DNA of 64,000 nucleotides from Longimicrobium sp. (GTDB lineage Bacteria > Gemmatimonadota > Gemmatimonadetes > Longimicrobiales > Longimicrobiaceae), in the NCBI RefSeq assembly GCF_035474595.1, contig NZ_DATIND010000046.1, positions 62,001 to 126,000 of the forward strand, in the 5' to 3' direction. The notes under the pieces are model-generated. The model did no database searches and was not told the DNA's origin. It was given only the letters and a program-made list of their open reading frames with translations. Shown here piece by piece: positions 1 to 64,000 of the stretch. A program made the position numbers and the translations under genes. Every line of letters begins with the position of its first letter. Within the stretch, counting starts at the first letter, position 1.

Positions 1-881
1 CAGCGGGACGTGGCCTGGCCGGTGGGATACAGCACCTCGCCGGAGTAGAAGCGCGCGCCGGCGCTGGCGAGGAAGACGTAGCTGGGCGCGATCTCGGCCG
101 GCTGCGCGGGGCGGCCCCACAGCGTGTCCTCGCCGAACTTCCGCACGTGCTCGCGGCTCATGGTGCTGGGGATGAGCGGCGTCCACACCGGACCGGGGGC
201 CACGCAGTTCACGCGGATCCCCCGCCTGGCCACGCTCCGTGCCAGCGACTTGGTGAAGACGTGGATGGCGCCCTTGGTCGCCGAGTAGTCGATCAGCCCC
301 TCGTTGCCGTCGATGGCCGTCACGCTCCCGGTGTTGAGGATGACGGAGCCCTCCTTCAGGCGCGGGAGCGCGGCCTGCGCCATCCAGATGTAGCCGTAGA
401 TGTTGGTGCGGAAGGTCCGGTCCAGTTGCTCGGGGGTGATGTCCTCCAGCCCGTCCTGCTCCATCTGATACGCGGCGTTGTTGACGAGGATGTCGAGCCT
501 GCCCAGCTCGGCGACCACGCGGTCCACGAACGCGCGGCACTCCGCCGGCTCGCGCACGTCGAAGCGGTGTGCGATGCAGCGGCGCCCGGCCTGTTCCACC
601 CAGCGCCGCGTCTCCCGCGCGTCCGCGTCCTCCTCGTCGCCGAGATAGCCGATCGCCACGTCCGCCCCCTCGCGCGCGAAGGCGATGGCCACCGCGCGCC
701 CGATCCCGCTGTCGCCGCCGGTGATGAGGGCGACCAGCCCGTCCAGCCTGCCGCAGCCGCGGTAGCTTTCCTCGCCGTGGTCGGGCTTCTGCTTCATCTC
801 CTGCTCGGAGCCGGGCGGCTCCTGCTGGCGCTCGTTCTTCTCGGCCCTGGGCCCCTCGGTCGGGTCGCGCTCGTCCTCCAT
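1..881 (-). CDS. SDR family oxidoreductase (partial, C-terminus beyond window)
   Basis: NAD(P)-dependent short-chain dehydrogenase of the YghA/general-stress-protein-39 type; the real substrate cannot be told. Starting at the ATG at 881, the protein has a charged, Glu/Gln-rich leader of about 45 residues, then the cofactor motif TGGDSGIG (about residues 54-61), a VNNAA motif, and the catalytic Ser (NTGSV) with YSATK. The reading frame is still open at base 1, where the protein reads GEVLYPTG, the usual last strand of this family, so only a few residues are missing. The hydrophilic leader is typical of this subgroup, which is often stress-induced. It is divergent from the next gene. Confidence 0.9.
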   Translation of the reverse strand, partial: MEDERDPTEGPRAEKNERQQEPPGSEQEMKQKPDHGEESYRGCGRLDGLVALITGGDSGIGRAVAIAFAREGADVAIGYLGDEEDADARETRRWVEQAGRRCIAHRFDVREPAECRAFVDRVVAELGRLDILVNNAAYQMEQDGLEDITPEQLDRTFRTNIYGYIWMAQAALPRLKEGSVILNTGSVTAIDGNEGLIDYSATKGAIHVFTKSLARSVARRGIRVNCVAPGPVWTPLIPSTMSREHVRKFGEDTLWGRPAQPAEIAPSYVFLASAGARFYSGEVLYPTGQATSR

Positions 882-1351
882 CACCACCTCGAAGCCTGCT
901 CGCGTGGGCGTTTTTTCCGGGCCGCGCACCCGGTGCACGACCCGTACCGGGTGGGGATGCAGGGGGAGATGGGGATTCGTGGAAGATGTTATGACAGATG
1001 ATACCCATTAGTCGGTTAGCTGTGCATTATGTATCATTCTGGGCTGACCTCAACCCAGGAGAGCCCATGCGCAGAGCGTTGCGCGGTTCGCGAGCCGCTG
1101 CTGGCCGGCGAAGGATGCGAAGCGCAAGCGCCGGATCCCGCTGCTGGTCCTCATCCGCTCGGGAGAGGTGAGGTGCGGAGCGGGCTGCCGCGGCCCGGCA
1201 CCTGGGGAATGGTGTTGCCGCGGCTTCAGCCGCCTTGTGGGAGATTGGATTCGCGGCCGGGGTTCGGTTGCGGGGAGGCGTTGGCGCGTCTACACTTGGG
1301 GCCCCGCGGCCGCGCGACGGCCGGAAGCTGCCGACCGCACCGACGTCGATC
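882..1351. other. intergenic region with divergent-promoter space and a repeat fragment
   Basis: About 470 bases without a convincing gene. The stretch 975-1045 is clearly richer in A+T than its surroundings and could hold promoters for the divergent genes on either side. At about 1212-1238 there is a fragment resembling half of a class B two-hairpin repeat (spacer GTTGCC followed by the hairpin GCGGCTTCAGCCGC). Open frames here have no family signature. Confidence 0.4.
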
Positions 1352-1624
1352 GTGGCCAAGCCGAAGGTTCGTTTCCAGGAGACGCCGAACCCGCACGCGG
1401 CCAAGTTCATCGTCGGGCGGACGCTGGTGGAGGGGCGGCGCGGGCTGACCTTCGCGTCGGCCGAGGCGGCGGCGGGCGACGCGATCGCCGAGCGGCTGTT
1501 CGCCGTGCCGGGCGTCGCCTCCGTGTTCGTGGTCGCGGATTTCGTCACTGTCACGAAAGACGCGGGCGCCGCGTGGGCGGAGCTGGCCCCGCGCGTACAG
1601 GCCGCGCTCCGCGAGGTGCTCTGA
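1352..1624 (+). CDS. stand-alone Nfu/NifU N-terminal domain protein
   Basis: About 90 residues that make a complete Nfu N-terminal (HIRIP5-type) domain: a beta strand with RFQETPNP, then KFIVGRTL, and later FAVPGVASVFVVADFVTVTK, the usual core pattern. In Nfu iron-sulfur carriers this domain precedes a CXXC-bearing NifU C-domain. Here the protein ends after the N-domain, so it cannot bind a cluster in the usual way. The GTG at 1352 is chosen because homology begins there; upstream codons give a non-conserved Arg/Gly-rich stretch. It ends 27 bases before the aminopeptidase ATG and may be co-transcribed with it. The function is uncertain: an accessory to Fe-S assembly is inference. Confidence 0.75.
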   Translation: MAKPKVRFQETPNPHAAKFIVGRTLVEGRRGLTFASAEAAAGDAIAERLFAVPGVASVFVVADFVTVTKDAGAAWAELAPRVQAALREVL

Positions 1625-1651
1625 ATCCCCATACCGCGGTTGAACTTACCG

Positions 1652-3016
1652 ATGGCCACCATTCTCGCCGGGACGCCGGAGACGCGCACGCCGGCCGGCG
1701 CGCCCGACGATCCCCGCGCGCGGCGCCGCGAGCGCTTCCTGGAGCGGATGGGCCGCGGCGTGGCCGTGCTCTGCTCCGCGCCCGAGCTGATCAAGTCGCG
1801 CGACACCGAGGTGCTGTACCGGCAGGACAGCGACTTCTTCTATCTCACCGGCTTTTCCGAGCCCGGTGTGGCCGTGCTGACGCCGCACGACGGCAGGCAC
1901 CGCTTTACCCTCTTCGTCCGCCCGCGCGACCCCGAGCGGGAGACATGGAACGGTCCGCGCGCCGGCGTGGAAGGCGCGACCGAGCGCTTCGGCGCCGACG
2001 CGGCGTACCCGCTGGCGGAGCTGGACGCGCGGCTGAAGGCGCTGCTGGAGCCTGCGGACGCGATCTGGTACGCGCTGGGGAGCAACGAGAAGATGGACCG
2101 CCGCCTCGTTTCCTGGATCCGCGAGTGGCGGCTCCGGCGCGCGCGCAGCGGCAAGGGGCCGAGCGACGTGATGGACCCGGCGGGGATCCTGGACGCCATG
2201 CGCGTGGTGAAGGAGCCGGAGGAGATCGGCGCCATCCGCCGCGCCTGCGAGCTGTCGGCGCAGGCGCACGTGCGGGCCATGCGCGCCGCGCGCCCCGGCA
2301 TCGGCGAGTGGGAGCTGGCGAACGTGATCGACTCCACCTTCCGCGCGGCGGGGCCGGACGCCGGGCCGGCGTATCCCACGATCGTGGGCTCCGGCGCGAA
2401 CGCCACCATCCTGCACTACGTGCTGAACGCCGAGCGCGCGGACGATGGCGCCCTGGTGCTGATCGACGCGGGCGCGGAGTGGGGGATGTACTGCGGCGAC
2501 ATCACCCGCACCTTCCCCGCGAACGGCCGCTTCACCGCGCCCCAGCGCCGCGTGTACGACGCCGTGCTGCGCGCCGAGGAGCAGGCCATCGCGATGGTGC
2601 GGCCGGGGGTGACGATCGCCGCCATCCACGAGGCCACGCGGCTGCTGCTGGCGCGCGAGCTGGTGGAGATGGGGGTGCTGCAGGGCGATCCGGAGACGAT
2701 CGCGGAGGGCGAGGAGATCAAGCGCTTCTACATGCACCAGACCAGCCACTGGTTGGGGCTGGACGTGCACGATGCCGGCGACTACCGCGCCCGCGGCGGC
2801 GACTGGCTGCCGCTGGCCGCGGGGATGGTGTTCACCATCGAGCCCGGCCTGTACATCCCCGCCGCCGCGGACGACGTGCCCGCCGAGTACCGCGGCATCG
2901 GGGTGCGCATCGAGGACGACGTGCTGGTGACGGAGGACGGCTGCGAGGTGCTGACCCGCGGCGTCCCCGTGGCGCCGGAGGAGATCGAGGCGCTGGTGGG
3001 CGCGGACGCGGGGTAG
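1652..3016 (+). CDS. pepP: Xaa-Pro aminopeptidase (M24B family)
   Basis: Cytosolic metallo-aminopeptidase releasing N-terminal residues that precede proline. The 454-residue product has an N-terminal AMP_N (creatinase-like) domain with LYRQDSDFFYLTGF and a C-terminal pita-bread peptidase domain. The five metal ligands are visible: Asp in LIDAGAEWG, Asp in GDITRTFP, His in HQTSHWLGLDVHD, Glu in FTIEPGLY, and Glu in RIEDDV. The length is normal for PepP. An in-frame TTG lies 12 bases upstream, but the ATG at 1652 fits the family start better. No strong ribosome-binding site is seen. Confidence 0.93.
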   Translation: MATILAGTPETRTPAGAPDDPRARRRERFLERMGRGVAVLCSAPELIKSRDTEVLYRQDSDFFYLTGFSEPGVAVLTPHDGRHRFTLFVRPRDPERETWNGPRAGVEGATERFGADAAYPLAELDARLKALLEPADAIWYALGSNEKMDRRLVSWIREWRLRRARSGKGPSDVMDPAGILDAMRVVKEPEEIGAIRRACELSAQAHVRAMRAARPGIGEWELANVIDSTFRAAGPDAGPAYPTIVGSGANATILHYVLNAERADDGALVLIDAGAEWGMYCGDITRTFPANGRFTAPQRRVYDAVLRAEEQAIAMVRPGVTIAAIHEATRLLLARELVEMGVLQGDPETIAEGEEIKRFYMHQTSHWLGLDVHDAGDYRARGGDWLPLAAGMVFTIEPGLYIPAAADDVPAEYRGIGVRIEDDVLVTEDGCEVLTRGVPVAPEEIEALVGADAG

Positions 3017-3085
3017 GCTCCGAACGGTGGCATCATCGTCGGTTCGGGCGTGGTCCAGGCGATGTTCGGCGGCGATGGGTCTGGC

Positions 3086-3141
3086 GCGAAAATGCGAGTG
3101 AACTCGCGGCTACAACGGCACGCAGTCCGCCTGCGCGGACT
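3086..3141. repeat. class A two-hairpin repeat, copy 1
   Basis: Two perfect palindromes, GCGAGTGAACTCGC (3094-3107) and AGTCCGCCTGCGCGGACT (3124-3141), are joined by a spacer of 16 bases (GGCTACAACGGCACGC) that is nearly invariant among copies. Other copies lie at 7741, 14242, 16614, 17534, 38036 and 38241. Confidence 0.85.
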
Positions 3142-3179
3142 TCCCGGGACGCAGCATCACCGCGGGATGCGAAACGACA

Positions 3180-3209
3180 GCGCCCGCCCTGCCATTGCAG
3201 GGCGGGCGC
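3180..3209. terminator. strong GC hairpin, possible terminator
   Basis: A near-perfect stem with arms GCGCCCGCCCTG and CAGGGCGGGCGC and a short CATT loop lies between two convergent genes (aminopeptidase ending at 3016 and RidA ending at 3325). There is no clear T-run on either side, so termination is inferred from position and stem strength. Confidence 0.5.
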
Positions 3210-3273
3210 GATTGCGCCGGGGAGGGGGCGGCGGCTGCACGGCGGTGAGGCGCCGGCAGGATGCCGAGGCCGC

Positions 3274-3332
3274 AGTCCGCAAAGGTGGCGCGAAGGCGGA
3301 CTTTGTGCTGTTGTTGCCGCGAATTCATTCGC
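3274..3332. repeat. class A variant repeat overlapping the ridA-like 3' end
   Basis: Reads stem 1 AGTCCGC...GCGGACT with an inserted extra half-arm, spacer TGTGCTGTTGTTGCC, then hairpin GCGAATTCATTCGC. It is the inverse orientation of copy 1. The last bases overlap the stop codon of the RidA gene, so that gene's final residues derive from the repeat. Confidence 0.7.
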
Positions 3333-3765
3333 CCGGCCGGGGCGCGGCCGCACCATTCCCGCGCGGCACCACCGCCGTTGCCTCGATCTCGACCTTCGCG
3401 CGCTCCTCGACCAGGCCGGCGACGATCATGGCGCTCATGGCGGGGAAGTGGCGGCCGAAGACCTCGCGGTAGGCGGCGCCGAGCTCGCGCGGCCGGGCCA
3501 GGTACTCGCCGCGGTCGGTCACGTACCACGTCATCCGGGTCACGTGGCGCGGCTCGGCGCCGGCCTCGGCGAGCACGCGGGCGACGTTGCGCAGCGCCTG
3601 CGCCGTCTGCGCGACGAAATCGTCCGTCTCGAACGCGCCCGTCTCGGGGTTCCACCCCACCTGCCCGGCCACGAACACGAGCCGCCCCTCCGCCGCGACG
3701 CCGTTCGCGTACCCTTTCGCAGGCGTCCATCCCTCCGGCTGCAGAATCTCGGGAAGGCTGCTCAT
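3325..3765 (-). CDS. RidA family (YjgF/UK114) protein
   Basis: Members of this family hydrolyse reactive enamines/imines, forming homotrimers with the active site between subunits. The 146-residue protein has the family core (GQVGWNPETG, QTAQALRNVARVLAEAG, the TRMTWYVTD strand, and FPAMSAMIVAGL). It lies directly after the aryl-CoA ligase on the same strand (124 bases apart), in a cluster that looks devoted to an aminated aromatic acid. The monooxygenase/reductase product in that pathway is a cyclic enamine, so a deaminase role is a reasonable inference. The C-terminal tail overlaps a repeat element. A general housekeeping RidA role cannot be excluded. Confidence 0.88.
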   Translation of the reverse strand: MSSLPEILQPEGWTPAKGYANGVAAEGRLVFVAGQVGWNPETGAFETDDFVAQTAQALRNVARVLAEAGAEPRHVTRMTWYVTDRGEYLARPRELGAAYREVFGRHFPAMSAMIVAGLVEERAKVEIEATAVVPRGNGAAAPRPGE

Positions 3766-3808
3766 CCCACCCCCCGATGCATCCCCGGCGCGCCGCGGAC
3801 GGCCCTCG

Positions 3809-3846
3809 CGTGCCGTTGTAGCCGCGACTTCAGTCGCATCTTCGCG
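3809..3846. repeat. class A repeat, partial (hairpin 2 half)
   Basis: The spacer GTGCCGTTGTAGCC and the hairpin GCGACTTCAGTCGC are conserved, but hairpin 1 has decayed. It lies between the RidA gene and the ligase gene. Confidence 0.7.
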
Positions 3847-3889
3847 ATCCTGAACCCGTCGCCGCGCCCCGCGGTCCGATCACCGTTCA

Positions 3890-5548
3890 TCATCCCGCCG
3901 CCGTGCCTTCCTGCTGGCGCAGGCGGAAGCGCTGCAGCTTCCCCGTCTGCGTGCGCGGGAGCGCGGAGACGAACTCCACGCGGCGCGGATACTTGTACGG
4001 CGCGATGCTCTGCTTCGCGAAGTCCTGCAGCGTCTTCACCATCCCGTCGTCCCCCGTGAACCCTTCGCGCAGCACGACGAAGGCCTTCACCACGTTGCCG
4101 CGCTCCGGGTCCGGCGCGGCCACCACGGCGCACTCCAGCACCGCGGGGTGCTCCAGCAGGCAGTTCTCCACCTCCGGCCCGGCGATGTTGTAGCCGGCGG
4201 AGATGATCATGTCGTCGTTGCGCGCCTGGTACCAGAAGTAGCCGTCGGCGTCCATCACGTAGGTGTCGCCGGTGACGTTCCAGCCGTCCTGCACGTAGGC
4301 GCGCTGCCGCTCCGGATCGGCCAGGTAGCGGCACCCGGTGGGCCCCCGCACCATCAGCCGCCCCGGCTCGCCCGGGGGCACCTCGCGGCCGGCGTCGTCC
4401 ACCACGCGGGCGCGGTATCCGGGCACGGCGCGGCCGGTGGAGCCGGGGCGGATGTCCTCGCCCGCGCTGGAGATGAAGATGTGCAGCATCTCCGTGCTCC
4501 CGATCCCGTCGATGATCTTCACCCCCGTCGCCTCGCGCCACGCCTCGAAGGTCGCGGCGGGGAGCGGCTCGCCCGCGGAGACGCACTTGCGCAGCGACGA
4601 CAGGTCGAAGTCCCGGGCCATCCCCGCCATCGCGCGGTACGCGGTGGGCGCGGTGAAGCAGACGGTGGCGCGGAAGTCCTGGATCCCCTGCAGCAGGTTG
4701 GGCGGCGAGGCCTGCTCCAGCATCACCGTGGCCGCGCCGACGCGCATGGGAAAGAGGACGTAGCCGCCCAGCCCGAAGGTGAACGCCAGCGGCGGCGAGC
4801 CGCAGAACACGTCGTCCGGCTCCGGGCGGAGGACGTGCGCCGAGAAGGTGTCGGCGCTCGCCAGCAGGTCGCGGTGGAAGTGCATCGTCCCCTTCGGCTG
4901 CCCCGTGGTGCCGGAGGTGAACGCGATCATCGCCACGTCTTCCGCGGAGGTCGGCACGTTCGCGAAGCCGGCGGACTGCCGCGCCATCCGCCGCTCCAGC
5001 GCGTCCTCCGCGTCCGTGCCGAACGCGACCGTCCGTTCAAGGCAGGGGGATGAAGATGCGGCTTCGTCCATCTCCGCCATCAGCCGCGCGTCGCAGAGCG
5101 CGAAGCGGACCTGCGCCTTCGCGATGATGGCGGAGATCTCCCGCGCGCGGAGCAGCGGCATGGTGGCCACGACGATGCCGCCCGCCTTCAGCACGCCGAA
5201 CCACGCCGCGAAGGTCATGGGCGAGTTGTAGCCGCGCAGCAGCACGCGGTTGCCGGGAACGATCCCCATCTCCCGCAGCACCCCGGCGATGCGGTTGGCG
5301 CGCTCGGTCAGCTCCGCGTACGTCCAGCGGACGCCGGGCGCCAGCAGCGCGGGGCGGTCCGCGTGGCCGGCGGCGCACATGGCGTCCAGGAACTCGGCGG
5401 CGGCGTTGATCCGCGGGCGCGCGGCCAGGTGCGGCACGCCGGACAGGTCCATCGCCGGCCACTGCTCGGGCGGCGGAAGGTTGTCGCGCGCGAAGGTGTC
5501 CAGGTGCGCGGTGGGTGCGGCCTGTGGCGCGGGCTCCGCTGCGAGCAT
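3890..5548 (-). CDS. benzoate/2-aminobenzoate-CoA ligase family AMP-dependent synthetase
   Basis: ANL-superfamily enzyme that activates an aromatic acid to its CoA thioester with ATP. The 552-residue product contains the P-loop motif TSGTTGQPKG, the GIGSTEM (A5) motif, the hinge region ADGYFWYQARNDD, GYNIAGPEVE, and the C-terminal catalytic lysine in RTQTGKLQ. The start at 5548 is chosen because AGGAG sits 9 bases upstream; an earlier in-frame ATG at 5614 adds 22 low-complexity residues. Substrate choice (anthranilate, benzoate or salicylate) is inferred from neighbours: a fused 2-aminobenzoyl-/salicylyl-CoA oxygenase-reductase and beta-oxidation-type enzymes lie upstream on the same strand. 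Confidence 0.9.
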   Translation of the reverse strand: MLAAEPAPQAAPTAHLDTFARDNLPPPEQWPAMDLSGVPHLAARPRINAAAEFLDAMCAAGHADRPALLAPGVRWTYAELTERANRIAGVLREMGIVPGNRVLLRGYNSPMTFAAWFGVLKAGGIVVATMPLLRAREISAIIAKAQVRFALCDARLMAEMDEAASSSPCLERTVAFGTDAEDALERRMARQSAGFANVPTSAEDVAMIAFTSGTTGQPKGTMHFHRDLLASADTFSAHVLRPEPDDVFCGSPPLAFTFGLGGYVLFPMRVGAATVMLEQASPPNLLQGIQDFRATVCFTAPTAYRAMAGMARDFDLSSLRKCVSAGEPLPAATFEAWREATGVKIIDGIGSTEMLHIFISSAGEDIRPGSTGRAVPGYRARVVDDAGREVPPGEPGRLMVRGPTGCRYLADPERQRAYVQDGWNVTGDTYVMDADGYFWYQARNDDMIISAGYNIAGPEVENCLLEHPAVLECAVVAAPDPERGNVVKAFVVLREGFTGDDGMVKTLQDFAKQSIAPYKYPRRVEFVSALPRTQTGKLQRFRLRQQEGTAAG

Positions 5549-5633
5549 GGGCTCCGGCTCCTGCGGCGGTGTGGGGATGGGTCGTCTCCGTGTTGATGGT
5601 GTGCGGGGCAGCAAGCGGCAGGCCGGGGCGGTG

Positions 5634-5665
5634 AAGTGCGAGAATGCGAGAGTAACTCAGCGCGA
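5634..5665. repeat. class D repeat (AGTGCGAGA...CTCAGCGCGAC), copy 1
   Basis: A 32-base segment of near-periodic GTGCGAGA units ending in GTAACTCAGCGCGAC. The same sequence occurs inverted at 7931-7966, so the two copies bracket the block from the orphan antitoxin to the acyl-CoA dehydrogenase. Confidence 0.65.
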
Positions 5666-5677
5666 CCCGGCGGTGGA

Positions 5678-5902
5678 TCACGCCCACCGCTGCGGCGCGC
5701 GGATCCGGGCGAACACTTGCTCGGCCGGGATCCCTTTCACCGCGCCCGAGCGCAGCTCCTCGAAGCGCCGGTCGGCCTCGTCGGCCCACGCCCGCGAAAC
5801 CTCGTCCTCCTCGTCCAGGCTCGCGATCAGCACTTCGGCAAGGTGCGCCCGCTCATGTCTGGGCAGCTTCAGCGCCTGGGATTCGATGTCGTCTGCGGTC
5901 AT
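5678..5902 (-). CDS. orphan addiction-module antitoxin-like protein
   Basis: The 74-residue acidic/helical protein matches the addiction-module family (Unstab_antitox): an N-terminal helix ending LPRHERAHLAEVLIASLDEE and the C-terminal signature IPAEQVFARIR. Partners in this family are usually RelE/ParE toxins encoded immediately downstream, but none is present here: the next gene downstream on the strand is the CoA ligase. It is therefore an orphan. Two further members with the same IPAE signature occur in this window, at 12878-13102 and at the C-terminus of the protein at 16709-17404. Confidence 0.8.
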   Translation of the reverse strand: MTADDIESQALKLPRHERAHLAEVLIASLDEEDEVSRAWADEADRRFEELRSGAVKGIPAEQVFARIRAPQRWA

Positions 5903-5914
5903 ACGGGGAGCCGA

Positions 5915-6358
5915 TCACATCACCTTGACCGAATCGACCTTGATGGCCGTGAGCACAACGTCCCTGACTTCGAGCGTTCCAGCGATGCTGGAGCCGAATA
6001 GCGTCACCGAACCGGTCTGCTCGAAGAAAATGGAAAACGGGCCACCTCGTTTCGTCGTGGTGACCAGCCTTGGAATGGGCAGCTGGAGACTGATCGTGTC
6101 GGCGGGCTGAAGGGAACCGCGGTCGGAGGAGTGCCACAGCGTCGTCATGGCCTTGTCGGCGCCGCCCATCGTCTCCAGCGAAAACTGGGCGAGAGCCGAG
6201 TCCCGGCCCTGCGAGTCGACCCGGGTGACCACGACGGCCTTCGCGAAAACCACGTAGGATCCACCCGGCAGATTTCCCAGAGTAACGATGTCGACGTCGC
6301 GGTCGCGTTCGCGGATCTCGAGGGTTCCGCGCAACGACGTCGTATAGGCACCAGGCAT
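5915..6358 (-). CDS. hypothetical beta-rich protein
   Basis: A 147-residue protein with no recognised family. It is rich in alternating hydrophobic strands (TLEIRERDRDVDIVTLG, GSYVVFAKAVVV, SISIFFEQTG-like segments) and has no signal peptide or membrane span, suggesting a beta-sandwich. The start at 6358 is preferred because GGAGG lies 5 bases before it; an ATG 12 bases upstream overlaps that site. It ends 12 bases before the antitoxin-like gene and may share its transcript. The function is unknown. Confidence 0.6.
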   Translation of the reverse strand: MPGAYTTSLRGTLEIRERDRDVDIVTLGNLPGGSYVVFAKAVVVTRVDSQGRDSALAQFSLETMGGADKAMTTLWHSSDRGSLQPADTISLQLPIPRLVTTTKRGGPFSIFFEQTGSVTLFGSSIAGTLEVRDVVLTAIKVDSVKVM

Positions 6359-6516
6359 TGCATCCTCCATGGGGACTGTGGACCAGCCGGCCCGCCACAC
6401 GCCTGGTGCGAAGGATACGCGAGAGCTCTGTCGATTCAAAAGAAATCACCGCATGGGCCCGCATCGCGGCCCCGATGCGGGGACGCGCCCGGTTGCCGTC
6501 GTCGCGAGCCTGGCGC

Positions 6517-7689
6517 CTATCCGCCACTCCCCGCCAGCACCTGCCCGGCGATCACCAGCTTCTGCACCTCGCTGGTGCCCTCGTAGATGCGGAGCGCGCG
6601 GACGTCGCGGTAGAGCGTTTCGAGGATGCTGTCGCGCACCACGCCGCGGGCGCCGAGGAGCTGGATTGCGCGGTCGACCACGCGCTGGGCGGCCTCGGTG
6701 GCGTGGAGCTTGGCCATCGCCGCCTCGCGGGTGATGCGCGCGGCGCCGGTGTCGCGCGTCCACGCGGCGCGGTAGACGAGGAGCGCGCTGGCGTCCACGT
6801 CCACGGCCATCTCGGCCAGCGCCACGCGGGTGAGCTGGTGCTCGGCCAGGGGGATGCCGAAGACGCGGCGCCCGGCCGTCCACGCCACCGCCTCGTCCAG
6901 CGCGCGCCGGGCGAACCCCAGCGCCGCCGCGCCCACCGTGGAGCGGAAGACGTCGAGCGTGCCGAGCGCCACCTTCATCCCCCCGCCCGCCTCGCCGAGC
7001 AGCGCGTCCGCGCCCACGCGGCATCCGTCGAACATCACCGTCCCCAGCGGGTGCGGCGCGGTGACGTCGATGCGCGCGGAGATGCGGAGGCCGGGGTTGC
7101 CCGCATCCACCACCAGCGCGGCGAATCCCCGCTCGCCCGCCTCGGGGAAGCGCGCGAACACCACGTAGCGGTCCGCGATACCCGCGTTGGAGATCCACGT
7201 CTTCGCGCCGTCGATGACGAAGCCGGTCCCATCCCGCCGCGCCGTCGTCGACATCGCCCCGACGTCCGATCCCGCCTCCGCTTCGGAGATGGCGAACGCG
7301 GCGATGGTTTCGCCCGCCGCGACGGAGGGGAGCCAGCGCCGCTTCTGATCTTCCGAGCCGAAGAGGGAGATGGGTCCCGAGCCGAGGCCCTGCATGGCGA
7401 ACGCGAAGTCCGCCAGCCCGCCCGCGTACGCCAGCGTCTCGCGCGCGATGCAGAGGGCGCGCACGTCCAGCCGCTCCAGCGCGCCGCCGTACGGCGCGGG
7501 CACGGCGTAGCGCAGCCACCCGCCCGCGGCCAGGCTCCGCACCAGCGCGCGGCAGGCGTCGTCCACGCCGCCGCTGGACGGATGCGCGAGCGGCGCCACC
7601 TCGCGCGTGGCCCATTCCGCCAGCCGCGCGGCCAGGTCGCGGTGCGCGTCGTCGAAGAACGGCCAGCGGAGGAAGGTGCGGTCAGGCAT
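6517..7689 (-). CDS. acyl-CoA dehydrogenase
   Basis: FAD-dependent enzyme of about 390 residues that oxidises an acyl-CoA at the alpha-beta position. It shows the family signatures [10 protein letters not shown] (FAD/substrate loop), TWISNAG, and near the C-terminus [11 protein letters not shown], in which the Glu (about residue 370) is the catalytic base of the medium-chain type. It is placed in a minus-strand group with an enoyl-CoA hydratase, SDR and aryl-CoA oxygenase-reductase. A role on the alicyclic CoA intermediate formed after ring reduction is inferred. Confidence 0.92.
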
Positions 7690-7740
7690 TCGGTTCAGGC
7701 ACCGGGGCGCGGTAGACGGGAGATGAGGGTCGTCAGAGGT

Positions 7741-7796
7741 GCGAAAATGCGACTAAAGTCGCGGCTACAACGGCACCCAGTCCGCCTTCGCGGACT
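7741..7796. repeat. class A two-hairpin repeat, copy
   Basis: Hairpins GCGACTAAAGTCGC (7749-7762) and AGTCCGCCTTCGCGGACT (7779-7796) with the conserved spacer. It lies upstream of the acyl-CoA dehydrogenase start. Confidence 0.85.
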
Positions 7797-7835
7797 CCAG
7801 CGGTATGCGGATCAGCAGCGTTGAGTTTCCGCACC

Positions 7836-7962
7836 GATGCTGGATGGCTACCTCTCCCGGTACGGGAGAGGTGGACGGCCTAAGCCGGCCGGAGAGGGCG
7901 CGAGGGCGCGGCGTGCTCCACAACCAACGAGTCGCGCTGAGTTACTCTCGCACTCTCGCACT

Positions 7963-7966
<4 letters not shown>
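7836..7966. repeat. class C repeat followed by inverted class D repeat
   Basis: At 7849-7871 there is a perfect hairpin with arms ACCTCTCCC and GGGAGAGGT, followed by a second palindromic block around GGCCTAAGCCGGCC. From 7931 to 7966 comes the inverse of the class D repeat seen at 5634. The end touches the stop of the enoyl-CoA hydratase gene. No gene is seen in 7690-7962. Confidence 0.75.
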
Positions 7967-8796
<830 letters not shown>

Positions 8797-9220
8797 CGGG
8801 AGATGGCGTTCGGTTCGATGGATGATGTGCGTTGCGTGCGAGGGGATGCGCACCCCTCGACGGATCTGGTGCTCGACGGTAGCTCGACGGTGCTCCGACG
8901 GTGCTGGACTGGCGGTGGCTCGCCTCCGCCGCACCGCGCCCTCTCCGGCCGGCTCAGGCCGTCCACCTCTCCCGTACCGGGAGAGGTAGCCTTCCAGCAT
9001 CGGCGCGAGGGTGAATGCATCCTGCACGTCCGGCTTCCCAAGGCCTCCGTCGCACAGAAAGCATCCGTGCGCCGGAGGTTGCAGGCCGCGCCGATGCCGG
9101 ACAACCCCCCTCGCCCGGTACGGGAGAGGGCGAGCGCTCTAAGGCGCGGGGAGAGGGCGCGAGGCGTCGGACGCGCGCCGCAGCCTCTCCACGCCAGCGC
9201 TTCCGATCTACATCACTGAT
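8797..9220. repeat. gene-free stretch with two class C repeats
   Basis: This 424-base stretch holds two class C elements: one at 8934-9004 in inverse orientation (hairpin about 8964-8988) and one at 9097-9160 (CCCTCGCCCGGTACGGGAGAGGGCG-like stem). Between them is short GGTGCTCGACGG-type repetition (8870-8910). No gene-like frame has family support. Confidence 0.7.
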
Positions 9221-9973
9221 CTACATCACCTCGCCGCCTGCGACGGCGATGGACTGGCCGGTGATCGCGGCCGCCGCGGGCGAGCAGAGCCACGTCACGG
9301 TGGCGGCGACTTCGTCGGGGGTGATCAGGCGGCCGAGCGGGTTGATGCGCGTGAGCATCGACCGCGCCTCGTCCGGCGACTTCCCCAGCGCGGTGACCAG
9401 GCCGTCGACGGCGCGCTGCGCCATCTCGGTGTCGGTGTAGCCGGGGCAGACGGCGTTCACGGTGATGCCGGACTTCGCCGTCTCAAGCGCCAGCGCGCGC
9501 GTCAGGCCAATGACGCCGTGCTTGGCGGCGCAGTACGCGGCGGTCTTCGGATAACCGCGCAGCCCCGCCGTGGACGCGATGTTCACGATGCAGCCGGATT
9601 TCGCGGCGAGCATGGCCGGGAGCACCTGGCGGGTACAGAGATACGTGCCGGTCAGGTTCACCGCCAGCATCCGCTCCCACAGCTCGCGCGAGGTCTCCGC
9701 GAAGGCGGCGCTCTCCGCCTGGCCCGCGTTGTTGACGAGCACCTGCGCGTCGCCCAGCATCTCCCGCGAGGCGGCGAAGGCGCGCTCCACGGCCTCCTCG
9801 TCGCCCACGTCGCAGGCGAACGTCTCCACGTCCACGCCGAAGCGCGCCTCGAGCACGGCGGCGTGGGATTCCAGCCGCGGCTCGTCACGGCCCAGCAGCG
9901 ACAGCGACGCGCCAAGCGCCGCCAGCGCCTCGGCCACCGCGCCGCCGATGCCGTGCCCGCCGCCGGTGATCAC
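9221..9973 (-). CDS. SDR family NAD(P)-dependent oxidoreductase (3-hydroxyacyl-CoA dehydrogenase-like)
   Basis: Classical short-chain dehydrogenase of about 250 residues: TGGGHGIG cofactor loop, VNNAGQ, catalytic YCAAKHG, and the PGYTDTEMAQ segment after the active site. The family usually begins about 10 residues before the glycine motif. Here the only standard start (GTG at 9973) lies directly on that motif, while in-frame codons upstream still encode a family-like FLAGRHAV stretch without ATG, GTG or TTG. A rare start (CTG at 10009 or ATC at 10006) is possible. By context it probably oxidises a hydroxyacyl-CoA or cyclic alcohol intermediate of the aryl-CoA pathway. Confidence 0.85.
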   Translation of the reverse strand: MITGGGHGIGGAVAEALAALGASLSLLGRDEPRLESHAAVLEARFGVDVETFACDVGDEEAVERAFAASREMLGDAQVLVNNAGQAESAAFAETSRELWERMLAVNLTGTYLCTRQVLPAMLAAKSGCIVNIASTAGLRGYPKTAAYCAAKHGVIGLTRALALETAKSGITVNAVCPGYTDTEMAQRAVDGLVTALGKSPDEARSMLTRINPLGRLITPDEVAATVTWLCSPAAAAITGQSIAVAGGEVM

Positions 9974-10029
9974 GGCGTGCCGGCCGGCGAGAAATTGGGG
10001 ATCGATCAGATCAGCCTCGTGTGAAAGAG

Positions 10030-10117
10030 GCGAGGCATGCCTCGCGCCCTGCGGTGCTGTTGAAGCCTCGCGCGGTTTGCGAGGCTTTCCGTAGTTGTTG
10101 CCGCGGCTTCAGCCGCC
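10030..10117. repeat. class B two-hairpin repeat with adjacent palindrome
   Basis: A GCGAGGCATGCCTCGC palindrome (10030-10045) is followed by a class B element at 10064-10117: hairpin 1 with arms AGCCTCGC/GCGAGGCT, spacer TTCCGTAGTTGTTGCC, and hairpin 2 GCGGCTTCAGCCGC. It lies between the SDR gene and the oxygenase-reductase gene. Confidence 0.8.
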
Positions 10118-10136
10118 TTTCGCACGAGGCTCGGCC

Positions 10137-12476
<2,340 letters not shown>

Positions 12477-12588
12477 GCGCCGCCCCTCCGTCAAGGTGTG
12501 CGATGGTGGTGTGGATCAGGGCGTGGAGTGTAGCGAGCCGGGCAGGCGGCGGGAAGGGGAGGGGGACGATGCGGATTCCGCGGGGAGG

Positions 12589-12881
12589 CTACAGCCGCTT
12601 CTTCCAGTCCATGGGATCGCGGCGGTCGTGAAAGACCGAGACGATCACCACCGCGTCGTCGAGCACGAGATAAAGGATGCTGTAGGGCCAGCCGTCGAGA
12701 ACGAAGTGACGCACGTCGCCCGCGAACACAGCGTACTGCGGAGGATGCAGGCGCACCTCCTCGGCGGCTGCCTTCACCGCCGGAAAGCGCGCGCGACGCC
12801 CGGCCGCTGCGCTCGGTACCACGCGGCGGCATCCCGGATGTCCTCTTCGGCTTCAGGAAAGAATACGACGGCGCGGCTCAA
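12589..12881 (-). pseudogene. RelE/ParE-type toxin, broken by a frameshift
   Basis: From the TTG at 12881 the frame encodes a normal ParE N-terminus (FFPEAEEDIRDAAAWYRAQR, then PGVARAF) and hits a stop. The rest of the toxin (AVKAAAEEVRLHPP, FVLDGWPYSILYLV, VSVFHDRRDP) continues in the next frame down to 12589. One missing base near 12790 (for example CTG reduced to CG) would explain the break. The TTG overlaps the antitoxin's TGA as TTGA, a typical coupled arrangement. A sequencing error is the main alternative to a real mutation. Confidence 0.8.
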
Positions 12882-13102
12882 CCGAAGTCGCGCTCCAGGC
12901 GGGCGAAGACGTCTTCGGCGGGAATCACGCGAGACGGGTCACGGCGGAACGCCTCGATGCGGCGCTCGATCTCGCTCATCTGCGCGGGCGTCGGCGGCAG
13001 CGGTTCCGTGTCGGCCGCGATGCTGCTCCAGATCTTCTCGAGGAGCTGGATGCGCTCATCCACGCTGAGCCGGCGGATCTCGGCGATATCGATCGTGCTC
13101 AT
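12878..13102 (-). CDS. addiction-module antitoxin (Unstab_antitox family)
   Basis: A 74-residue protein with the family pattern LSVDERIQLLEKIWSSIAA and the C-terminal VIPAEDVFARLERDFG. It precedes and overlaps the broken ParE-like toxin gene by 4 bases, as expected for an operon in which the antitoxin is translated first. Upstream 13103-13122 is AT-rich with no clear ribosome-binding site, so translation may start on a very short leader. Its C-terminal signature closely matches the antitoxin domain fused to the Y1 transposase at 16709. Confidence 0.88.
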   Translation of the reverse strand: MSTIDIAEIRRLSVDERIQLLEKIWSSIAADTEPLPPTPAQMSEIERRIEAFRRDPSRVIPAEDVFARLERDFG

Positions 13103-13119
13103 GTCTGTAATTTATCGCT

Positions 13120-13233
13120 CTACTGCTTTCTGTTCAACAGTTTGAACGAGACCGCAGGCGCGATCGGCGGCGACGAAGCCGACTCCGGCACGAGCAGGTG
13201 TGGAAGGTTTTCGTCCAGCAGTACGCGCTTCAC
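13120..13233 (-). pseudogene. remnant of a DUF5615 (PIN-like, VapC-type) toxin gene
   Basis: A GTG at 13233 overlaps the stop of the DUF433 antitoxin gene as GTGA. The first dozen residues, KRVLLDENLPH, are the typical start of DUF5615 PIN-like toxins with the first acidic metal ligand. After about residue 15 the sequence (VPESASSPPIAPAV) departs from the family and stops after 37 residues, so nearly all of the nuclease domain has been lost. A very small independent gene is the alternative. Confidence 0.65.
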
Positions 13234-13457
13234 GCGGCGCGCTCTACCATTGCCTGGGTGGCTTGCTGGAGGAAGTCCATCACCTGCGCGCGCTCGACCG
13301 TGGGGAAATGCTCCAGGAACTCATCCAGCGTACGCCCCGAACGCATGGTGTCGATCAGCGCCTGCACCGGCACCCGGGTGCCGACGAAGACCGGCTCGCC
13401 ACCCATGATCTCCGGATCGCGGTGAACCACGCTTTCGCCCAGAGCCACGTTCGCCAT
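13230..13457 (-). CDS. DUF433 domain antitoxin
   Basis: A 75-residue DUF433 protein with a winged-helix-like core: HRDPEIMGGEPVFVGTRVPVQALIDTMRSG, then LDEFLEHFPTVERAQVMDFLQ. In this family IxGxPVFxGTRVPV is diagnostic. DUF433 genes normally form pairs with DUF5615 PIN-like toxin genes; here the downstream partner is reduced to a remnant. The locus abuts a second toxin-antitoxin locus at 12589-13102. Confidence 0.9.
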   Translation of the reverse strand: MANVALGESVVHRDPEIMGGEPVFVGTRVPVQALIDTMRSGRTLDEFLEHFPTVERAQVMDFLQQATQAMVERAA

Positions 13458-13566
13458 CCGACGTTCCTTGATTCATCTTTCGACGCGCGACGATGCCGTG
13501 CCTCCATCAACGCTATGTACAACTCCGGCGAAGATCAACCCGCAACGTCTCGGCACGGTCCGTCCA

Positions 13567-14130
13567 TCACCGCGTGTTGCACGCGTACGCCAGCACCCGG
13601 CAGCGGCGACCCTGCGCGCTGCATTCGCTCAGCGCGCGGGCCTCGGCGGCTTCGCGGGTGACGTCGGTGCCCCAGCCGTAGGCGGAGCCGTTGGTGGCGT
13701 ACGCGCCGCACGCGGGGCCCACGATGCGCACCACCACGCGGCACCCCGCGCCGGGGCACTCGCTGCGGGCGCGCGCGTCGGCCTCGGCCTGCGTGCGATG
13801 GTCCCAGCTCACGCCCCATGCCAGGCTGGCGTTCACCGCGATCGCGCCGAACTCGCCCACCGGCACGGCGGCGGTGCTTCCGGAGCAGGTCAGCGCGCCG
13901 CTCGCCCGCAGCCGCTCGTGCGCCGAGGCCACCCGCGCACGGATCTCCGCCTCGTTCGCGCGGCCCGCGAGCCCCGTGCGGATCTCTGCCGCCACGACGT
14001 CCAGGATGCGCTGGTCGCGCGCGGGGTCGCATTGCGCGCCGGTATGCTCGGGCGCGCGGCCGGCCGGGCGCGCCGCAACGAGGGCGGCCGCCACGATCGC
14101 GACGGCGGGAAGGGTGAAGATGGAACGCAA
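13567..14130 (-). CDS. secreted DUF4189 domain protein
   Basis: A 187-residue protein with an N-terminal signal segment (LPAVAIVAAALVAARPAG) and a C-terminal DUF4189 domain: FGAIAVNASLAWGVSWDHRTQAEADARA, CRVVVRIVGPACGAYA, and a second half with GWGTDVTREAAEARALSEC. Paired cysteines suggest disulfides and an extracytoplasmic location. The start is TTG at 14130, preceded by GGAG 9 bases upstream; a longer frame from 14229 lacks a ribosome-binding site and spoils the signal peptide. Function is unknown in the family. Confidence 0.85.
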   Translation of the reverse strand: MRSIFTLPAVAIVAAALVAARPAGRAPEHTGAQCDPARDQRILDVVAAEIRTGLAGRANEAEIRARVASAHERLRASGALTCSGSTAAVPVGEFGAIAVNASLAWGVSWDHRTQAEADARARSECPGAGCRVVVRIVGPACGAYATNGSAYGWGTDVTREAAEARALSECSAQGRRCRVLAYACNTR

Positions 14131-14241
14131 CGTACCGTTCTCCGGGAAGATGTGGATCAGGATGTGAGGCGGTCGCACGGCGGACGGTCGAGTCCGATGA
14201 CAGGATCGCCTCTCCGCCGCGCCTGTCAAGCACCGATCCGA

Positions 14242-14297
14242 TGTCCGCGAAGGCGGACTGCGTGCCGTTGTAGCCGCGAGTTCACTCGCATTTTCGC
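14242..14297. repeat. class A two-hairpin repeat, inverse copy
   Basis: Hairpin 1 at 14242-14259, spacer GCGTGCCGTTGTAGCC, and hairpin GCGAGTTCACTCGC followed by ATTTT. In this reading direction the second hairpin plus T-run looks like an intrinsic terminator. It lies in the 371-base region between the DUF4189 and M13 genes; the rest of that region shows no gene. Confidence 0.85.
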
Positions 14298-14501
14298 GCA
14301 GAGAATTCTTCCGCCTATTTCTTCACCGCCCCACCCGGACCCTGGAACTGCTGGCGAAACTGATCCCGCCCCCGTGCGTCCGGCCGTCTGTTGTTTGCAC
14401 TTCATCCCACGAGCATTGCGCGGCGGGAAGCGGCGACGTAGATGAATCGCGCGGGCGCGCCACCTGCCGCCCGGGCATCCACCCGCTCCCCACCAGACCC
14501 G

Positions 14502-16526
14502 ATGCAAACGCGCGTTCTTCTCCTCGTCGCCCCCGCCGTGCTCGCGGCGGGGACGGCGGCGGCGCAGGGCCCGGTCGTTCCGGCGCTCGACCGGGCCAAC
14601 CTCGACACCACCTGCGCGCCCTGCAAGAACTTCTACCGCTACGCCAACGGCGGATGGATCGCCCGCAACCCCATCCCCGCGGCGTACTCGTCGTGGAGCG
14701 GCTTCAACGAGCTGCGCGACCGCAACGAGGAGGTGCTGCGCGGCGTGGTCGAGGCGGCCGCGCGGGAGGCCGGCACCACGCGCGACCCCAACACGCGCCG
14801 CGTGGGGAACTTCTACGCCACCTGCATGGACTCGTCGCGCGCCGAGGCGGCGGGGATCGGCCCCATCGCCGCCGACCTGCGGCGCCAGGGCGCCATCTCG
14901 ACGCGACAGCAGCTGGTGGACGAGGTGGTGCTGCAGCACACGCGGGGGACGGGCGTGGTCTTCCGCTTCGGCGGCGACCAGGACCCCCGGAACAGCGCGC
15001 GGGTGATCGCCAACCTGGCGCAGGGCGGGCTGGGGCTGCCGGACCGCGACTACTACCTGCGCGACGACTCGGCCAGCCGGAAGACGCGCGCCGACTACCT
15101 GGACAACGTCACCGAGATGTTCGTGCTGGCCGGCGAGACGCGGGCCGCCGCGCGCGCCGACGCGGACCGCATCATGGCGCTGGAGACGGCGCTGGCGCGC
15201 GCGTCGATGACGCGGGTGCAGCAGCGCGACCCCAACGCGCAGTACCACTGGGTCGCCGTGGCCGAGGCCGACCGGCTGGCGCCGGGCTTCTCGTGGAGCG
15301 GCTTCCTGCGCCGCGTGAACGTGCGCGCCGACAGCGTGAACGTGGCGCAGCCGGACTTCTTCAGGGCGGCCGCGCACGAGCTGGCCACGCGCCCGCTGGC
15401 CGACTGGCGCGCCTACCTGCGCTACCGCACCCTCAGCCGCGCCGCCGACTGGCTCTCGTCGCCCTTCGTGCGCCAGAGCTTCCGCTACACGCAGGCGCTC
15501 ACCGGCGCCCGCGAGCAGCAGCCGCGCTGGAAGCGCTGCCTGCGCCTGACCGACAACGCGCTGGGCGACGCGCTGGGCGCCGAGTACGTGCGCGTGGCGT
15601 TCACCCCCGAAGCCAAGGCCGCCATGCAGCGGATGGTGGGGAACCTGCGCGCCGCGTTCGCCGACCGCATCCGCGCCAGCACCTGGATGGGCCCGGCCAC
15701 GCAGCGGCAGGCGCTGGAGAAGCTGGGCGCGTTCGGCACCAAGATCGGCTACCCCGACGTGTGGAAGGACTACACCGGGCTGGAGATCGGCACCGCGGGC
15801 CACATCGCCAACCTGCGCGCGCTCGGCGAGTTCGAGGCGCGCCGCGACCGCGGCAAGATCGGCGGGCCGGTGGACCGCACCGAGTGGTTCATGACGGTGC
15901 CCACGGTGAACGCGTACTACTCGCCCAACCTGAACGAGGTGGTGTTCCCCGCCGGGCGGCTGCAGCCGCCGTTCTTCCACGTCTCGTACGACGTGGCGGC
16001 CAACTACGGCGGCATCGGCGGAACCATCGGGCACGAGATGACGCACGGGTTCGACGACCAGGGGCGCCAGTACGACGCGCGCGGCAACCTGCGCGACTGG
16101 TGGACGCCCGAGGACGCGCGCGGCTTCGAGCAGCGCGCGGCGGTGGTGGACCGGCAGTACAGCGCCTACACGGTGCTGGACTCGCTGCACGTGAACGGCA
16201 AGCTGACCATGGGCGAGAACATCGCCGACATCGGCGGGCTGTCGGTGGCGTTCCAGGCCATGCAGCGCGAGCTGGCGGGGCAGCCGCGCGCGCTGATCGA
16301 CGGGTTCACGCCGGAGCAGCGCTTCTTCCTGGCCTACGCGCAGGCGCGCCGCGCCACGTTCCGCGACCAGCAGCTGCGCCTGATGGTGCAGACCGACCCG
16401 CACTCGCCCAACGAGTTCCGGGTGAACGGCCCGCTCTCGAACATGCCCGAGTTCGCCGCCGCATTCGGCTGCAAGGCCGGCGACCCCATGGTCCGCTCCG
16501 ACGCCGACCGCGTGAACATCTGGTAG
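14502..16526 (+). CDS. M13 family (neprilysin-like) zinc metallopeptidase, secreted
   Basis: A 674-residue M13 endopeptidase. A signal peptide (MQTRVLLLVAPAVLAAGTAAAQ) is followed by the N-terminal domain with DTTCAPCKNFYRYANGGW. The catalytic domain holds NAYYSPNLNEVVFPAG, the zinc motif HEMTH (His511, Glu512, His515), FDDQGRQYD, and the third ligand Glu in GENIADIGG. The C-terminal motif RVNGPLSNMPEFAAAFGC is complete. Length and motifs are typical of bacterial PepO-like enzymes. The ATG at 14502 is chosen because it starts the signal peptide; an in-frame ATG 60 bases upstream adds non-signal residues. Confidence 0.93.
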   Translation: MQTRVLLLVAPAVLAAGTAAAQGPVVPALDRANLDTTCAPCKNFYRYANGGWIARNPIPAAYSSWSGFNELRDRNEEVLRGVVEAAAREAGTTRDPNTRRVGNFYATCMDSSRAEAAGIGPIAADLRRQGAISTRQQLVDEVVLQHTRGTGVVFRFGGDQDPRNSARVIANLAQGGLGLPDRDYYLRDDSASRKTRADYLDNVTEMFVLAGETRAAARADADRIMALETALARASMTRVQQRDPNAQYHWVAVAEADRLAPGFSWSGFLRRVNVRADSVNVAQPDFFRAAAHELATRPLADWRAYLRYRTLSRAADWLSSPFVRQSFRYTQALTGAREQQPRWKRCLRLTDNALGDALGAEYVRVAFTPEAKAAMQRMVGNLRAAFADRIRASTWMGPATQRQALEKLGAFGTKIGYPDVWKDYTGLEIGTAGHIANLRALGEFEARRDRGKIGGPVDRTEWFMTVPTVNAYYSPNLNEVVFPAGRLQPPFFHVSYDVAANYGGIGGTIGHEMTHGFDDQGRQYDARGNLRDWWTPEDARGFEQRAAVVDRQYSAYTVLDSLHVNGKLTMGENIADIGGLSVAFQAMQRELAGQPRALIDGFTPEQRFFLAYAQARRATFRDQQLRLMVQTDPHSPNEFRVNGPLSNMPEFAAAFGCKAGDPMVRSDADRVNIW

Positions 16527-16613
16527 TTGCCGAGGCGGCGGTATCCGCCCGATTCACGCACGGCCGCGGGGATCACGCCCTGCGGCCGTGCGTGTGTCTG
16601 GCATCTGGTGCGT

Positions 16614-16669
16614 ACGAAAATGCCACTGAAGTGGCGGCTACAACGGCACGCAGTCCGCCTGCGCGGACT
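16614..16669. repeat. class A two-hairpin repeat, left flank of the Y1-antitoxin gene
   Basis: Hairpins GCCACTGAAGTGGC and AGTCCGCCTGCGCGGACT with the usual spacer. Read on the minus strand, the element ends in a hairpin followed by ATTTT, so it could also terminate transcripts of the neighbouring transposase-antitoxin gene (stop at 16709). Confidence 0.85.
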
Positions 16670-16708
16670 TCCCGGGCCGCAGCATCGGCGCGATCGGACG
16701 GGTCGGTG

Positions 16709-17404
16709 TCACCCGAACTTTTCGTGGAGGCGTCGAAGCGCGTCCTCCGCCGGGATGGCGCTGGACGGATCACGCTCGTGTGCGGCGATGCGGCCTTGTA
16801 GCTCGGATCGCTGATCGTCCGTCAGGCGCGGAGCCGGGTTCTCGGCGGCGATGCTCTCCCAGATCGCGGTGACGAGCGAGATGCGGCGGTCCACGTCGAG
16901 CGCGAGGATCGCGTCCATGTCGATGCGGCGCGACGTCGTCCGGACCCTTGGTGCCTCCACCGTCCGCCGGACGCGCGGCCTGGGATCCCGGTGGTGGAAG
17001 ATGCGCTCGAGCGTTTCGATGGCGGTGCCGCCGAGGTGGTGCTCCTCCTGGCGGAGGATGTAGTCGCGGACGTGCGGGGCCTGCTGTTTGGAGATCGTGA
17101 ACGCGCCGTAGTAGCCCTGCCACTTGAAGAACCCGCCGGGATCGAGCACCTGCGTGACGAGGTGCGACGACGCGCCTTTCGCGTGCTGCACCACCTCGGA
17201 GACGCGCGCCATCGGGTGGAAGCGCACGAGCACGTGCACGTGATCGTCCATCCCGCCGATGGCGAGCGGCTGGCACCGGTGCTTCGTCACCTGCTTGTGG
17301 ATGCATCCGTAGATCGCCTGCCGCAGGTCGGGGCGGATGAGCGGCATCCGGTCCCAGGTGGCCCAGACGAGATGCAGGTACAACTGCGTGAACGGCTCGC
17401 GCAT
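16709..17404 (-). CDS. Y1 (REP-associated/IS200-type) transposase fused to an addiction-module antitoxin domain
   Basis: A 231-residue fusion. Residues 1-133 are a TnpA-like Y1 domain: LHLVWATWDRMPLI, the HUH motif HVH at 55-57 (DDHVHVLV), KWQGYYGAFTIS, and the candidate nucleophile Tyr115 in RDYILRQEEHH. Such enzymes cut and join single-stranded DNA at hairpins. After an Arg-rich linker (134-160), residues 163-231 are a complete Unstab_antitox domain with SLVTAIWESIAAEN and AIPAEDALRRLHEKFG. The start at 17404 has GGAGG just upstream. The frame is continuous; an internal ATG at 16918 could also give free antitoxin. No toxin gene is next to it. Inverted class A repeats flank the gene at 16614 and 17534. 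Confidence 0.9.
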   Translation of the reverse strand: MREPFTQLYLHLVWATWDRMPLIRPDLRQAIYGCIHKQVTKHRCQPLAIGGMDDHVHVLVRFHPMARVSEVVQHAKGASSHLVTQVLDPGGFFKWQGYYGAFTISKQQAPHVRDYILRQEEHHLGGTAIETLERIFHHRDPRPRVRRTVEAPRVRTTSRRIDMDAILALDVDRRISLVTAIWESIAAENPAPRLTDDQRSELQGRIAAHERDPSSAIPAEDALRRLHEKFG

Positions 17405-17533
17405 CGGACCTCCGGAATGTGATGGGGACGATATTGATCGCCCAAATATCACACTCCCGCCGCCGCTCCGCGCCCGGCCCAGATGACCGCCCCCGCCGCG
17501 CCACCGCTGGCACAAAAGACGACCCGCAGTTGA

Positions 17534-17597
17534 AGTCCGCGAAGGCGGCGCGAAGGCGGACTGCGTGCCGTTGTAGCCGCCACTTCAGTGGCATTTT
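17534..17597. repeat. class A two-hairpin repeat, right flank of the Y1-antitoxin gene
   Basis: Inverse orientation to the copy at 16614. Hairpin 1 contains a duplicated arm (GCGAAGGCGG repeated), then spacer GCGTGCCGTTGTAGCC and hairpin GCCACTTCAGTGGC followed by ATTTT. Hairpin 2 here has the same arm sequence as the left-flank copy, unlike most other copies. Confidence 0.85.
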
Positions 17598-17655
17598 CCC
17601 CATCTGGATACACATCCGTCACGCTCGTCCACCGCACCCATTCAGCCGCCGCTCG

Positions 17656-20154
17656 TCATTCCTCCACCCGCGCCACCGTCCCCTGCGCGCCGTTCACGCG
17701 GACGCGCTCGCCGTCCTTCAGCGCGGTGAGGGCGCCGTGAACGGCCATCACCGCGGGGACGCCGACCTCGCGGGCGGTGACGGCGCCGTGCGAGAGCGGG
17801 CCGCCGCTCTCCGTGACCACCGCGACGGCGGAGTAGAAGAGCGGCGTCCACGCGGGGTTGGTCGTGCGCGCGACCAGCACCGAGCCGGGGGTGAAGCGCG
17901 CGAAGTCCTCCACGCCGTGCACGCGGCAGACGGGCCCCTCCGCCACCCCCGGCGAGCCCGGCAGCCCGCGCAGCGCGCCCTCCGGCGGGGCGGCGGGCTC
18001 CTCGCCGTACACGCGCGGCGGGGTGCGATTCTTCGCCGCATCGTACTCCGCGCGGTTACGGCGCGCCTCGTCCGCGGCGGCGGCCCGGGCATCCTCATCT
18101 CCCTCCATCAGCGCGGTCAGCGTGCGCTTGTGGAGGAAGAAGACGTCGTCGCCATCCTCCAGAATCCCCCGCCCGGCAAGGCGGCGGCCGGCCTCGGCAA
18201 TGGCGGCGCGGAAGGGGATGGTGAGGCGCGTGGTCTGGTAGTGCTCCAGGTCGTCCAGCCCGGTGTAGGCGCGCGTCAGGCGCAGCATCTCCGCGGCGAA
18301 GTTGCGCAGCCCCTCCGGCATCGCCGCGAGAAAATCGCGCTCGGCGGCGGACTGGCGCGCGCGCAGCTCCACCTCGCGCTCGGCGGGGTCGGCCACGTCG
18401 CCCTGCATCAGCATCAGCCGCAGATTTTCGAGGACGACCCACGGCTGGCCGATCCACGTCGGCACGTACGCATCGAAATCCACCTCCCGATGGCCGTGGT
18501 TCTCCAGGAAGCGTCCGAACGCCGCCGCGAAGCCGGGGAAGCGCTCCAGCATCCCCATCTCCCACACCTGTCTGCGGTCGGTGGAGACGAGCAGCCGCTC
18601 CAGCTCCGGCTCGTCGCGGACCGTGCGGTAGAGGCGATATAGATCCCCGTTGACCAGGTTCGTCTTGGTCTCGCAGAAGCAGGTGAGCGCGTCGTACAGC
18701 GCGGGCGCGCGCTCGCGGCCGACGAGCATCGCCACGACCGTGAAGAGCGTGCGGTGCAGCACGCCCTGGGTGATGGAGATGGCGATGTTCGGGCGGAAGT
18801 AGCCGCGCCCCAGCGCGTCGACGGCCTGGAGATGGCGCCAGAGCGCGGCGTCGTCCAGCGAGCCGAGATCGACGGCGGAGAGGCGGCCGAGGGTGAGGAG
18901 GTAGCGGTCCAGATCGCGCGCCCAGGTGACCGGGAGCTCCTGCACCCAGCGGTAGCGCTCGATCCAGTCGTCCTTGCGCGCCTGCAGCTCGTCGAGCGTG
19001 TCCACGCGCACCTGCAAGCCCTGCGTGAACAGCTGCACCGCCGTCTGGTTTCCGTAGATGTACCCCTCGAAGCGCTCGAACCACGTCCCCGCGAAGGGCG
19101 GATAGCCCAGCAGGCCGAGGGAGAAGGCGAGCGATTCGTGGAAGCCCTCGGTGGTGAAATCCCACGTGAGCGGGGTGATGGGATTGGGGAAGCGCTCGGC
19201 CGATTCGTCGCGCGTCCACCGCGGCGGGAACTCGGTGACGGGGCGCGACTGGAGGAGGTACAGCTCGCCGCGCGCGACCGCCCACTCGGTGTCCTGCGGG
19301 AAGGCGTAGAAGCGCTCCACGCGGATCACCAGCTCGCGCAGCCGCGCCAGCTCGCCGTCCGCCAGCGCGGGCGCGGAGCGGCGCTCGGGCGCCACCTCCA
19401 CGTGCTCCGACCCGTTTTCGGTCGACACGATCGCGTGCGTCTTCTCGCCGATCGAGCGCTCCAGCACCTCGCCGGTGCGCTTGGAGACGACGTACTGGTC
19501 GATGCCGCCCTCGCCCGAGACCACCGTTTCGCCCAGCCCGTACGCGGCGTTCACCACGATGCGGTCCAGGTCGCCGCTCACGGGATCGACGGAGAAGGCC
19601 ACGCCGGCCACCTCGCTGCGCACCATGCGCTGCACCACCACCGCCATGGCCACCTCGGCCGCGCCGAAGCCGCGCTCGTGGCGGTAGCGCACGGCGCGGT
19701 CCTCCCACAGCGACGCCCAGCAGCGCCGCACCGCGTCCAGCACGCCGTCCACGCCCGCGACGTCCAGATACGTGTCGTGCTGCCCGGCGAACGCGGCGCC
19801 CGCCAGGTCCTCGAGCGTGGCCGACGAGCGCACGGAGACGCGATCGCGCGTCAGCAAATCGGGGAGCCGTGCCCGCAGCGCCGCGTCCAGATCGCCTGGC
19901 AACGGCGCGGCGACGAGGAGCGCGCGGATCTGGCCGCAGCGCGCGTGCAGGTCCGCCGCGTCCTCCGGCTTCAGCGCGGCCACCAGCGCGTCCAGCCCCG
20001 GCACCGCCCCGACGAACGCGCGGTACGCCGCCGCCGGAACGATGATGCCGGGCGGCACGGGAAAGCCGCCCTGCGTCAGCCGCGCCAGCGACGCGCCCTT
20101 GCCGCCGCTCACGCCCGCATCCGCCGCGGCGATGTCGGTGAATTCGAGGATCAT
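17656..20154 (-). CDS. PEP/pyruvate-binding domain phosphotransferase (rifampicin phosphotransferase-like)
   Basis: An 832-residue protein with an N-terminal PPDK-type ATP-grasp domain (GGKGASLARLTQGGFPVPPG; SVRSSATLEDLAGAAFAGQ; ending LYLLQSRPVTEFP), a central domain of about 400 residues (NPITPLTWDFTTEGFHES), and a C-terminal swivelling phosphohistidine domain with ESGGPLSHGAVTAREVGVPAV (His about residue 787). The same order, ATP domain, substrate domain, His domain, is found in rifampicin phosphotransferase, and the length (about 830-870) agrees. PEP synthase has the His domain in the middle and is therefore less likely. The substrate is not proven: antibiotic inactivation or phosphorylation of another small molecule are both possible. 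Confidence 0.85.
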   Translation of the reverse strand: MILEFTDIAAADAGVSGGKGASLARLTQGGFPVPPGIIVPAAAYRAFVGAVPGLDALVAALKPEDAADLHARCGQIRALLVAAPLPGDLDAALRARLPDLLTRDRVSVRSSATLEDLAGAAFAGQHDTYLDVAGVDGVLDAVRRCWASLWEDRAVRYRHERGFGAAEVAMAVVVQRMVRSEVAGVAFSVDPVSGDLDRIVVNAAYGLGETVVSGEGGIDQYVVSKRTGEVLERSIGEKTHAIVSTENGSEHVEVAPERRSAPALADGELARLRELVIRVERFYAFPQDTEWAVARGELYLLQSRPVTEFPPRWTRDESAERFPNPITPLTWDFTTEGFHESLAFSLGLLGYPPFAGTWFERFEGYIYGNQTAVQLFTQGLQVRVDTLDELQARKDDWIERYRWVQELPVTWARDLDRYLLTLGRLSAVDLGSLDDAALWRHLQAVDALGRGYFRPNIAISITQGVLHRTLFTVVAMLVGRERAPALYDALTCFCETKTNLVNGDLYRLYRTVRDEPELERLLVSTDRRQVWEMGMLERFPGFAAAFGRFLENHGHREVDFDAYVPTWIGQPWVVLENLRLMLMQGDVADPAEREVELRARQSAAERDFLAAMPEGLRNFAAEMLRLTRAYTGLDDLEHYQTTRLTIPFRAAIAEAGRRLAGRGILEDGDDVFFLHKRTLTALMEGDEDARAAAADEARRNRAEYDAAKNRTPPRVYGEEPAAPPEGALRGLPGSPGVAEGPVCRVHGVEDFARFTPGSVLVARTTNPAWTPLFYSAVAVVTESGGPLSHGAVTAREVGVPAVMAVHGALTALKDGERVRVNGAQGTVARVEE

Positions 20155-20202
20155 CGGGTCAATGGATGGAGATTCGGGAGCCGTTCAGCGCCGGGGGGTG
20201 GA

Positions 20203-20898
20203 TCACCACGGTGGCGGCTTGCGGATGACGTGGCCATTGGGCAACGAGATCGGATCGGGGAGCTGATACACAGCGTACTGCTCTTTCCTCACCTTGAACG
20301 ACCGGACTACGGACCGCTTCAGGTCCGCGTTGTGGCGTTTGAAAGGGAAACACACGCCGATCAAAATCGTGGGAAACAGCCTCCGCGCGGTTCTGATCGC
20401 CGGTAGCAAGTCCGTATCGCCCGTCACGAGGACGACCGCGTCCGCCGCATTCGTGTGGAGGAGCTCGAACAGCTTGGTCGCGATCGCGACGTCCGTCTCC
20501 TTCTCCTCCGCCCTCTGGACGAGCACGGTGCAGCGTGGCAGCGGCACGCGGATGAACCGCCGAAAGGGCCAGATCCGGAACCGGCATTGGCGAAAGGAGA
20601 AATAGCGATTGCTGACCTTGAAGTTCGCGAGCGACACGTGCACACCGGTAGCCGCGAGCGCGTCGAGATAGGTCTGGTGCCGGCGCGAGATATCCGGCTT
20701 GGCAGGTTCGAGGTGCGCTGCGATCGCGGAGAAGTAGTACACGTCTTCCAGCATCGCCGCCCGTCCGAAGTTGCGGACGTACGATTCGCAGAAGGCGCGG
20801 AGGTCCAGCCACCGCTGCGGACGCGCGGGAACCATCTTCTCCGCGTCCTTGATCGAGTGATACAGATTGAATCCGTCGACGATGAATGCTACTCGCAC
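20203..20898 (-). CDS. NYN domain (PIN-like) putative ribonuclease
   Basis: A 231-residue NYN/LabA-like protein. It begins VAFIVDGFNLYHSI with the first acidic residue of the PIN-type active site and carries EKETDVAIATKLFELL and VLVTGDTDLLPAI with further metal-binding acids. These proteins are metal-dependent nucleases acting on RNA. The GTG start at 20898 is supported by GGAGG 5-6 bases upstream. It lies 48 bases upstream of the PEP-utilising enzyme on the same strand; a functional link is not evident. A strong terminator just upstream isolates it from the gene before. Confidence 0.9.
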   Translation of the reverse strand: MRVAFIVDGFNLYHSIKDAEKMVPARPQRWLDLRAFCESYVRNFGRAAMLEDVYYFSAIAAHLEPAKPDISRRHQTYLDALAATGVHVSLANFKVSNRYFSFRQCRFRIWPFRRFIRVPLPRCTVLVQRAEEKETDVAIATKLFELLHTNAADAVVLVTGDTDLLPAIRTARRLFPTILIGVCFPFKRHNADLKRSVVRSFKVRKEQYAVYQLPDPISLPNGHVIRKPPPW

Positions 20899-20934
20899 GC
20901 GCCCTCCTGGTTGAAGGTTGCTCGCGATCGGGGC

Positions 20935-20966
20935 AAAAAAAATCCCCGGGGCCGTAGCCCCGGGGG
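20935..20966 (-). terminator. intrinsic terminator
   Basis: On the minus strand a stem of CCCCGGGGC pairing with GCCCCGGGG is followed directly by eight T residues (20935-20942 on the plus strand are A). It lies downstream of the secreted protein gene at 21197 and before the NYN gene. A second weaker hairpin (AAGCC...GGCTT type, 20970-20995) precedes it. Confidence 0.85.
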
Positions 20967-21196
20967 GCCCAAGAAGCCGTAGCCGCTTGGGGAGGATGTG
21001 CTCGAATATTACCGAACCGGACGGGGGCTGTCAAGCGCCAAAGGCAAGCGGGAAGAGGCGCTTCGGTGTCGGTGCTGCAAAACGCGGCGCGGGGGACGAG
21101 TCAATCGGTCTTCACGTCGGTACTCGCGATCGTCCGCGAACGCCCGCATCACGTCGTCGTCACGCTGCACGGAGAGGATGGTACGGCGTCCGCGTG

Positions 21197-21928
21197 TCAG
21201 CGCCCGCGCGTGAAGACGTAGGTGCAGGTGCGGCCGCCGCGCTCCTGCCGCGGGTCGCCCAGCCAGAAACCCTCCATCGTAAGCCGGCCGCCCTCCACGC
21301 GGGCGATGCCCTCCAGGTCGCCGTCCGCCGGGGAATGGTTGCCGCCTTCGATGCGGAGGTGCAGCGCGCCCGTGGCCGCGTCGTACGAGTAGCGGCCCCA
21401 GTAGTCGCGGTACGATTCGAAGGGCACCGCGGTCAGGCTGAAGGCGCTGTCGCGGCGGAGGATCAGCTCGCGGATGGGCTCCGGCGCGGGGCCGCCCTCG
21501 CCGCCCGTGCACCGCGCCGAGTCGGCCTGGCTCCAATTGGCCGCCAGCGGGTTGGGGCGCGCATCCACCACGTTCACCGTCTGCCGCGCGGTGTCGTGGC
21601 CCACGCGCGCCACGAGGGTGAACCGCGACCCCGGGCGCGCCGCCGCGGGAACGGTGAGCCTGCCGCGCGCGTCGACGCGTCCCGCCGCGGCGGGCTGGAC
21701 CGACCAGGCGACGCGGCAGCGGGACGGGACGGGCAGCGGCGGCGTGTACCCGCCGGCGTACCAGACCACGCCGACCGCCGCCGTGCCGCCGGACGCGATC
21801 TGGATCGGCTCGGCGCTGATGGCCAGCACGGTGCCCTGGGGCGCGCTGCATCCGCGCTGGGCCGCCGCGGGCCGGGCGGTGGCCATCGCGAGCGCGGCGG
21901 CGAGGGTGAGGACGGCGTGGAGGCGCAT
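21197..21928 (-). CDS. secreted hypothetical protein with Ig-like N-domain
   Basis: A 243-residue protein with a clear signal peptide (MRLHAVLTLAAALAMATARPAAA). Residues about 30-125 resemble a bacterial Ig-like repeat (SAEPIQIASGGTAAVGVVWY, AAGRVDARGRLTVP). The C-terminal part has beta-rich segments ending GGRTCTYVFTRGR. No named family is recognised. The gene starts just after the acyltransferase stop (21930), so it is the last gene of a PAP2-acyltransferase-secreted protein operon. Confidence 0.75.
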   Translation of the reverse strand: MRLHAVLTLAAALAMATARPAAAQRGCSAPQGTVLAISAEPIQIASGGTAAVGVVWYAGGYTPPLPVPSRCRVAWSVQPAAAGRVDARGRLTVPAAARPGSRFTLVARVGHDTARQTVNVVDARPNPLAANWSQADSARCTGGEGGPAPEPIRELILRRDSAFSLTAVPFESYRDYWGRYSYDAATGALHLRIEGGNHSPADGDLEGIARVEGGRLTMEGFWLGDPRQERGGRTCTYVFTRGR

Positions 21929-21929
21929 C

Positions 21930-23300
21930 TCAGCTCACGGCGTTGGAGGTTTCGGCAGCTTCGAATTCTGCGGCCAGGCGCCGCAGGTCGGCGAGGATGG
22001 ACCGCGCCTCGTCCACCAGCTTGCGGCGGTGGCCGGGGCGGCGGGCGAGGAGGAGGAAGGTGCGCGCCCGCCGCCACGCGCTTCCCGCGCGGTCGCGGTA
22101 GAGCAGCGCGACCGCGCCCGCGTAGGGGAGCGACAGCGCGTACAGCACGGCCCGGAGCGGCGAGGCGACGAGCGCCACGAGCGCGATCTGCATCCCCCAG
22201 AACAGCAGGAAGATGGGGATGCCGAGGAAGACGGAGTTCGAGGCAAAGTGGTCGCGGTCCTTCGACATCTTCATCACCACCGCCTTCGTGACGGCGTACG
22301 CGGGGAGCGCGTTCATCCATCCCCATGCGGCGATGGGAGATCCGGCGGCCAGCAGCTCCATCTCGCGGAAGACGAAGAAGGCCGCGCGCGGGACTTCCAT
22401 CGGCAGGAACAGCTCGGCGGCGGTGATCCCCAGGCGGTGCAGCTTGCGCCCGAAGCCGCGGACGCGCTCCTCCAGCGCCTCCAGCTCCGCGCGCCGGCCG
22501 TGCCCCAGCCACTGCCGCCCCGCCTGCAGCCGGTGGATGAGCGACACGCGCGCGGCGACGTCGGCGGCCGGCTCCTGCCCCAGCGGCGGCGGCCCGTCGT
22601 CCGCCGTCTCCAGCAGCTCCGCCGCGCGGCCGAAGATCTCCATCTCGCGCTCGGCGTCGTAGTTCGCGGTCAGCCCGCGGATGCGCGCCTCGATCTCTTC
22701 CGTCAGCGCGTGCGCGTCGCCGCCCGGGTGGTCGCGGCGCCACGCGTGCACGTCCATCGCCTCGCCGAAGATCATCCCCGCGGAGGAGCGGAAGCGCTCC
22801 TTGGCCTCGAAGTGCAGCCCGGTGGGGACCAGCGCCAGCGCCGGCCCGCGCGGGTGCGCGTCCACGTACGCCAGCGCGATGCGCGCCGCGCCGGTGCGGA
22901 ACGGGCGCAGCGCCGGGTCGCTGTGGCTGACGCCCTCGGGGAAGATGACGATGCACCCGCCGTCGGCCAGCCGCGCCGCGCACGCGCCCACCGCGTCCAC
23001 GTTCTTCGCGGGATCGGCGCCCTCGCCCACATCCTGCGAGCGGTGGAACTCCACCACGTGCATCGCCCGGATCAGCGCCGCCAGCATGGGGTTGCGGCGC
23101 AGCGTGCTTTTCACCGTGAGCGTCACCGGGCGCTCCAGCCGGGTGAGCACCAGCAGCCCGTCGATGAACGCGTTGGTGTGGTTGGCCACCAGCAGCGCCG
23201 GCCCGCGCGCGGGGACGTTGCCACGCCCCTGCACGCCGATGCGCCGGAAGAAGGCGAACAGCGCCGCGCGCCAGAGCGCCCGCACCAGGCGGTAGATCAC
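21930..23300 (-). CDS. 1-acyl-sn-glycerol-3-phosphate acyltransferase-like (PlsC domain) protein
   Basis: A 456-residue membrane-associated acyltransferase. The PlsC signatures are the catalytic NHTNAFID (HxxxxD), later FPEGVSHSDP (FPEG-type glycerol-3-phosphate site), and LVPTGLHFE. The long C-terminal half includes coiled segments and two hydrophobic spans (NSVFLGIPIFLLFWGMQIALVALV), larger than minimal PlsC enzymes. The GTG start at 23300 overlaps the stop of the PAP2 gene as GTGA, indicating translational coupling. Phospholipid synthesis or remodelling in the envelope is the likely role. Confidence 0.88.
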   Translation of the reverse strand: MIYRLVRALWRAALFAFFRRIGVQGRGNVPARGPALLVANHTNAFIDGLLVLTRLERPVTLTVKSTLRRNPMLAALIRAMHVVEFHRSQDVGEGADPAKNVDAVGACAARLADGGCIVIFPEGVSHSDPALRPFRTGAARIALAYVDAHPRGPALALVPTGLHFEAKERFRSSAGMIFGEAMDVHAWRRDHPGGDAHALTEEIEARIRGLTANYDAEREMEIFGRAAELLETADDGPPPLGQEPAADVAARVSLIHRLQAGRQWLGHGRRAELEALEERVRGFGRKLHRLGITAAELFLPMEVPRAAFFVFREMELLAAGSPIAAWGWMNALPAYAVTKAVVMKMSKDRDHFASNSVFLGIPIFLLFWGMQIALVALVASPLRAVLYALSLPYAGAVALLYRDRAGSAWRRARTFLLLARRPGHRRKLVDEARSILADLRRLAAEFEAAETSNAVS

Positions 23301-24190
23301 GCCGCCGCCTCCGCCGCGCCCTCGGCGGCGATGCGCGCCGTCTCGCCGCGCCGCGCCATCGCCGCGCGGGCGAGATGCGATGCCGCCAGCGCGAGAACGA
23401 CCGCGGCGGCGAGGTCGACCGCGTAGTGGTAGCGCAGCACCAGCGTGGCCAGCGCGATGGTGGCCACGAGGGGGAGGTAGATGAGCGCGCGCAGCGGGTT
23501 GCGGTGGCGCAGGTCGAAGAGCGTGGCGTAGAGCGACGCGCCCACGTGCAGGCTGGGAAAGGCGCCGTGCGGCCCGCCCACCGACTCGACGGATTTCAGG
23601 ATGATGCGGTGGAAGGTGCCGCCGTGGATCGGCAGCGTGAAATCCCCGGCCATCCACACCACCGGACCGCGCGCGGGGAGGAAGAGGTAGCCCAGGAAGC
23701 TGAGCGCGTAGAGCACCGCGAACCCGGTGACGAACTCGTCGCGCTCCGCCGGCGGCCGGCCCACCAGCGACAGGACGATGGAGACGTACAGGTAGGGGAT
23801 GAACATCGCGTAGCCGAAGCTGAGCACCTCCGCCCACCGCGTCGCCCCCAGCGGCTCCACCACGAGCGACGGCGAGCGCCCGAGCAGCAGCGCCCGGTCC
23901 GCCGCGGCCAGCCACGGATCCGCAAGCCACGGAACGGCAGCGAAGGCGACGTGCCCGAGCGTGCTGTACAGCGTGAACATCACCGCGATGATGGCGATGC
24001 CGCGCACCACGGCCCCCTCGCGCGCCCCCATCCACGTCGCCAGCCCCGCGAACGCGACGAGAATTCCCGCGTGCAGCCCGAGCGATGCGGCCACGGGCGC
24101 GCCGCCGGCCGCCGCGACGGCGAGCGTGGCGGTCACGACCGCGAGGATGAACAGCGTGGCCCGGTCGGCGGGATGCAGCGTGCGGAGCAA
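23297..24190 (-). CDS. PAP2 superfamily phosphatase, membrane protein
   Basis: A multi-span membrane protein with the PAP2_3-type motifs GAFPSLHVGASLYATLF (catalytic SLH) and LRYHYAVDLAAA (His-Asp). At least six hydrophobic segments precede and surround them. It probably removes phosphate from lipid intermediates or acts as a lipid-head-group transferase, in step with the coupled acyltransferase downstream. The frame is open to an ATG at 24382, but those 64 extra residues are Arg/Pro/Ser-rich. The TTG at 24190 just before the first helix (ADRATLFILAVVTATL) is a plausible start. The choice is uncertain. Confidence 0.8.
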   Translation of the reverse strand: MLRTLHPADRATLFILAVVTATLAVAAAGGAPVAASLGLHAGILVAFAGLATWMGAREGAVVRGIAIIAVMFTLYSTLGHVAFAAVPWLADPWLAAADRALLLGRSPSLVVEPLGATRWAEVLSFGYAMFIPYLYVSIVLSLVGRPPAERDEFVTGFAVLYALSFLGYLFLPARGPVVWMAGDFTLPIHGGTFHRIILKSVESVGGPHGAFPSLHVGASLYATLFDLRHRNPLRALIYLPLVATIALATLVLRYHYAVDLAAAVVLALAASHLARAAMARRGETARIAAEGAAEAAA

Positions 24191-24446
24191 GCGGAAGCGG
24201 GGGGCTGGGCGGATGGGCTGGAGCGGACGATGGAAGAAGTTAGTCTCGGCGGCGGGCGCGGGCGAGACGCGCCTTGCGCAGCTCCGGCGGGATGGCCGAA
24301 TCGCGCCACTCCGACGCTTCCTCGCGGATGGCCTCGAGCACCCATCCACGGGCGCCGCCACGTCGCGGGTGAAATCTTTCAACGCCGTTCTCTCCCTTAC
24401 CCGGTCTCACACCAGCGCGGCCCAGCCACGGGGAAGGCATGGCGGC

Positions 24447-24495
24447 AGTCCCGCAGGGACTTCGTGCCCTTGTTGCCCGGGAATTCCATTCCCGG
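24447..24495. repeat. class A variant two-hairpin repeat
   Basis: Hairpin AGTCCCGCAGGGACT, spacer TCGTGCCCTTGTTGCC, hairpin CGGGAATTCCATTCCCGG. The arrangement is the same as class A with both stems changed, showing compensated divergence of the stems around a conserved spacer. Confidence 0.7.
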
Positions 24496-24599
24496 CCGCC
24501 GCGTGCTCCCCGCATCCCCGAGCGGGAGAGGGTTGCCCCAAACGGTGCCGTCCTACACACTTGATCATCCCCACCCCACATCCCCCGCAGGACGCGCGC

Positions 24600-25808
24600 A
24601 TGACGGACACGCTCGCCGCATCTCCATCTTCATCCCCCACCATCCCCGCGGTCGAGATCGCGGGGGGCCCGGCGGACGCGGACGCGAAGCCGGGGCGGCT
24701 GCTGGCGCTGGACGTGTTCCGCGGCATCACCATCGCGGGGATGCTGCTGGTGAACAACCCCGGCTCGTGGGACCACGTGTACGAGCCGCTGGACCACGCG
24801 CCGTGGAACGGGTGGACGCCCACCGACACCATCTTCCCGTTCTTCCTGTTCATCGTGGGCGTGGCGATGACGATGAGCTTCGCCGGGCAGATGGCGCGTG
24901 GTCAGACCCGGGCACGCGTGTTCGTTAAGTCCACCAGGCGCTCCGCGACCCTCTTCGGGCTGGGGCTGCTGCTGGCCGCCTTTCCGTACTACAACCTGGA
25001 CCCGGGCCACCTCCGCGTGATGGGGGTGCTGCAGCGCATCGCGGTCTGCTTCCTGCTCGCCTCGGCCGTGTACCTGTACGCGCCGAAACGGGCGCGGCCG
25101 TGGGTCGCCGCCGCCCTGCTGCTGGGCTACTGGGCGGCGATGACGCTGGTTCCCGTCCCCGCCTTCGGCGCGGGAGACCTGGTCCACAAGGACGGCAGCC
25201 TCGCGGCGTACGTCGACCGGATGGTGATCGGCACGAACCACCTGTGGGCGGCGGCGAAGACGTGGGACCCCGAGGGGCTGCTGAGCACGCTTCCCGCGGT
25301 GGCCACGGTGCTGCTGGGCATCTTCGCGGGCGAGTGGATCCGCGGCGAGCGCGCGCCGGCCGAGCGGGCGACGGGGCTGTTCTTCGCCGGGAACGCGCTG
25401 ATGGCGGCGGGGCTCGTGTGGAACGCCGTCTTCCCCATCAACAAGAACCTGTGGACCAGCTCGTACGTGCTGTTCATGGGCGGGATGGCGATGGTGGGGC
25501 TGGCGATGTGCTACTGGGTGGTGGACGTGAAGGGGGTCCGCCGCTGGACGCGCCCCTTCGTGGTGTTCGGGACCAACGCGATCGCCGCCTTCTTCCTGTC
25601 GGGCGTGTTCGCGCGGCTGCTGAACCTGGTGAAGGTGCCCGGCGGCGCGGAGGGAACGCAGCCGGTGAAGGCCTGGATCTACGCCAACCTCTTCGCCAGC
25701 TGGATCGATCCGCTGAACGCGTCGCTGGCCTTCGCGCTGGTGTTCGTGGCGGTGTGGTGGGCGATCATGGAGATCTTCTACCGGAAGAAGATCTTCATCA
25801 AGGTGTGA
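24600..25808 (+). CDS. heparan-alpha-glucosaminide N-acetyltransferase-like membrane protein (DUF5009/HGSNAT family)
   Basis: A 402-residue integral membrane protein with about ten hydrophobic spans. It carries the family opening RLLALDVFRGITIAGMLLVNNPG and the conserved pattern WTPTDTIFPFFLFIVGVAM, followed by RRSATLFGLGLLL. Relatives include HGSNAT and bacterial NagX, which move or transfer acetyl groups on amino sugars across a membrane. The ATG at 24600 has GCAGGA 8 bases upstream. It is the first plus-strand gene after the envelope lipid operon, suggesting a cell-wall or glycan role, but the substrate is unknown. Confidence 0.88.
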   Translation: MTDTLAASPSSSPTIPAVEIAGGPADADAKPGRLLALDVFRGITIAGMLLVNNPGSWDHVYEPLDHAPWNGWTPTDTIFPFFLFIVGVAMTMSFAGQMARGQTRARVFVKSTRRSATLFGLGLLLAAFPYYNLDPGHLRVMGVLQRIAVCFLLASAVYLYAPKRARPWVAAALLLGYWAAMTLVPVPAFGAGDLVHKDGSLAAYVDRMVIGTNHLWAAAKTWDPEGLLSTLPAVATVLLGIFAGEWIRGERAPAERATGLFFAGNALMAAGLVWNAVFPINKNLWTSSYVLFMGGMAMVGLAMCYWVVDVKGVRRWTRPFVVFGTNAIAAFFLSGVFARLLNLVKVPGGAEGTQPVKAWIYANLFASWIDPLNASLAFALVFVAVWWAIMEIFYRKKIFIKV

Positions 25809-25938
25809 TTTTCGGGGATGTGCGGTGTGGGTCGGGACGGTCGATTTCCCCGCCGGTGGCGGCGGGGTGACGGATACAGGTCCACAGTCGGTCCACGCCG
25901 GGCCCTCAGTCCGGCGGCACGCACCCCGGAGGATGCCC

Positions 25939-26733
25939 ATGAAGCCCTTCCCCTCGTTCGCTCTCCTTCCCGCCCTCCTGCTGTCCACGGCGCTGCACGC
26001 CCAGATCTTCGCGGGCACGGTGAAGGACCGCGCGGGCGAGAGCGCGGTGAAGCAGGCCACCGTCGAGGCGCTGGGCCCCGGCGACCGCGTGATGGCCCGC
26101 GCCCGCAGCGGCGACGACGGCGCGTTCACCCTGCGCCTGCGCGACCCCGGCGAGTTCCGGCTGCGCGTGCAGCGGCTGGGCTACCGCACCGCCACCTCGT
26201 CGGCCGTCGCCGTGGCCGCGATGCAGACGGTGCACGTGGAGATGCGCATCAGCACCAGCGAGGTGGCGCTGGACCCGCTCACCGTCACCGGGCACAGCGA
26301 GGTGCCGCGCAATCCGCGGCTGGACCGCGAGGGCTTCTACAGCCGCCAGCAGATGCACGTGGGCTCGTTCGTCACGCGCGAGCAGATCGACCGGCGGCGG
26401 CCGCTGCACTCCACCGAGGCGCTGCGCGGGATTCCCGGCGTGCGGCTGCAGGCGCTGGGCGGCACCACGCACTCGGTGGCGCTGATGACGCGCAAGGACG
26501 GCGGGTGCGTGCCCCTGCTGCTGGTGGACAACATCGTGATGCCCGGCGACGAGCTGGACCTGCAGATCGTGCCCAACGACATCGCGGGAATCGAGGTGTA
26601 CCGCGGCACCAGCGAGATCCCGGGGCGCTACATCAGCCTGGCCTCCACCTGCGGCCTCATCGTGGTCTGGAGCCGCGACGGCGAGGCGGAGGACCGCGCC
26701 GAGGCCGACAGCGCCCGCACAGGCAGCCGGTGA
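25939..26733 (+). CDS. secreted carboxypeptidase-regulatory-like plus TonB-plug domain protein without barrel
   Basis: A 264-residue protein: signal peptide (SFALLPALLLSTALHAQ), a CarboxypepD_reg-like beta-sandwich (IFAGTVKDRAGESAVKQATVEALG, FRLRVQRLGYRT), then a plug-like domain (REQIDRRRPLHSTEALRGIPGVRLQ, CVPLLLVDN, IEVYRGTSEIPGRY). This is the N-terminal part of a SusC/TonB receptor, but the gene ends normally before any 22-strand barrel. Such stand-alone plug proteins are frequent in Gemmatimonadota-like genomes (recollection, not checked). The ATG at 25939 is favoured because GGAGG is 6 bases upstream and overlaps an earlier ATG. Confidence 0.8.
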   Translation: MKPFPSFALLPALLLSTALHAQIFAGTVKDRAGESAVKQATVEALGPGDRVMARARSGDDGAFTLRLRDPGEFRLRVQRLGYRTATSSAVAVAAMQTVHVEMRISTSEVALDPLTVTGHSEVPRNPRLDREGFYSRQQMHVGSFVTREQIDRRRPLHSTEALRGIPGVRLQALGGTTHSVALMTRKDGGCVPLLLVDNIVMPGDELDLQIVPNDIAGIEVYRGTSEIPGRYISLASTCGLIVVWSRDGEAEDRAEADSARTGSR

Positions 26734-26804
26734 AGAAGTGCGGGAGTGCGGGAGTGCGGGGGGCGTCGGGGGAGATGTCGCGCCACCGCGCCACCTTCAC
26801 TCGC

Positions 26805-27050
26805 TGACGTCATCCTGAGGCCGGCCACGCCGAACTCTCGCCGTGAGCTGAAGACGGCAGGCCGAAGGATCCATAGCCTGAAAGCACGTGACTCCCGGCC
26901 GACACGCCGAACTCCGCCCGGGCAGCACTGAAATCCGAAGGAAAGACTCGAGCTGGACCTCAGCCGACGTGCTGGACGGGCGATAGATCCTTCGGTCTGC
27001 AACCGACTGCGCGGGAACAGCTTGCGGCGTGGTCGGCCTCAGGATGACGG
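26805..27050. repeat. long inverted-repeat (MITE-like) element, copy 1
   Basis: The element begins TGACGTCATCCTGAGGCCGG and ends with the inverted equivalent (GGCCTCAGGATGACG, ending about 27050). Inside, a further pair GCAGGCCGAAGGATCC and GATCCTTCGGTCTGC is also inverted. It encodes no protein with support. A related element with the same ends occurs at 48293-48724. Just before it, at 26738-26765, there is a GTGCGGGA simple repeat. The 440 bases from 26734 to 27173 hold no gene. Confidence 0.75.
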
Positions 27051-27117
27051 CGACGGGAATGGGGTGCGACGCCGTCGCGCGCGCGCAGATTCGGTGATGA
27101 AGAATGGAGATGCGAAG

Positions 27118-27149
27118 AGGGGAGGCGCCCGCGGCCGGGCGCCTCCCCT
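27118..27149. terminator. perfect 14-bp GC hairpin, probable terminator
   Basis: Arms AGGGGAGGCGCCCG and CGGGCGCCTCCCCT pair perfectly around a 4-base loop, with TTT following on the plus strand. It lies 25 bases beyond the stop of the minus-strand gene at 27174. Confidence 0.65.
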
Positions 27150-27173
27150 TTGCTCTTCATCCCCCGCGGGTGG

Positions 27174-27551
27174 TCAGCGGCGGATGCCGGTCGCGGCGGG
27201 GCGGATGGGCGGCTCGGGGCCGCGGCGCGCCAGCTCCTCCATCTCGCCCAGGAAGGTGGCGTCGCCCGCGCGGCTCTCGCCGAACAGGCCGTCGGGGTTG
27301 TCGCCCGCGCCCCGGGCGGGGGCGTACAGGTTCAGCCACAGGTCGAAGCGCTCGCCCAGCTCCAGCACCGTGTAGAAGAAGCTGCGCCGCGACCCCGCCA
27401 GCAGCATGAAGATCATGTCGACGCAGAAGGCCAGGATGGCGACCTGCACCAGCAGGATGTCCTTCAGGCTGTCGATCAGCAGCTTCAGCCCGAACAGCAG
27501 AAAGTCACGGACGAGCACGCCCGGTGAATGCGCTTCGCGTTGGATCATCAT
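27174..27551 (-). CDS. hypothetical small membrane protein
   Basis: A 125-residue protein with two adjacent hydrophobic spans (LVRDFLLFGLKLLIDSLKDI and LVQVAILAFCVDMIFMLLAG), then an amphipathic region ERFDLWLNLYAP and a polar tail. No family is recognised. The start at 27551 is supported by AGGA about 9 bases upstream; an open extension upstream is Arg-rich. It may be an inner-membrane accessory protein. Confidence 0.65.
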   Translation of the reverse strand: MMIQREAHSPGVLVRDFLLFGLKLLIDSLKDILLVQVAILAFCVDMIFMLLAGSRRSFFYTVLELGERFDLWLNLYAPARGAGDNPDGLFGESRAGDATFLGEMEELARRGPEPPIRPAATGIRR

Positions 27552-27685
27552 CTCGTTCGTCCTCGACGTGGTAGGTCCTGCACCTCGGCGTGCCCGTACG
27601 GGGAGAGGCGGCCACGGGTTTCGGAAGTGAAAGGTGCGGGAGGCTCGGAGGTTCCTGCGTTCGCGAGCGGTGCGGGGGAAGCGAG

Positions 27686-27895
27686 CTACAGCCTGCGGTT
27701 CATCACCTGGACCCATGTCTGCCGCACCAGGAACGACGCGGCGCGGGCTCGCGCGAAGGTGGCTCTCCGTTCCGGGGTGTCGGAAGGCGGGGCGGAGAGC
27801 TCCGCGACGACCTCGGCGATGCCCTGGCGTGACAGCGGAGGAGTGAGGCGCATGAGGTGATTCGGGCGAGTCGTGAAATCGTTCAGGCTGATCAC
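27686..27895 (-). CDS. small hypothetical protein
   Basis: A 69-residue frame starting at GTG 27895, with alanine/arginine-rich helices (RQGIAEVVAELSAPP, ERRATFARARAASFLVRQTWVQV). It is followed by the membrane-protein gene on the same strand. No ribosome-binding site or known family supports it; the codon pattern looks plausible but a chance frame cannot be excluded. An ATG at 27853 would give a 55-residue form. Confidence 0.35.
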   Translation of the reverse strand: MISLNDFTTRPNHLMRLTPPLSRQGIAEVVAELSAPPSDTPERRATFARARAASFLVRQTWVQVMNRRL

Positions 27896-28030
27896 TTGAT
27901 TCTACCCGGAAAGCGCACTTCAGTCAAGCGCGACAAGGTTTTCCGAGGATGCTGACAAGTGGCGAGGTGAGGACGACTGCCTCTCCGCGGCGAAACGAGC
28001 GCGTCACGGGACCGGGGGAGAAGATGGAGA

Positions 28031-28657
28031 TCAGCCGTGCGGCTCGTACCTCCGCAGGCTCTGCATCAAGGTGCTGTCCGTCACCGTGACGCCGGGAAGG
28101 GCGGCGGCGTGCCCGCGGACGGCGTCCAGCACCTTGTCGTCGGCGGCGTGCACCTCCCAGACGGCGCCGTCGACGCAGGAGAAGTGGAGCGCGCAGGTCT
28201 CCTCGATCAGCGCGTGCGCGGCCTCGGGCGTGTCCGCGGCCCACCAGCGCTCGAGGAAGCCGTCCAGCCGGTCCGCCGGTTCGCTCAGCGCGAAGAAGTC
28301 GGCCCAGTCGTCCAGCAGTGTGTTGGCGACGCGTTCGAGGTATCGCCCGTCGACCAGCCGCCAATCGTCGCGCTCGTCCAGCACCAGCCGCGCGGCCGCG
28401 CGCAGCTCGAGGCTGGCGAAGGCGCCGGCCGCCTCGTCCCAGTCGCGGTACCAGTCGTCGGGAAAGCGGAAGACGCCCGGCTCCGCGTGCAGCACCCAGC
28501 GCCAGCGCGCGAGCTCCGGCTTCAGCGGCGCGAACCAGCGCGCGAAGTCCGACACCCCGGCGGAGACGAAGGTGGCGCCCGAGCCCAGCCCCGCGGGATC
28601 GGCGGGATGCTGCACTGCGGCGGTGTCCGGCGGGCGGGAGATGCGGAGGCCGTTCAT
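28031..28657 (-). CDS. hypothetical protein
   Basis: A 208-residue, Trp- and Asp/Glu-rich soluble protein (FARWFAPLKPELARWRWVLHAEPG, FRFPDDWYRDWDEA, LDGFLERWWAADTPEAAHALIEE). No known family, signal peptide or membrane span is recognised. The ATG at 28657 is chosen because the frame upstream runs through simple repeats. It lies alone on the minus strand, divergent from the histidine kinase gene. Confidence 0.65.
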   Translation of the reverse strand: MNGLRISRPPDTAAVQHPADPAGLGSGATFVSAGVSDFARWFAPLKPELARWRWVLHAEPGVFRFPDDWYRDWDEAAGAFASLELRAAARLVLDERDDWRLVDGRYLERVANTLLDDWADFFALSEPADRLDGFLERWWAADTPEAAHALIEETCALHFSCVDGAVWEVHAADDKVLDAVRGHAAALPGVTVTDSTLMQSLRRYEPHG

Positions 28658-28669
28658 CGGAAGGGAAGT

Positions 28670-28922
28670 ACGGACGTACGAAAGTACGAGAGTACGGAAG
28701 TACGAAACGGCGGCGCGTGGCCGAGCGCAAGTGCCTCCCCCGTTTCTCCCGAATCTCACGCGGAGACGCGGAGACGCGGAAGAGTTCGTGCCCGCGTTGA
28801 GTTCTCTGCGTCTCCGCGTCTCCGCGTGAGATCCAACAATGCCGGAGCCTCGCGCCGATGGCATCTCGCATCCGCACTTCCGCACTCCCGCACTTTCGCA
28901 CTTTCGCACTTTCGTACTCCCC
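28670..28922. repeat. inverted-repeat cluster with periodic GTACGAAA/GCACTTTC units
   Basis: Three layers are visible: periodic GTACGAAAGTACGAGAGTAC-type units (28674-28712); a large near-perfect inverted repeat whose arms are runs of GGAGACGC and GCGTCTCC (about 28754-28831); and periodic CGCACTTTCGCACTTTCG units (28872-28922) inverse to the first layer. The 356 bases from 28658 to 29013 hold no gene; the kinase frame is open through part of it, but the translation there is repeat-derived. Confidence 0.75.
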
Positions 28923-29013
28923 ACATGGCCGCGTTCTTGCCGCCAACCCTGCCCGTGCGCGATCATCCGGCACCCGCAACCGATCCCGGTCCCCAGGCAT
29001 CCCGATCCACCCC

Positions 29014-31977
29014 GTGACCCCCAGTCCCGAAGCGCGGCGCGGCGAGCACGAGGCGAGCTTCGGCGGCGCGCGCGACGGCATCGCCGTGCTCTCGCCCAGC
29101 TGGCGCATCCGCTACATGAACGCGTCGATGCTCGACATCCTGCGGCTTATCGGCCGCGAGGACCGGGTGGCCACGCTCTGGGACGCGCTTCCCGGCTGGG
29201 AGCACAGCGACGCGGCCGGCACGCTGCGCCACGCCATGGAAACCGGCGCCGCCGTCTGCTTCCGCGTGGACGGCGAGCGCGGGCGCGGGCGCGTGTGGGA
29301 GGTCGAGGCCGAGCCGCTGCAGTCCGGCGAGCTGCGCGTGCGCGTGCGCAACGTGACCGCGCAGGCGCAGCTCGAGGCCGCCGAGCGCCGCTTCCGCGAG
29401 GCCGGCGCGTCGCTGGAGGAGCGCGAGGCGCGCCTGGCCGCCATCATCTCCGGCGCGCCCGTGGGGATGGTGCTGCTCGAGGCCGCGACCTTCACCGCGC
29501 GCGAGGCCAACGCCTTCTACCACCAGTTCCTGGAAGGGCCGTGGCGCGTCCCCGGCGCCATCATCGGCCACCGCGTGGACGAGTTCATCCCCGACTTCGA
29601 GGCCTTGGGGATCGGCGAGATCTTCCGCGGGGTGCGCGACAGCGGCGAGCCGTTCGAGATCAGCGAGTTCGAGTTCGCCGGCTTCGAGCGCGGGCCCACC
29701 TTCTTCCGCTGGACGCTGCAGCCGCTGGCCCCGGCGCCGGACGAGAAGCCGCGCTACCTTCTCCTGCTGGTGGTCGAGATCACCGAGCAGGTGCTGGGGC
29801 GCCGCGCCGCCGAGGCCGAGCGCAAGGCGCTGTACGACGTGCTCGACACCCTTCCCGTGGGCGTGATCGTGGCCCAGGCGCCGACGGGGCGCATCACCTA
29901 CATCAACCCCGCCGGGGTGGCGCTGGGCGGGCGCCCGGCCGACGAGCTGGCGGCCGGGGAGCTGGTCGAGTACCCCGCGCGCTGGCAGACCTTCCGCCTT
30001 ACCGGCGAGCCGTTTCCCGCCGGCGAGCTCCCGCTCACCCGGGCGCTGCGCGGCGAGCCCGCGCGCGACGTGGAGATCGTGCTGCGGCCGGCCGACGGCG
30101 GCGAGCGCACCGTGAGCGTGAGCAGCGTGCCGCTGCGCGACGCCGCCGGGCGGGTGGACCGTGCGCTGGCCGTGTTCTACGACCTGACCGACCGGCTGGC
30201 GCTGGAGCGAGCGCTGCTGGAGCGCACCCGCGAGGCCGAGGACGCCGCCTCCGAGACGGCGCTGCGGGCCGAGGAGAGCCGGGCGCTGCGAGAGATCGGG
30301 CGGGTGCTGGTGAGCGAGCTGGAGCCCGGGCGCGTGCTGGACCTGGCGGCGCACTCGGCCATGGAGCTGCTGGGCTCGCGCGCGGCGGTGCTCGCCGTTC
30401 CCCACGGCGCGGAGACGGTGCGCCTCTCGCCCGCGCTGGGCGCGCTGGCCGACCTGGACGGGCGGGTGTTCGCCACGCGGGGGATGGTGCTGGGCGAGGT
30501 GCTTTCCGGCGGCGGTACGCGGGTGTTCAACGACCTGGAGCAGCTCCCGGAGACCAGCCCGATGCGGGCCGTGGCGCGCGAGCGCGGGCTGCGCAACCTG
30601 GCGGTCGCGCCGCTGCGGGCCTTCGGCGCGCCGGTGGGCGTCCTTGCCGTGGTGGACCGGGGGACGCCGTTCACCGGCGAGGACGTGCGGCTGCTGGAGG
30701 GGCTGGCCGACACGGCGGCGCTGGCCATCCACAACGCGCGGCTGCACGACGAGGAGCGGCGCCGGGGCGAGGAGAACCGCGCGCTCCTGGCCGCCGCCGA
30801 GGCGCTGACGTCCACGCTGGACCCGGGGGAGGTGATGCACCGCATCGCCGGGGCGGCGCGGGAGCTGAGCGGGGCCGACGGCGCGGCGCTGACCATGTAC
30901 ACCGGCGAGAACCGCGAGCGCACGCAGGTGATGGCGGCGGTGGGGATGATGGCGCCGCTGGCCGGGGTGAGCGTGCCCGCCGGGGTGTCGGTGACGTGGG
31001 CGGTGGCCGCCGCGGGCGAGCCGCTCGCCACTACGGTGTCCGCGCTGCCGGAGGAGATGCCGAGCCGCGCGATGCTGGCCTCGGTGGGTGCCGAGCACGC
31101 GGTGCTGGTGCCCATGCGCATCGGCGGCGAGGAGGTGGTGGGGATTTTGGCGGTGGTGAACGGCCCCGAGCGCGGCCCGCTGGGAAGCGAGGCGCTGCGC
31201 GTGGTGTCCCTGCTGGCCGACCAGGCGGCGCTCGCGGTGCGCAACGCGCGGCTGTACGCGGGCGCGCAGTCGGCCAGCCGCGCCAAGAGCGAGTTCCTGG
31301 CCATGATGAGCCACGAGCTGCGCACGCCGCTGAACGCGCTGGAAGGGTACGCGGGGCTGATGGAGGAAGGGATCTACGGTCCGCTGACCGAGCTGCAGCG
31401 CGACGCGCTCCGCCGCATGAAGGTTTCGCGGCGCCACCTGATGGAATTGATCGACAGCGTGCTGGACCTGGCCCGCGTGGAGGCGGGCACCCGCCGCGCC
31501 CAGCCCGAGGTGTTCGACCTGGGCGAGCTGGTGGAGTCCGTCGGCGAGGCCATGCGCGGCGCGGCGGACGCCAGGAAGCTGGCGCTGGAGATCGAGGCGG
31601 AGGGCGCGGGGCGGATCGTGGCCGACCGCGGGCTGCTGCGGCAGGTGCTGACCAACCTGCTGGGGAACGCGATCAAGTTCACCGAGCGCGGCGCCGTCAC
31701 AGTCCGCGCCCGCCGCGAGGGCGATCGCGCGACGATCGAGGTCACGGACACCGGCCCCGGCATCAGCGCCGAGAACCAGGCGCGCGTCTTCGAGCCCTTC
31801 TTCCAGGTGGACCCCTCCACGACGCGCCGGGAAGGGGGAACGGGGCTGGGCCTGGCCCTCTCGCGCGACTTCGTGCGGCTGCTGGGCGGCGAGATCGCGG
31901 TGCGCAGCGAGCCGGGGCAGGGGAGCACCTTCACCGTGACGCTGCCGGTGGAGGCGAAGGCGGAGGCCTCATCGTGA
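29014..31977 (+). CDS. PAS/GAF multi-sensor histidine kinase
   Basis: A 987-residue soluble sensor kinase. It contains about three PAS-like domains (to about residue 390), two GAF domains (about 420-575 and 585-745), a HisKA dimerisation domain with the phospho-acceptor His767 in MMSHELRTPLNAL, and a HATPase_c domain (NLLGNAIKFTERG, DTGPGIS about 911-917, GGTGLGLALS). There is no transmembrane span or receiver domain. The GTG at 29014 is chosen as start: the frame is open farther upstream to 28858 but there encodes the simple-repeat region. No response regulator is adjacent, so it is an orphan kinase in this window. Confidence 0.9.
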   Translation: MTPSPEARRGEHEASFGGARDGIAVLSPSWRIRYMNASMLDILRLIGREDRVATLWDALPGWEHSDAAGTLRHAMETGAAVCFRVDGERGRGRVWEVEAEPLQSGELRVRVRNVTAQAQLEAAERRFREAGASLEEREARLAAIISGAPVGMVLLEAATFTAREANAFYHQFLEGPWRVPGAIIGHRVDEFIPDFEALGIGEIFRGVRDSGEPFEISEFEFAGFERGPTFFRWTLQPLAPAPDEKPRYLLLLVVEITEQVLGRRAAEAERKALYDVLDTLPVGVIVAQAPTGRITYINPAGVALGGRPADELAAGELVEYPARWQTFRLTGEPFPAGELPLTRALRGEPARDVEIVLRPADGGERTVSVSSVPLRDAAGRVDRALAVFYDLTDRLALERALLERTREAEDAASETALRAEESRALREIGRVLVSELEPGRVLDLAAHSAMELLGSRAAVLAVPHGAETVRLSPALGALADLDGRVFATRGMVLGEVLSGGGTRVFNDLEQLPETSPMRAVARERGLRNLAVAPLRAFGAPVGVLAVVDRGTPFTGEDVRLLEGLADTAALAIHNARLHDEERRRGEENRALLAAAEALTSTLDPGEVMHRIAGAARELSGADGAALTMYTGENRERTQVMAAVGMMAPLAGVSVPAGVSVTWAVAAAGEPLATTVSALPEEMPSRAMLASVGAEHAVLVPMRIGGEEVVGILAVVNGPERGPLGSEALRVVSLLADQAALAVRNARLYAGAQSASRAKSEFLAMMSHELRTPLNALEGYAGLMEEGIYGPLTELQRDALRRMKVSRRHLMELIDSVLDLARVEAGTRRAQPEVFDLGELVESVGEAMRGAADARKLALEIEAEGAGRIVADRGLLRQVLTNLLGNAIKFTERGAVTVRARREGDRATIEVTDTGPGISAENQARVFEPFFQVDPSTTRREGGTGLGLALSRDFVRLLGGEIAVRSEPGQGSTFTVTLPVEAKAEASS

Positions 31978-32002
31978 GGATTGGCTTTGCCTCGTTGCCG
32001 CC

Positions 32003-32197
32003 GCATCGCGCCCTCTCTGGCCGGCCAAGGCCGTCCACCTCTCCCGTACCGGGAGAGGTAGCTGGACCGGCATCTATGCGATCCCACAAGCGCTTGCGTG
32101 CTAAGGAGTTGCGGGAGCGGGAGGATGCTGGATAGCCACCCTCTCCCGGGACGGGAGAGGGTCGCGCCCTCCGGCGCGGGGTGAGGGCGGCGCGAGG
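32003..32197. repeat. two class C repeats in opposite orientation
   Basis: Copy 1 (32003-32080) carries the hairpin ACCTCTCCCGTACCGGGAGAGGT at about 32037-32059. Copy 2 (32123-32197) carries CCCTCTCCCGGGACGGGAGAGGG and a GCGCCCTCCGGCGCGGGG block. They occupy the 282 bases between the kinase and GH13 genes, which converge here and may be terminated by these hairpins. Confidence 0.75.
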
Positions 32198-32259
32198 GCC
32201 TGCGGACGCGCACCCGGCGCCCAACACGCCGAACCCCTGCCGTTCCGCCGTTTCCGTTT

Positions 32260-34134
32260 CTACTCGTCCTGCGATAGGATCACCGCTGTGTACGGTCCCA
32301 TGCCGACGGCGGCGCTGTGGGGCATGCCGTGCATCGGAGCGCCATCCGCCCGGGTGTCGTTGCTGGGCGTGCCGAGGAAGTCCTCGCCGTAGCCGGTCCA
32401 GTCGCTGTTGAAGCGCACCTTCCACTCGCCGCCGCGCGGCATCCCCAGCCAGTAGCCGTCGTACGAGCGGTCGGCGAAGTTCAGCACCACCACCACGTCG
32501 TCCCCCGGCCCACCGCTGGACCAGCGGTGGAAGGCGATGACCTTGTCGGCGTCGTTCACGTGGTGCACGTGCACGTTCTGGCCGCGCAGGCCGCGCGTGG
32601 TGTCCCACCAGTCGCGCCGCAGCTTCATCAGGTCGCCGTACAGGCGGTGGATCCCGGCGAAGGTCTCCAGCTTCGTCCAGTCGATGGGGTCGCCGTCGGC
32701 GAACCAGCGGTCCTCCAGGATCTCCTGCCCCTGGAAGATCATGGGGATCCCCGGCGCGGTGAACACGAGCGCCGCCGCCAGCGTGGACCGCTTCCGCGAG
32801 TACCAGCTTCCGGCGCTCCCCGGCCAGATCTCCTCGGGCACCCGCGCGTGCCCGTTGGCCACCTCGTCGTGGCTTTCGGTGTAGATGACGCGCTTGAAGG
32901 CGTCGCCCTCGTAGCGGTTCTCGATCGCCCTCCGCACCTCGTCCATGCTGCGCTGCCAGTCGTGCTGCTGGATGACGGCGCGGCGCACCGGGTGCACGAA
33001 CTCGCTCTCCCACTGCGTGTCGAACCCCGCGCCGCCCAGCTCCGGCGCGCGCACCACCCAGCCGTTGCCGCGCAGGTCCTCGGCGATGTGCAGCTTCCAC
33101 CCCTGCCGCGCGTCCGTCTCGGCATTGATCTCCTGCATCAGCCTCCACCCGTCGGCGATGTCGCTGGCGGGGCTGTCGTTGTTGCCGTGCAGGTTGCGGA
33201 TGTACGCGGTGGCGTCCCAGCGCAGCCCGTCGAAGCGGAACTCCTCCAGCCAGCGCAGCGCGTTGTCGCGGATGAAGCGGCGCACCTCGGGGCGCCCGTA
33301 GTCCGGCCGCGTGTCGCCCCACGGCGTGCTGGAGCGCTCGTCGTTGTAGAAGTAGATGCCGCCCTTTCCCTCGGCCGGCGCCCACCCGTCGAAGCGCCAC
33401 AGGTCCAGGTCGCCGGGCCCGAAGTGGTTGTAGACCACGTCGAAGATGACGGCGATGCCGTGCTCGTGCGCCGCGCGGACCAGCCGCTTCAGCGCGTCGG
33501 GGCCGCCGTACACGCTCTCGATGGCGAAGATGTCGCCGGGGTTGTAGCCCCAGCTGAAGTCGCCCGCGAACTCCACCGACGGCATCAGCTCGATGCAGTT
33601 GGCGCCCAGGTCGCGCAGGTACGGCAGCCGCGCGCGCACGCTGTCGAAGGTCCCCGCCGCGCCGCCCGCCCGGGGGTCGTTGAAGGTGCCCACGTGCAGC
33701 TCGTAGATCACCAGCTCGTTCCACGCGGGGGTGAACCACGGCTCGCTTCCCCAGTCGAACGCGCCGGGATCGTACACCACGCACCTGCGGTCGGTGAGCC
33801 CGATGTCGGCCACGTAGGGGTCGCGCTTCAGCGTGGTCTCGCCGCCGGCGTGGATGGCGAACTTGTACTCGTCGCCCGGCCCCGCGCCGGAGACGTCGGC
33901 GGACCAGTAGCCGTCGCCTTCCGGGGCGAGCGGGGTGGCGCCGGGGTCGTTGCCGTTGAACGAGCCGGAGACGGAGACGCCGTCCGCGTGCGGCGCCCAG
34001 ACGCGGAACGCCACGCCCGCGCCGCCGCCCTCGTCCGCGTACGGGACGGCGCCCATCCCCTCGCGCGCGGAGGGGTGCGGCGGCGGGGCGGCGGAGGCGG
34101 CCTGGTCCGCGCCGGCTTCGGCTTCGGTGCTCAT
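32260..34134 (-). CDS. GH13 alpha-amylase family enzyme (glucan branching/trehalohydrolase-like)
   Basis: A 624-residue protein with an N-terminal CBM48/early-set domain (VAFRVWAPHADGVSVSGSFN, WSADVSGAGPGDEYKF), a GH13 barrel with region I DVVYNHFG, nucleophile Asp in FDGLRWDAT, acid/base Glu in LHIAEDLRG, and the transition-state Asp in TESHDEV, and a C-terminal beta domain (VVVVLNFADRSYDGYWLG). It acts on alpha-glucans. The pattern fits branching enzyme or maltooligosyl-trehalose-type enzymes; the exact reaction is not certain. The start at 34134 has GGAG about 10 bases upstream. Confidence 0.88.
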   Translation of the reverse strand: MSTEAEAGADQAASAAPPPHPSAREGMGAVPYADEGGGAGVAFRVWAPHADGVSVSGSFNGNDPGATPLAPEGDGYWSADVSGAGPGDEYKFAIHAGGETTLKRDPYVADIGLTDRRCVVYDPGAFDWGSEPWFTPAWNELVIYELHVGTFNDPRAGGAAGTFDSVRARLPYLRDLGANCIELMPSVEFAGDFSWGYNPGDIFAIESVYGGPDALKRLVRAAHEHGIAVIFDVVYNHFGPGDLDLWRFDGWAPAEGKGGIYFYNDERSSTPWGDTRPDYGRPEVRRFIRDNALRWLEEFRFDGLRWDATAYIRNLHGNNDSPASDIADGWRLMQEINAETDARQGWKLHIAEDLRGNGWVVRAPELGGAGFDTQWESEFVHPVRRAVIQQHDWQRSMDEVRRAIENRYEGDAFKRVIYTESHDEVANGHARVPEEIWPGSAGSWYSRKRSTLAAALVFTAPGIPMIFQGQEILEDRWFADGDPIDWTKLETFAGIHRLYGDLMKLRRDWWDTTRGLRGQNVHVHHVNDADKVIAFHRWSSGGPGDDVVVVLNFADRSYDGYWLGMPRGGEWKVRFNSDWTGYGEDFLGTPSNDTRADGAPMHGMPHSAAVGMGPYTAVILSQDE

Positions 34135-34583
34135 CGGATGAACTCCCGTGGCGGGCGATGGAAACGCGATGGGATGATCGGATCGGCGTGGGGAGCACGG
34201 CGGGCGCTCCGGCGCAGGGGAAGTCATCCGCCGCGAGGAGTGTGCCCGATGCGGCGTATCGTCCCTTCACCCCATCGTGCCGGCGAGATGACGTACGCGG
34301 CAGAATCTTCTGCTAACGACATAATCTGCAGATGCGCATGCAGGCGCGACTCTCCACGGTGCCCGTGCCCATGACGCAGTATCTACCTTGATTATCTACA
34401 TACAGGAAAGAGATTTCAGGCTTGGCAGGCGATGCGGGACATCGGAAGCGGGGTTCGGCGACAGATGCGGATCGCACCTAATGCGCCCTGACGGCACGCA
34501 TGATGCGGCGCGGGAGAAGCACTCCCCCGCGCGGCCGCTTCCCTCCGGCCGCGATGTTCCACCCTCTCCTACCGGAGGAACGC
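34135..34583. other. intergenic region between divergent genes
   Basis: 449 bases without a supported gene. The part 34300-34440 is AT-richer than average and contains short palindromes (for example ATCTGCAGAT near 34326). It is the natural place for promoters of the GH13 gene and the lipoprotein gene, but no clear sigma-70 pair can be asserted. Confidence 0.35.
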
Positions 34584-35216
34584 ATGCGCGCACGAACCCT
34601 CTCGCTGTCCATGCTCGCCGCCGCCTCGCTCGCCGCGTGCGGGCGCGCGGACCTGCCGCTCACCGGCGCGGACGCGGCGCCGGCGCGCGCGGTCGCCGCG
34701 GCGGCCGCCCCGATCTGCGTGAACTTCAACGTGCCGCCGGTGGGCGCCCTCTTCGGCGCGCCGGTGGGTACCGTGCCCGGCTCGGTGGTGTGGGTGGAGA
34801 ACGGGATCCCGGTCTCGGTCCACAAGTTCCTGCAGAGCACCGGGGCGTTCAGCTTCAACTGGATGCGCATCGAGCCGGCGCCGGCGGCGTTCACGCTGGC
34901 CGCGGGGAACACGGGGCACACCAACAACATCAACGCGGGCTTCAACTTCACGGGGCTGCCTTTCATCCCCACCAAGGTGACGTTCCACTTCCTGCACCTG
35001 GGCGGCTACGAGAACCTGTCGGTGAACGGCTCGCCGCTGGTGGTGACGCTGCTCACGCCCCCGCCCACGCCCATCGGCGGCGTGAACGCGGCGGCGGTAT
35101 GGGCGGGGGTGCCCGGCGGCGTGCAGGGCACCGTGACGCTTTCCGGCGGCCCCGTGAAGTCGCTGATCGTGGGCGGACAGGAGTTCTGGCTGGACGACGT
35201 CTGCGCCTATCCGTGA
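34584..35216 (+). CDS. hypothetical lipoprotein
   Basis: A 210-residue protein with a lipoprotein signal: a hydrophobic stretch followed by the lipobox LAAC (Cys19 or nearby). The mature part is rich in Gly, Asn and hydrophobic strands (GNTGHTNNINAGFNFTGLPF, TKVTFHFLHLGGYENLSVNG) and ends with GGQEFWLDDVCAYP, resembling a beta-sandwich carbohydrate-binding or discoidin-like fold. GGAGG lies 5-6 bases before the ATG. It is probably anchored to a membrane. Function is unknown. Confidence 0.78.
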   Translation: MRARTLSLSMLAAASLAACGRADLPLTGADAAPARAVAAAAAPICVNFNVPPVGALFGAPVGTVPGSVVWVENGIPVSVHKFLQSTGAFSFNWMRIEPAPAAFTLAAGNTGHTNNINAGFNFTGLPFIPTKVTFHFLHLGGYENLSVNGSPLVVTLLTPPPTPIGGVNAAAVWAGVPGGVQGTVTLSGGPVKSLIVGGQEFWLDDVCAYP

Positions 35217-35265
35217 TCCTCGCCGCGACGTGACCTCTCTCCGCAGAGGCTTCGGCGCCGGACGC

Positions 35266-35305
35266 GAAAAAGCCGCACGGGCGGATGGCATCCGCCCGTG
35301 CGGTT
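35266..35305. terminator. bidirectional intrinsic terminator
   Basis: A perfect stem with arms CCGCACGGGCGGATG and CATCCGCCCGTGCGG. On the minus strand it is followed by TTTTT, on the plus strand by TTTCT. It separates the convergent lipoprotein gene (ends 35216) and the minus-strand gene ending at 35324. Confidence 0.9.
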
Positions 35306-35323
35306 TCTCGCTTCGCGGCCGGC

Positions 35324-35701
35324 TCAGTCGCGCTTGCCGTCGCTGTAGTGCATGGTGTCGGGCGGCCGCGTGATGCACTTCGCGGCGCACATCTCCTCCA
35401 CGCCGCGCGCGCCCTCGCGCCACACCCACCCCACGGGGAGGAAGAACTCCTCGGCCGAGGCGGGCGCGCGGGGCTGGAACGTGACCTTCATCGCATCCTC
35501 CACCTGCACCACGTCGTCCGGCAGCGCCTCGAAGCCGCCGGTCTCGTCGTTGTGCATGTGCGGCATGCAGATGCCCAGGTTGTACGCCGAAAGGCGCTTC
35601 AGCATCTCCTGGACCTCGGGCAGGTGGATGGACTTCTGCGCGAGAACCAGCGGCTCGGGGAGCCCTCCGAACTCGTCCCGGGTGACCGTCGCGACTTCCA
35701 T
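35324..35701 (-). CDS. hypothetical cytosolic protein
   Basis: A 125-residue protein with no recognised domain. Features are a helix LPEVQEMLKRLSAYNLG, a His-rich motif CMPHMHND, and a Trp-containing segment FFLPVGWVWREGARGVEEMC with three cysteines that could bind metal together with the histidines. The ATG at 35701 has GGAGG 5-6 bases upstream. It is a single gene closed by a strong terminator. Confidence 0.7.
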   Translation of the reverse strand: MEVATVTRDEFGGLPEPLVLAQKSIHLPEVQEMLKRLSAYNLGICMPHMHNDETGGFEALPDDVVQVEDAMKVTFQPRAPASAEEFFLPVGWVWREGARGVEEMCAAKCITRPPDTMHYSDGKRD

Positions 35702-35942
35702 GGATACCTCCGCGAAAGAGAAATGAAGTATGAAACACTTCGCGCACGCTAAGGAGGCAGGACGGAGCGGTCAATGAAACGTTTGATCCGGCCCGGCCGC
35801 AATTCGCCTTTTCCGGCTGGCCGCGTCGGCCGGCAGTCTCTCTCATCCGTCCGGACTCATCCCCACATCGGCGTGGAGATCACCCGCTCGCCCGGCGCGT
35901 CAGTGGCCGCGAGCATGGACGAGGGACCGTGAGCATTGCCTC

Positions 35943-35961
35943 ACTATCGATAATCATTATT
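35943..35961 (+). promoter_or_regulatory. Fur-family (Fur/Zur/Mur-like) operator
   Basis: ACTATCGATAATCATTATT matches the classical 19-bp Fur box GATAATGATAATCATTATC at 14 of 19 positions, in a small AT-rich island inside very GC-rich DNA. It lies 37 bases before the ATG of the P1B-4 metal ATPase. Site identification is by comparison with the known consensus; binding is inferred. Confidence 0.6.
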
Positions 35962-35998
35962 GTTAGCGGGATCGCTCACTTCTTCGCGGGGGAACGGG

Positions 35999-37987
35999 AT
36001 GGACGAGCCGGACGGCGGCGGCGGGCCGATGGGGTGGTGGAGCGACCGCGTGGTGCGCGGGTTCGTGCTGGCGGGCGTCACGCTTTTCGGCGTGCTGGCG
36101 GGGTTCACCGCGCAGGGCGTGGGGCACCCGTGGCTGCACTGGGCGTTCTTCGGCCTGGCCTTCCTCTCCGGCGGCGTGCCCTCGGCCAGGGCGGCGTTCG
36201 ACGAGCTGGTGGGCGAGCGCAAGCTGAACGTGGACCTGCTGATGGTGGTGGCCGCGCTCGGCGCCGCGTCCGTCGGTCAGGCGGGCGACGGGGCCATCCT
36301 CCTCTTCCTCTTCTCGCTCTCCAACGCGCTGCAGGGGTGGGCCTTCGACCGGACGAAGAACGCCATCCGCGCGCTGATGAAGCTGCACCCTGCCGGGGCC
36401 ACGGTGATCGGCGAGGACGGATGCGAGCGCTGGGTGCCGCTGGAGGCGCTGGCGCCGGGGCACCTGGTGCTCGTGCGCCCCGGCGAGCGCTTCCCGGCCG
36501 ACGCGGCGCTGGCGGACGGCTACACCTCGGCCGACGAGAGCGCGCTCACCGGCGAGTCCGTTCCCGTCGACAAGGCGCCGGGCGACCGCGTGTTCGGCGG
36601 CACGCTGAACGGCGAGGGCGTGGTGCGCGCCCGCATCGAGCGGCCGGCGTCGGAGAGCGCGCTCGCGCGGCTGGTCCGCCTGGTCGAGCAGGCGCAGGCC
36701 GCGCGCGGGCCCACCGAGGAGTTCGCGGCGCGCTTCGAGGGGCCGTACACCATCGCCGTCCTCCTCTCCGTCCCCGTCGTCTTCCTGGCCCTGCACCTCG
36801 CCGGCGGCGTCGATACGGCGGGGGCGTGGTACCGGGCGATGACCTTCCTGGTGGTGGCCAGCCCCTGCGCGGTGGTGATCAGCACGCCGGCCGCCGTGCT
36901 CGCGGCGATGGCGGCGGGCGCCCGCAACGGCGCGCTCTTCAAGAGCGGCGCGGCGCTGGAGGCGCTGGCCGCCGCCCGCATCGTGGCGTTCGACAAGACG
37001 GGGACGCTGACCGAGGGGCGGATGCGCCTGGTCGAGGCGATCCCCGTCGAAGGAGGGGAAGACGGGCTGCGGGCGCTGGCCGCCGGGCTGGAGCGCCACA
37101 GCGAACACCCCGTGGCCCGCGCCATCGTGGGCGGGTGGACGGGAGATGCGCCCGTGCTGGACGACGTGGCCGCGGTGCGCGGGCAGGGGATCCGCGGGCG
37201 GCTGGAGGGGGAGACGGTGTGGGCGGGGAGCCGGCGCATGGCCGCCGCCGAGGGCGCCGCGCTGGCGGCGGATGCCGAGCGGCGGCTGGCCCGGTTGGAG
37301 GACGAGGGGATCACGACGGTGCTGGTCGGCCGCGGCGCGCGCGTGGTCGGCCTTCTGGGCGTCGCCGACACGCCGCGCGCGGAGGCGGCCGCGGCGGTGC
37401 GCGCGCTCCGCGCCCGCGGCCTGCGCGTGGTGATGCTCACCGGCGACCGCGAGGCCGTAGCCCGTCACGTCGCGGCGGAGCTGGGGATCGGCGAGGTGAT
37501 GGCGGAGCTGCTGCCGGAGCACAAGCTGGACGCCATCTCCACCCTGCGCCGCGAGGGGCGCGTGGCGATGGTGGGCGACGGCGTGAACGACGCCCCCGCG
37601 CTCGCCGCCGCCGACCTGGGCGTCGCGATGGGGTCGGGGAGCGACGTGTCGCTGGAGAGCGCCGACCTGGTGCTGATGAAGAGCGACCTGTCGCGCATCG
37701 ACGGGGCGGTGGGGCTGGCGCGGAAGGCCGCGGGAACGATCCGCTTCAACCTCACCTTCGCGATGGGGGTGATCGTGATCGTCGGCACGCTCTCGCTCTT
37801 CGGGCGCATTCCGCTGCCGCTGGGCGTGGTCGCGCACGAGGGCGGCACCATCTTCGTGGTCAGCGTGGGCCTGCGCCTGCTCGCCTACCGCTTCCGCGGC
37901 GCCGCGAAGGCGGTGAGCGAGCCGGCTCAGCCGCGAACGAAGGGCGTGCGGACCGTCGCGGGGATGGCGGAGATGGCGGGGGATTGA
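35999..37987 (+). CDS. P1B-4-type metal-transporting ATPase (Fe/Co/Zn exporter candidate)
   Basis: A 662-residue heavy-metal P-type ATPase. It has TGES, the phosphorylation motif DKTGTLT (Asp332), HSEHPVA and MVGDGVNDAPAL. The membrane metal motif is SPC (about residue 288) rather than CPC, and HEGGT occurs in the last helices (about 613-617); together these define the P1B-4 group, whose members (for example PfeT, CoaT, CtpD) export Fe(II), Co(II) or Zn(II). There is no N-terminal HMA domain, also usual in this group. The ATG at 35999 is preceded by GGGGGA. A Fur-like box upstream supports an iron-efflux role, but the metal is inferred. Confidence 0.9.
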   Translation: MDEPDGGGGPMGWWSDRVVRGFVLAGVTLFGVLAGFTAQGVGHPWLHWAFFGLAFLSGGVPSARAAFDELVGERKLNVDLLMVVAALGAASVGQAGDGAILLFLFSLSNALQGWAFDRTKNAIRALMKLHPAGATVIGEDGCERWVPLEALAPGHLVLVRPGERFPADAALADGYTSADESALTGESVPVDKAPGDRVFGGTLNGEGVVRARIERPASESALARLVRLVEQAQAARGPTEEFAARFEGPYTIAVLLSVPVVFLALHLAGGVDTAGAWYRAMTFLVVASPCAVVISTPAAVLAAMAAGARNGALFKSGAALEALAAARIVAFDKTGTLTEGRMRLVEAIPVEGGEDGLRALAAGLERHSEHPVARAIVGGWTGDAPVLDDVAAVRGQGIRGRLEGETVWAGSRRMAAAEGAALAADAERRLARLEDEGITTVLVGRGARVVGLLGVADTPRAEAAAAVRALRARGLRVVMLTGDREAVARHVAAELGIGEVMAELLPEHKLDAISTLRREGRVAMVGDGVNDAPALAAADLGVAMGSGSDVSLESADLVLMKSDLSRIDGAVGLARKAAGTIRFNLTFAMGVIVIVGTLSLFGRIPLPLGVVAHEGGTIFVVSVGLRLLAYRFRGAAKAVSEPAQPRTKGVRTVAGMAEMAGD

Positions 37988-38035
37988 GGCGAGAGGGGGA
38001 CGCAGGACCGGCCGGGTGCGGGATCCGAAAGATCC

Positions 38036-38089
38036 CAAAATGCGAGTGAACTCGCGGCTACAACGGCACGCAGTCCGCCTTCGCGGACT
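38036..38089. repeat. class A two-hairpin repeat
   Basis: Hairpins GCGAGTGAACTCGC and AGTCCGCCTTCGCGGACT with the conserved spacer. It lies just after the metal ATPase gene. Confidence 0.85.
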
Positions 38090-38153
38090 CCACATCCGCG
38101 CATTCGGAGGCATTGCCGCGCGGCGCAGGTGCTGGTGAATCGCGATCACGACA

Positions 38154-38186
38154 AACGGCGGCCGGGCATTCGCCCGGCCGCCGTTC
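38154..38186. terminator. GC hairpin between repeats, possible terminator
   Basis: Arms AACGGCGGCCGGGC and GCCCGGCCGCCGTT form a perfect stem with a 4-base loop. It lies between the convergent ATPase and cupredoxin genes. No T-run follows. Confidence 0.5.
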
Positions 38187-38240
38187 GTTCATCCACCGCG
38201 TTCGTGTCACGCACCGGTGGCGCCGCATGCACCGGGATGG

Positions 38241-38294
38241 AGTCCGCGAAGGCGGACTGCGTGCCGTTGTAGCCGCCACTTCAGTGGCATTTTT
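38241..38294. repeat. class A two-hairpin repeat, inverse copy with T-run
   Basis: Hairpin 1 (38241-38258), spacer GCGTGCCGTTGTAGCC, and hairpin GCCACTTCAGTGGC followed by ATTTTT. With the copy at 38036 it forms an inverted pair around the hairpin at 38154. No gene is seen in 37988-38345. Confidence 0.85.
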
Positions 38295-38345
38295 CCCCCA
38301 CGCAAACCTGCGGGATCCCATCGCGGTCACTTGTTCGGAGTAGTA

Positions 38346-38726
38346 TCAAGCCGGCTCCACCACCAGCTTCCCGCGCAGCATGTTCATCCCGCAGGTCCAG
38401 GTGAACTCGCCGGGCTTCTGGGGCGTGAACTCCACCGGCGTGGTACGGAACGCGGGGAGGTCGCGGGCGATGCCGAAATCACCGAAGACGACCTGCTCGC
38501 TGCAGCTGGCCGTCTCGTCGCGGTAGAAGTCCAGGCGCACGGGGCGCCCCTGCTTCACCACCACCACGTCGGGGCTGTATCCGCCCTTCACGGTGATCCT
38601 CACCTCCTGCACCCCCGCCTCCGTGGTCGTCGCGGCCACCCCCTGCCGCTCGCCGAAGAAGTACCACAGCACGGCCACGATCGCGGCCACACCGCCGGCG
38701 ATCACCGCGATTTCCGTCGTATCCAT
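38346..38726 (-). CDS. membrane-anchored cupredoxin-domain protein
   Basis: A 126-residue protein with one N-terminal membrane span (IAVIAGGVAAIVAVLWYFFG) and a cupredoxin fold: VRITVKGGYSPDVVVVKQGRPVRLDFYRDETASCSEQVVF, then the second ligand loop FTWTCGMNMLRGKLVV. Cys in the first loop and Cys/Met in the second are the candidate copper ligands. The ATG at 38726 has GGGAG 9 bases upstream. Its proximity to csoR-copA suggests copper handling at the membrane, though a 706-residue gene on the other strand lies between. Confidence 0.85.
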   Translation of the reverse strand: MDTTEIAVIAGGVAAIVAVLWYFFGERQGVAATTTEAGVQEVRITVKGGYSPDVVVVKQGRPVRLDFYRDETASCSEQVVFGDFGIARDLPAFRTTPVEFTPQKPGEFTWTCGMNMLRGKLVVEPA

Positions 38727-39058
38727 CGCTTGCATCTCCCTTCATCCGTAGCAGGCGGAAAAAACATTCAAAAGTGCGACACCGCTGGTACAACTGGGAC
38801 GTCCCGTCTACGGCCGCGCACCTTTCGGCCAACTTCCCTCCATCTCCCCAAAACCCCCTCTGCAAGGCACTTGCGGCAGATCCGGCGCGCCGGGCGGCAT
38901 CCGGAACATCGCTTGCCACCCCCCTCCACCGCGCTCGCGGCAGCCCTGCCCTCAGCCGAGCGCGCGCCGGCGGCCTCGCCGCTGGCTGCCATCTCCTCTC
39001 CTTCCGCATCCACCGCGGCTCTTCCCGGGCGCGCGGCCCCTTCCAACCGGAGGACTTC

Positions 39059-41179
39059 ATGGACATCCGCAACCTCTTCACCGAACACCGCCACGCGCCC
39101 GACAAGCGGCCGCTGGGCGAGCTGCAGGCCCGGCGTCTCTCCGCCATCAGCGGCATCTCCGCCAAGGAGCTGGCGGGGAACACGGTGGCCGACCTGTCGG
39201 ACCGGTTCAAGTGGGAGATCGACCCCGAGCTCTTCTTCTTCCGCCGCGTCTGCGGGCGGGTGGTGAAGAAGGACCCGGCCACCGGCGAGGAGCGCCCCGT
39301 TCCCTTCGCCACCGTGCACGTGGAGGACACCGACTGCGGCCTGGTCTCGTACTTCCCCCGCAGCTCGCCGTGGGGATGGCACTTCCCGCTGTACTGCCAC
39401 CGCGAGGAGATCGCCACGGCGGTGACCGACGCCTGCGGCAACTTCTGCGTGAACATCCCGCGCTGGGAGATCGACTGGATCGTGCGCTGGCGCGCCGAGC
39501 GCATCTGCTTCCCCGACATCTTCGTGCGCCCCACCGTGCGCGACCTGCTGCACGCGCTGGACGGCCTGCAGGTGGAGCCGCACCGCCCGCCGCGCCCCGA
39601 GCCCGACCCCGGCCCGCTCCTGCTGGAGGACGGCGGGATGGCGCTGCGCCGCGCGCAGGAGGTGCTGGGGCACGCCGTGGCCGGGCGCATCGCCGCGCAC
39701 CAGGGCGCGGGCGCCGGCGCGTCCACGCGCGCCGCGGGGCAGCTGCTGGACCAGCCCGCCTTCACCCGCCCCGTGCCGCCGCCGCTTCCGCGCTCCACCG
39801 TGCGCGCCATGCGCAGGGCCGTGGCGCAGACCGACGACGTGGGCGTCGAGCGCGAGGTCTACGGGAAGGAGTCGCACGGCTTCGCCACGCTGGACCTGGC
39901 CAGCCAGCTGCGGCTGAAGCCCGACCACGTGTCGACCTTCGATCCGCAGCGCTACATCGGCCCCTTCCTGCGCTGCCGCTGGGTGCTCTTCCCCGAGTGG
40001 CAGGTGATCTTCGACGTTCCCGACATCACCTTCCGCGTCACGCAGGACGTGGACGGCGACGGCGACCAGGAGACCATCTACTCCGAGGGCTACTTCGACG
40101 TCCGCTGGAACTCGGGCGCCATCCCGCCGGTGACGCTGTACGCCTCGCAGATCGCCGTCGCCGGCAGCGGGTGCGAGACGCCCGAGGTCACCTGCCAGGA
40201 CACGCCCGCCATCCAGTTCGCCGGGCTGCTGCCGCTGGTGAACCCGGCCAGCCCCGAGGACCCGTACTACGACGGCGCCACCGGCTTCGCGCGGCGCCCG
40301 AACCGCCCCCACCCGTCGGGCGACTTCGCGGACCCGCTTCCCAACCCGCTGTCGGAGGCGCCGTTCGGCGGCACGCTGCAGCTGTACGGGTGCAGCCACG
40401 TTCAGGGGGCGCAGTTCTACCGCCTCCTCTACCAGGTGAACCACGCGGGGCCGTGGGTGCCCTTCACCGGCATCACCTGGCCGCTGTACCGCGTGGTGGG
40501 CAACGCGCTGCAGGTGCACTGGCCCGTGGCCGACGGCAACGGCTGGTACCCGGTGATCCCCACCGGCGACGGGTGGTTCCCGCCCAACCTGCTGCTGGAG
40601 TGGAACACCGGCGCCTTCCAGAACGGCGTCTACGGCGTGCGCCTGGAGGTGGCGGACGGCGCGAAGAACCCGATCGCCTCGTCGGCGGGCACGCCCACCG
40701 CCTTCCGCATCGACAACTCGGCGCCCAACCCCGCGCAGTTCACCGAGCTGCGGTGGCGCGTGGCGGGCGGCGCCTGGAGCGCGCCGGTGGAGCTCATCTG
40801 CCCCGTCATCACCCGCCCGGTGGTGAACGGCGTTCCGGCCAACCTGGAGTTCCGCGTGAGCTACACCGTGCAGGCCGAGCACCTGCGCTCGGTGTCGGTG
40901 GGCGGCGGCGGGTGCGGCGGGGGAACGTTCTCGCTGATCTCGCCGCTCGACACCGCGCAGCACTGGTACGAGAACCCGTCGGACAACAGTGTGATCCAGA
41001 CGGCCGAGTTCGCGCTCCCCGGCGCCGCGCTGCAGGGCGCGTACAGCTTCTCGCTCACCGCCGTGAGCCGCGCCTTCAACCCCTCCGGCGGCGACGGCGG
41101 CCACCTGGCGGACTGGAACTACGATCCCACGTACATCTACACGATTCCCACCCTGCCGGTGGCGATCGTGAACGCCTGA
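39059..41179 (+). CDS. large hypothetical protein with transthyretin/CarboxypepD_reg-like N-domain
   Basis: A 706-residue protein with no signal peptide or membrane span. Residues about 60-135 look like a beta-sandwich regulatory domain (FFFRRVCGRVVKKDPATGEERPVPFATVHVED, and TAVTDACGNFCVNIPRWEIDW). A helical, Pro-rich middle (PHRPPRPEPDPGP; about 185-270) leads to a long beta-rich C-terminal half with Trp/Gly-rich repeats (PLYRVVGNALQVHWPVADGNGWYPVIP) and GGGGCGGGTFSL. The ATG at 39059 is preceded by GGAGG at a good distance. It is a single gene ending at a strong terminator. The role is unknown; a surface or carbohydrate-binding structural protein is possible but secretion is not apparent. 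Confidence 0.75.
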   Translation: MDIRNLFTEHRHAPDKRPLGELQARRLSAISGISAKELAGNTVADLSDRFKWEIDPELFFFRRVCGRVVKKDPATGEERPVPFATVHVEDTDCGLVSYFPRSSPWGWHFPLYCHREEIATAVTDACGNFCVNIPRWEIDWIVRWRAERICFPDIFVRPTVRDLLHALDGLQVEPHRPPRPEPDPGPLLLEDGGMALRRAQEVLGHAVAGRIAAHQGAGAGASTRAAGQLLDQPAFTRPVPPPLPRSTVRAMRRAVAQTDDVGVEREVYGKESHGFATLDLASQLRLKPDHVSTFDPQRYIGPFLRCRWVLFPEWQVIFDVPDITFRVTQDVDGDGDQETIYSEGYFDVRWNSGAIPPVTLYASQIAVAGSGCETPEVTCQDTPAIQFAGLLPLVNPASPEDPYYDGATGFARRPNRPHPSGDFADPLPNPLSEAPFGGTLQLYGCSHVQGAQFYRLLYQVNHAGPWVPFTGITWPLYRVVGNALQVHWPVADGNGWYPVIPTGDGWFPPNLLLEWNTGAFQNGVYGVRLEVADGAKNPIASSAGTPTAFRIDNSAPNPAQFTELRWRVAGGAWSAPVELICPVITRPVVNGVPANLEFRVSYTVQAEHLRSVSVGGGGCGGGTFSLISPLDTAQHWYENPSDNSVIQTAEFALPGAALQGAYSFSLTAVSRAFNPSGGDGGHLADWNYDPTYIYTIPTLPVAIVNA

Positions 41180-41201
41180 CGCGCAGGTCGTAGCATCGCT
41201 T

Positions 41202-41239
41202 GGAGGCGCGGGGGGAGATGAATTTCCCCCCGCGCCTCC
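41202..41239. terminator. terminator between convergent genes
   Basis: A perfect 15-bp stem (arms GGAGGCGCGGGGGGA and TCCCCCCGCGCCTCC) with a GATGAATTT loop. It lies between the 706-residue protein gene (ends 41179) and copA (ends 41245), so it can serve both. Confidence 0.8.
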
Positions 41240-41244
41240 GCCGT

Positions 41245-44043
41245 TCACGCGGCGGGCGGCCGGAAGCGCCGCAGCCGCAGCGAGTTGGTGACCACGCTGA
41301 CGCTGGAGAGCGACATCGCGGCGCTGGCGATGACCGGGCTCAGCAGCCAGCCGGTGAGCGGATACAGCGCGCCGGCGGCGATGGGGATGCCGATCACGTT
41401 GTAGACGAACGCCCAGAACAGGTTCTGCCTGACCGTGCGGATGGTGGCGCGGGAGAGGGCGATGGCGGTCACCACGCCGCGCAGGTCGCCGCGGATGAGG
41501 GTGACGTCGCTGGCCTCGATGGCCACGTCGGTCCCCGTGCCGATGGCGATGCCCACGTCGGCCTGCGCCAGCGCCGGGGCGTCGTTGATCCCGTCGCCCA
41601 CCATCGCCACGCGGCGATGCTCCTCGTCCTGCAGCCGCTTCACCTCGCGCGCCTTGCCGTCGGGCAGCACCTCGGCCAGCACGCGCTCGATCCCCGCCTG
41701 CCGGGCGACGGCATCGGCGGTGCGGCGGTTGTCCCCGGTGATCATCACCACCTGCAGCCCCATCCCCTTGAGCGCCCGCACCGCCTCGGCCGACTCCGGC
41801 TTCAGCGTGTCCGCGACGGCCACGATCCCCGCGTAGCGCCCGCCGACCGCCGCGAAGGTCGGCGTCTTCCCGGCTTCCGCCAGCGTCGACGCGCGCTCCT
41901 CCGCGTCGCCGATCTCGATCCCCCGCCCGCGCAGCAGCCGCGCGTTGCCGACCAGGACGGCGCGCCCCTCCACCGTGGCCTCGATGCCGTGCCCCGCCTC
42001 CGCGCGGAAGCCGGTCGCGTCGGCGAGCGCGATGCCGCGCGACTGCGCGCCGCGGACGACGGCCTCGCCGACGGGGTGCTCGCTCCCGCGCTCGGCGCTA
42101 GCCACGATGCGCAGCAGCTCGTCCTCCGCGAAGCCGTCGGCGGGGACCACGTCGGTCAGCTCGGGGCGGCCGGCGGTGAGCGTCCCCGTCTTGTCCAGGA
42201 CGATGGTGTCCAGCCGGTGCGCCGTCTCCAGGCTCTCGCCGCCCTTGATCAGCACACCGTTCTCCGCGCCCTTGCCGGTGCCCACCATGATCGCGGTCGG
42301 CGTGGCGAGCCCCAGCGCGCAGGGGCAGGCGATGATGAGCACGGAGACGAAGTTCACCAGCGCCAGGGTGAAGCGCGTTTCCGGCGGCGCCGCCACGAAC
42401 CAGGCCACGAAGGTGGCGATGGCGATGCAGATGACCACCGGGGTGAAGATGCCGCTGATGACGTCCGCCAGCCGCGCGATGGGCGCCTTCTGCCCCTGCG
42501 CGTCCTGCACCAGGCGGACGATCTGCTGCAGCGCCGTGTCCTTTCCCACCTTGGTCGCGCGGAAGCGGAACGAGCCGGTGCGGTTGATGGTGGCGCCGAA
42601 CACCTCGTCGCCCGCCGCCTTCTCGGCGGGGATGCTCTCGCCGGTGAGCATCGACTCGTCCACCGCCGAGGCGCCCTCCGTCACCACGCCGTCCACGGGG
42701 ATCTTCTCGCCCGGGCGGACGATGACCACGTCGCCGGCGACGACCTCCTCGACGGGGATGTCGGTTTCCGCGCCGCCCCGGACGACGCGCGCGGTCTTCG
42801 CCTGCAGACCCATCAGCCGGCGGATGGCGTCGGACGTGCGCCCCTTCGCCCGCGACTCCAGCATCCGCCCCATCAGCAGCAGCGCGGTGATGACGGCGGC
42901 GGCCTCGTAGTAGACCGGCGGCCGCATCTCCATCCCCCCCATCCCGTTGTGGGCGGCGAGGAAGAAGCGGGGGAAGAAGGTCGCGGCGAGCGAGTACACG
43001 TACGCCGTGCCGGTGCCGACGGCGATGAGCGTGTTCATGTCCGCCGCGCGGTGCCGGAAGGCCGCCCACGCGCCGCGGAAGAACTGCGCGCCGCAGTACA
43101 GCACGACCGGTGTGGTGAGCGCGAGCTGCACCCACACCGCGCCGGGGAACTCCAGCCAGCGGACGCGCCCGTGGCTCATCGCCATCACCAGCACGGGAAG
43201 GGCGAGGATGGCGGCGATCCAGAACTTGCGGCGCAGCTCCGCGTACTCGGCCGCGTGCGCCGCCTCCAGCGAATCCTCCACGCCCGCCGCGCCCTGGCCG
43301 CCGGGAACGTCGCGGACCACGTAGCCCAGCTCCTCGATGGCGTGGCGCAGCGCGGGCACGTCCGCCGCGCCGGGGAGGTACTCGACGCGCACCTCCATGG
43401 TGGAGAGGTTGAAGTCCGCCGCCACCACGCCGCGCACCCGCCGCAGATGCTTCTCCAGCGGCTGCGACGAGCCGGCCGGGCGCGCGGAGTCGTCCACCAC
43501 GAAGTCGGCGCGCGCCGTCCCCGCGGTGCCGTAGCCGACGTCCTCCACGACGCGCATCAGGTCGCGCACGCCGGTCCGCTCGGGATCGTACTCCACCGTG
43601 GCGCGCGAAGTGGCGAGGTTGACGCCCGCGCGGCGCACCCCCGGCGCCTTCCCCAGCCCGGCCTCGATGCGGCGCGCGCACGCCGCGCAGCTCATTCCCG
43701 TGATGGGCAGGTCGATACGCTCCGCGGGTCCGTCCACCGCCGCGGGCTCCGCCACCTTCGGCCGGCCCATGGAGAGCTGCACGACCGGCTGCGTGGCCGG
43801 ACGCTCCGCCGCGGGCTCCGTCTTCCGCGCGCCGCCCATCCCCAGCTGCACCAGCGGCTGAGCGTGCGCTGTTCCCTGTCCCCTGCCGTCGCTGTACTTC
43901 GCGGGATCGGCATCGAACGCGCGCTTGCAGCCGGTGGAGCAGAACCAGTACGTCCGGCCGCCGAAGTCGCTATGTCCCGCGGCCGTCTCGGGATCTACCG
44001 TCATGCCGCACACGGGGTCGATCGCCTTCGTCTTCGTATCCAT
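41245..44043 (-). CDS. copA: copper-translocating P-type ATPase with N-terminal YHS domain
   Basis: A 932-residue Cu(I) exporter of the P1B-1 type. Order: a YHS domain ([10 protein letters not shown] ... [12 protein letters not shown], residues about 9-50), a linker with two QLxMG repeats, a true HMA domain ([12 protein letters not shown]), a second HMA-like domain lacking the CXXC, then the membrane core. Motifs: TGES, ACPCALG (about 568), DKTGTLT (about 615), [18 protein letters not shown], and the P1B-1 tail signatures YNVIGIP and [23 protein letters not shown] site precedes the ATG. It starts 14 bases after csoR, so the two form one operon under copper control. Confidence 0.95.
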
Positions 44044-44057
44044 CGGTCGCCCCTCCT

Positions 44058-44369
44058 TCAGCGGGCGTGCTTGTACATCAGGTCCAGCACCTCGGTGTAC
44101 GCCTGCTCGCGGTCGCGCTCGTCGCCGGAGTTCAGCGCGCCGGCGATGCAGTGCGACAGGTGGTTGCGCATCAGCAGCTTGCCCACGCCGCGCAGCGCCT
44201 CGTGCACCGAGGCCACCTGCACCAGCACCTCGCCGCAGTAGCGCTCGTCCTCCACCATCCGCTGCAGGCCGCGGATCTGCCCCTCGATCTTCTTCAGCCG
44301 CGCGAGCGCCTGCTCCTTCAGCTCGGGCTCCACGTGTGTGGCGTGGCGCTCTTCGTTCTGCGTCTCCAT
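44058..44369 (-). CDS. csoR: CsoR-family copper-sensing repressor
   Basis: A 103-residue all-helical DUF156 repressor. The Cu(I) ligands Cys-His-Cys are visible (Cys in ERYCGEVL, His and Cys in RNHLSHC), in the spacing of CsoR rather than the formaldehyde sensor FrmR or the nickel sensor RcnR. The basic face [16 protein letters not shown] for DNA contact is present. It lies directly upstream of copA; binding of Cu(I) should release DNA and switch on efflux. A matching operator lies 22-41 bases before the start. Confidence 0.92.
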
Positions 44370-44390
44370 CGTCCCCGATCCAGAGATTTA

Positions 44391-44410
44391 GGATACCCCC
44401 CTACCCTATC
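44391..44410 (-). promoter_or_regulatory. CsoR-type operator
   Basis: On the minus strand, GATAGGGTAGGGGGGTATCC: a G-tract flanked by inverted ATA(G)GG/GGTAT ends, the known form of CsoR operators. It sits just ahead of csoR, so self-regulation of the csoR-copA operon is inferred. Confidence 0.7.
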
Positions 44411-44509
44411 GACGTCTCCAAGATAACAGGCAGGTCAATGGGTGCAAGTGGGGCGGGTATTCAAGGGTGATTCAAGAGGGGGAGCGCGGGCGACTGGCGG
44501 CGGCTTGGT

Positions 44510-44800
44510 TCCGCTACATCGCGCCCTCTCCGGCCGGCTTAGGCCGTCCACCTCTCCCGTACCGGGAGAGGTAGCTTGACGAGATCTGCGCTGAATGACT
44601 GCATCCTGCCCGCCCGGCTGGCCCCCTCCCCCGCTCCGCAGGGGAGGGGAGAACTCAGCGTGGGGGACGCGCCACCGCCACGCCGAAGCATCGGCACGGC
44701 CAGAGGTTGCAGGCCGCGCCGATGCCGGACAGCCCCCCTCGCCCGGTACGGGAGAGGGCGAGCGCTCTAAGGCGCGGGGAGAGGGCGGCGCGGTGCGGAG
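44510..44800. repeat. pair of class C repeats
   Basis: One class C element at about 44518-44580 in inverse orientation (ACCTCTCCCGTACCGGGAGAGGT hairpin at 44550-44572), and one at about 44735-44795 (CCCTCGCCCGGTACGGGAGAGGGCG-like hairpin and CTAAGGCGCGGGGAGAGGGCG). The pattern mirrors 8934-9160. No supported gene lies in 44370-44966. Confidence 0.75.
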
Positions 44801-44902
44801 GAAACGCCCCGTACCCCGAGAGCGCATCCGCCCCACCGAAGCTTCAGCCGCGACGAACGATGCAGGCCACACCCATCCCGGGCGGCGTCCCTCGTCCGGC
44901 GC

Positions 44903-44966
44903 GGGACATCGCCCGGCAGGGGACATCGCCCGGCAGGGGACATCGCCCGGCGCGGGACATCGCCCG
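44903..44966. repeat. 17-bp direct tandem repeat, 3.8 units
   Basis: Units of GGGACATCGCCCGGCAG (the third with GCGC at its end) run head to tail and stop at the last codon of the neighbouring VOC gene. There are no unique spacers, so it is not a CRISPR. Confidence 0.85.
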
Positions 44967-45608
44967 TCACTCCTCCACGAAGCGGTAGCTGCCGTGCGAG
45001 TCGTAGTCGATGCCGTGCTTCTTCTTGAGCTCCTGGATGTACGCCAGCTGGCCGCGGGTGTGCGGGCTGGCCACGCCGTCGCCGAGCGGCTCGCTGGTGT
45101 GCAGCAGGATCTCCTCCAGGCAGCTGTCCACGCTCATCCGCTTGTGCCGCGCCAGGTCCTGCAGCAGCGCGGCCAGCCGCTTCTCCAGCCGCACGGGCAC
45201 GTCCACCCGCTCGATGGGGATCGGCGGGCCGTCGTTGAACAGGGGATGCCCGAAGGTGAGAGCGTAGCCGTACAGGTCGCGCACCGTGTAGTCGCGGATG
45301 CCGTACTCGCGGTCGCCCGGCTCGGTGACGACGTCGACGCCGTTGGCGCGCTGGAACTCGAACAGCGCGTCCGCGTCGCCCACCATGAAGTAGACGGAGC
45401 TGCCGTCGGGATTGGGCGTGCCCTGCTGCAGAAAGATCTGCACCCGGTCCAGCTTCACCCCCGCGAACGTGGGCGGCTCGCCCCAGGTAAACGCGAGGGT
45501 GAAGCCGAGATTGCGGGTATAGAAGTCCGCGGCCGCGAGCACGTCACCCACGGCCAGGCCGGCGTGGCTCTGCTCGCAATCGACACGCGGGGGAGCGGAA
45601 GTGCTCAT
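44967..45608 (-). CDS. VOC (glyoxalase/bleomycin-resistance) domain protein with helical C-domain
   Basis: A 213-residue protein. Residues 1-125 form one VOC domain pair of modules (LAVGDVLAAADFYTRNLGF, VQIFLQQG, SSVYFMVGDADALFE, IRDYTVRDLYGYALTFGHP). The C-terminal 80 residues are a separate, mostly helical part (VPVRLEKRLAALLQDLARHKRMSVDSCLEEILLHT) that resembles a ribbon-helix-helix-like segment. VOC proteins bind metals and small molecules; the substrate is unknown. GGAG precedes the ATG at 45608. The fusion with a DNA-binding-like tail is unusual. Confidence 0.82.
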   Translation of the reverse strand: MSTSAPPRVDCEQSHAGLAVGDVLAAADFYTRNLGFTLAFTWGEPPTFAGVKLDRVQIFLQQGTPNPDGSSVYFMVGDADALFEFQRANGVDVVTEPGDREYGIRDYTVRDLYGYALTFGHPLFNDGPPIPIERVDVPVRLEKRLAALLQDLARHKRMSVDSCLEEILLHTSEPLGDGVASPHTRGQLAYIQELKKKHGIDYDSHGSYRFVEE

Positions 45609-45738
45609 CGCGGCGCTCCGCGTTGGGGGGGATGAAGCGCGCCTGCGCTCAGGAAAGCCGCAGGCGCGCTTCGCCGGGATCGGGGACGAGGCCGGGCCCT
45701 TTCCGCGCCGCGGCCTCGGAGACTTCAGCCGCGATCCG

Positions 45739-46152
45739 TCAGGCCGCGGCGCCCGCCGTCGCGCGCTCCGGCGCGGCCGGGGCGCCCACGCGCTGGCGCA
45801 CCGCGTCCAGGTCCTGCACCGCGCGCACCTCCACGCACCCGGTGCGCGCCCACGGGAACTCCGAGGCGATGCGCACCGCCTCGTCCATGTTCTCGGCCTC
45901 GATCAGGTTGAAGCCGCCGAGCACCTCCTTGGCCTCCGCGAACGGCCCGTCCACCGTGGTCACCCGCCCGTCGCGGACGCGGATCGACTTGGCCGTGTTC
46001 GCCTCGGCCAGCATGCGCGACTCGACCGGGTGGCCGTCGCGGCTCAGGTGGTCGACGTGCGCGAAGCAGCCGCGCAGCATGGCGTCCTGCTCGCCCTGCG
46101 GCACCGCGCCGAGCAGGTCTGGGTCGTTGTAGATCAGAACGATGTACTTCAT
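45739..46152 (-). CDS. YciI family (DGPF domain) protein
   Basis: A 137-residue protein with the YCII-related signature: MKYIVLIYND start, TVRDGRVTTVDGPFAEAKEVLGGFNLIEAENMDEAVRIASEFP core (DGPF motif present). Family members are dimeric alpha-beta proteins, often next to ECF sigma factors; none is seen here. GAGGTTG precedes the ATG at 46152. It is part of a minus-strand run of small enzymes between 48.1 and 45.0 kb. Confidence 0.9.
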   Translation of the reverse strand: MKYIVLIYNDPDLLGAVPQGEQDAMLRGCFAHVDHLSRDGHPVESRMLAEANTAKSIRVRDGRVTTVDGPFAEAKEVLGGFNLIEAENMDEAVRIASEFPWARTGCVEVRAVQDLDAVRQRVGAPAAPERATAGAAA

Positions 46153-46221
46153 TGCGCAACCTCGGTTTCGGGAGGTGGAGATTTACCCGGGAGGAGTGAT
46201 TCTAGCCGATCTCGCCCGCAG

Positions 46222-46650
46222 TCACAACGTTCGCTTCGTGGACGGGGAGGACGTCACCGGATCGGAGACGAGGCGCCACGCCAGCAGCAGCGCGAGCGGC
46301 AGCAGCACCAGCGCCGTCGCCACCCCCGGCGTGTAGCCGCCGCGGGCGAGCGACCACGCCGGGTGCCCGACGCCGTTCAGCATCTCGATCCCCACCCACA
46401 GCCACGCCAGGGGGATGGCGGAGGGCCAGCCGCGGCGCACCGGGACCAGCCAGCACCCGAAGCCGAACGCGACGAGCGCCAGGTTGAAGATGGCGAAGCC
46501 GCGCTGCGGGTCGCCGGAGACCAGCCCGCTCACGAAGCGCGCGGGCGGGAACACGTCGTACAGCCGGAAGGCGTACTCCTCGGCCGAGTGCAGCGCCTGC
46601 ACCGTCACCAGCGCGAGGAACGCCGCGCGCGTCCGGGCTTCGAGCCGCAT
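46222..46650 (-). CDS. HXXEE domain membrane protein
   Basis: A 142-residue protein with four hydrophobic spans and the diagnostic HSAEE motif near the N-terminus (VQALHSAEEYAFRLYDVFPP), plus NGVGHPAWSLARGGYTPG between later helices. His and Glu of the motif suggest metal or catalytic function in the membrane, but the family has no assigned role. GGAGGG precedes the ATG. It is 30 bases downstream of the GrpB-type gene. Confidence 0.88.
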   Translation of the reverse strand: MRLEARTRAAFLALVTVQALHSAEEYAFRLYDVFPPARFVSGLVSGDPQRGFAIFNLALVAFGFGCWLVPVRRGWPSAIPLAWLWVGIEMLNGVGHPAWSLARGGYTPGVATALVLLPLALLLAWRLVSDPVTSSPSTKRTL

Positions 46651-46680
46651 CGCAACCCTCCGGATCCGTTCGGGAATGCG

Positions 46681-47217
46681 TCAGCGGGGCGCCGCGGGAG
46701 CAAGCCGGCCCTCCGCGCGGAGCCGGGCGAGCACGGCCTCGACGAACGCTCCCTTGGCCACGGAGTACGCGGCCTTGTCCCAGGCGACCTCCTCGGCCAC
46801 CCGCCACTTCTCGGCCTGGTAGGCCGCGGCGAGCGCCGGGTCCGCCCGCAGCGCGTCGCGGAAGGCGAGCTTCTCGTCCCACGCGCGGGCGGGGAGGATG
46901 TAGAGGTGGATGTGCGCCACGCGGCGGCCGTCCTCGTCGCGCACGTAGTAGCGGCGGCGAGGGTCGTCGCCGTACGCGCCGCGGTACTCGTAGCCGAGCG
47001 CCTGCAGCGGCGCGATGCACTCGTCCGCGGCGGGCTCGCCGGCCACCGCGACGGCCAGGTCCAGCACCGGCTTCCCGGCCAGCCCCGGCACGGCGGTGCT
47101 CCCCACGTGCTCGATGGCCGCGGCCCGCTCGCCCAGCGCGCCGCGCACCCGCGCCGCCTCCGCGGCGAAGCGCTCCGGCCAGGCGGCGTCCCAGGCGACG
47201 AGCCGCAGCGTGCCCAT
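46681..47217 (-). CDS. GrpB/UPF0157 family protein
   Basis: A 178-residue nucleotidyltransferase-fold protein. Signatures: WDAAWPERFAAEAARVRGALG, then EHVGSTAVPGLAGKPVLDLAVAV (the GSTA-PGL-AKPxxD motif of GrpB), and HIHLYILPARAWDEKLAFRDALR. The ATG at 47217 is 9 bases from the preceding gene's stop, so they are co-transcribed. Many relatives are annotated as dephospho-CoA-kinase-like or aminoglycoside-nucleotidyltransferase-like, without proof. Confidence 0.9.
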   Translation of the reverse strand: MGTLRLVAWDAAWPERFAAEAARVRGALGERAAAIEHVGSTAVPGLAGKPVLDLAVAVAGEPAADECIAPLQALGYEYRGAYGDDPRRRYYVRDEDGRRVAHIHLYILPARAWDEKLAFRDALRADPALAAAYQAEKWRVAEEVAWDKAAYSVAKGAFVEAVLARLRAEGRLAPAAPR

Positions 47218-47225
47218 CGCCGCCG

Positions 47226-47579
47226 CTACTCCGGCACCGGCACCACGTACGACGTCAGGTGCCGGATCAGCGCGTCCCGCATCACGAACACGTCGCAGAA
47301 CACGGCGTTCAGCATCCCCCCGTCCCGCATCGCGCAGCGCACGGTGCCCTCCGCCACGACCACGTCGCCCTCCTCCACCATCCGCGTGACGTGGATCGTG
47401 GGGCGCCCTGCGAACGCGGGGTTCTCGATCTCCCCGTCGAACGCTTCCTTGCCGTGCAGGTGCACGTGGCCGGGGATCACCCACTCCACGTCGCCGGTCA
47501 GGCACGACAGGATCTCCGGGCGATCGGACCGGCCGAACGCGTCCATGTACTTCCGTACCGTCCGCTGGTTGGGCGTCAC
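47226..47579 (-). CDS. SnoaL-like (NTF2 fold) protein
   Basis: A 117-residue protein of the nuclear-transport-factor-2-like fold: RTVRKYMDAFGRSDRPEILSCLTGDVEWVIPG, then a cone-shaped beta sheet (VVVAEGTVRCAMRDGG, VFCDVFVMRDALIRHLTSYVVPV). Such proteins act as isomerases, cyclases or ligand-binders in many pathways. The GTG at 47579 has GGGAGAG upstream. It is the first gene of a GrpB-HXXEE transcript. Confidence 0.85.
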   Translation of the reverse strand: MTPNQRTVRKYMDAFGRSDRPEILSCLTGDVEWVIPGHVHLHGKEAFDGEIENPAFAGRPTIHVTRMVEEGDVVVAEGTVRCAMRDGGMLNAVFCDVFVMRDALIRHLTSYVVPVPE

Positions 47580-47737
47580 GTCACGACTCTCCCTCGTACG
47601 CCCGCCGCCGCGATGTAGATCTTCTTCATCTGCAGCATCGCGCTCATCGGCCGTGGGTGGACGGGGTGCGCCTTCGATGAATCGACCGGCAAAGGGAGGC
47701 CCGTCCTCCGCAGCCGAAGCTGGCTTCCAGGCCGAAC

Positions 47738-47799
47738 AGCCTCGCGCGGTTTGCGAGGCTTCCCGTGGTTGTTGCTGCGACGCTGCGACTTCAGTCGCC
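47738..47799. repeat. class B two-hairpin repeat
   Basis: Hairpin 1 AGCCTCGC/GCGAGGCT, spacer TCCCGTGGTTGTTGCTGCGA, then hairpin GCGACTTCAGTCGC. The second hairpin here carries class A-like arms, linking the two classes. Confidence 0.8.
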
Positions 47800-47832
47800 C
47801 GTGCGGGTGTCCCCGGGAGCCGAGTCCCGCGG

Positions 47833-48132
47833 CTACGAGCCCGCGGCGGCCGCGTGAGCCGGCTCCGCCGTGGTGGGATCGATGATCGTGCGGATCTCGG
47901 ACACGCGGTTGGCCGGGAAGCCGCCCTGCCGCGCGTGCTCCCGCACCATCTCCTCGTTCGGGGCGATGTAGACGCAGGTGATCTTGTCGCCCGTCACGTA
48001 GCTCTGCACCCACTGGATCTGCGGTCCCATCCCCTGCAGCACGCCGCACGACGTCTGCGAGATGGCCTGCAGCTGCTCGGGCGAAAGGTCGCCGGCGCCG
48101 GGAATCTCGCGCTCGATCAAGTACTTGGGCAT
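47833..48132 (-). CDS. DUF4242 domain protein
   Basis: A 99-residue ferredoxin-like-fold protein of the DUF4242 family: PKYLIEREIPGAGDLSPEQLQAIS, then IQWVQSYVTGDKITCVYIAPNEEMVREHARQGGFPANRV. GAGGTGAG precedes the ATG. Members are small, often co-located with stress or sigma-factor genes; the function is unknown. Confidence 0.9.
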   Translation of the reverse strand: MPKYLIEREIPGAGDLSPEQLQAISQTSCGVLQGMGPQIQWVQSYVTGDKITCVYIAPNEEMVREHARQGGFPANRVSEIRTIIDPTTAEPAHAAAAGS

Positions 48133-48292
48133 GACTCACCTCGCGTGTGGGGGGATACAGAACCTGCGGAAGCCTACGGTAAAGTCCACGGGGTGATCGG
48201 ACAAGGAGATGGTGCACCGCCGCCCTTTCCCGACTCTCTGAACGGCAGGGGCAGCTCGCGTCAGAATGAATAATCGTCGCAGGACCCCCGTA

Positions 48293-48724
48293 TGACGTCA
48301 TCCTGAGGCCGGCCACGCTGGAACCTGCTTCCGCGCAACCGGCTGCAGGCCGAAGGATCTGTGGCCGTTCAGCACGTCCGCCGGGATATCCCTCGAGAAT
48401 TTCCGTCACGATCGCCTCGTGAAGGCGAGGCGGTCTTATACCGAATTCGGGGATTGATCGTGCAATCCGGCAGCGCACGTGCGACCTCGCCTATAGATCC
48501 TTCGGCCTGCAAACCCTCGTGCTGGGCAAAGACGGTGTGGCCGGCCTGAATAGAAAGTTCGCGGCCTTGCCCCTCACCGGCGACTAAAGTCGCAGCAACA
48601 ACTACGGGAAGCCTCGCAAACTGCGCGAGGCTGTTCGGCTCGGCAGCCGTTCCGCTCTGGAGGACGCCTCCCCTTTCATCCATCGTGGTCGCGCGAAGCG
48701 CGGTGTTCGACTCAGGATGACGTC
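48293..48724. repeat. long inverted-repeat (MITE-like) element, copy 2, with nested class B repeat
   Basis: It begins TGACGTCATCCTGAGGCCGG as at 26805 and ends CTCAGGATGACGTC (48711-48724). Internal inverted pairs GCAGGCCGAAGGATCT and GATCCTTCGGCCTGC are conserved. Between the inner right arm (to about 48550) and the terminal right arm sits an extra segment of about 150 bases that contains a class B two-hairpin repeat (48580-48632), suggesting insertion of one repeat into the other. No gene is seen in 48133-48777. Confidence 0.75.
48580..48632. repeat. class B two-hairpin repeat, inverse copy nested in MITE-like element
   Basis: Hairpin GCGACTAAAGTCGC, spacer AGCAACAACTACGGGA, then AGCCTCGC...GCGAGGCT with loop AAACTGC. 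Orientation is opposite to the copies at 47738 and 52445. Confidence 0.8.
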
Positions 48725-48777
48725 TATGCGTTTGTCATGCACAGGTGATTGCCAGATGCGGTCTTGGCGGGCAGCCG

Positions 48778-49290
48778 TTACGGCGCCCGCGGCGGTGGCG
48801 CGGAGAGGGAAAGCCAGCGGCCGACGCGCCCGCGGTAGCGCTCGTACTCCGCGCCGAAGGCATCGGCCAGGTACGCCTCTTCGCGGCGGATGACGAGGCG
48901 GTGGAGCAGGTCGATCACGATGGGGAGCATCACGATCGCCCACGCGGAGTCCAGCCACAGCGTGGCCCCGCAGTACGCCGTGGTCATCCCCAGGTACATG
49001 GGGTTCCGTCCGAACCGGTAGGGTCCGCCGGTGACCAGGCTCGAGGCCGGCCGGTTGGGGATCACCGCCGTGCGTGCGCGCCGGAAGGTGATCAGCCCCC
49101 ACGCCATCCACACCGCGCCGGCGCCCAGCAGCACCGCCGCGGCCACGAGGAACGCGACCGGCCGGCCGCCGCCGTGCCAGAGCGGGGCCGGCCGGAGGCG
49201 ATCGAGGAGGGCCGCCAGCGCCAGCCCGGCGACGAACAGGAGGGGCGGCGGGAACCGGACACCCGCGTTCGCCAGCGCGCGTTCGCTCAT
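48778..49290 (-). CDS. isoprenylcysteine methyltransferase-like (ICMT/PEMT) membrane protein
   Basis: A 170-residue membrane protein with about four spans. The C-terminal signature is that of ICMT/phospholipid methyltransferases: LVTGGPYRFGRNPMYLGMTT for SAM binding and RREEAYLADAFGAEYERYRGRVGRWL. Likely methylates a lipid or an isoprenoid-type thiol/carboxyl; the bacterial substrate is unknown. GAGGAT precedes the ATG at 49290. Confidence 0.88.
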   Translation of the reverse strand: MSERALANAGVRFPPPLLFVAGLALAALLDRLRPAPLWHGGGRPVAFLVAAAVLLGAGAVWMAWGLITFRRARTAVIPNRPASSLVTGGPYRFGRNPMYLGMTTAYCGATLWLDSAWAIVMLPIVIDLLHRLVIRREEAYLADAFGAEYERYRGRVGRWLSLSAPPPRAP

Positions 49291-49381
49291 GGAAATCCTC
49301 GGTTAGGGTTGGCGGAGGAGATACGGCCGCGGCGCCGCGTCATCATCCCGGCGGCGGCATCTTCCGACGGGCAGGCGCCGG

Positions 49382-50662
49382 TCAGCGCGCGCGGCGCACC
49401 ATCTCCACCAGCCGCCGCACGCCCTCGGTGACGGCCGCCTCGTCGGGGCCGAAGGAGAAGCGCGCGTAGCTGCGGAAGCGCGACGGCCGGCCGCTGCGCC
49501 GCTTTCCCGGGTTGATGTCGAAGAACTCGCCGGGAACGCAGATCACCTTCTCCTCGATGGCCGCGCGGAAGAAGTCCATCCCGTCGCGCAGCGGGGCGGG
49601 GAGGCCGGACAGGTCGGCCCAGACGTAGAAGGTGCCCTCGGGCTCCAGGTCCAGCCGCATCCCCGCCTGGCGCAGCCCGTCCACCAGGATGCGGCGCTTG
49701 CGCAGGAACGCCTCGCGGATCGCGGCCGTCTCGCGGCGCACGTGCCCGGCGTCCAGAAGGGGGATGGCGGCGCGCTGCAGCGGCCGGCTCCCGCCGCCGT
49801 CCAGGAACGAGCCGGAGCTGGTCACCGCATCGATCACCGAGCGCGGCCCCACCACCCAGGTAGTCCGCCAGCCGGGGTAGCGCCAGTTCTTGGTCAGCCC
49901 GTCCAGGATCACCACCGGGTCGGCGTCCACGTCCTCCACGAAGCGCGCGGCGGAGACGAGCCCCTCCTCGTCGGGCGTGGCGTTCCAGGCATAGTGCGAG
50001 TAGAACTCGTCCAGCAGCAGGGTGCAGTCCAGCCGCCGCGCCGCCTCCACCCAGCCGGCCAGCTCCAGCCCGCGGATGGTGCGCCCCGTGGGGTTGGCGG
50101 GGTTGGAAAGGAGCAGGGCGGAAAGGCCGCGGCCGGTGATCTCGCGCTCCAGCCGCCCCACGTCGAAGCGGTAGCCGTCCGTCCCCTCCAGCAGGATGGG
50201 GATGGCGGTGAAGAGGCGGAAGATGTCGAGCAGCTCCTCGTACGCGGTGTAGTCGGGGAGGAAGTGCCCCAGGTTGATCTCACCCAGCGCCGCCACGGTG
50301 CGGGTGAGCGACATCCGCCCGCCGCCGCAGATGCACACGTTGTCGGCCGTGTACTGCGCCGGTTTTCCCTGCCGGTACAGCTGGTTGTACAGCTCGGCCA
50401 CGGCGGCGCGCAGCTCCGGGATCCCCTGCACCGGCGCGTACTCCTGGTCCGCCGGGGTGATGGCGACCTCGCACAGCCGGTCGGGCGCGCCGTGCAGGGG
50501 GCCGGTCTCGGGCTGCCCCTGGCCCAGGTTGCACCAGTCGGGGTGGCCGTAGGCGTAGCCGCGCTTGGTGGCCTCGGCCATCACGTAGATCACCCCCGTG
50601 AACGGAACGGGGCGGAAGCCGGGAACCGTCGGCGGCGGTACGTCGATGCGTCTGCGTTCCAT
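49382..50662 (-). CDS. PLP-dependent class I/II aminotransferase
   Basis: A 426-residue fold-type I aminotransferase: LGQGQPETG substrate loop, YAPVQGIPELRAAVAELY, ICGGGRMSLTRTVAAL, the NPANPTGRT cofactor motif, LLLDEFYSHY, and the Schiff-base lysine in LDGLTKNWRYPGWRTTWVVG. The C-terminus includes RFRSYARFSFG with the carboxylate-binding Arg. It resembles aspartate/alanine-type aminotransferases and some amino-acid C-S or multi-substrate enzymes; the amino donor is not clear. The ATG at 50662 has AGAGG just upstream; a longer form from 50734 is less likely. Confidence 0.9.
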   Translation of the reverse strand: MERRRIDVPPPTVPGFRPVPFTGVIYVMAEATKRGYAYGHPDWCNLGQGQPETGPLHGAPDRLCEVAITPADQEYAPVQGIPELRAAVAELYNQLYRQGKPAQYTADNVCICGGGRMSLTRTVAALGEINLGHFLPDYTAYEELLDIFRLFTAIPILLEGTDGYRFDVGRLEREITGRGLSALLLSNPANPTGRTIRGLELAGWVEAARRLDCTLLLDEFYSHYAWNATPDEEGLVSAARFVEDVDADPVVILDGLTKNWRYPGWRTTWVVGPRSVIDAVTSSGSFLDGGGSRPLQRAAIPLLDAGHVRRETAAIREAFLRKRRILVDGLRQAGMRLDLEPEGTFYVWADLSGLPAPLRDGMDFFRAAIEEKVICVPGEFFDINPGKRRSGRPSRFRSYARFSFGPDEAAVTEGVRRLVEMVRRAR

Positions 50663-50703
50663 CAGCCTCTGCCAGCGGGGTCGGATCAAGCGCGCAAACG
50701 ATC

Positions 50704-50732
50704 GCGCCGCGCGGGAATCTCCCGCGCGGCGC
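50704..50732. terminator. GC hairpin terminator candidate
   Basis: Arms GCGCCGCGCGGGA and TCCCGCGCGGCGC form a perfect stem. It lies 60 bases past the stop of the minus-strand gene at 50795 and 42 bases before the aminotransferase start, so it likely insulates the two. Confidence 0.65.
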
Positions 50733-50794
50733 ATCCCCCGGCAAGTCGGGTTCCGTAGCGATCGAGCCTAGCTTGTCACGTTGCGTGAGGCCGC

Positions 50795-51331
50795 TCACGC
50801 CGTTCTCCCAAGCAGCATCTCGGATACGAGGCGCTCCGCCGGAATTCCCAGCGATATCAAGCGCGCTTTTACATCAAGGAGAGGTTCATCTCCCAATGCT
50901 GCGAACAGAAAAGGCGCGTGCGATTTGTAGTAGAACGAGGGAACGCCATGTTCATGCAGATATGCCTGTTTCTTCCTCATCTGCTCAGGCCGTGACAACT
51001 CGTGCTTGCGATGGAAGCTCTGATCGAAGCAGATCATGTAAGCAGGATGGTACTTGCCGATGATCTCAACGATTAAAGCAAGCGATGCGTGGGATCTCTT
51101 AACATTCGTGCTCAATGTGATCCCGGTGTCCGGATCGAGCAGAAGGCCAAATTGCGTATTTGGAAGATTCTCGGGCTCCAGCACCGGAATCGTCGTAGCC
51201 GCGGTGTAGGCGAACCGCATTCCTGGAGGCACGAAATTCGGGTGCGAGTAAAGGGGCGCGATGGTGCCCAGCCCCTGAACCCAAAAGCGCTTGACCAAGT
51301 CGTATGAGTCACCGAGGAATTCAGCACGCAT
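50795..51331 (-). CDS. hypothetical protein of lower GC content
   Basis: A 178-residue soluble protein with noticeably lower GC than its neighbours, suggesting recent transfer. Recognisable segments are a beta-rich N-terminal half (IPVLEPENLPNTQFGLLLDPDTG), then LIVEIIGKYHPAYMICFDQSFHRKHELSRPEQMRKKQAYLHEHG and a Tyr-Tyr-Lys motif FYYKSHAPFLF. No family is recognised. The Asp/His/Lys content (CFDQSFHR, FYYKSHA) is reminiscent of nuclease active sites, but that is speculation. GAGGAAT lies upstream of the ATG at 51331. Confidence 0.65.
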   Translation of the reverse strand: MRAEFLGDSYDLVKRFWVQGLGTIAPLYSHPNFVPPGMRFAYTAATTIPVLEPENLPNTQFGLLLDPDTGITLSTNVKRSHASLALIVEIIGKYHPAYMICFDQSFHRKHELSRPEQMRKKQAYLHEHGVPSFYYKSHAPFLFAALGDEPLLDVKARLISLGIPAERLVSEMLLGRTA

Positions 51332-51391
51332 GATCAGTCGATTCCTCTGATCGAACTGGGATGGACGTCGCCACGATGTCGCCTCGAGTTT

Positions 51392-52330
51392 CTACGGCAG
51401 CGGCCTCCAAGGGTCGCGCGGGTTGAAATGCTGGTAGACGGCGCGGGAGACGGCGCGGATCAGCCGGTATCCCTCGTTGTCCGGCGCGTAGCTGGTATCC
51501 GCCTGGTTCTTCGTGATGATGGCGAGCACGTAGTCGCCGCCGGGCGCGTTCACCAGCAGCACCTCGGAGCGCGAGCGGTCCACGAAGCCCTGCTTGGACG
51601 CGGCCTGCACCGTGGACGGCAGCTGCGACAGCGCCTCCTGGCGCCAGTAGCTGGCGGTGAGCAGGCGGTACATGGCGTCCGAGGCGCGCGGGCTGACGGC
51701 TCGCCCCTGCCGGATCATCACCAGCGCGCTCGCGATCTCGCGCGGCGTGGTCTGCCCCCAACCGTACACCGAGCGCGCCGCCTCGCGCCCGAGCGTGCGA
51801 GAGTTCACGCGCGTGTCGCGGAAGCCGTGCGCCGCCAGCCACTCGTTCACGGCCGCGCCGCCGCCCACCAGCCCCTGCAGCCACAGCGCCGCGAAGTTGT
51901 CGCTCACGGTGAGCATCAGGAACGCCACCTCGCGCACCGGAAGCGTGTCGCCCGGGGCCATGTAGCCCACCACGTCGGTATCCTCGCCGTAGGCGTAGTG
52001 CAGCGTGTCGGGGAACGCCGCCCGCGCGTCCAGGTCCACCACGCCGCGCTCCGCCTGGTCGAACAGCGTGAGCAGGATGGGGATCTTCACCATGCTCGCG
52101 GTGGGGAACACCGAGTCCGCGTGGATCTCCGCCGTCGCTCCGGTGCGCAGGCTGCGCGCGTAGATGCCCACGTCGCCGTGGAACCCGCGCACCAGCGCCT
52201 CCAAGCGCGCCTGCAGCACGCGGTCGGCGCGCGCCGGCGGCCCGGACGGCGCCGCACCCTGCGCGGCGAGCCCGCCCGCGAACGTGGCCACGGCGGCGAT
52301 GGAGAGGAACGCGCGCAGGATGCGGCTCAT
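51392..52330 (-). CDS. class A beta-lactamase-like serine hydrolase
   Basis: A 312-residue exported protein with a signal peptide (LRAFLSIAAVATFAGGLAAQ). The catalytic SxxK is in PTASMVKIPILLTLFD, and SDN in LTVSDNFAALWLQGL. The usual KTG element reads KQG (QAASKQGFVD), and the omega-loop Glu is only loosely placed (GREAARSVYGWGQTTPREIA). It belongs to the beta-lactamase2/class A fold, but the altered motif leaves open whether it hydrolyses beta-lactams or acts as a peptidase or esterase. The ATG at 52330 fits the signal peptide. Confidence 0.85.
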   Translation of the reverse strand: MSRILRAFLSIAAVATFAGGLAAQGAAPSGPPARADRVLQARLEALVRGFHGDVGIYARSLRTGATAEIHADSVFPTASMVKIPILLTLFDQAERGVVDLDARAAFPDTLHYAYGEDTDVVGYMAPGDTLPVREVAFLMLTVSDNFAALWLQGLVGGGAAVNEWLAAHGFRDTRVNSRTLGREAARSVYGWGQTTPREIASALVMIRQGRAVSPRASDAMYRLLTASYWRQEALSQLPSTVQAASKQGFVDRSRSEVLLVNAPGGDYVLAIITKNQADTSYAPDNEGYRLIRAVSRAVYQHFNPRDPWRPLP

Positions 52331-52444
52331 CGGGAAGGCGGGGCGGCGAGGATCGGGAAGATGCGAGGCTGGCGCCGAAGATCGAGCCCCGTGGACCCGC
52401 CCGCAAGCCGGACGCATCGCACCCGCGGTTGTGCACGCGACGAA

Positions 52445-52499
52445 CAGCCTCGCGCGGTTTGCGAGGCTTCCCGTAGTCGTTGCTGCGGCTTCAGCCGCC
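52445..52499. repeat. class B two-hairpin repeat
   Basis: Complete copy: AGCCTCGC/GCGAGGCT hairpin, spacer TCCCGTAGTCGTTGCT, hairpin GCGGCTTCAGCCGC. It serves as the intact reference for the copy split by the insertion at 54562-57466. Confidence 0.85.
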
Positions 52500-52513
52500 G
52501 GTGAGGGGGGCGA

Positions 52514-53053
52514 TCACTGGAAGACAGGCGTCGGCGCCTCGTCCCGCTGCAGCACGGGCTCCGCCGAACCTCTCCCCGCCAGCACCGCGATCGGCAGGGC
52601 GACGAAGGGGATGTGGCCGAGGAGCTGGACGAACCAGCGGAACCCGACCTTCGGCGGGCGATGCGTCAGGAGGGGGATCACGACGAGCGACATCACCAGC
52701 CAGATGAACGGCCCGTAGAGTGAAGCCACCTTCAGCGCGCCGAACCGCGACCCGAGCACCCCGCGGATCCATCCCGACCGTTCCGCAAGCAGGACGAACA
52801 CCGCCGACCACCCCAGCGCCACGCCGGAGTGCATCAGCAGGCCGATGACCGTCGTGCGCGTCCCGCCCTCCATCGCCGACGGGCCGAGCAGCACGGATGC
52901 GACGCCCTGCCACAGGCGCGCGAAGGTGCCGTGGTAGAACGCGACGACGAGGATGCTGGAGAACAGCCCGTCGACGACGCCGGTCACGAGCCCCGCTGCC
53001 AGGATTCGCGAGAGGATCGAACGGTTGGGCGTGGGGATCGGGGGATTCGTCAC
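52514..53053 (-). CDS. hypothetical four-helix membrane protein
   Basis: A 179-residue integral membrane protein with four hydrophobic spans (ILAAGLVTGVVDGLFSSILVVAFYHG; TVIGLLMHSGVALGWSAVFVLLA; ASLYGPFIWLVMSLVVIPLL; WFVQLLGHIPFVALPIAVLAG). No family is assigned with certainty. The GTG at 53053 is taken as start; the frame open further upstream is Pro/Arg-rich. Confidence 0.7.
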   Translation of the reverse strand: MTNPPIPTPNRSILSRILAAGLVTGVVDGLFSSILVVAFYHGTFARLWQGVASVLLGPSAMEGGTRTTVIGLLMHSGVALGWSAVFVLLAERSGWIRGVLGSRFGALKVASLYGPFIWLVMSLVVIPLLTHRPPKVGFRWFVQLLGHIPFVALPIAVLAGRGSAEPVLQRDEAPTPVFQ

Positions 53054-53114
53054 GTGCGTGCTCCGCGCGGGTGGGTTGGGAAGGCGTGCGGCTGGGATGA
53101 CCGGAACGCGCGGC

Positions 53115-54485
53115 TCACGGTCCGTTCTGACGCAGCCCGCCGGCGCGGTGGGAGGTGGGGCCGCCGTCCGCCATCGCCGTGATGACGGCTTCGAAGGCAC
53201 CGGGTGCCTTGCGCGCCCACCGCCAGTACGCCGCGGGCCACTTCCACTCGCCGCCGCGCAGCCTGCCGAAGAGCCAGAGCCCGTGCCCGGCCTCGGGGAT
53301 CACGCGGATCGTCACCTCCCGGTTCCCGCCCGCCGCCAGCGCCGCGCGCATCGGCTCCAGGTTCTCCGCCAGCGGCACGGTGCGGTCTTCGGCGCCGAAG
53401 ACCGCGACGACGGGGATGTGGATCCGGCGCAGCAGCGCCTGCTGGTCGAAGTCGTTCCGTACCCACCACGCCACGTCCGCCGCGGAGTCGGGGATGACGG
53501 CGATGGAGCGCCACCTCGCCGCGCGCGCCGCCACGGAGGCGCTGTCGATGACGGACCACGGCGCCCCGCCGCGCGCCGCGCCCAGCCAGAACCGCTCGTA
53601 CGCCGCCGCCTGGACGATGTCCCCCGCGGAGACGGAATCGTCCGGCTCCACGTGGGAGATGCGCTGCAGCTCCTGCTCGATCACGCCCACGGCGGGCGCG
53701 CACTCCAGCAGCAGCACGGTGATCTCCCGCGACGCGGCGGCCGCCAGCGGCGCGACCCATCCCCCGCGGCTCGTCCCCAGCACCGCGATCCGCCGCCGGT
53801 CGATGTCCGGGCGGCGAGCCAGCGCGTCGACCATCGCCACCACGTCGGCGCTCTCGTCGCGGAGATCGGCGTGCGCGGAATCCCCCGTCGACGCGCCGTG
53901 GCCGCGGCGGTCGTAGACGAACGCCGCGATGCCGTGCCGGGCCAGCACGTCGCCCCACGAGCGGTACTCCCACTGCGCCCGCGTCGTCTGCTCCGACCCG
54001 CCGGCGACGACCACGAGCGGCGCGGGACCACGCCGGCGCGGCAGGTACAGCATGCCGGCGATCGTCGCACCCGCGGCGCCCACCCGCACCGTCTCCGTGT
54101 CGTACACGATCTCCGGGAGCGCGCGCTTCAGGTGGAGATCGACGACGGGGTTCCAGCGCGGGTTGCTCCCCGTGAGCTCTTCCGCCGCCGAGTCGATCCG
54201 CATCTCGAAGCGGCCGTAGAGCAGCGCGAAGGTGACGGTCGAATCGGTGACTTCCACGTCACGCAGCGGCTCGCCCGCCAGCCCCAGCTCGCCGATGCGG
54301 AACGTCCCCGCGAGCGCCCCATCTTCCAGACGCAGGTCGATCTCCGCCCGCTGCACCGACCCGAGCCGCGAGAACGCGCCCTCCCAGTGCCCCACCACCC
54401 GCGCGGCGGCCGCCGGGTCGCCCCGCGCTCCATCTACCGGGAAAGACGCGGCGAAAAGGAGCGCGACCACGGTGGAGACGAGCAT
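53115..54485 (-). CDS. secreted alpha/beta hydrolase
   Basis: A 456-residue protein with an N-terminal signal (LVSTVVALLFAASFPV), a lipocalin-like beta domain of about 100 residues (VVGHWEGAFSRLGSVQRAEIDLRLEDGALAGTF), and an alpha/beta-hydrolase domain. The catalytic triad is visible: Ser in LGTSRGGW, Asp in FGAEDRTVPL, and His in PEAGHGLWLF, with YDRRGHGAST upstream as the oxyanion region. Family relatives include dipeptidyl-peptidase-like esterases and bile-acid/acyl hydrolases. The ATG at 54485 starts the signal. It is adjacent to the left boundary of the TIR element. Confidence 0.87.
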   Translation of the reverse strand: MLVSTVVALLFAASFPVDGARGDPAAAARVVGHWEGAFSRLGSVQRAEIDLRLEDGALAGTFRIGELGLAGEPLRDVEVTDSTVTFALLYGRFEMRIDSAAEELTGSNPRWNPVVDLHLKRALPEIVYDTETVRVGAAGATIAGMLYLPRRRGPAPLVVVAGGSEQTTRAQWEYRSWGDVLARHGIAAFVYDRRGHGASTGDSAHADLRDESADVVAMVDALARRPDIDRRRIAVLGTSRGGWVAPLAAAASREITVLLLECAPAVGVIEQELQRISHVEPDDSVSAGDIVQAAAYERFWLGAARGGAPWSVIDSASVAARAARWRSIAVIPDSAADVAWWVRNDFDQQALLRRIHIPVVAVFGAEDRTVPLAENLEPMRAALAAGGNREVTIRVIPEAGHGLWLFGRLRGGEWKWPAAYWRWARKAPGAFEAVITAMADGGPTSHRAGGLRQNGP

Positions 54486-54540
54486 GTGTGTACCTTGGGG
54501 GATCTGGGAGATGGATGAGTCACGATCGTCCAAGCCGAAC

Positions 54541-54561
54541 AGCCTCGCGCAGTTTGCGAGG
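54541..54561. repeat. left half of a class B repeat, cut by the TIR element
   Basis: AGCCTCGCGCAGTTTGCGAGG is followed at once by foreign sequence. The missing continuation (GCGAGGCTTCCCGTAG onward) is found at 57468, on the far side of the insertion. The last seven bases, TGCGAGG (54555-54561), are repeated at 57467-57473 as a target-site duplication. Confidence 0.9.
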
Positions 54562-55150
54562 GATTACGCGCGGTCTGCATAAGTGGGGTGCTTTGCAGGT
54601 ACTTAGCGTTGCGCCGGGTGCCTGCTGTCGGGTTGTTACTGTCGGTTGACTCAGGCCGCATCCCGGAATTATGGCAACCCTCGCGGATTCGCTACCCGCC
54701 GGGCTGGCTGAACGCGTACGCTCGCCCCTCTACGTGCGCAGGTCAAGCCAAGGGGATTCGGCCCCACTGGTTTGCGGGTCATACCGGGTCGCTTCCTAGG
54801 TGCTTATCAACCATCCCAGCAGTGACGAAGACGGGACAAGATTGTCCCGTGTTTGCGGCAATACCGCCGCAGTTGAGCGGCAAAGGCCTGTATCACCCGG
54901 ATTCAAGTTTAGACGCAAGTAGTGCATTGTACGGGAGCTTCGATGAGTTTCGTAATCTGCGGAGCACAAAATGCGTTCCAAACTAGCAGAGCCTTGGTCG
55001 ACATCCTTCTGTAGCTCTCGTTCTTAGGGGAATTCGTTCAGGAGAGCGGAGGAGGCAATCGTGCCGGAGAATCCGCCACCCATTGTTAACGGCTCCGACC
55101 GCAGACTCTGACATAACGACGAAATCCACGTTAACGACAAGGAGAGAAGT

Positions 55151-57010
55151 ATGCACACTGACCAATTCACGGCAACGGGCCCAGCCTTTGAGGGAGCAGG
55201 ATTTCCCCGGGCCGCGTTTTCGACAGGCAGCGTGGGAACGGATTCAACCTATGGAGTAAACGTTCAGGGTTCGGTTTGCGGAGTTTACGGCGAATGCGTC
55301 AATGTTTCTCCCGGGACCAGCAGAGAAACGCCAGAACGCAATACGGGAGTGTGTGGAGTAGGAGTCGATTATGGCGTATTCGGGAGAGGGTTTACTACAG
55401 CCGGTGTTCACGGCGAGAACGAGTCTAGCGGCTTTGGTGTGTTCGGTGTGGGGAAGGATATTGCTCTCGGTATGGCTGGAATCAATCAGGTCAAGAACCC
55501 TAATCCAAACGCCAGGAAGATTGCGGTAGGTACCGGAATCGTGGGTGCGACAGAAGGTGGGCTAGGCTTTGGAGTTGTCGGTCTAAGTGTCGATAGCGTA
55601 TCGCCCAGACATGTGCCAAGGGCCGGGCGCGACATTCATAATGAAGTCGTGTTGCCGACTAACCTTAGCAGCGGTATCGGAGTTTTGGGTGCTAGCGATT
55701 CCGGGACGGGAGTCGCCGGATTTAGTAGATCCGGGGCCGGCGTTGAGGGCAAAAGCAATTCTGGGGACGGCCTCGTCGGCAATAGCGATTCTGGGATTGG
55801 CGTGGTAGGCAGGAGCACGTCTGGAATCGGCGGGTTTTTCACTAGCGATTTTAAGGAAGCCGTGGTGGGCAGGAGCGGTGGGCCAAGTGGGGGGGTGCGC
55901 GGCAGTGCTAACAGCGGCATCGGCGTCACAGGGGAGGCCGTTACGGGATTCGGCGTCTTCGGCGATAGCGCAAAGCAATCCGGTGTTGTGGGCAGAAGCA
56001 GGAGTAACAGGGCTCCTGGGGTCTTCGGTGTTTGCGAGCAGATGACTGGCGTGGCGGGTAGAAGCACATCTGCGCCTGGCGTCTTCGGTGAAAGCGTGAG
56101 GCAAGCTGGTGTCATGGGTAGGAGCACTTCTTCGGCCGGCGTCTTCGGCTTTGGAGACGCCCCATTCCAAGTTCCCGGCGTCCCGGCGGGAGTTCTCGGT
56201 GTAAACGACAAAAGTGTTGGGGTCCTTGGTAGCAGTGCGGAGGTAATTGGTGTTTGGGGAAACACTAACCGAGGCATTGGCATCGTCGGCACGACTGATT
56301 CTGGTGAGGGAGTTCCGACGGATCGGATTACTGACCAGGGTATTGGTGTAATTGGACTAGCTACTTCCGGGATCGGAATAGTCGGAATGAGCACTTCTGG
56401 AACCGGTGTCTTCGGCTCGAGTACGACTGGATTGGCGGGGCACTTCAAAGGACCGGTGACGGTTGAGGGAGACATCACGATCATAGGCGGCATCAAAAGC
56501 GCACCTGTGCCTCACCCCGATGGTTCACATACACAGTTTTACTCCATCGAGAGCCGAGAGCGTTGGTTCGAGGATTTGGGGGAGTCACAGTTAGTGGACG
56601 GTAATGTGGAAGTGCGATTGGAGTCGGGCTTCACTGCTCTCATCGAGGTGAACAGCTACCACATTTTTTTGACTCCATACGGGGAGTCCAATGGCCTGTT
56701 CGTAGCGGAGCGCTATGCGACAGGTTTTCGAGTCTCTGAGCAACAGGGCGGTACCAGCAATGTGAGTTTCGCTTACCGGGTGGTCGCGAAGCCCAAGGAC
56801 GGTGTGGCAAATCGATCGGCGGCGGTGACGCTGCCGGAGGTCTTGAGCGAGCTACAACTTCCTGACCTGCGGGTAATAACGGACCTACAAGACTTTGAGC
56901 GACTGTCTATCAGTCCCTTTGACCTCCCAGGCACCTCAATGCCGGACAAGACCCCGAGTAACAGTTCACAACTCGGCGAAAATTACGGTGAAGGTCAGAG
57001 TACCGATTAG
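55151..57010 (+). CDS. fibre-like repeat protein with conserved C-terminal domain
   Basis: A 619-residue protein whose residues about 60-440 consist of some 25-30 short repeats of the type GVxGxSxSGxGVxG, typical of a beta-helical or collagen-like stalk built from 13-16-residue coils. The C-terminal 150 residues are different: TQFYSIESRERWFEDLGESQLVDG, then YHIFLTPYGESNGLFVAERY and FRVSEQQGGTSNVSFAYRVVAK, a domain seen at the ends of other fibre-like proteins (recollection, not checked). There is no signal peptide. A purine-rich GGAGAGAAGT lies just before the ATG. Base composition and codon use differ strongly from neighbours, and the gene is the sole cargo of the TIR element. A surface or tail-fibre-like role is inferred. 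Confidence 0.85.
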   Translation: MHTDQFTATGPAFEGAGFPRAAFSTGSVGTDSTYGVNVQGSVCGVYGECVNVSPGTSRETPERNTGVCGVGVDYGVFGRGFTTAGVHGENESSGFGVFGVGKDIALGMAGINQVKNPNPNARKIAVGTGIVGATEGGLGFGVVGLSVDSVSPRHVPRAGRDIHNEVVLPTNLSSGIGVLGASDSGTGVAGFSRSGAGVEGKSNSGDGLVGNSDSGIGVVGRSTSGIGGFFTSDFKEAVVGRSGGPSGGVRGSANSGIGVTGEAVTGFGVFGDSAKQSGVVGRSRSNRAPGVFGVCEQMTGVAGRSTSAPGVFGESVRQAGVMGRSTSSAGVFGFGDAPFQVPGVPAGVLGVNDKSVGVLGSSAEVIGVWGNTNRGIGIVGTTDSGEGVPTDRITDQGIGVIGLATSGIGIVGMSTSGTGVFGSSTTGLAGHFKGPVTVEGDITIIGGIKSAPVPHPDGSHTQFYSIESRERWFEDLGESQLVDGNVEVRLESGFTALIEVNSYHIFLTPYGESNGLFVAERYATGFRVSEQQGGTSNVSFAYRVVAKPKDGVANRSAAVTLPEVLSELQLPDLRVITDLQDFERLSISPFDLPGTSMPDKTPSNSSQLGENYGEGQSTD

Positions 57011-57267
57011 TAACAGTTAGTTACCAGATTTATTCGCTAACGGCGCAGGTTACGTCATAAAACAAAGCGTTTCCGACGGTGCAACGGCGCGGTTCCAAGC
57101 AATCGCGCCTGGAGCATAGACGCGTACTAACGGTCAGGGTAACTGCCGATGACATCCCCGCTGTCGAGCAGCATTCCGGGTCGGGTGTAAGCTCCGAAAG
57201 TGCAAGGGCCGGGAGAGCGAACACGGATTTCGCCGAAGTTGTATAGAACTCAAACTTGAATAAGTGG

Positions 57268-57310
57268 AAGCCAGGGGCGCCCGGATCAACCGACGCGCCG
57301 CTGGCTTTTC
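57268..57310 (+). terminator. imperfect-hairpin terminator
   Basis: AAGCCAG and GGCGC pair with GCGCC and CTGGCTT around a loop, followed by TTTCT. It lies 258 bases after the fibre gene stop, inside the TIR element. The spacing is long, so a small untranslated RNA end is also possible. Confidence 0.55.
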
Positions 57311-57466
57311 TATGTTCGTAGTCTCACCTCCTGCTGTCTGTTGTGCTGTCGGTCGTTACTGCAAGATGCTCGGATCGGCTCGGGATCGTGTGCAGGTTGC
57401 GCGCGCACACCTAGTAATTACGCCGTTTCCGTGCATCTTGCTGCGTTCGGCCGTGTTCGCGTAATC

Positions 57467-57506
57467 TGCGAGGCTTCCCGTAGCTGTTGCTGCGGCTTCA
57501 GCCGCC
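57467..57506. repeat. right half of the split class B repeat
   Basis: TGCGAGGCTTCCCGTAGC, then TGTTGCT, and hairpin GCGGCTTCAGCCGC, continuing exactly from the left half at 54541-54561. The first seven bases are the duplicated target. Confidence 0.9.
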
Positions 57507-57630
57507 GGTGAGGAAGCCGGATCGCGCGCTTTCTACTGCCCGGCACGTCAGCCGGAAGACACATCGAGTCCTGCTGTGGGTCACGCGGCGCGGCCGAATG
57601 GTTGGGCGGGGTGACGGAAGCGCGAAAACG

Positions 57631-57668
57631 CTCGGCAGCCGCGGGAGGATTCTCCCACGGCTGCCGAG
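57631..57668 (-). terminator. intrinsic terminator
   Basis: A two-part stem (arms CTCGGCAGCCG and CGGCTGCCGAG outside, GGGAG/CTCCC inside) is followed on the minus strand by CGTTTTCG. It lies 48 bases past the stop of the seven-repeat protein. Confidence 0.7.
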
Positions 57669-57715
57669 GTGTGTGCAGTCGCCGTTCACATCGACGCGAC
57701 GCTGCTTCGCCTGAA

Positions 57716-58762
57716 TTACTTCGTCGCCGTGCCGCTGGTGAGCGCCGCGGTGGCGGAGTTGTTGTCCAGCAGCTGCCAGCCCGGGCAGCCCGCGCTGGAG
57801 CACGGCACGCCGGTGTATCGCCAGATCCGGCCGTCGCGGTGAAGCTGGTACAGCTGCCCGCCACCGGCCACGATGGACGCCGTGGCGGAGTTGCTGTCGA
57901 TCAGCTGCCACCCCGGGCAGCTGTTGCCGCTGCACGCCGTGCCGGTGTACCGCCAGATCTTGCCGTCGCGGTGCATCTGGTACAGCCGGCCGTCGGTGTT
58001 CACCGCGATGGAGGCGGTGGCCGGGTTGTTGTCCAGCATCCGCCAGCCGGGGCAGCTGCTGCCGCTGCACGGCGTGCCCGTGTACTGCCAGATCTTGCCG
58101 CCGCGGTGCATCTGGTACAGCGAGCCGCCGCCCGCCGCGATCCCCGACGTTTCCGTGTTGTTGTCCAGCATCTGCCACCCCGGGCAGCTGCTGCCGCTGC
58201 ACGCCGTGCCGGTGTACCGCCAGATCTTGCCGTCCTGGTGCATCTGGTACAGCTGGGTGCTCCCCGCGGCGATCGCCGTGGTGGCGGCGTTGTTGTCCAG
58301 CATCCGCCAGCCGGGGCAGCTCTCGCCGCTGCACGGCGTGCCGGTGAACCGCCAGATCTTGCCGTCCTGGTGCCGCTGGTACGGCGTTCCGTCACCGGCC
58401 ACCGCGATGCCGGCCGTGGCGGGGTTGTTGTCCAGCATCTGCCAGCCGGGGCAGCTGTTTCCGCTGCAGGGGAAGCCGGTGTACCGCCAGATGCGGCCGT
58501 TCCCGTGCAGCTGGTACAGCCGCATCCCGCCGCCGGCCAGGGCGGTGGTGTTCGAGTTGTTGTCCAGCAGCCGCCACCCCGGGCAGCTGTTTCCGCTGCA
58601 CGCGGTGCCCGTGTACTGCCAGAGCCGGCCGTCGTTGTGCCGCTGGGAGAGGATGCTTCCTCCGGCGCTCACCGTCTGCGCGGCGGCGCGGCCCCACGCG
58701 CAGAGCAGCAGGGCGGAGCCGACCGGGAGGAGGATGCGTTTGAAACGGGTGATGCGGCGCAT
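57716..58762 (-). CDS. secreted seven-repeat protein, predicted beta-propeller
   Basis: A 348-residue exported protein. After a signal peptide (ILLPVGSALLLCAWGRAAAQ) come seven repeats of about 44 residues of the form LYQxHxDGxIWRYTGxxC, CPGWQxLDNN, and a short AGG-rich turn. Each has two cysteines (CSGxSC) likely to form a disulfide, plus conserved Trp and Asp-Gly. Seven repeats and this length suggest a seven-bladed propeller, like tachylectin-type lectins, with repeated binding sites. The ATG at 58762 has AAGGA upstream. Function is unknown; carbohydrate binding is inferred. Confidence 0.8.
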   Translation of the reverse strand: MRRITRFKRILLPVGSALLLCAWGRAAAQTVSAGGSILSQRHNDGRLWQYTGTACSGNSCPGWRLLDNNSNTTALAGGGMRLYQLHGNGRIWRYTGFPCSGNSCPGWQMLDNNPATAGIAVAGDGTPYQRHQDGKIWRFTGTPCSGESCPGWRMLDNNAATTAIAAGSTQLYQMHQDGKIWRYTGTACSGSSCPGWQMLDNNTETSGIAAGGGSLYQMHRGGKIWQYTGTPCSGSSCPGWRMLDNNPATASIAVNTDGRLYQMHRDGKIWRYTGTACSGNSCPGWQLIDSNSATASIVAGGGQLYQLHRDGRIWRYTGVPCSSAGCPGWQLLDNNSATAALTSGTATK

Positions 58763-58980
58763 GGTGGGTTCCTTCGCGTTGGGCTGGATTGGCTTGCGGC
58801 GCGGCTCGAGCGTGCGGTCCAATGGGGGATGCCGGACCGGGGCTCGGGCTCACGAGGAAGGGACGCCGGGCAAGCCGACAAGGGGAGGGAAGACGAGCGG
58901 CCGGGGGATGAAAGGCCAGGGCTCCGTGACCTTTCTCACGCCGGCCGGGATGGACCGGCACGGTGCCGTCCACTCTCGTC

Positions 58981-59010
58981 CGCCCGCATCATACCTCCGG
59001 GATGCGGGCG
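58981..59010. terminator. hairpin downstream of NmrA-like gene
   Basis: Ten-base arms CGCCCGCATC and GATGCGGGCG pair perfectly around ATACCTCCGG. It follows the stop of the minus-strand gene ending at 59044, so it probably ends that transcript. Confidence 0.65.
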
Positions 59011-59043
59011 CGACAAGCAAAATGTCTCACCAGCGTCGGGCGC

Positions 59044-59907
59044 TCAGCGGAACGCGCCGGCGTGGTCGGCGGCCCACCGGGCGAAGGTGCGCGCAGGCAA
59101 TCCGGTGATGCCGGCCACGGTGGAGGTCACGAACGCCGGGTGCCCCAGCGCCGCGCGCCAGGCGGCGAGCAGCATGTCGGCGGCGGGATGCGGCATGATC
59201 TCGCGCCGGAACTCTTCCGGCGACACCTCCTCGAACCGGATCGGGCGGCCGATGGCGGTGCCGATGGCGCTCACCTGCGCGGCCTGGCTCAGCGGCTCGG
59301 GGCCGGTGAGCACGTAGTCTCCTCCCGCGTGCGCGTCGTCGCACAGCGCGCGCGCCGCCACCGCCGCGATGTCGCGCTCGTCCACCGGCGCCGTCTCGGC
59401 CGCGGCGTAGGGCCAGCGCACCACGCCGTTGCCGCGGATCTGGTCCGCCCACCAGAGCCGCGCGTTGGACGCGAACATCCCCGGCCGGAGGATGGTGGAC
59501 GCCAGCCCGGCGGCCGCGATCAGGCGCTCGAGCCCGGCATGGAAAGCAGCCATCGGGTTCGGCTGCTGGAAGAACGGATGCGGCGTCTGGTGCGGCGAGG
59601 AGAGCAGGACCACGCGCGGAGCGTGCGCCGCGAGGCCTTCGATCACGGCGGGAGCGGTGTCCGGCGCCGCGGTCCAGACGAGGAAGACCGAGCGGACGCC
59701 CCGCAGCGCCGCGCCGAGCGACCCGGGCACGGTGAGGTCGCCCGCGACGACCTCCACGCCCGCCGGCAGCCCCGCCGCCTCCGGCCGCCGCGTGAGCGCG
59801 CGCACCGGCACGCCCGCGGCCAGCAATTGGGCGACCACCTCGCGCCCGACGCGGCCGGTGGCTCCCGTGACGAGGACGGGAGCGTCGGAGCTGCTCGGTT
59901 CGGTCAC
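59044..59907 (-). CDS. NmrA-like NAD(P)-binding protein
   Basis: A 287-residue atypical SDR: VLVTGATGRVGREVVAQLLAAG (GxxGxxG cofactor loop), VRALTRRPE, VAGDLTVPGSLGAAL, then RPGMFASN and DERDIAAVAARALCD, the pattern of the NmrA/quinone-oxidoreductase-like group. It may be a redox sensor or reductase. GTG at 59907 has AAGGAG 8 bases upstream. It lies downstream of DUF4199 and LuxR genes on the same strand, 43 bases from DUF4199, and may share their transcript. Confidence 0.88.
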   Translation of the reverse strand: MTEPSSSDAPVLVTGATGRVGREVVAQLLAAGVPVRALTRRPEAAGLPAGVEVVAGDLTVPGSLGAALRGVRSVFLVWTAAPDTAPAVIEGLAAHAPRVVLLSSPHQTPHPFFQQPNPMAAFHAGLERLIAAAGLASTILRPGMFASNARLWWADQIRGNGVVRWPYAAAETAPVDERDIAAVAARALCDDAHAGGDYVLTGPEPLSQAAQVSAIGTAIGRPIRFEEVSPEEFRREIMPHPAADMLLAAWRAALGHPAFVTSTVAGITGLPARTFARWAADHAGAFR

Positions 59908-59950
59908 TCTGGCAACTCCTTGTCGATGCCGCCGGCGTTTCCGTCCCTCT

Positions 59951-60499
59951 TCACGCGACCGCCGCCGCCAGACCTTCTTCCGTGCTCCGCCGCCTGCGGC
60001 TCAGGATTCCCGCGGAGACCAGCGCCATCACCAGCCCGACCGGCAGCGGCTCCAGCAGGGTCATCGCGGCGTTGATGGCCGGGTTCCGGTACAGCTTCGC
60101 GAACCGCTGCAACTCGGCGAGCTTCTGCTGGACCTCGGCCGGGGTGGCGCCGCTCGCCCTCACCTGCTCGATCTCGTGGGCCTGATACCGGGCCAGGAAG
60201 TCGGGCGCGAGCCTGGAGGCGATGAGCTCCCAGGTGGCAACGTAGCAGAGCGACGCGACGAGGACGATCAGCGCCCCCACGGCCAGCGCCCGGCCGAAGC
60301 CGACCGTGCCGCCGGCCACGTTGTCGCGGTACGAGCGGATGCCGAAGAACACCAGCAGGAAGGAGAGGACCATCGTCGTGTAGCCGATGATCTCCATGCG
60401 GTCGAAGCCGATCCTGTCCGCGAACGGCATCGTCAGCAGCATCATCGCCGACAGGATGGCGCCCGAGATCAGCCCGAAGGTCCAGACGGTCTTCTTCAT
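59951..60499 (-). CDS. DUF4199 membrane protein
   Basis: A 182-residue protein with four membrane spans matching DUF4199: TFGLISGAILSAMMLL, IIGYTTMVLSFLLVFFGIRSYRDN, GRALAVGALIVLVASLCYVATWE, then a cytosolic helix YQAHEIEQVRASGATPAEVQQKLAEL and a last span. The ATG at 60499 has GGAGAA upstream. It follows the LuxR gene by 123 bases; the pair probably functions together. Confidence 0.85.
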   Translation of the reverse strand: MKKTVWTFGLISGAILSAMMLLTMPFADRIGFDRMEIIGYTTMVLSFLLVFFGIRSYRDNVAGGTVGFGRALAVGALIVLVASLCYVATWELIASRLAPDFLARYQAHEIEQVRASGATPAEVQQKLAELQRFAKLYRNPAINAAMTLLEPLPVGLVMALVSAGILSRRRRSTEEGLAAAVA

Positions 60500-60622
60500 C
60501 GATCCATTCTCCAGGAGCAGTTGGCGGTTTCCCTGCGTCGCGCCGCAATCATGGGCGCGGCGGCCGGGATTCCGCGTCACCCGAACGGGTGATTTCGGCC
60601 CGGACCGGCGAAAATCACCCGT

Positions 60623-61078
60623 TCAGGGGATGAGCCCCGCCTCCTTGGCGATCTGCACGGCCTGCGTCCGGCGCCGCGCGCCCAGCTTGTCGAACAGGCG
60701 GCTGGAGTGCGTCTTCACCGTGTTCTCGCTCACGAACAGCCGCGCGGCGATCTCGCGCGTGCTGAGCCCCGCCGCGATCGCCTGCAGGATCTCCAGCTCG
60801 CGCGGGGTGATGCCGAGCTGCCGCACGCGCTCCGCATCGGCCACGAACGGCTCCGCGGGGACCCGGACCGGCACCGGCACCTCGCGCACGACCACGGTTT
60901 CGCGCGTGCGGGTGAGCTTCAGCCCCAGCCAGATGCCGAGCCCCGCGAAGAGCGCCGCCACGATGCCGCCGTAGACCTCCACCGAGTGCTCGACCACGAG
61001 GTATCGGTACTCGATGAGCTTCAGCCCGGCGATCAGCACCCCGCCCAGCAGGCCGTAGAGGAGGATTGTCTTTTTCAC
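60623..61078 (-). CDS. membrane-anchored LuxR-type transcription factor
   Basis: A 151-residue protein with two membrane spans at the N-terminus (ILLYGLLGGVLIAGLKLIEY; VYGGIVAALFAGLGIWLGLKL) and a C-terminal LuxR/GerE helix-turn-helix (LGITPRELEILQAIAAGLSTREIAARLFVSENTVKTHSSRLFDKLG). There is no receiver domain, so the input must come through the membrane part. The GTG at 61078 is the start. The neighbour is DUF4199, suggesting control by membrane or lipid state. Confidence 0.85.
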   Translation of the reverse strand: MKKTILLYGLLGGVLIAGLKLIEYRYLVVEHSVEVYGGIVAALFAGLGIWLGLKLTRTRETVVVREVPVPVRVPAEPFVADAERVRQLGITPRELEILQAIAAGLSTREIAARLFVSENTVKTHSSRLFDKLGARRRTQAVQIAKEAGLIP

Positions 61079-61112
61079 GCGACGAATATTGCCGCGCCGG
61101 ATGGCGATCTCA

Positions 61113-61178
61113 AGAAGGGTCGCTCGGCCGGGGAGCCGCAGCGCCGACCGGAGCCCGAACGACCGGCGAGCGACCCTT
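61113..61178. terminator. long GC hairpin downstream of DUF1508 gene
   Basis: Arms AAGGGTCGCTC and GAGCGACCCTT pair across a 44-base GC-rich loop that can fold further. It follows the stop of the minus-strand gene at 61190. No clear T-run, so its class is uncertain. Confidence 0.5.
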
Positions 61179-61189
61179 CCATCCGCTGC

Positions 61190-61381
61190 TCAGTCCGAAT
61201 AGAAGACGGGTGAAGTCGATGAGCTCTGCATGATGGTGATCGAGCGGTCGCAGTTCGCGCGGTTGGCGTAGCTTTCGGAACTGCGAGCGATCGCCTCACG
61301 GTTCGCCGCGTAGTAGATCCAGTACCACTGGCCACTGTTGTCCTTTTTCTGCCGGTAGCATGGATAGGTGACTTCGGCCAT
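61190..61381 (-). CDS. DUF1508-like small protein
   Basis: A 63-residue protein with the pattern RQKKDNSGQWYWIYYAANREAIARSSESYANRANC, close to the DUF1508/YegP repeat (one unit). A GGAGG lies 8 bases before the ATG at 61381. Family members are small, often stress-related proteins. Alone between LuxR and PDZ-protein genes. Confidence 0.75.
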   Translation of the reverse strand: MAEVTYPCYRQKKDNSGQWYWIYYAANREAIARSSESYANRANCDRSITIMQSSSTSPVFYSD

Positions 61382-61719
61382 GATCAGCACCTCCGGGTTT
61401 GAGAGGAAACATCCCTTCCAGCGAGCATCTTCTCTGGACGGACCCGGTTTTCGCGTTTCACACACCTGAATTCAGCCGGTTGCTCTCCGGCCCGAAGCCT
61501 CTCGATGCGAGTTCCGCCGGGAGCCTGCGCATTCACGACGCATATCACACGGGCTGCGCTTCGGCCGTACTTCCGTGAGTTCCCGGCGGGACCCATCTTC
61601 CCGCAGGTCCAACCAAACCGGCGCCCGAGGCATCCCAATCGTTGTTGGCGCGGTTCCGCCGCCGTCATCTTCATCGCGACCGGCGGCTCCCGCAACTCTC
61701 CCCTCATCCGGATCGGCGT
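61382..61719. other. intergenic region between divergent genes
   Basis: 338 bases without a supported gene or repeat match. It should hold promoters of the divergent DUF1508 and PDZ-protein genes; nothing specific can be assigned. Confidence 0.35.
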
Positions 61720-62187
61720 ATGCGACTCTCCCCACCCGCATCTCCTCTCGCCCTGACGCTCGCGACCCTGCTTCTGCCCGCGGCGCTGGCCGCGCAGGCG
61801 GCGGCGCCGGCCGCTTCACGGCCGCCCGGGTGCCGGGGAACCACGTCCCAGAGTTCGTCCTTCACGCTGGCGCGTGAAAACGGACCGCCCGTGGTGTTCC
61901 CGAGCTATGGCGCAGTCGAAACCGTTCAGCCGGGCTCGCCGGCGGAAGCGGCCGGCATGAGGCCGGGCGACGTGGTCGTGCTCCAGGACGGCCGGGACCT
62001 GATCGGCAACCCGCCGGCGCAGCCCGCCCTGGCGGGAGATACGGTCGTGTTCGTGGTCCGCCGCAATGGCGCCGAGGTCCCGCTCACCGTGGTCCTGGGC
62101 CAATGGGACCCGCCCCAGGAGGCGGAGGGGGTCACGCGCGTCTGCCGCCCCATGGGAAGCCAGACGGCGAGCGCCAAACCCGATTGA
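61720..62187 (+). CDS. secreted single PDZ-domain protein
   Basis: A 155-residue protein with a signal peptide (SPLALTLATLLLPAALAAQ) and one PDZ-like domain with VQPGSPAEAAGMRPGDVVVLQDGRDLIGN, the usual carboxylate loop and GD motif. No protease domain is present. It could be an adaptor or substrate-binding accessory in the periplasm. The ATG at 61720 fits the signal peptide. Confidence 0.82.
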   Translation: MRLSPPASPLALTLATLLLPAALAAQAAAPAASRPPGCRGTTSQSSSFTLARENGPPVVFPSYGAVETVQPGSPAEAAGMRPGDVVVLQDGRDLIGNPPAQPALAGDTVVFVVRRNGAEVPLTVVLGQWDPPQEAEGVTRVCRPMGSQTASAKPD

Positions 62188-62304
62188 TCCGACTGATCGG
62201 GACGTCACCCGGAAGGATGCTCTCGCGGGCAGCCGGCCGGGCGATTCGCCCCCGCTCGGGCCGGATCTTCCGCCGGACCACGGCTTTCGCGCGGTGACCG
62301 CGGT

Positions 62305-62487
62305 TCAGGAGACGGGGTCGCCTTCGGGAGGGACGATCCAGACGTGGTCCCGCAGGGCCTCATCCTGGAACCCGGCCTGCCTCCGCTCGGCCGCGTCGAC
62401 GGCGGCCTGGGCCAGCGCGCGCGTCGCGTACTCGCCCACGACGTACTCCTCGCGGGCGAAGGTGTCGTATCCCATCACCCTCCACAT
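62305..62487 (-). CDS. small conserved hypothetical protein
   Basis: A 60-residue protein, WRVMGYDTFAREEYVVGEYATRALAQAAVDAAERRQ and a short tail ending WIVPPEGDPVS. GGAGG lies 5-6 bases upstream of the ATG at 62487. Similar short proteins with a YxVGEYxTxxxAxxA pattern occur in other genomes, without known function (recollection, not checked). Confidence 0.65.
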   Translation of the reverse strand: MWRVMGYDTFAREEYVVGEYATRALAQAAVDAAERRQAGFQDEALRDHVWIVPPEGDPVS

Positions 62488-62538
62488 CGCATCCTCCGGC
62501 GAGAAGGGGGGACGCTCTACTCTCCGCCCCCCGGACAC

Positions 62539-62626
62539 CAGCTACACTCGTTGGGCCAGCGATCTCGAAGCCGAGCTCGTCCGCATACCAGCGGAGCGTG
62601 GCGTCGACATCGGTGGCGTGAAATGG
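62539..62626 (-). pseudogene. N-terminal fragment of a VOC-family gene
   Basis: In one frame the DNA reads FHATDVDATLRWYADELGFEIAG, the beginning of a VOC domain, but a stop lies just upstream in frame and the rest of the domain is missing. It runs into the upstream region of the small protein gene. It is likely a decayed piece left by rearrangement near the low-GC gene. Confidence 0.5.
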
Positions 62627-62645
62627 TCAGCCAACCACCGGCCGT

Positions 62646-63659
62646 CTAGGTGGCATGTTCCAACTTGATGATCAGGTTAGAGAGAAAAATGTATAAGCCC
62701 AGCAGCCCTTGCCGGGCTTCAGCATGTGTAACGTCCGTGTGGACACCTTTGGATGCAACTTCGTTGATCCTCCTGATCAACACTGAAAGGAGATCCAACT
62801 CGGCGCGAAGAAGCCGTGAGGATGTGTCTGCACCGAAGCGAGTGCGGCAAAACTCCTCCAGCCGATTCAGGTACTGTTCCTCACCCAATTGGCGTGATTT
62901 GCCGTCCAAGCAGACTACTGGTTCGCCAGAAGGCGGATAATGATAATCAGCCACGGCATTTACTGCTCTGCGTATACTTGTGAGCAGAAGAGCGTGATCC
63001 TCCGGGTCGGAAGAAGGCAGCAATTCGGCTGCCTTTCGCATACGCTGGTAGGCCGGCTCACATCTGGTAGCGTAAAAATTATGGACTTCTTGTTGGATAC
63101 TGCTGACGAGATCGGAGGTCTTCTGCTGAGAATTCAGTTGTCCTTCGATCCGCAGTGCATAGTAGAGGCATCTTGTGCGGACACGCTCTAAAATCGTGTG
63201 ACACGCACGGATTTTAAGGCGCATTCCACCTTTTAGGCCACTATGTCGATCAGTGAATGCTGCAAGGTCGAACTCTCCCATGCCCTCGGGTAAGCGAAGG
63301 TCATCGATTGAGCGCTCGAGTTGCTCAACTTCGCGTGTGAGTTCGCCCACGCCCATTACGAGTACGTTCTTATCGGGATTGTCCGAGTCGACACCAAAAT
63401 CCAAGGTGCGTTCGGCGAGCCAATGTTTGCCTGAGTTCTCCCATACAAAAGTCCGTCCTTCGTCTGTGAGGTGCACAGTCTCGTCGTAGACAGCAGAATG
63501 AAGTTGTTTCTGGTCGGGGTAAAGTTCACGCAGGAAAAGTATGACATTATATGTGTCGCCCACAGAGCGGGCGAGCCGAAGGCATGCAAGTGTAGCTTTG
63601 TCTACCTCGCGGGCTTCACAATAGTTTACGATACGCTCAATTAGATCATGGCCTTGCAT
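62646..63659 (-). CDS. low-GC hypothetical protein, possible AbiTii-like N-domain
   Basis: A 337-residue helical protein with much lower GC than its surroundings. The N-terminal 100 residues (LIERIVNYCEAREVDKATLACLRLARSVGDTYNVILFLRELYPD) have features of AbiTii-like or effector-associated helical domains; the middle has NVLVMGVGELTREVEQLERSIDDL, and the C-terminal half is all-helical. No nuclease or ATPase motif is seen. No family is established here. Base composition suggests acquisition by transfer. A defence-related role is only a guess. Confidence 0.6.
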   Translation of the reverse strand: MQGHDLIERIVNYCEAREVDKATLACLRLARSVGDTYNVILFLRELYPDQKQLHSAVYDETVHLTDEGRTFVWENSGKHWLAERTLDFGVDSDNPDKNVLVMGVGELTREVEQLERSIDDLRLPEGMGEFDLAAFTDRHSGLKGGMRLKIRACHTILERVRTRCLYYALRIEGQLNSQQKTSDLVSSIQQEVHNFYATRCEPAYQRMRKAAELLPSSDPEDHALLLTSIRRAVNAVADYHYPPSGEPVVCLDGKSRQLGEEQYLNRLEEFCRTRFGADTSSRLLRAELDLLSVLIRRINEVASKGVHTDVTHAEARQGLLGLYIFLSNLIIKLEHAT

Positions 63660-63821
63660 TGTCCCTCGTTGTGGCAGGTTCTAGGCCAGACGTGGTCGAT
63701 TGGGCCACGTCGTGTCGTGCGGCTCACGCGAGTAGCTCATCTCGGTGAATCGCATTTGCGGGCAGAAGACTGAAAACCACGGCAGCGGCCGGGGCATGGC
63801 GGCTGCCGAACTGCTCAGCAT

Positions 63822-64000
63822 CACGGGGCGGGCGGCCACACGACGGGAAGTCCGTACATCTCGCCGAGCATCCGCACGTAGTCGGCGACCGGCGGCAGCC
63901 CTACCGCGGCGCGCCGGGCGTCGAGCCGGGGCAGATCGGCGATCGGGGCGGGCACCAGCCGGCCCCCCGTCACGTTGAACTGCGTTCCGTAGCGCTGCGG
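63822..64000 (-). CDS. DUF6624 domain protein (partial, N-terminus beyond window)
   Basis: The last 59 residues of a gene that enters from the right edge: PQRYGTQFNVTGGRLVPAPI, then LDARRAAVGLPPVADYVRMLGEMYG. The QRYGTQ motif and the following ERRAxLGLPPL-type helix are the end of DUF6624 proteins. The stop is at 63822. Confidence 0.75.

Follow-up and report, generated by a model that had tools for sequence, protein, structure and literature searches.

A probable CIME-like, integrase-less element in a REP-like repeat of a Longimicrobium genome

Insertion into a REP-like repeat

In the window, the whole 64-kb stretch of a Longimicrobium sp. genome that was analysed, one copy of a REP-like repeat is split by a segment of 2905 bp (positions 54562-57466), which raises the question of what this segment is and what enzyme could move it. 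The initial annotation read it as a non-autonomous transposon with 9-bp terminal inverted repeats and a 7-bp target duplication, dedicated to moving a fibre-like gene. As far as the insertion itself is concerned, this reading was borne out: junctions, ends and ORFs agree on a discrete non-autonomous element that carries a cargo gene and splits a repeat copy. The segment contains no transposase ORF and, as annotated, a single clear gene for a Gly-rich repeat protein; its GC content (about 0.55-0.60) is lower than that of the surroundings (0.70-0.76).

The left junction (54540-54570) reads ...CAGCCTCGCGCAGTT TGCGAGG|GATTACGCG, and the right junction (57458-57514) reads CGCGTAATC|TGCGAGG CTTCCCGTAGCTGTTGCTGCGGCTTCAGCCGCCGGTG. 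On the forward strand, the left half of the repeat (CAGCCTCGCGCAGTTTGCGAGG) occupies positions 54540..54561 and ends with TGCGAGG (54555..54561), which is followed by GATTACGCG at 54562..54570; on the other side, CGCGTAATC (57458..57466) is followed by the second TGCGAGG (57467..57473), with which the right half of the repeat begins (57467..57514). The halves rejoin as the annotation had claimed, and the repeat is restored once the insert and one TGCGAGG are taken out.

The repeat is present in about 300 copies in the genome. The pattern TTTGCGAGGCTTCCC at no more than two mismatches gave 154+143 matches (297), versus 4+3 (7) for the reversed control pattern. Intact copies read CAGCCTCGCGCAGTTTGCGAGGCTTCCCGTAGTTGTTGCTGCGGCTTCAGCCGCC without a break, and all 31 intact left halves, found in 30 loci of the genome, continue directly into CTTCC. 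The empty-site evidence for the insertion is paralogous, being provided by other copies of the repeat at the sequence level. The empty site in relatives that the annotation proposed to look for was not found in orthologous position: the gene on the left flank is absent in relatives, the repeat is absent in relatives beside the MFS gene that adjoins a second element of the same genome (G000:C63), and it is absent in genome G001 at the right flank of a related element in a congener (G008:C105). No tRNA was detected within the 64-kb window, and there was no Rfam match within its 50-64-kb part.

The repeat contains two short hairpins, GCCTCGC..GCGAGGC and GCGGCTTCAGCCGC, and further copies in the window are located at 10077, 47751, 52459 and 48606(-). 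The assembly of this genome consists of 163 contigs, many of which (C7, C8, C9, C43, C48, C53, C61-C63, C66 and C67) start at most about 100 bp from a repeat copy; for this reason, the repeat has probably broken the assembly.

Conserved ends and integrase-bearing relatives

A DNA search of 41 genomes with the insert as the query showed that, outside its own locus, the insert is matched only by its two ends. The ends shared with relatives comprise about 100 bp on the left and about 135 bp on the right; they recur at one and the same base of the repeat, always with a common orientation. The conserved left end (LE, 54555..54671, +; model R2, alignment A2) has an nhmmer E-value of 1e-20 with a profile partly built from the window copy itself, and it was matched independently to the G008:C105 element by BLAST (E 1e-14). 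The conserved right end (RE, 57330..57466, +; model R1) aligns over 136 bp with the end of the 14.1-kb G008:C105 element at 93% identity, and it is 83% identical to that of the second element of the window's own genome. Since the right end recurs at these levels in two other elements, the similarity of the ends, as read from the sequences, is not due to chance. Scans of genome_contigs and viral_contigs with the exact RE pattern gave no match. The annotation suggested searching for further elements that share both ends and cargo; the ends were found to recur, each time with a different cargo.

TGCGAGG is located at both borders, at the same repeat base and in the same orientation, in three elements: the 2.9-kb segment of the window, the 0.88-kb (879 bp) element G000:C63 and the 14.1-kb element G008:C105. 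An identical heptamer at an identical base in three different elements does not fit a random target duplication and fits a site-specific recombinase. The G008:C105 element, whose two ends lie 14.1 kb apart, encodes an integrase (Phage_integrase PF00589, 9e-11); the 3' end of this gene lies close to the left end, on its inner side. The element also encodes a relaxase (PF03432, 4e-31, plus TraI_middle) and two proteins that are NikA-like and HTH/DnaD-like, respectively; no conjugation machinery or T4SS was matched among the scanned proteins of the element. To judge by its gene content, this is the anatomy of an IME.

Further integrases, 64-67% identical, were found in G008:C122, G008:C104 and G015:C198, each beside an LE; the elements are about 43, 13 and 47 kb in size, respectively. 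A PF00589 recombinase is encoded in both G008:C105 and G008:C104. Model R1 independently located the REs of the 13-, 43- and 47-kb elements, which have the core TGCCGCG or a variant of it. In members that have an integrase gene, this gene adjoins the left end and turns its 3' end towards it, and a relaxase is present in the integrase-bearing members examined in full. The tyrosine recombinase residues R, K, H-x-x-R and Y are conserved in the alignment of the integrase family. The second core, TGCCGCG, has GATTC/GAATC-like arms and is located slightly further into a repeat of the same kind, ahead of the hairpin GCTTCAGCCGC or its variant; more right ends, mostly with this core, were found in G008 and G001.

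When comparing the 13- and 14-kb elements (G008:C104 and G008:C105; loci L122 and L044), it can be noted that their relaxases are 94% identical and 3.5 kb of their DNA is 93% identical, whereas their integrases are only 67% identical and the crossover sequences differ. This contrast suggests an exchange of modules between the integrase and mobilisation parts. In the 13-kb IME (L122), an HNH endonuclease-like gene (PF01844) adjoins the integrase; possibly, it is a cargo or defence gene.

By analogy with lambda-type integrases, on which the assignment of core and arm sites is based, TGCGAGG is best read as a 7-bp crossover (overlap) region of attL and attR, and the 9-bp inverted ends as inverted core-type sites, GATTACGCG being the inner site of attL and CGCGTAATC that of attR. 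The inverted ends of the annotation do exist; what does not hold is their interpretation as transposon TIRs, given that the enzyme encoded in the relatives is a tyrosine recombinase. Inverted core arms around a short spacer are the layout expected of a lambda-type tyrosine integrase, and on circularisation, the attP of the element would be CGCGTAATC-TGCGAGG-GATTACGCG, with two 9-bp arms in inverted orientation and a 7-bp spacer between them. Both ends also contain pairs of CTGTCNGTT motifs, 12-13 bp apart and in one orientation, which are candidate arm-type sites: CTGTCGGGTT (54625..54634, +) and CTGTCGGTT (54639..54647, +), a pair kept in LEs, and CTGTCTGTT (57334..57342, +) and CTGTCGGTC (57346..57354, +) on the right.

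Just inside the right end, there is a hairpin (AAGCCAGGGGCGC/GCGCCGCTGGCTT) followed by TTTT (57268..57307, +), a possible terminator that a simple terminator scan did not call; a similar hairpin is located in this place in most relatives.

A search of the 163 contigs of the window's own genome at E<=1e-30 revealed no integrase of the family, and no adjacent integrase-bearing partner of the window element was seen there at this threshold.

Integrase-less members, proposed movement and alternatives

Besides the window element, there are several members without an integrase, and their genes differ. In its own genome, the 0.88-kb element G000:C63 encodes a 95-aa Cys-rich protein with the leader MKKLTLDLDTLRVESF. 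The others include elements of 1.56 kb (G008:C103, a 134-aa lipoprotein with a weak Ig-like match), 1.5 kb (G001:C259, a Cys-rich protein with the leader MQKLKLCLDDLQVDTF), at least 1.49 kb (G001:C93, which reaches the contig end and encodes a 116-aa protein), 1.14 kb (G005:C163, a 153-aa protein; weak RE) and about 0.8 kb (G014:C438, with a degenerate left end and the leader MKKLKLDLDQVKVDSF). Partial elements are G001:C48 (LE only, RiPP-like), G001:C241 (RE only, lipoprotein), G001:C39 (LE only) and, in the window's own genome, G000:C66 and G000:C44 (weak LE). The sister group with the core TGCCGCG comprises three integrase-bearing elements and several integrase-less ones of 0.8-1.6 kb, some of which still have the 3' part of the integrase gene. 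Such a range of RiPP-precursor-like, lipoprotein and small-protein genes speaks against a family dedicated to a fibre gene, as annotated.

Codons of the integrase C-terminus are retained at the LE of G001:C259 (E 8e-12), G008:C103 (9e-6) and G001:C93 (4e-5). Because of these remnants, the sequences of the three cassettes show descent from integrase-bearing elements. A fourth cassette has a weak match to the integrase C-terminus (E 0.007); the window element, which stands apart in this respect, has no significant match to an integrase remnant.

Small Cys-rich genes resembling RiPP precursors, with a K-L-x-L-x-L-x-x-L-x-V-x-S/T-F-like leader, were noted in four integrase-less elements (L045 2894-3280(-); L047 about 9350(-); L113 12052(+); L150 (-)). 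No modifying enzymes are located beside them inside the four cassettes, and the pinensin leader model NF038180 gave 13.1 and 16.8 bits, below the curated cut-off of 24. The RiPP-like label is a matter of resemblance between sequences only. In G018:C594 (L118), at about 17836-18120, there is a weak RE and, about 110 bp further on, a weak LE in the same orientation, and these may be tandem elements.

Taken with the ends, these members make it very probable that the window segment is a CIME-like, integrase-less attL-cargo-attR element of a family that inserts by a tyrosine integrase at one position of the REP-like repeat. The same two ends, with a common insertion base and a common orientation, bound elements that have an integrase as well as elements that lack one, and it can be envisaged that IMEs targeting the repeat provide the integrases for mobilisation in trans. 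The integrase would bind the inverted cores CGCGTAATC/GATTACGCG around TGCGAGG and the CTGTCNGTT arm pairs in both ends, and recombination of a circular attP with any of the approximately 300 repeat copies, serving as attB, would produce attL and attR. An incoming IME would use its own integrase to recombine its attP with a repeat copy, and the same integrase could also serve elements that have none, provided that their cores and arms match, the cargo gene being a passenger. Internal deletion or gene replacement within elements that had an integrase is the probable origin of the integrase-less members, which probably excise and insert only when a compatible integrase is provided in trans by an incoming IME. 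Since the window's genome contains two TGCGAGG cassettes and a search at E<=1e-30 gave no family integrase in it, the window copy is probably dormant at present, unless an IME arrives or an integrase gene lies in the unassembled part; it may be stranded.

The same structure could be explained as a non-autonomous DDE transposon or mobile insertion cassette with 9-bp TIRs, a 7-bp target duplication and a transposase elsewhere, and short perfect inverted ends with a 7-bp direct repeat around a transposase-free, one-gene segment are indeed what such an element would display. A preference for the repeat is not enough to set against it, as a few ISs are site-specific for REPs. Nevertheless, a transposon of this kind is highly improbable here, given that the three elements share the same seven base pairs, which every empty copy of the repeat already contains, that the conserved ends reach far beyond 9 bp and the left end differs from the right one, and that the relatives with an integrase have a tyrosine recombinase gene next to the LE. 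A TIR transposon was accordingly rejected as a candidate: the matching ends go with a tyrosine integrase, and the duplication does not vary with the target. Even less credit, practically none, can be given to two independent repeat copies flanking ordinary accessory DNA, an alternative that the initial annotation itself had raised. The right junction does resemble an intact copy some bases past TGCGAGG (TCGCGTAATC versus TCGCGCGGTT), but the halves are complementary and meet exactly at TGCGAGG, intact copies continue unbroken, and the same split with homologous ends at identical junctions in two other elements rules out unrelated half-repeats.

The more serious competitor, although still unlikely, is a decayed, immobile IME remnant in which the interior was replaced by unrelated DNA, the ends are fossils and the cargo never moved as a cassette. 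It would agree with the lack of a family integrase in the genome (E<=1e-30), and decay does occur, as the partial degenerate LEs of G000:C66 and C44 indicate; several REs without a recognisable LE point in the same direction. In the window element, however, both ends and both cores are intact, as is the cargo's reading frame, and several independent elements of 0.8-2.9 kb have an intact small gene between well-kept ends, which is tidier than random decay would leave them. Intact ends need not be under selection, so a remnant retains some probability.

Beyond the CIME-like reading of the single element, a wider proposal can be put forward only tentatively, with somewhat less than even confidence: a dispersed cassette system, in which integrase-less, mostly single-gene units shuttle among hundreds of REP-like repeats with the help of IME integrases acting in trans. 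It would include two integrase groups that read two positions of the repeat, and its cargo would consist of RiPP-like precursors, lipoproteins, small proteins and a repeat protein.

Comparison with known systems, and the cargo gene

Enzyme-less units with passenger genes that are moved in trans are known as mobile insertion cassettes (MICs) and integron cassettes; the former have IS ends and use DDE transposases, the latter attC hairpins and IntI. The window element resembles both in being such a unit, with movement in trans being presumed, and a dispersed cassette system would work similarly to an integron, but without an array. CIMEs are defined as decayed ICEs or IMEs that have kept attL and attR and lost the genes for integration and transfer (PMC5704250). 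The window insert has neither integration nor transfer genes, and its attL and attR align with the borders of integrase-bearing elements at the same base. The described CIMEs are typically in tandem with an ICE or IME at one gene-end site, whereas here units of 0.8-2.9 kb, mostly with a single gene, are dispersed among the hundreds of copies of a repeat and would presumably depend on an integrase acting in trans; the REP-like target, the dispersed single-gene cassettes and this dependence would set them apart from known CIMEs. Most recombinase-encoding IMEs use a specific site at a gene, in a single copy per genome (PMC5704250). G008:C105 and C104 are like them in having an integrase beside one end, a relaxase and an accessory mobilisation protein, and differ in their multicopy intergenic REP-like target with two alternative positions and two integrase groups.

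The pdif (dif) modules of Acinetobacter plasmids are small gene units without a recombinase that lie between core sites of tyrosine recombinases and rely for their movement on an enzyme from outside the module (PMC6449649, PMC12907356). They are associated with the host XerC/XerD and dif-like sites and are mostly located on plasmids. Unlike them, the present elements implicate a dedicated IME-borne integrase, and they have long asymmetric ends and are located in chromosomal repeats. The strand-biased integrative elements (SEs) of Vibrio are tyrosine recombinase elements in which the imperfect terminal inverted motifs C/C' look like TIRs and a 6-bp crossover region looks like a target duplication (PMC9345347). 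These elements encode two integrases of their own, and their targets are not REP repeats. The present case also cautions that an apparent TIR with a 7-bp TSD, as seen in the bare sequence, can represent a core site and a crossover region used by a tyrosine recombinase. No description of REP-targeting tyrosine integrases or of such a cassette system was found in the literature searched, the coverage of which lacks many journals. If the proposal is true, high-copy REP-like repeats are landing pads, a genome-wide set of attB sites for site-specific integrases, and small integrase-less cassettes allow a low-cost, integron-like spread of single genes, notably those for secreted or peptide products. 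The idea is directly testable, because the att sites, the integrase and the target are all defined by sequence.

The cargo gene of the window element (55151..57010, +) is preceded by AAGGAGAG and encodes a protein of 619 aa, which has GVxGxSxSG-type repeats as well as a C-terminal domain at about residues 430-570. The insert, in which this is the sole clear gene, gave no match to an integrase or a relaxase. The protein has no match in Pfam, PHROG, NCBIfam, phage genomes, plasmids or genome_contigs, and a comparison with the PDB gave nothing meaningful (best E 0.47). No homology to phage structural proteins was found in PHROG or in the phage genomes, and the description of the cargo as fibre-like remains a guess. 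The only relatives found are parts of proteins from two genomes that belong to a different family of the same class; these parts are 35-36% identical to the C-terminal domain. A single-sequence AlphaFold2 model was uninformative (mean pLDDT 32). It is plausible that the product is a putative secreted or surface repeat protein. Directly to the right of the insertion, at 57716-58822 (-), the window contains a gene with at least six 44-aa repeats that match the Tectonin domain (PF19193).
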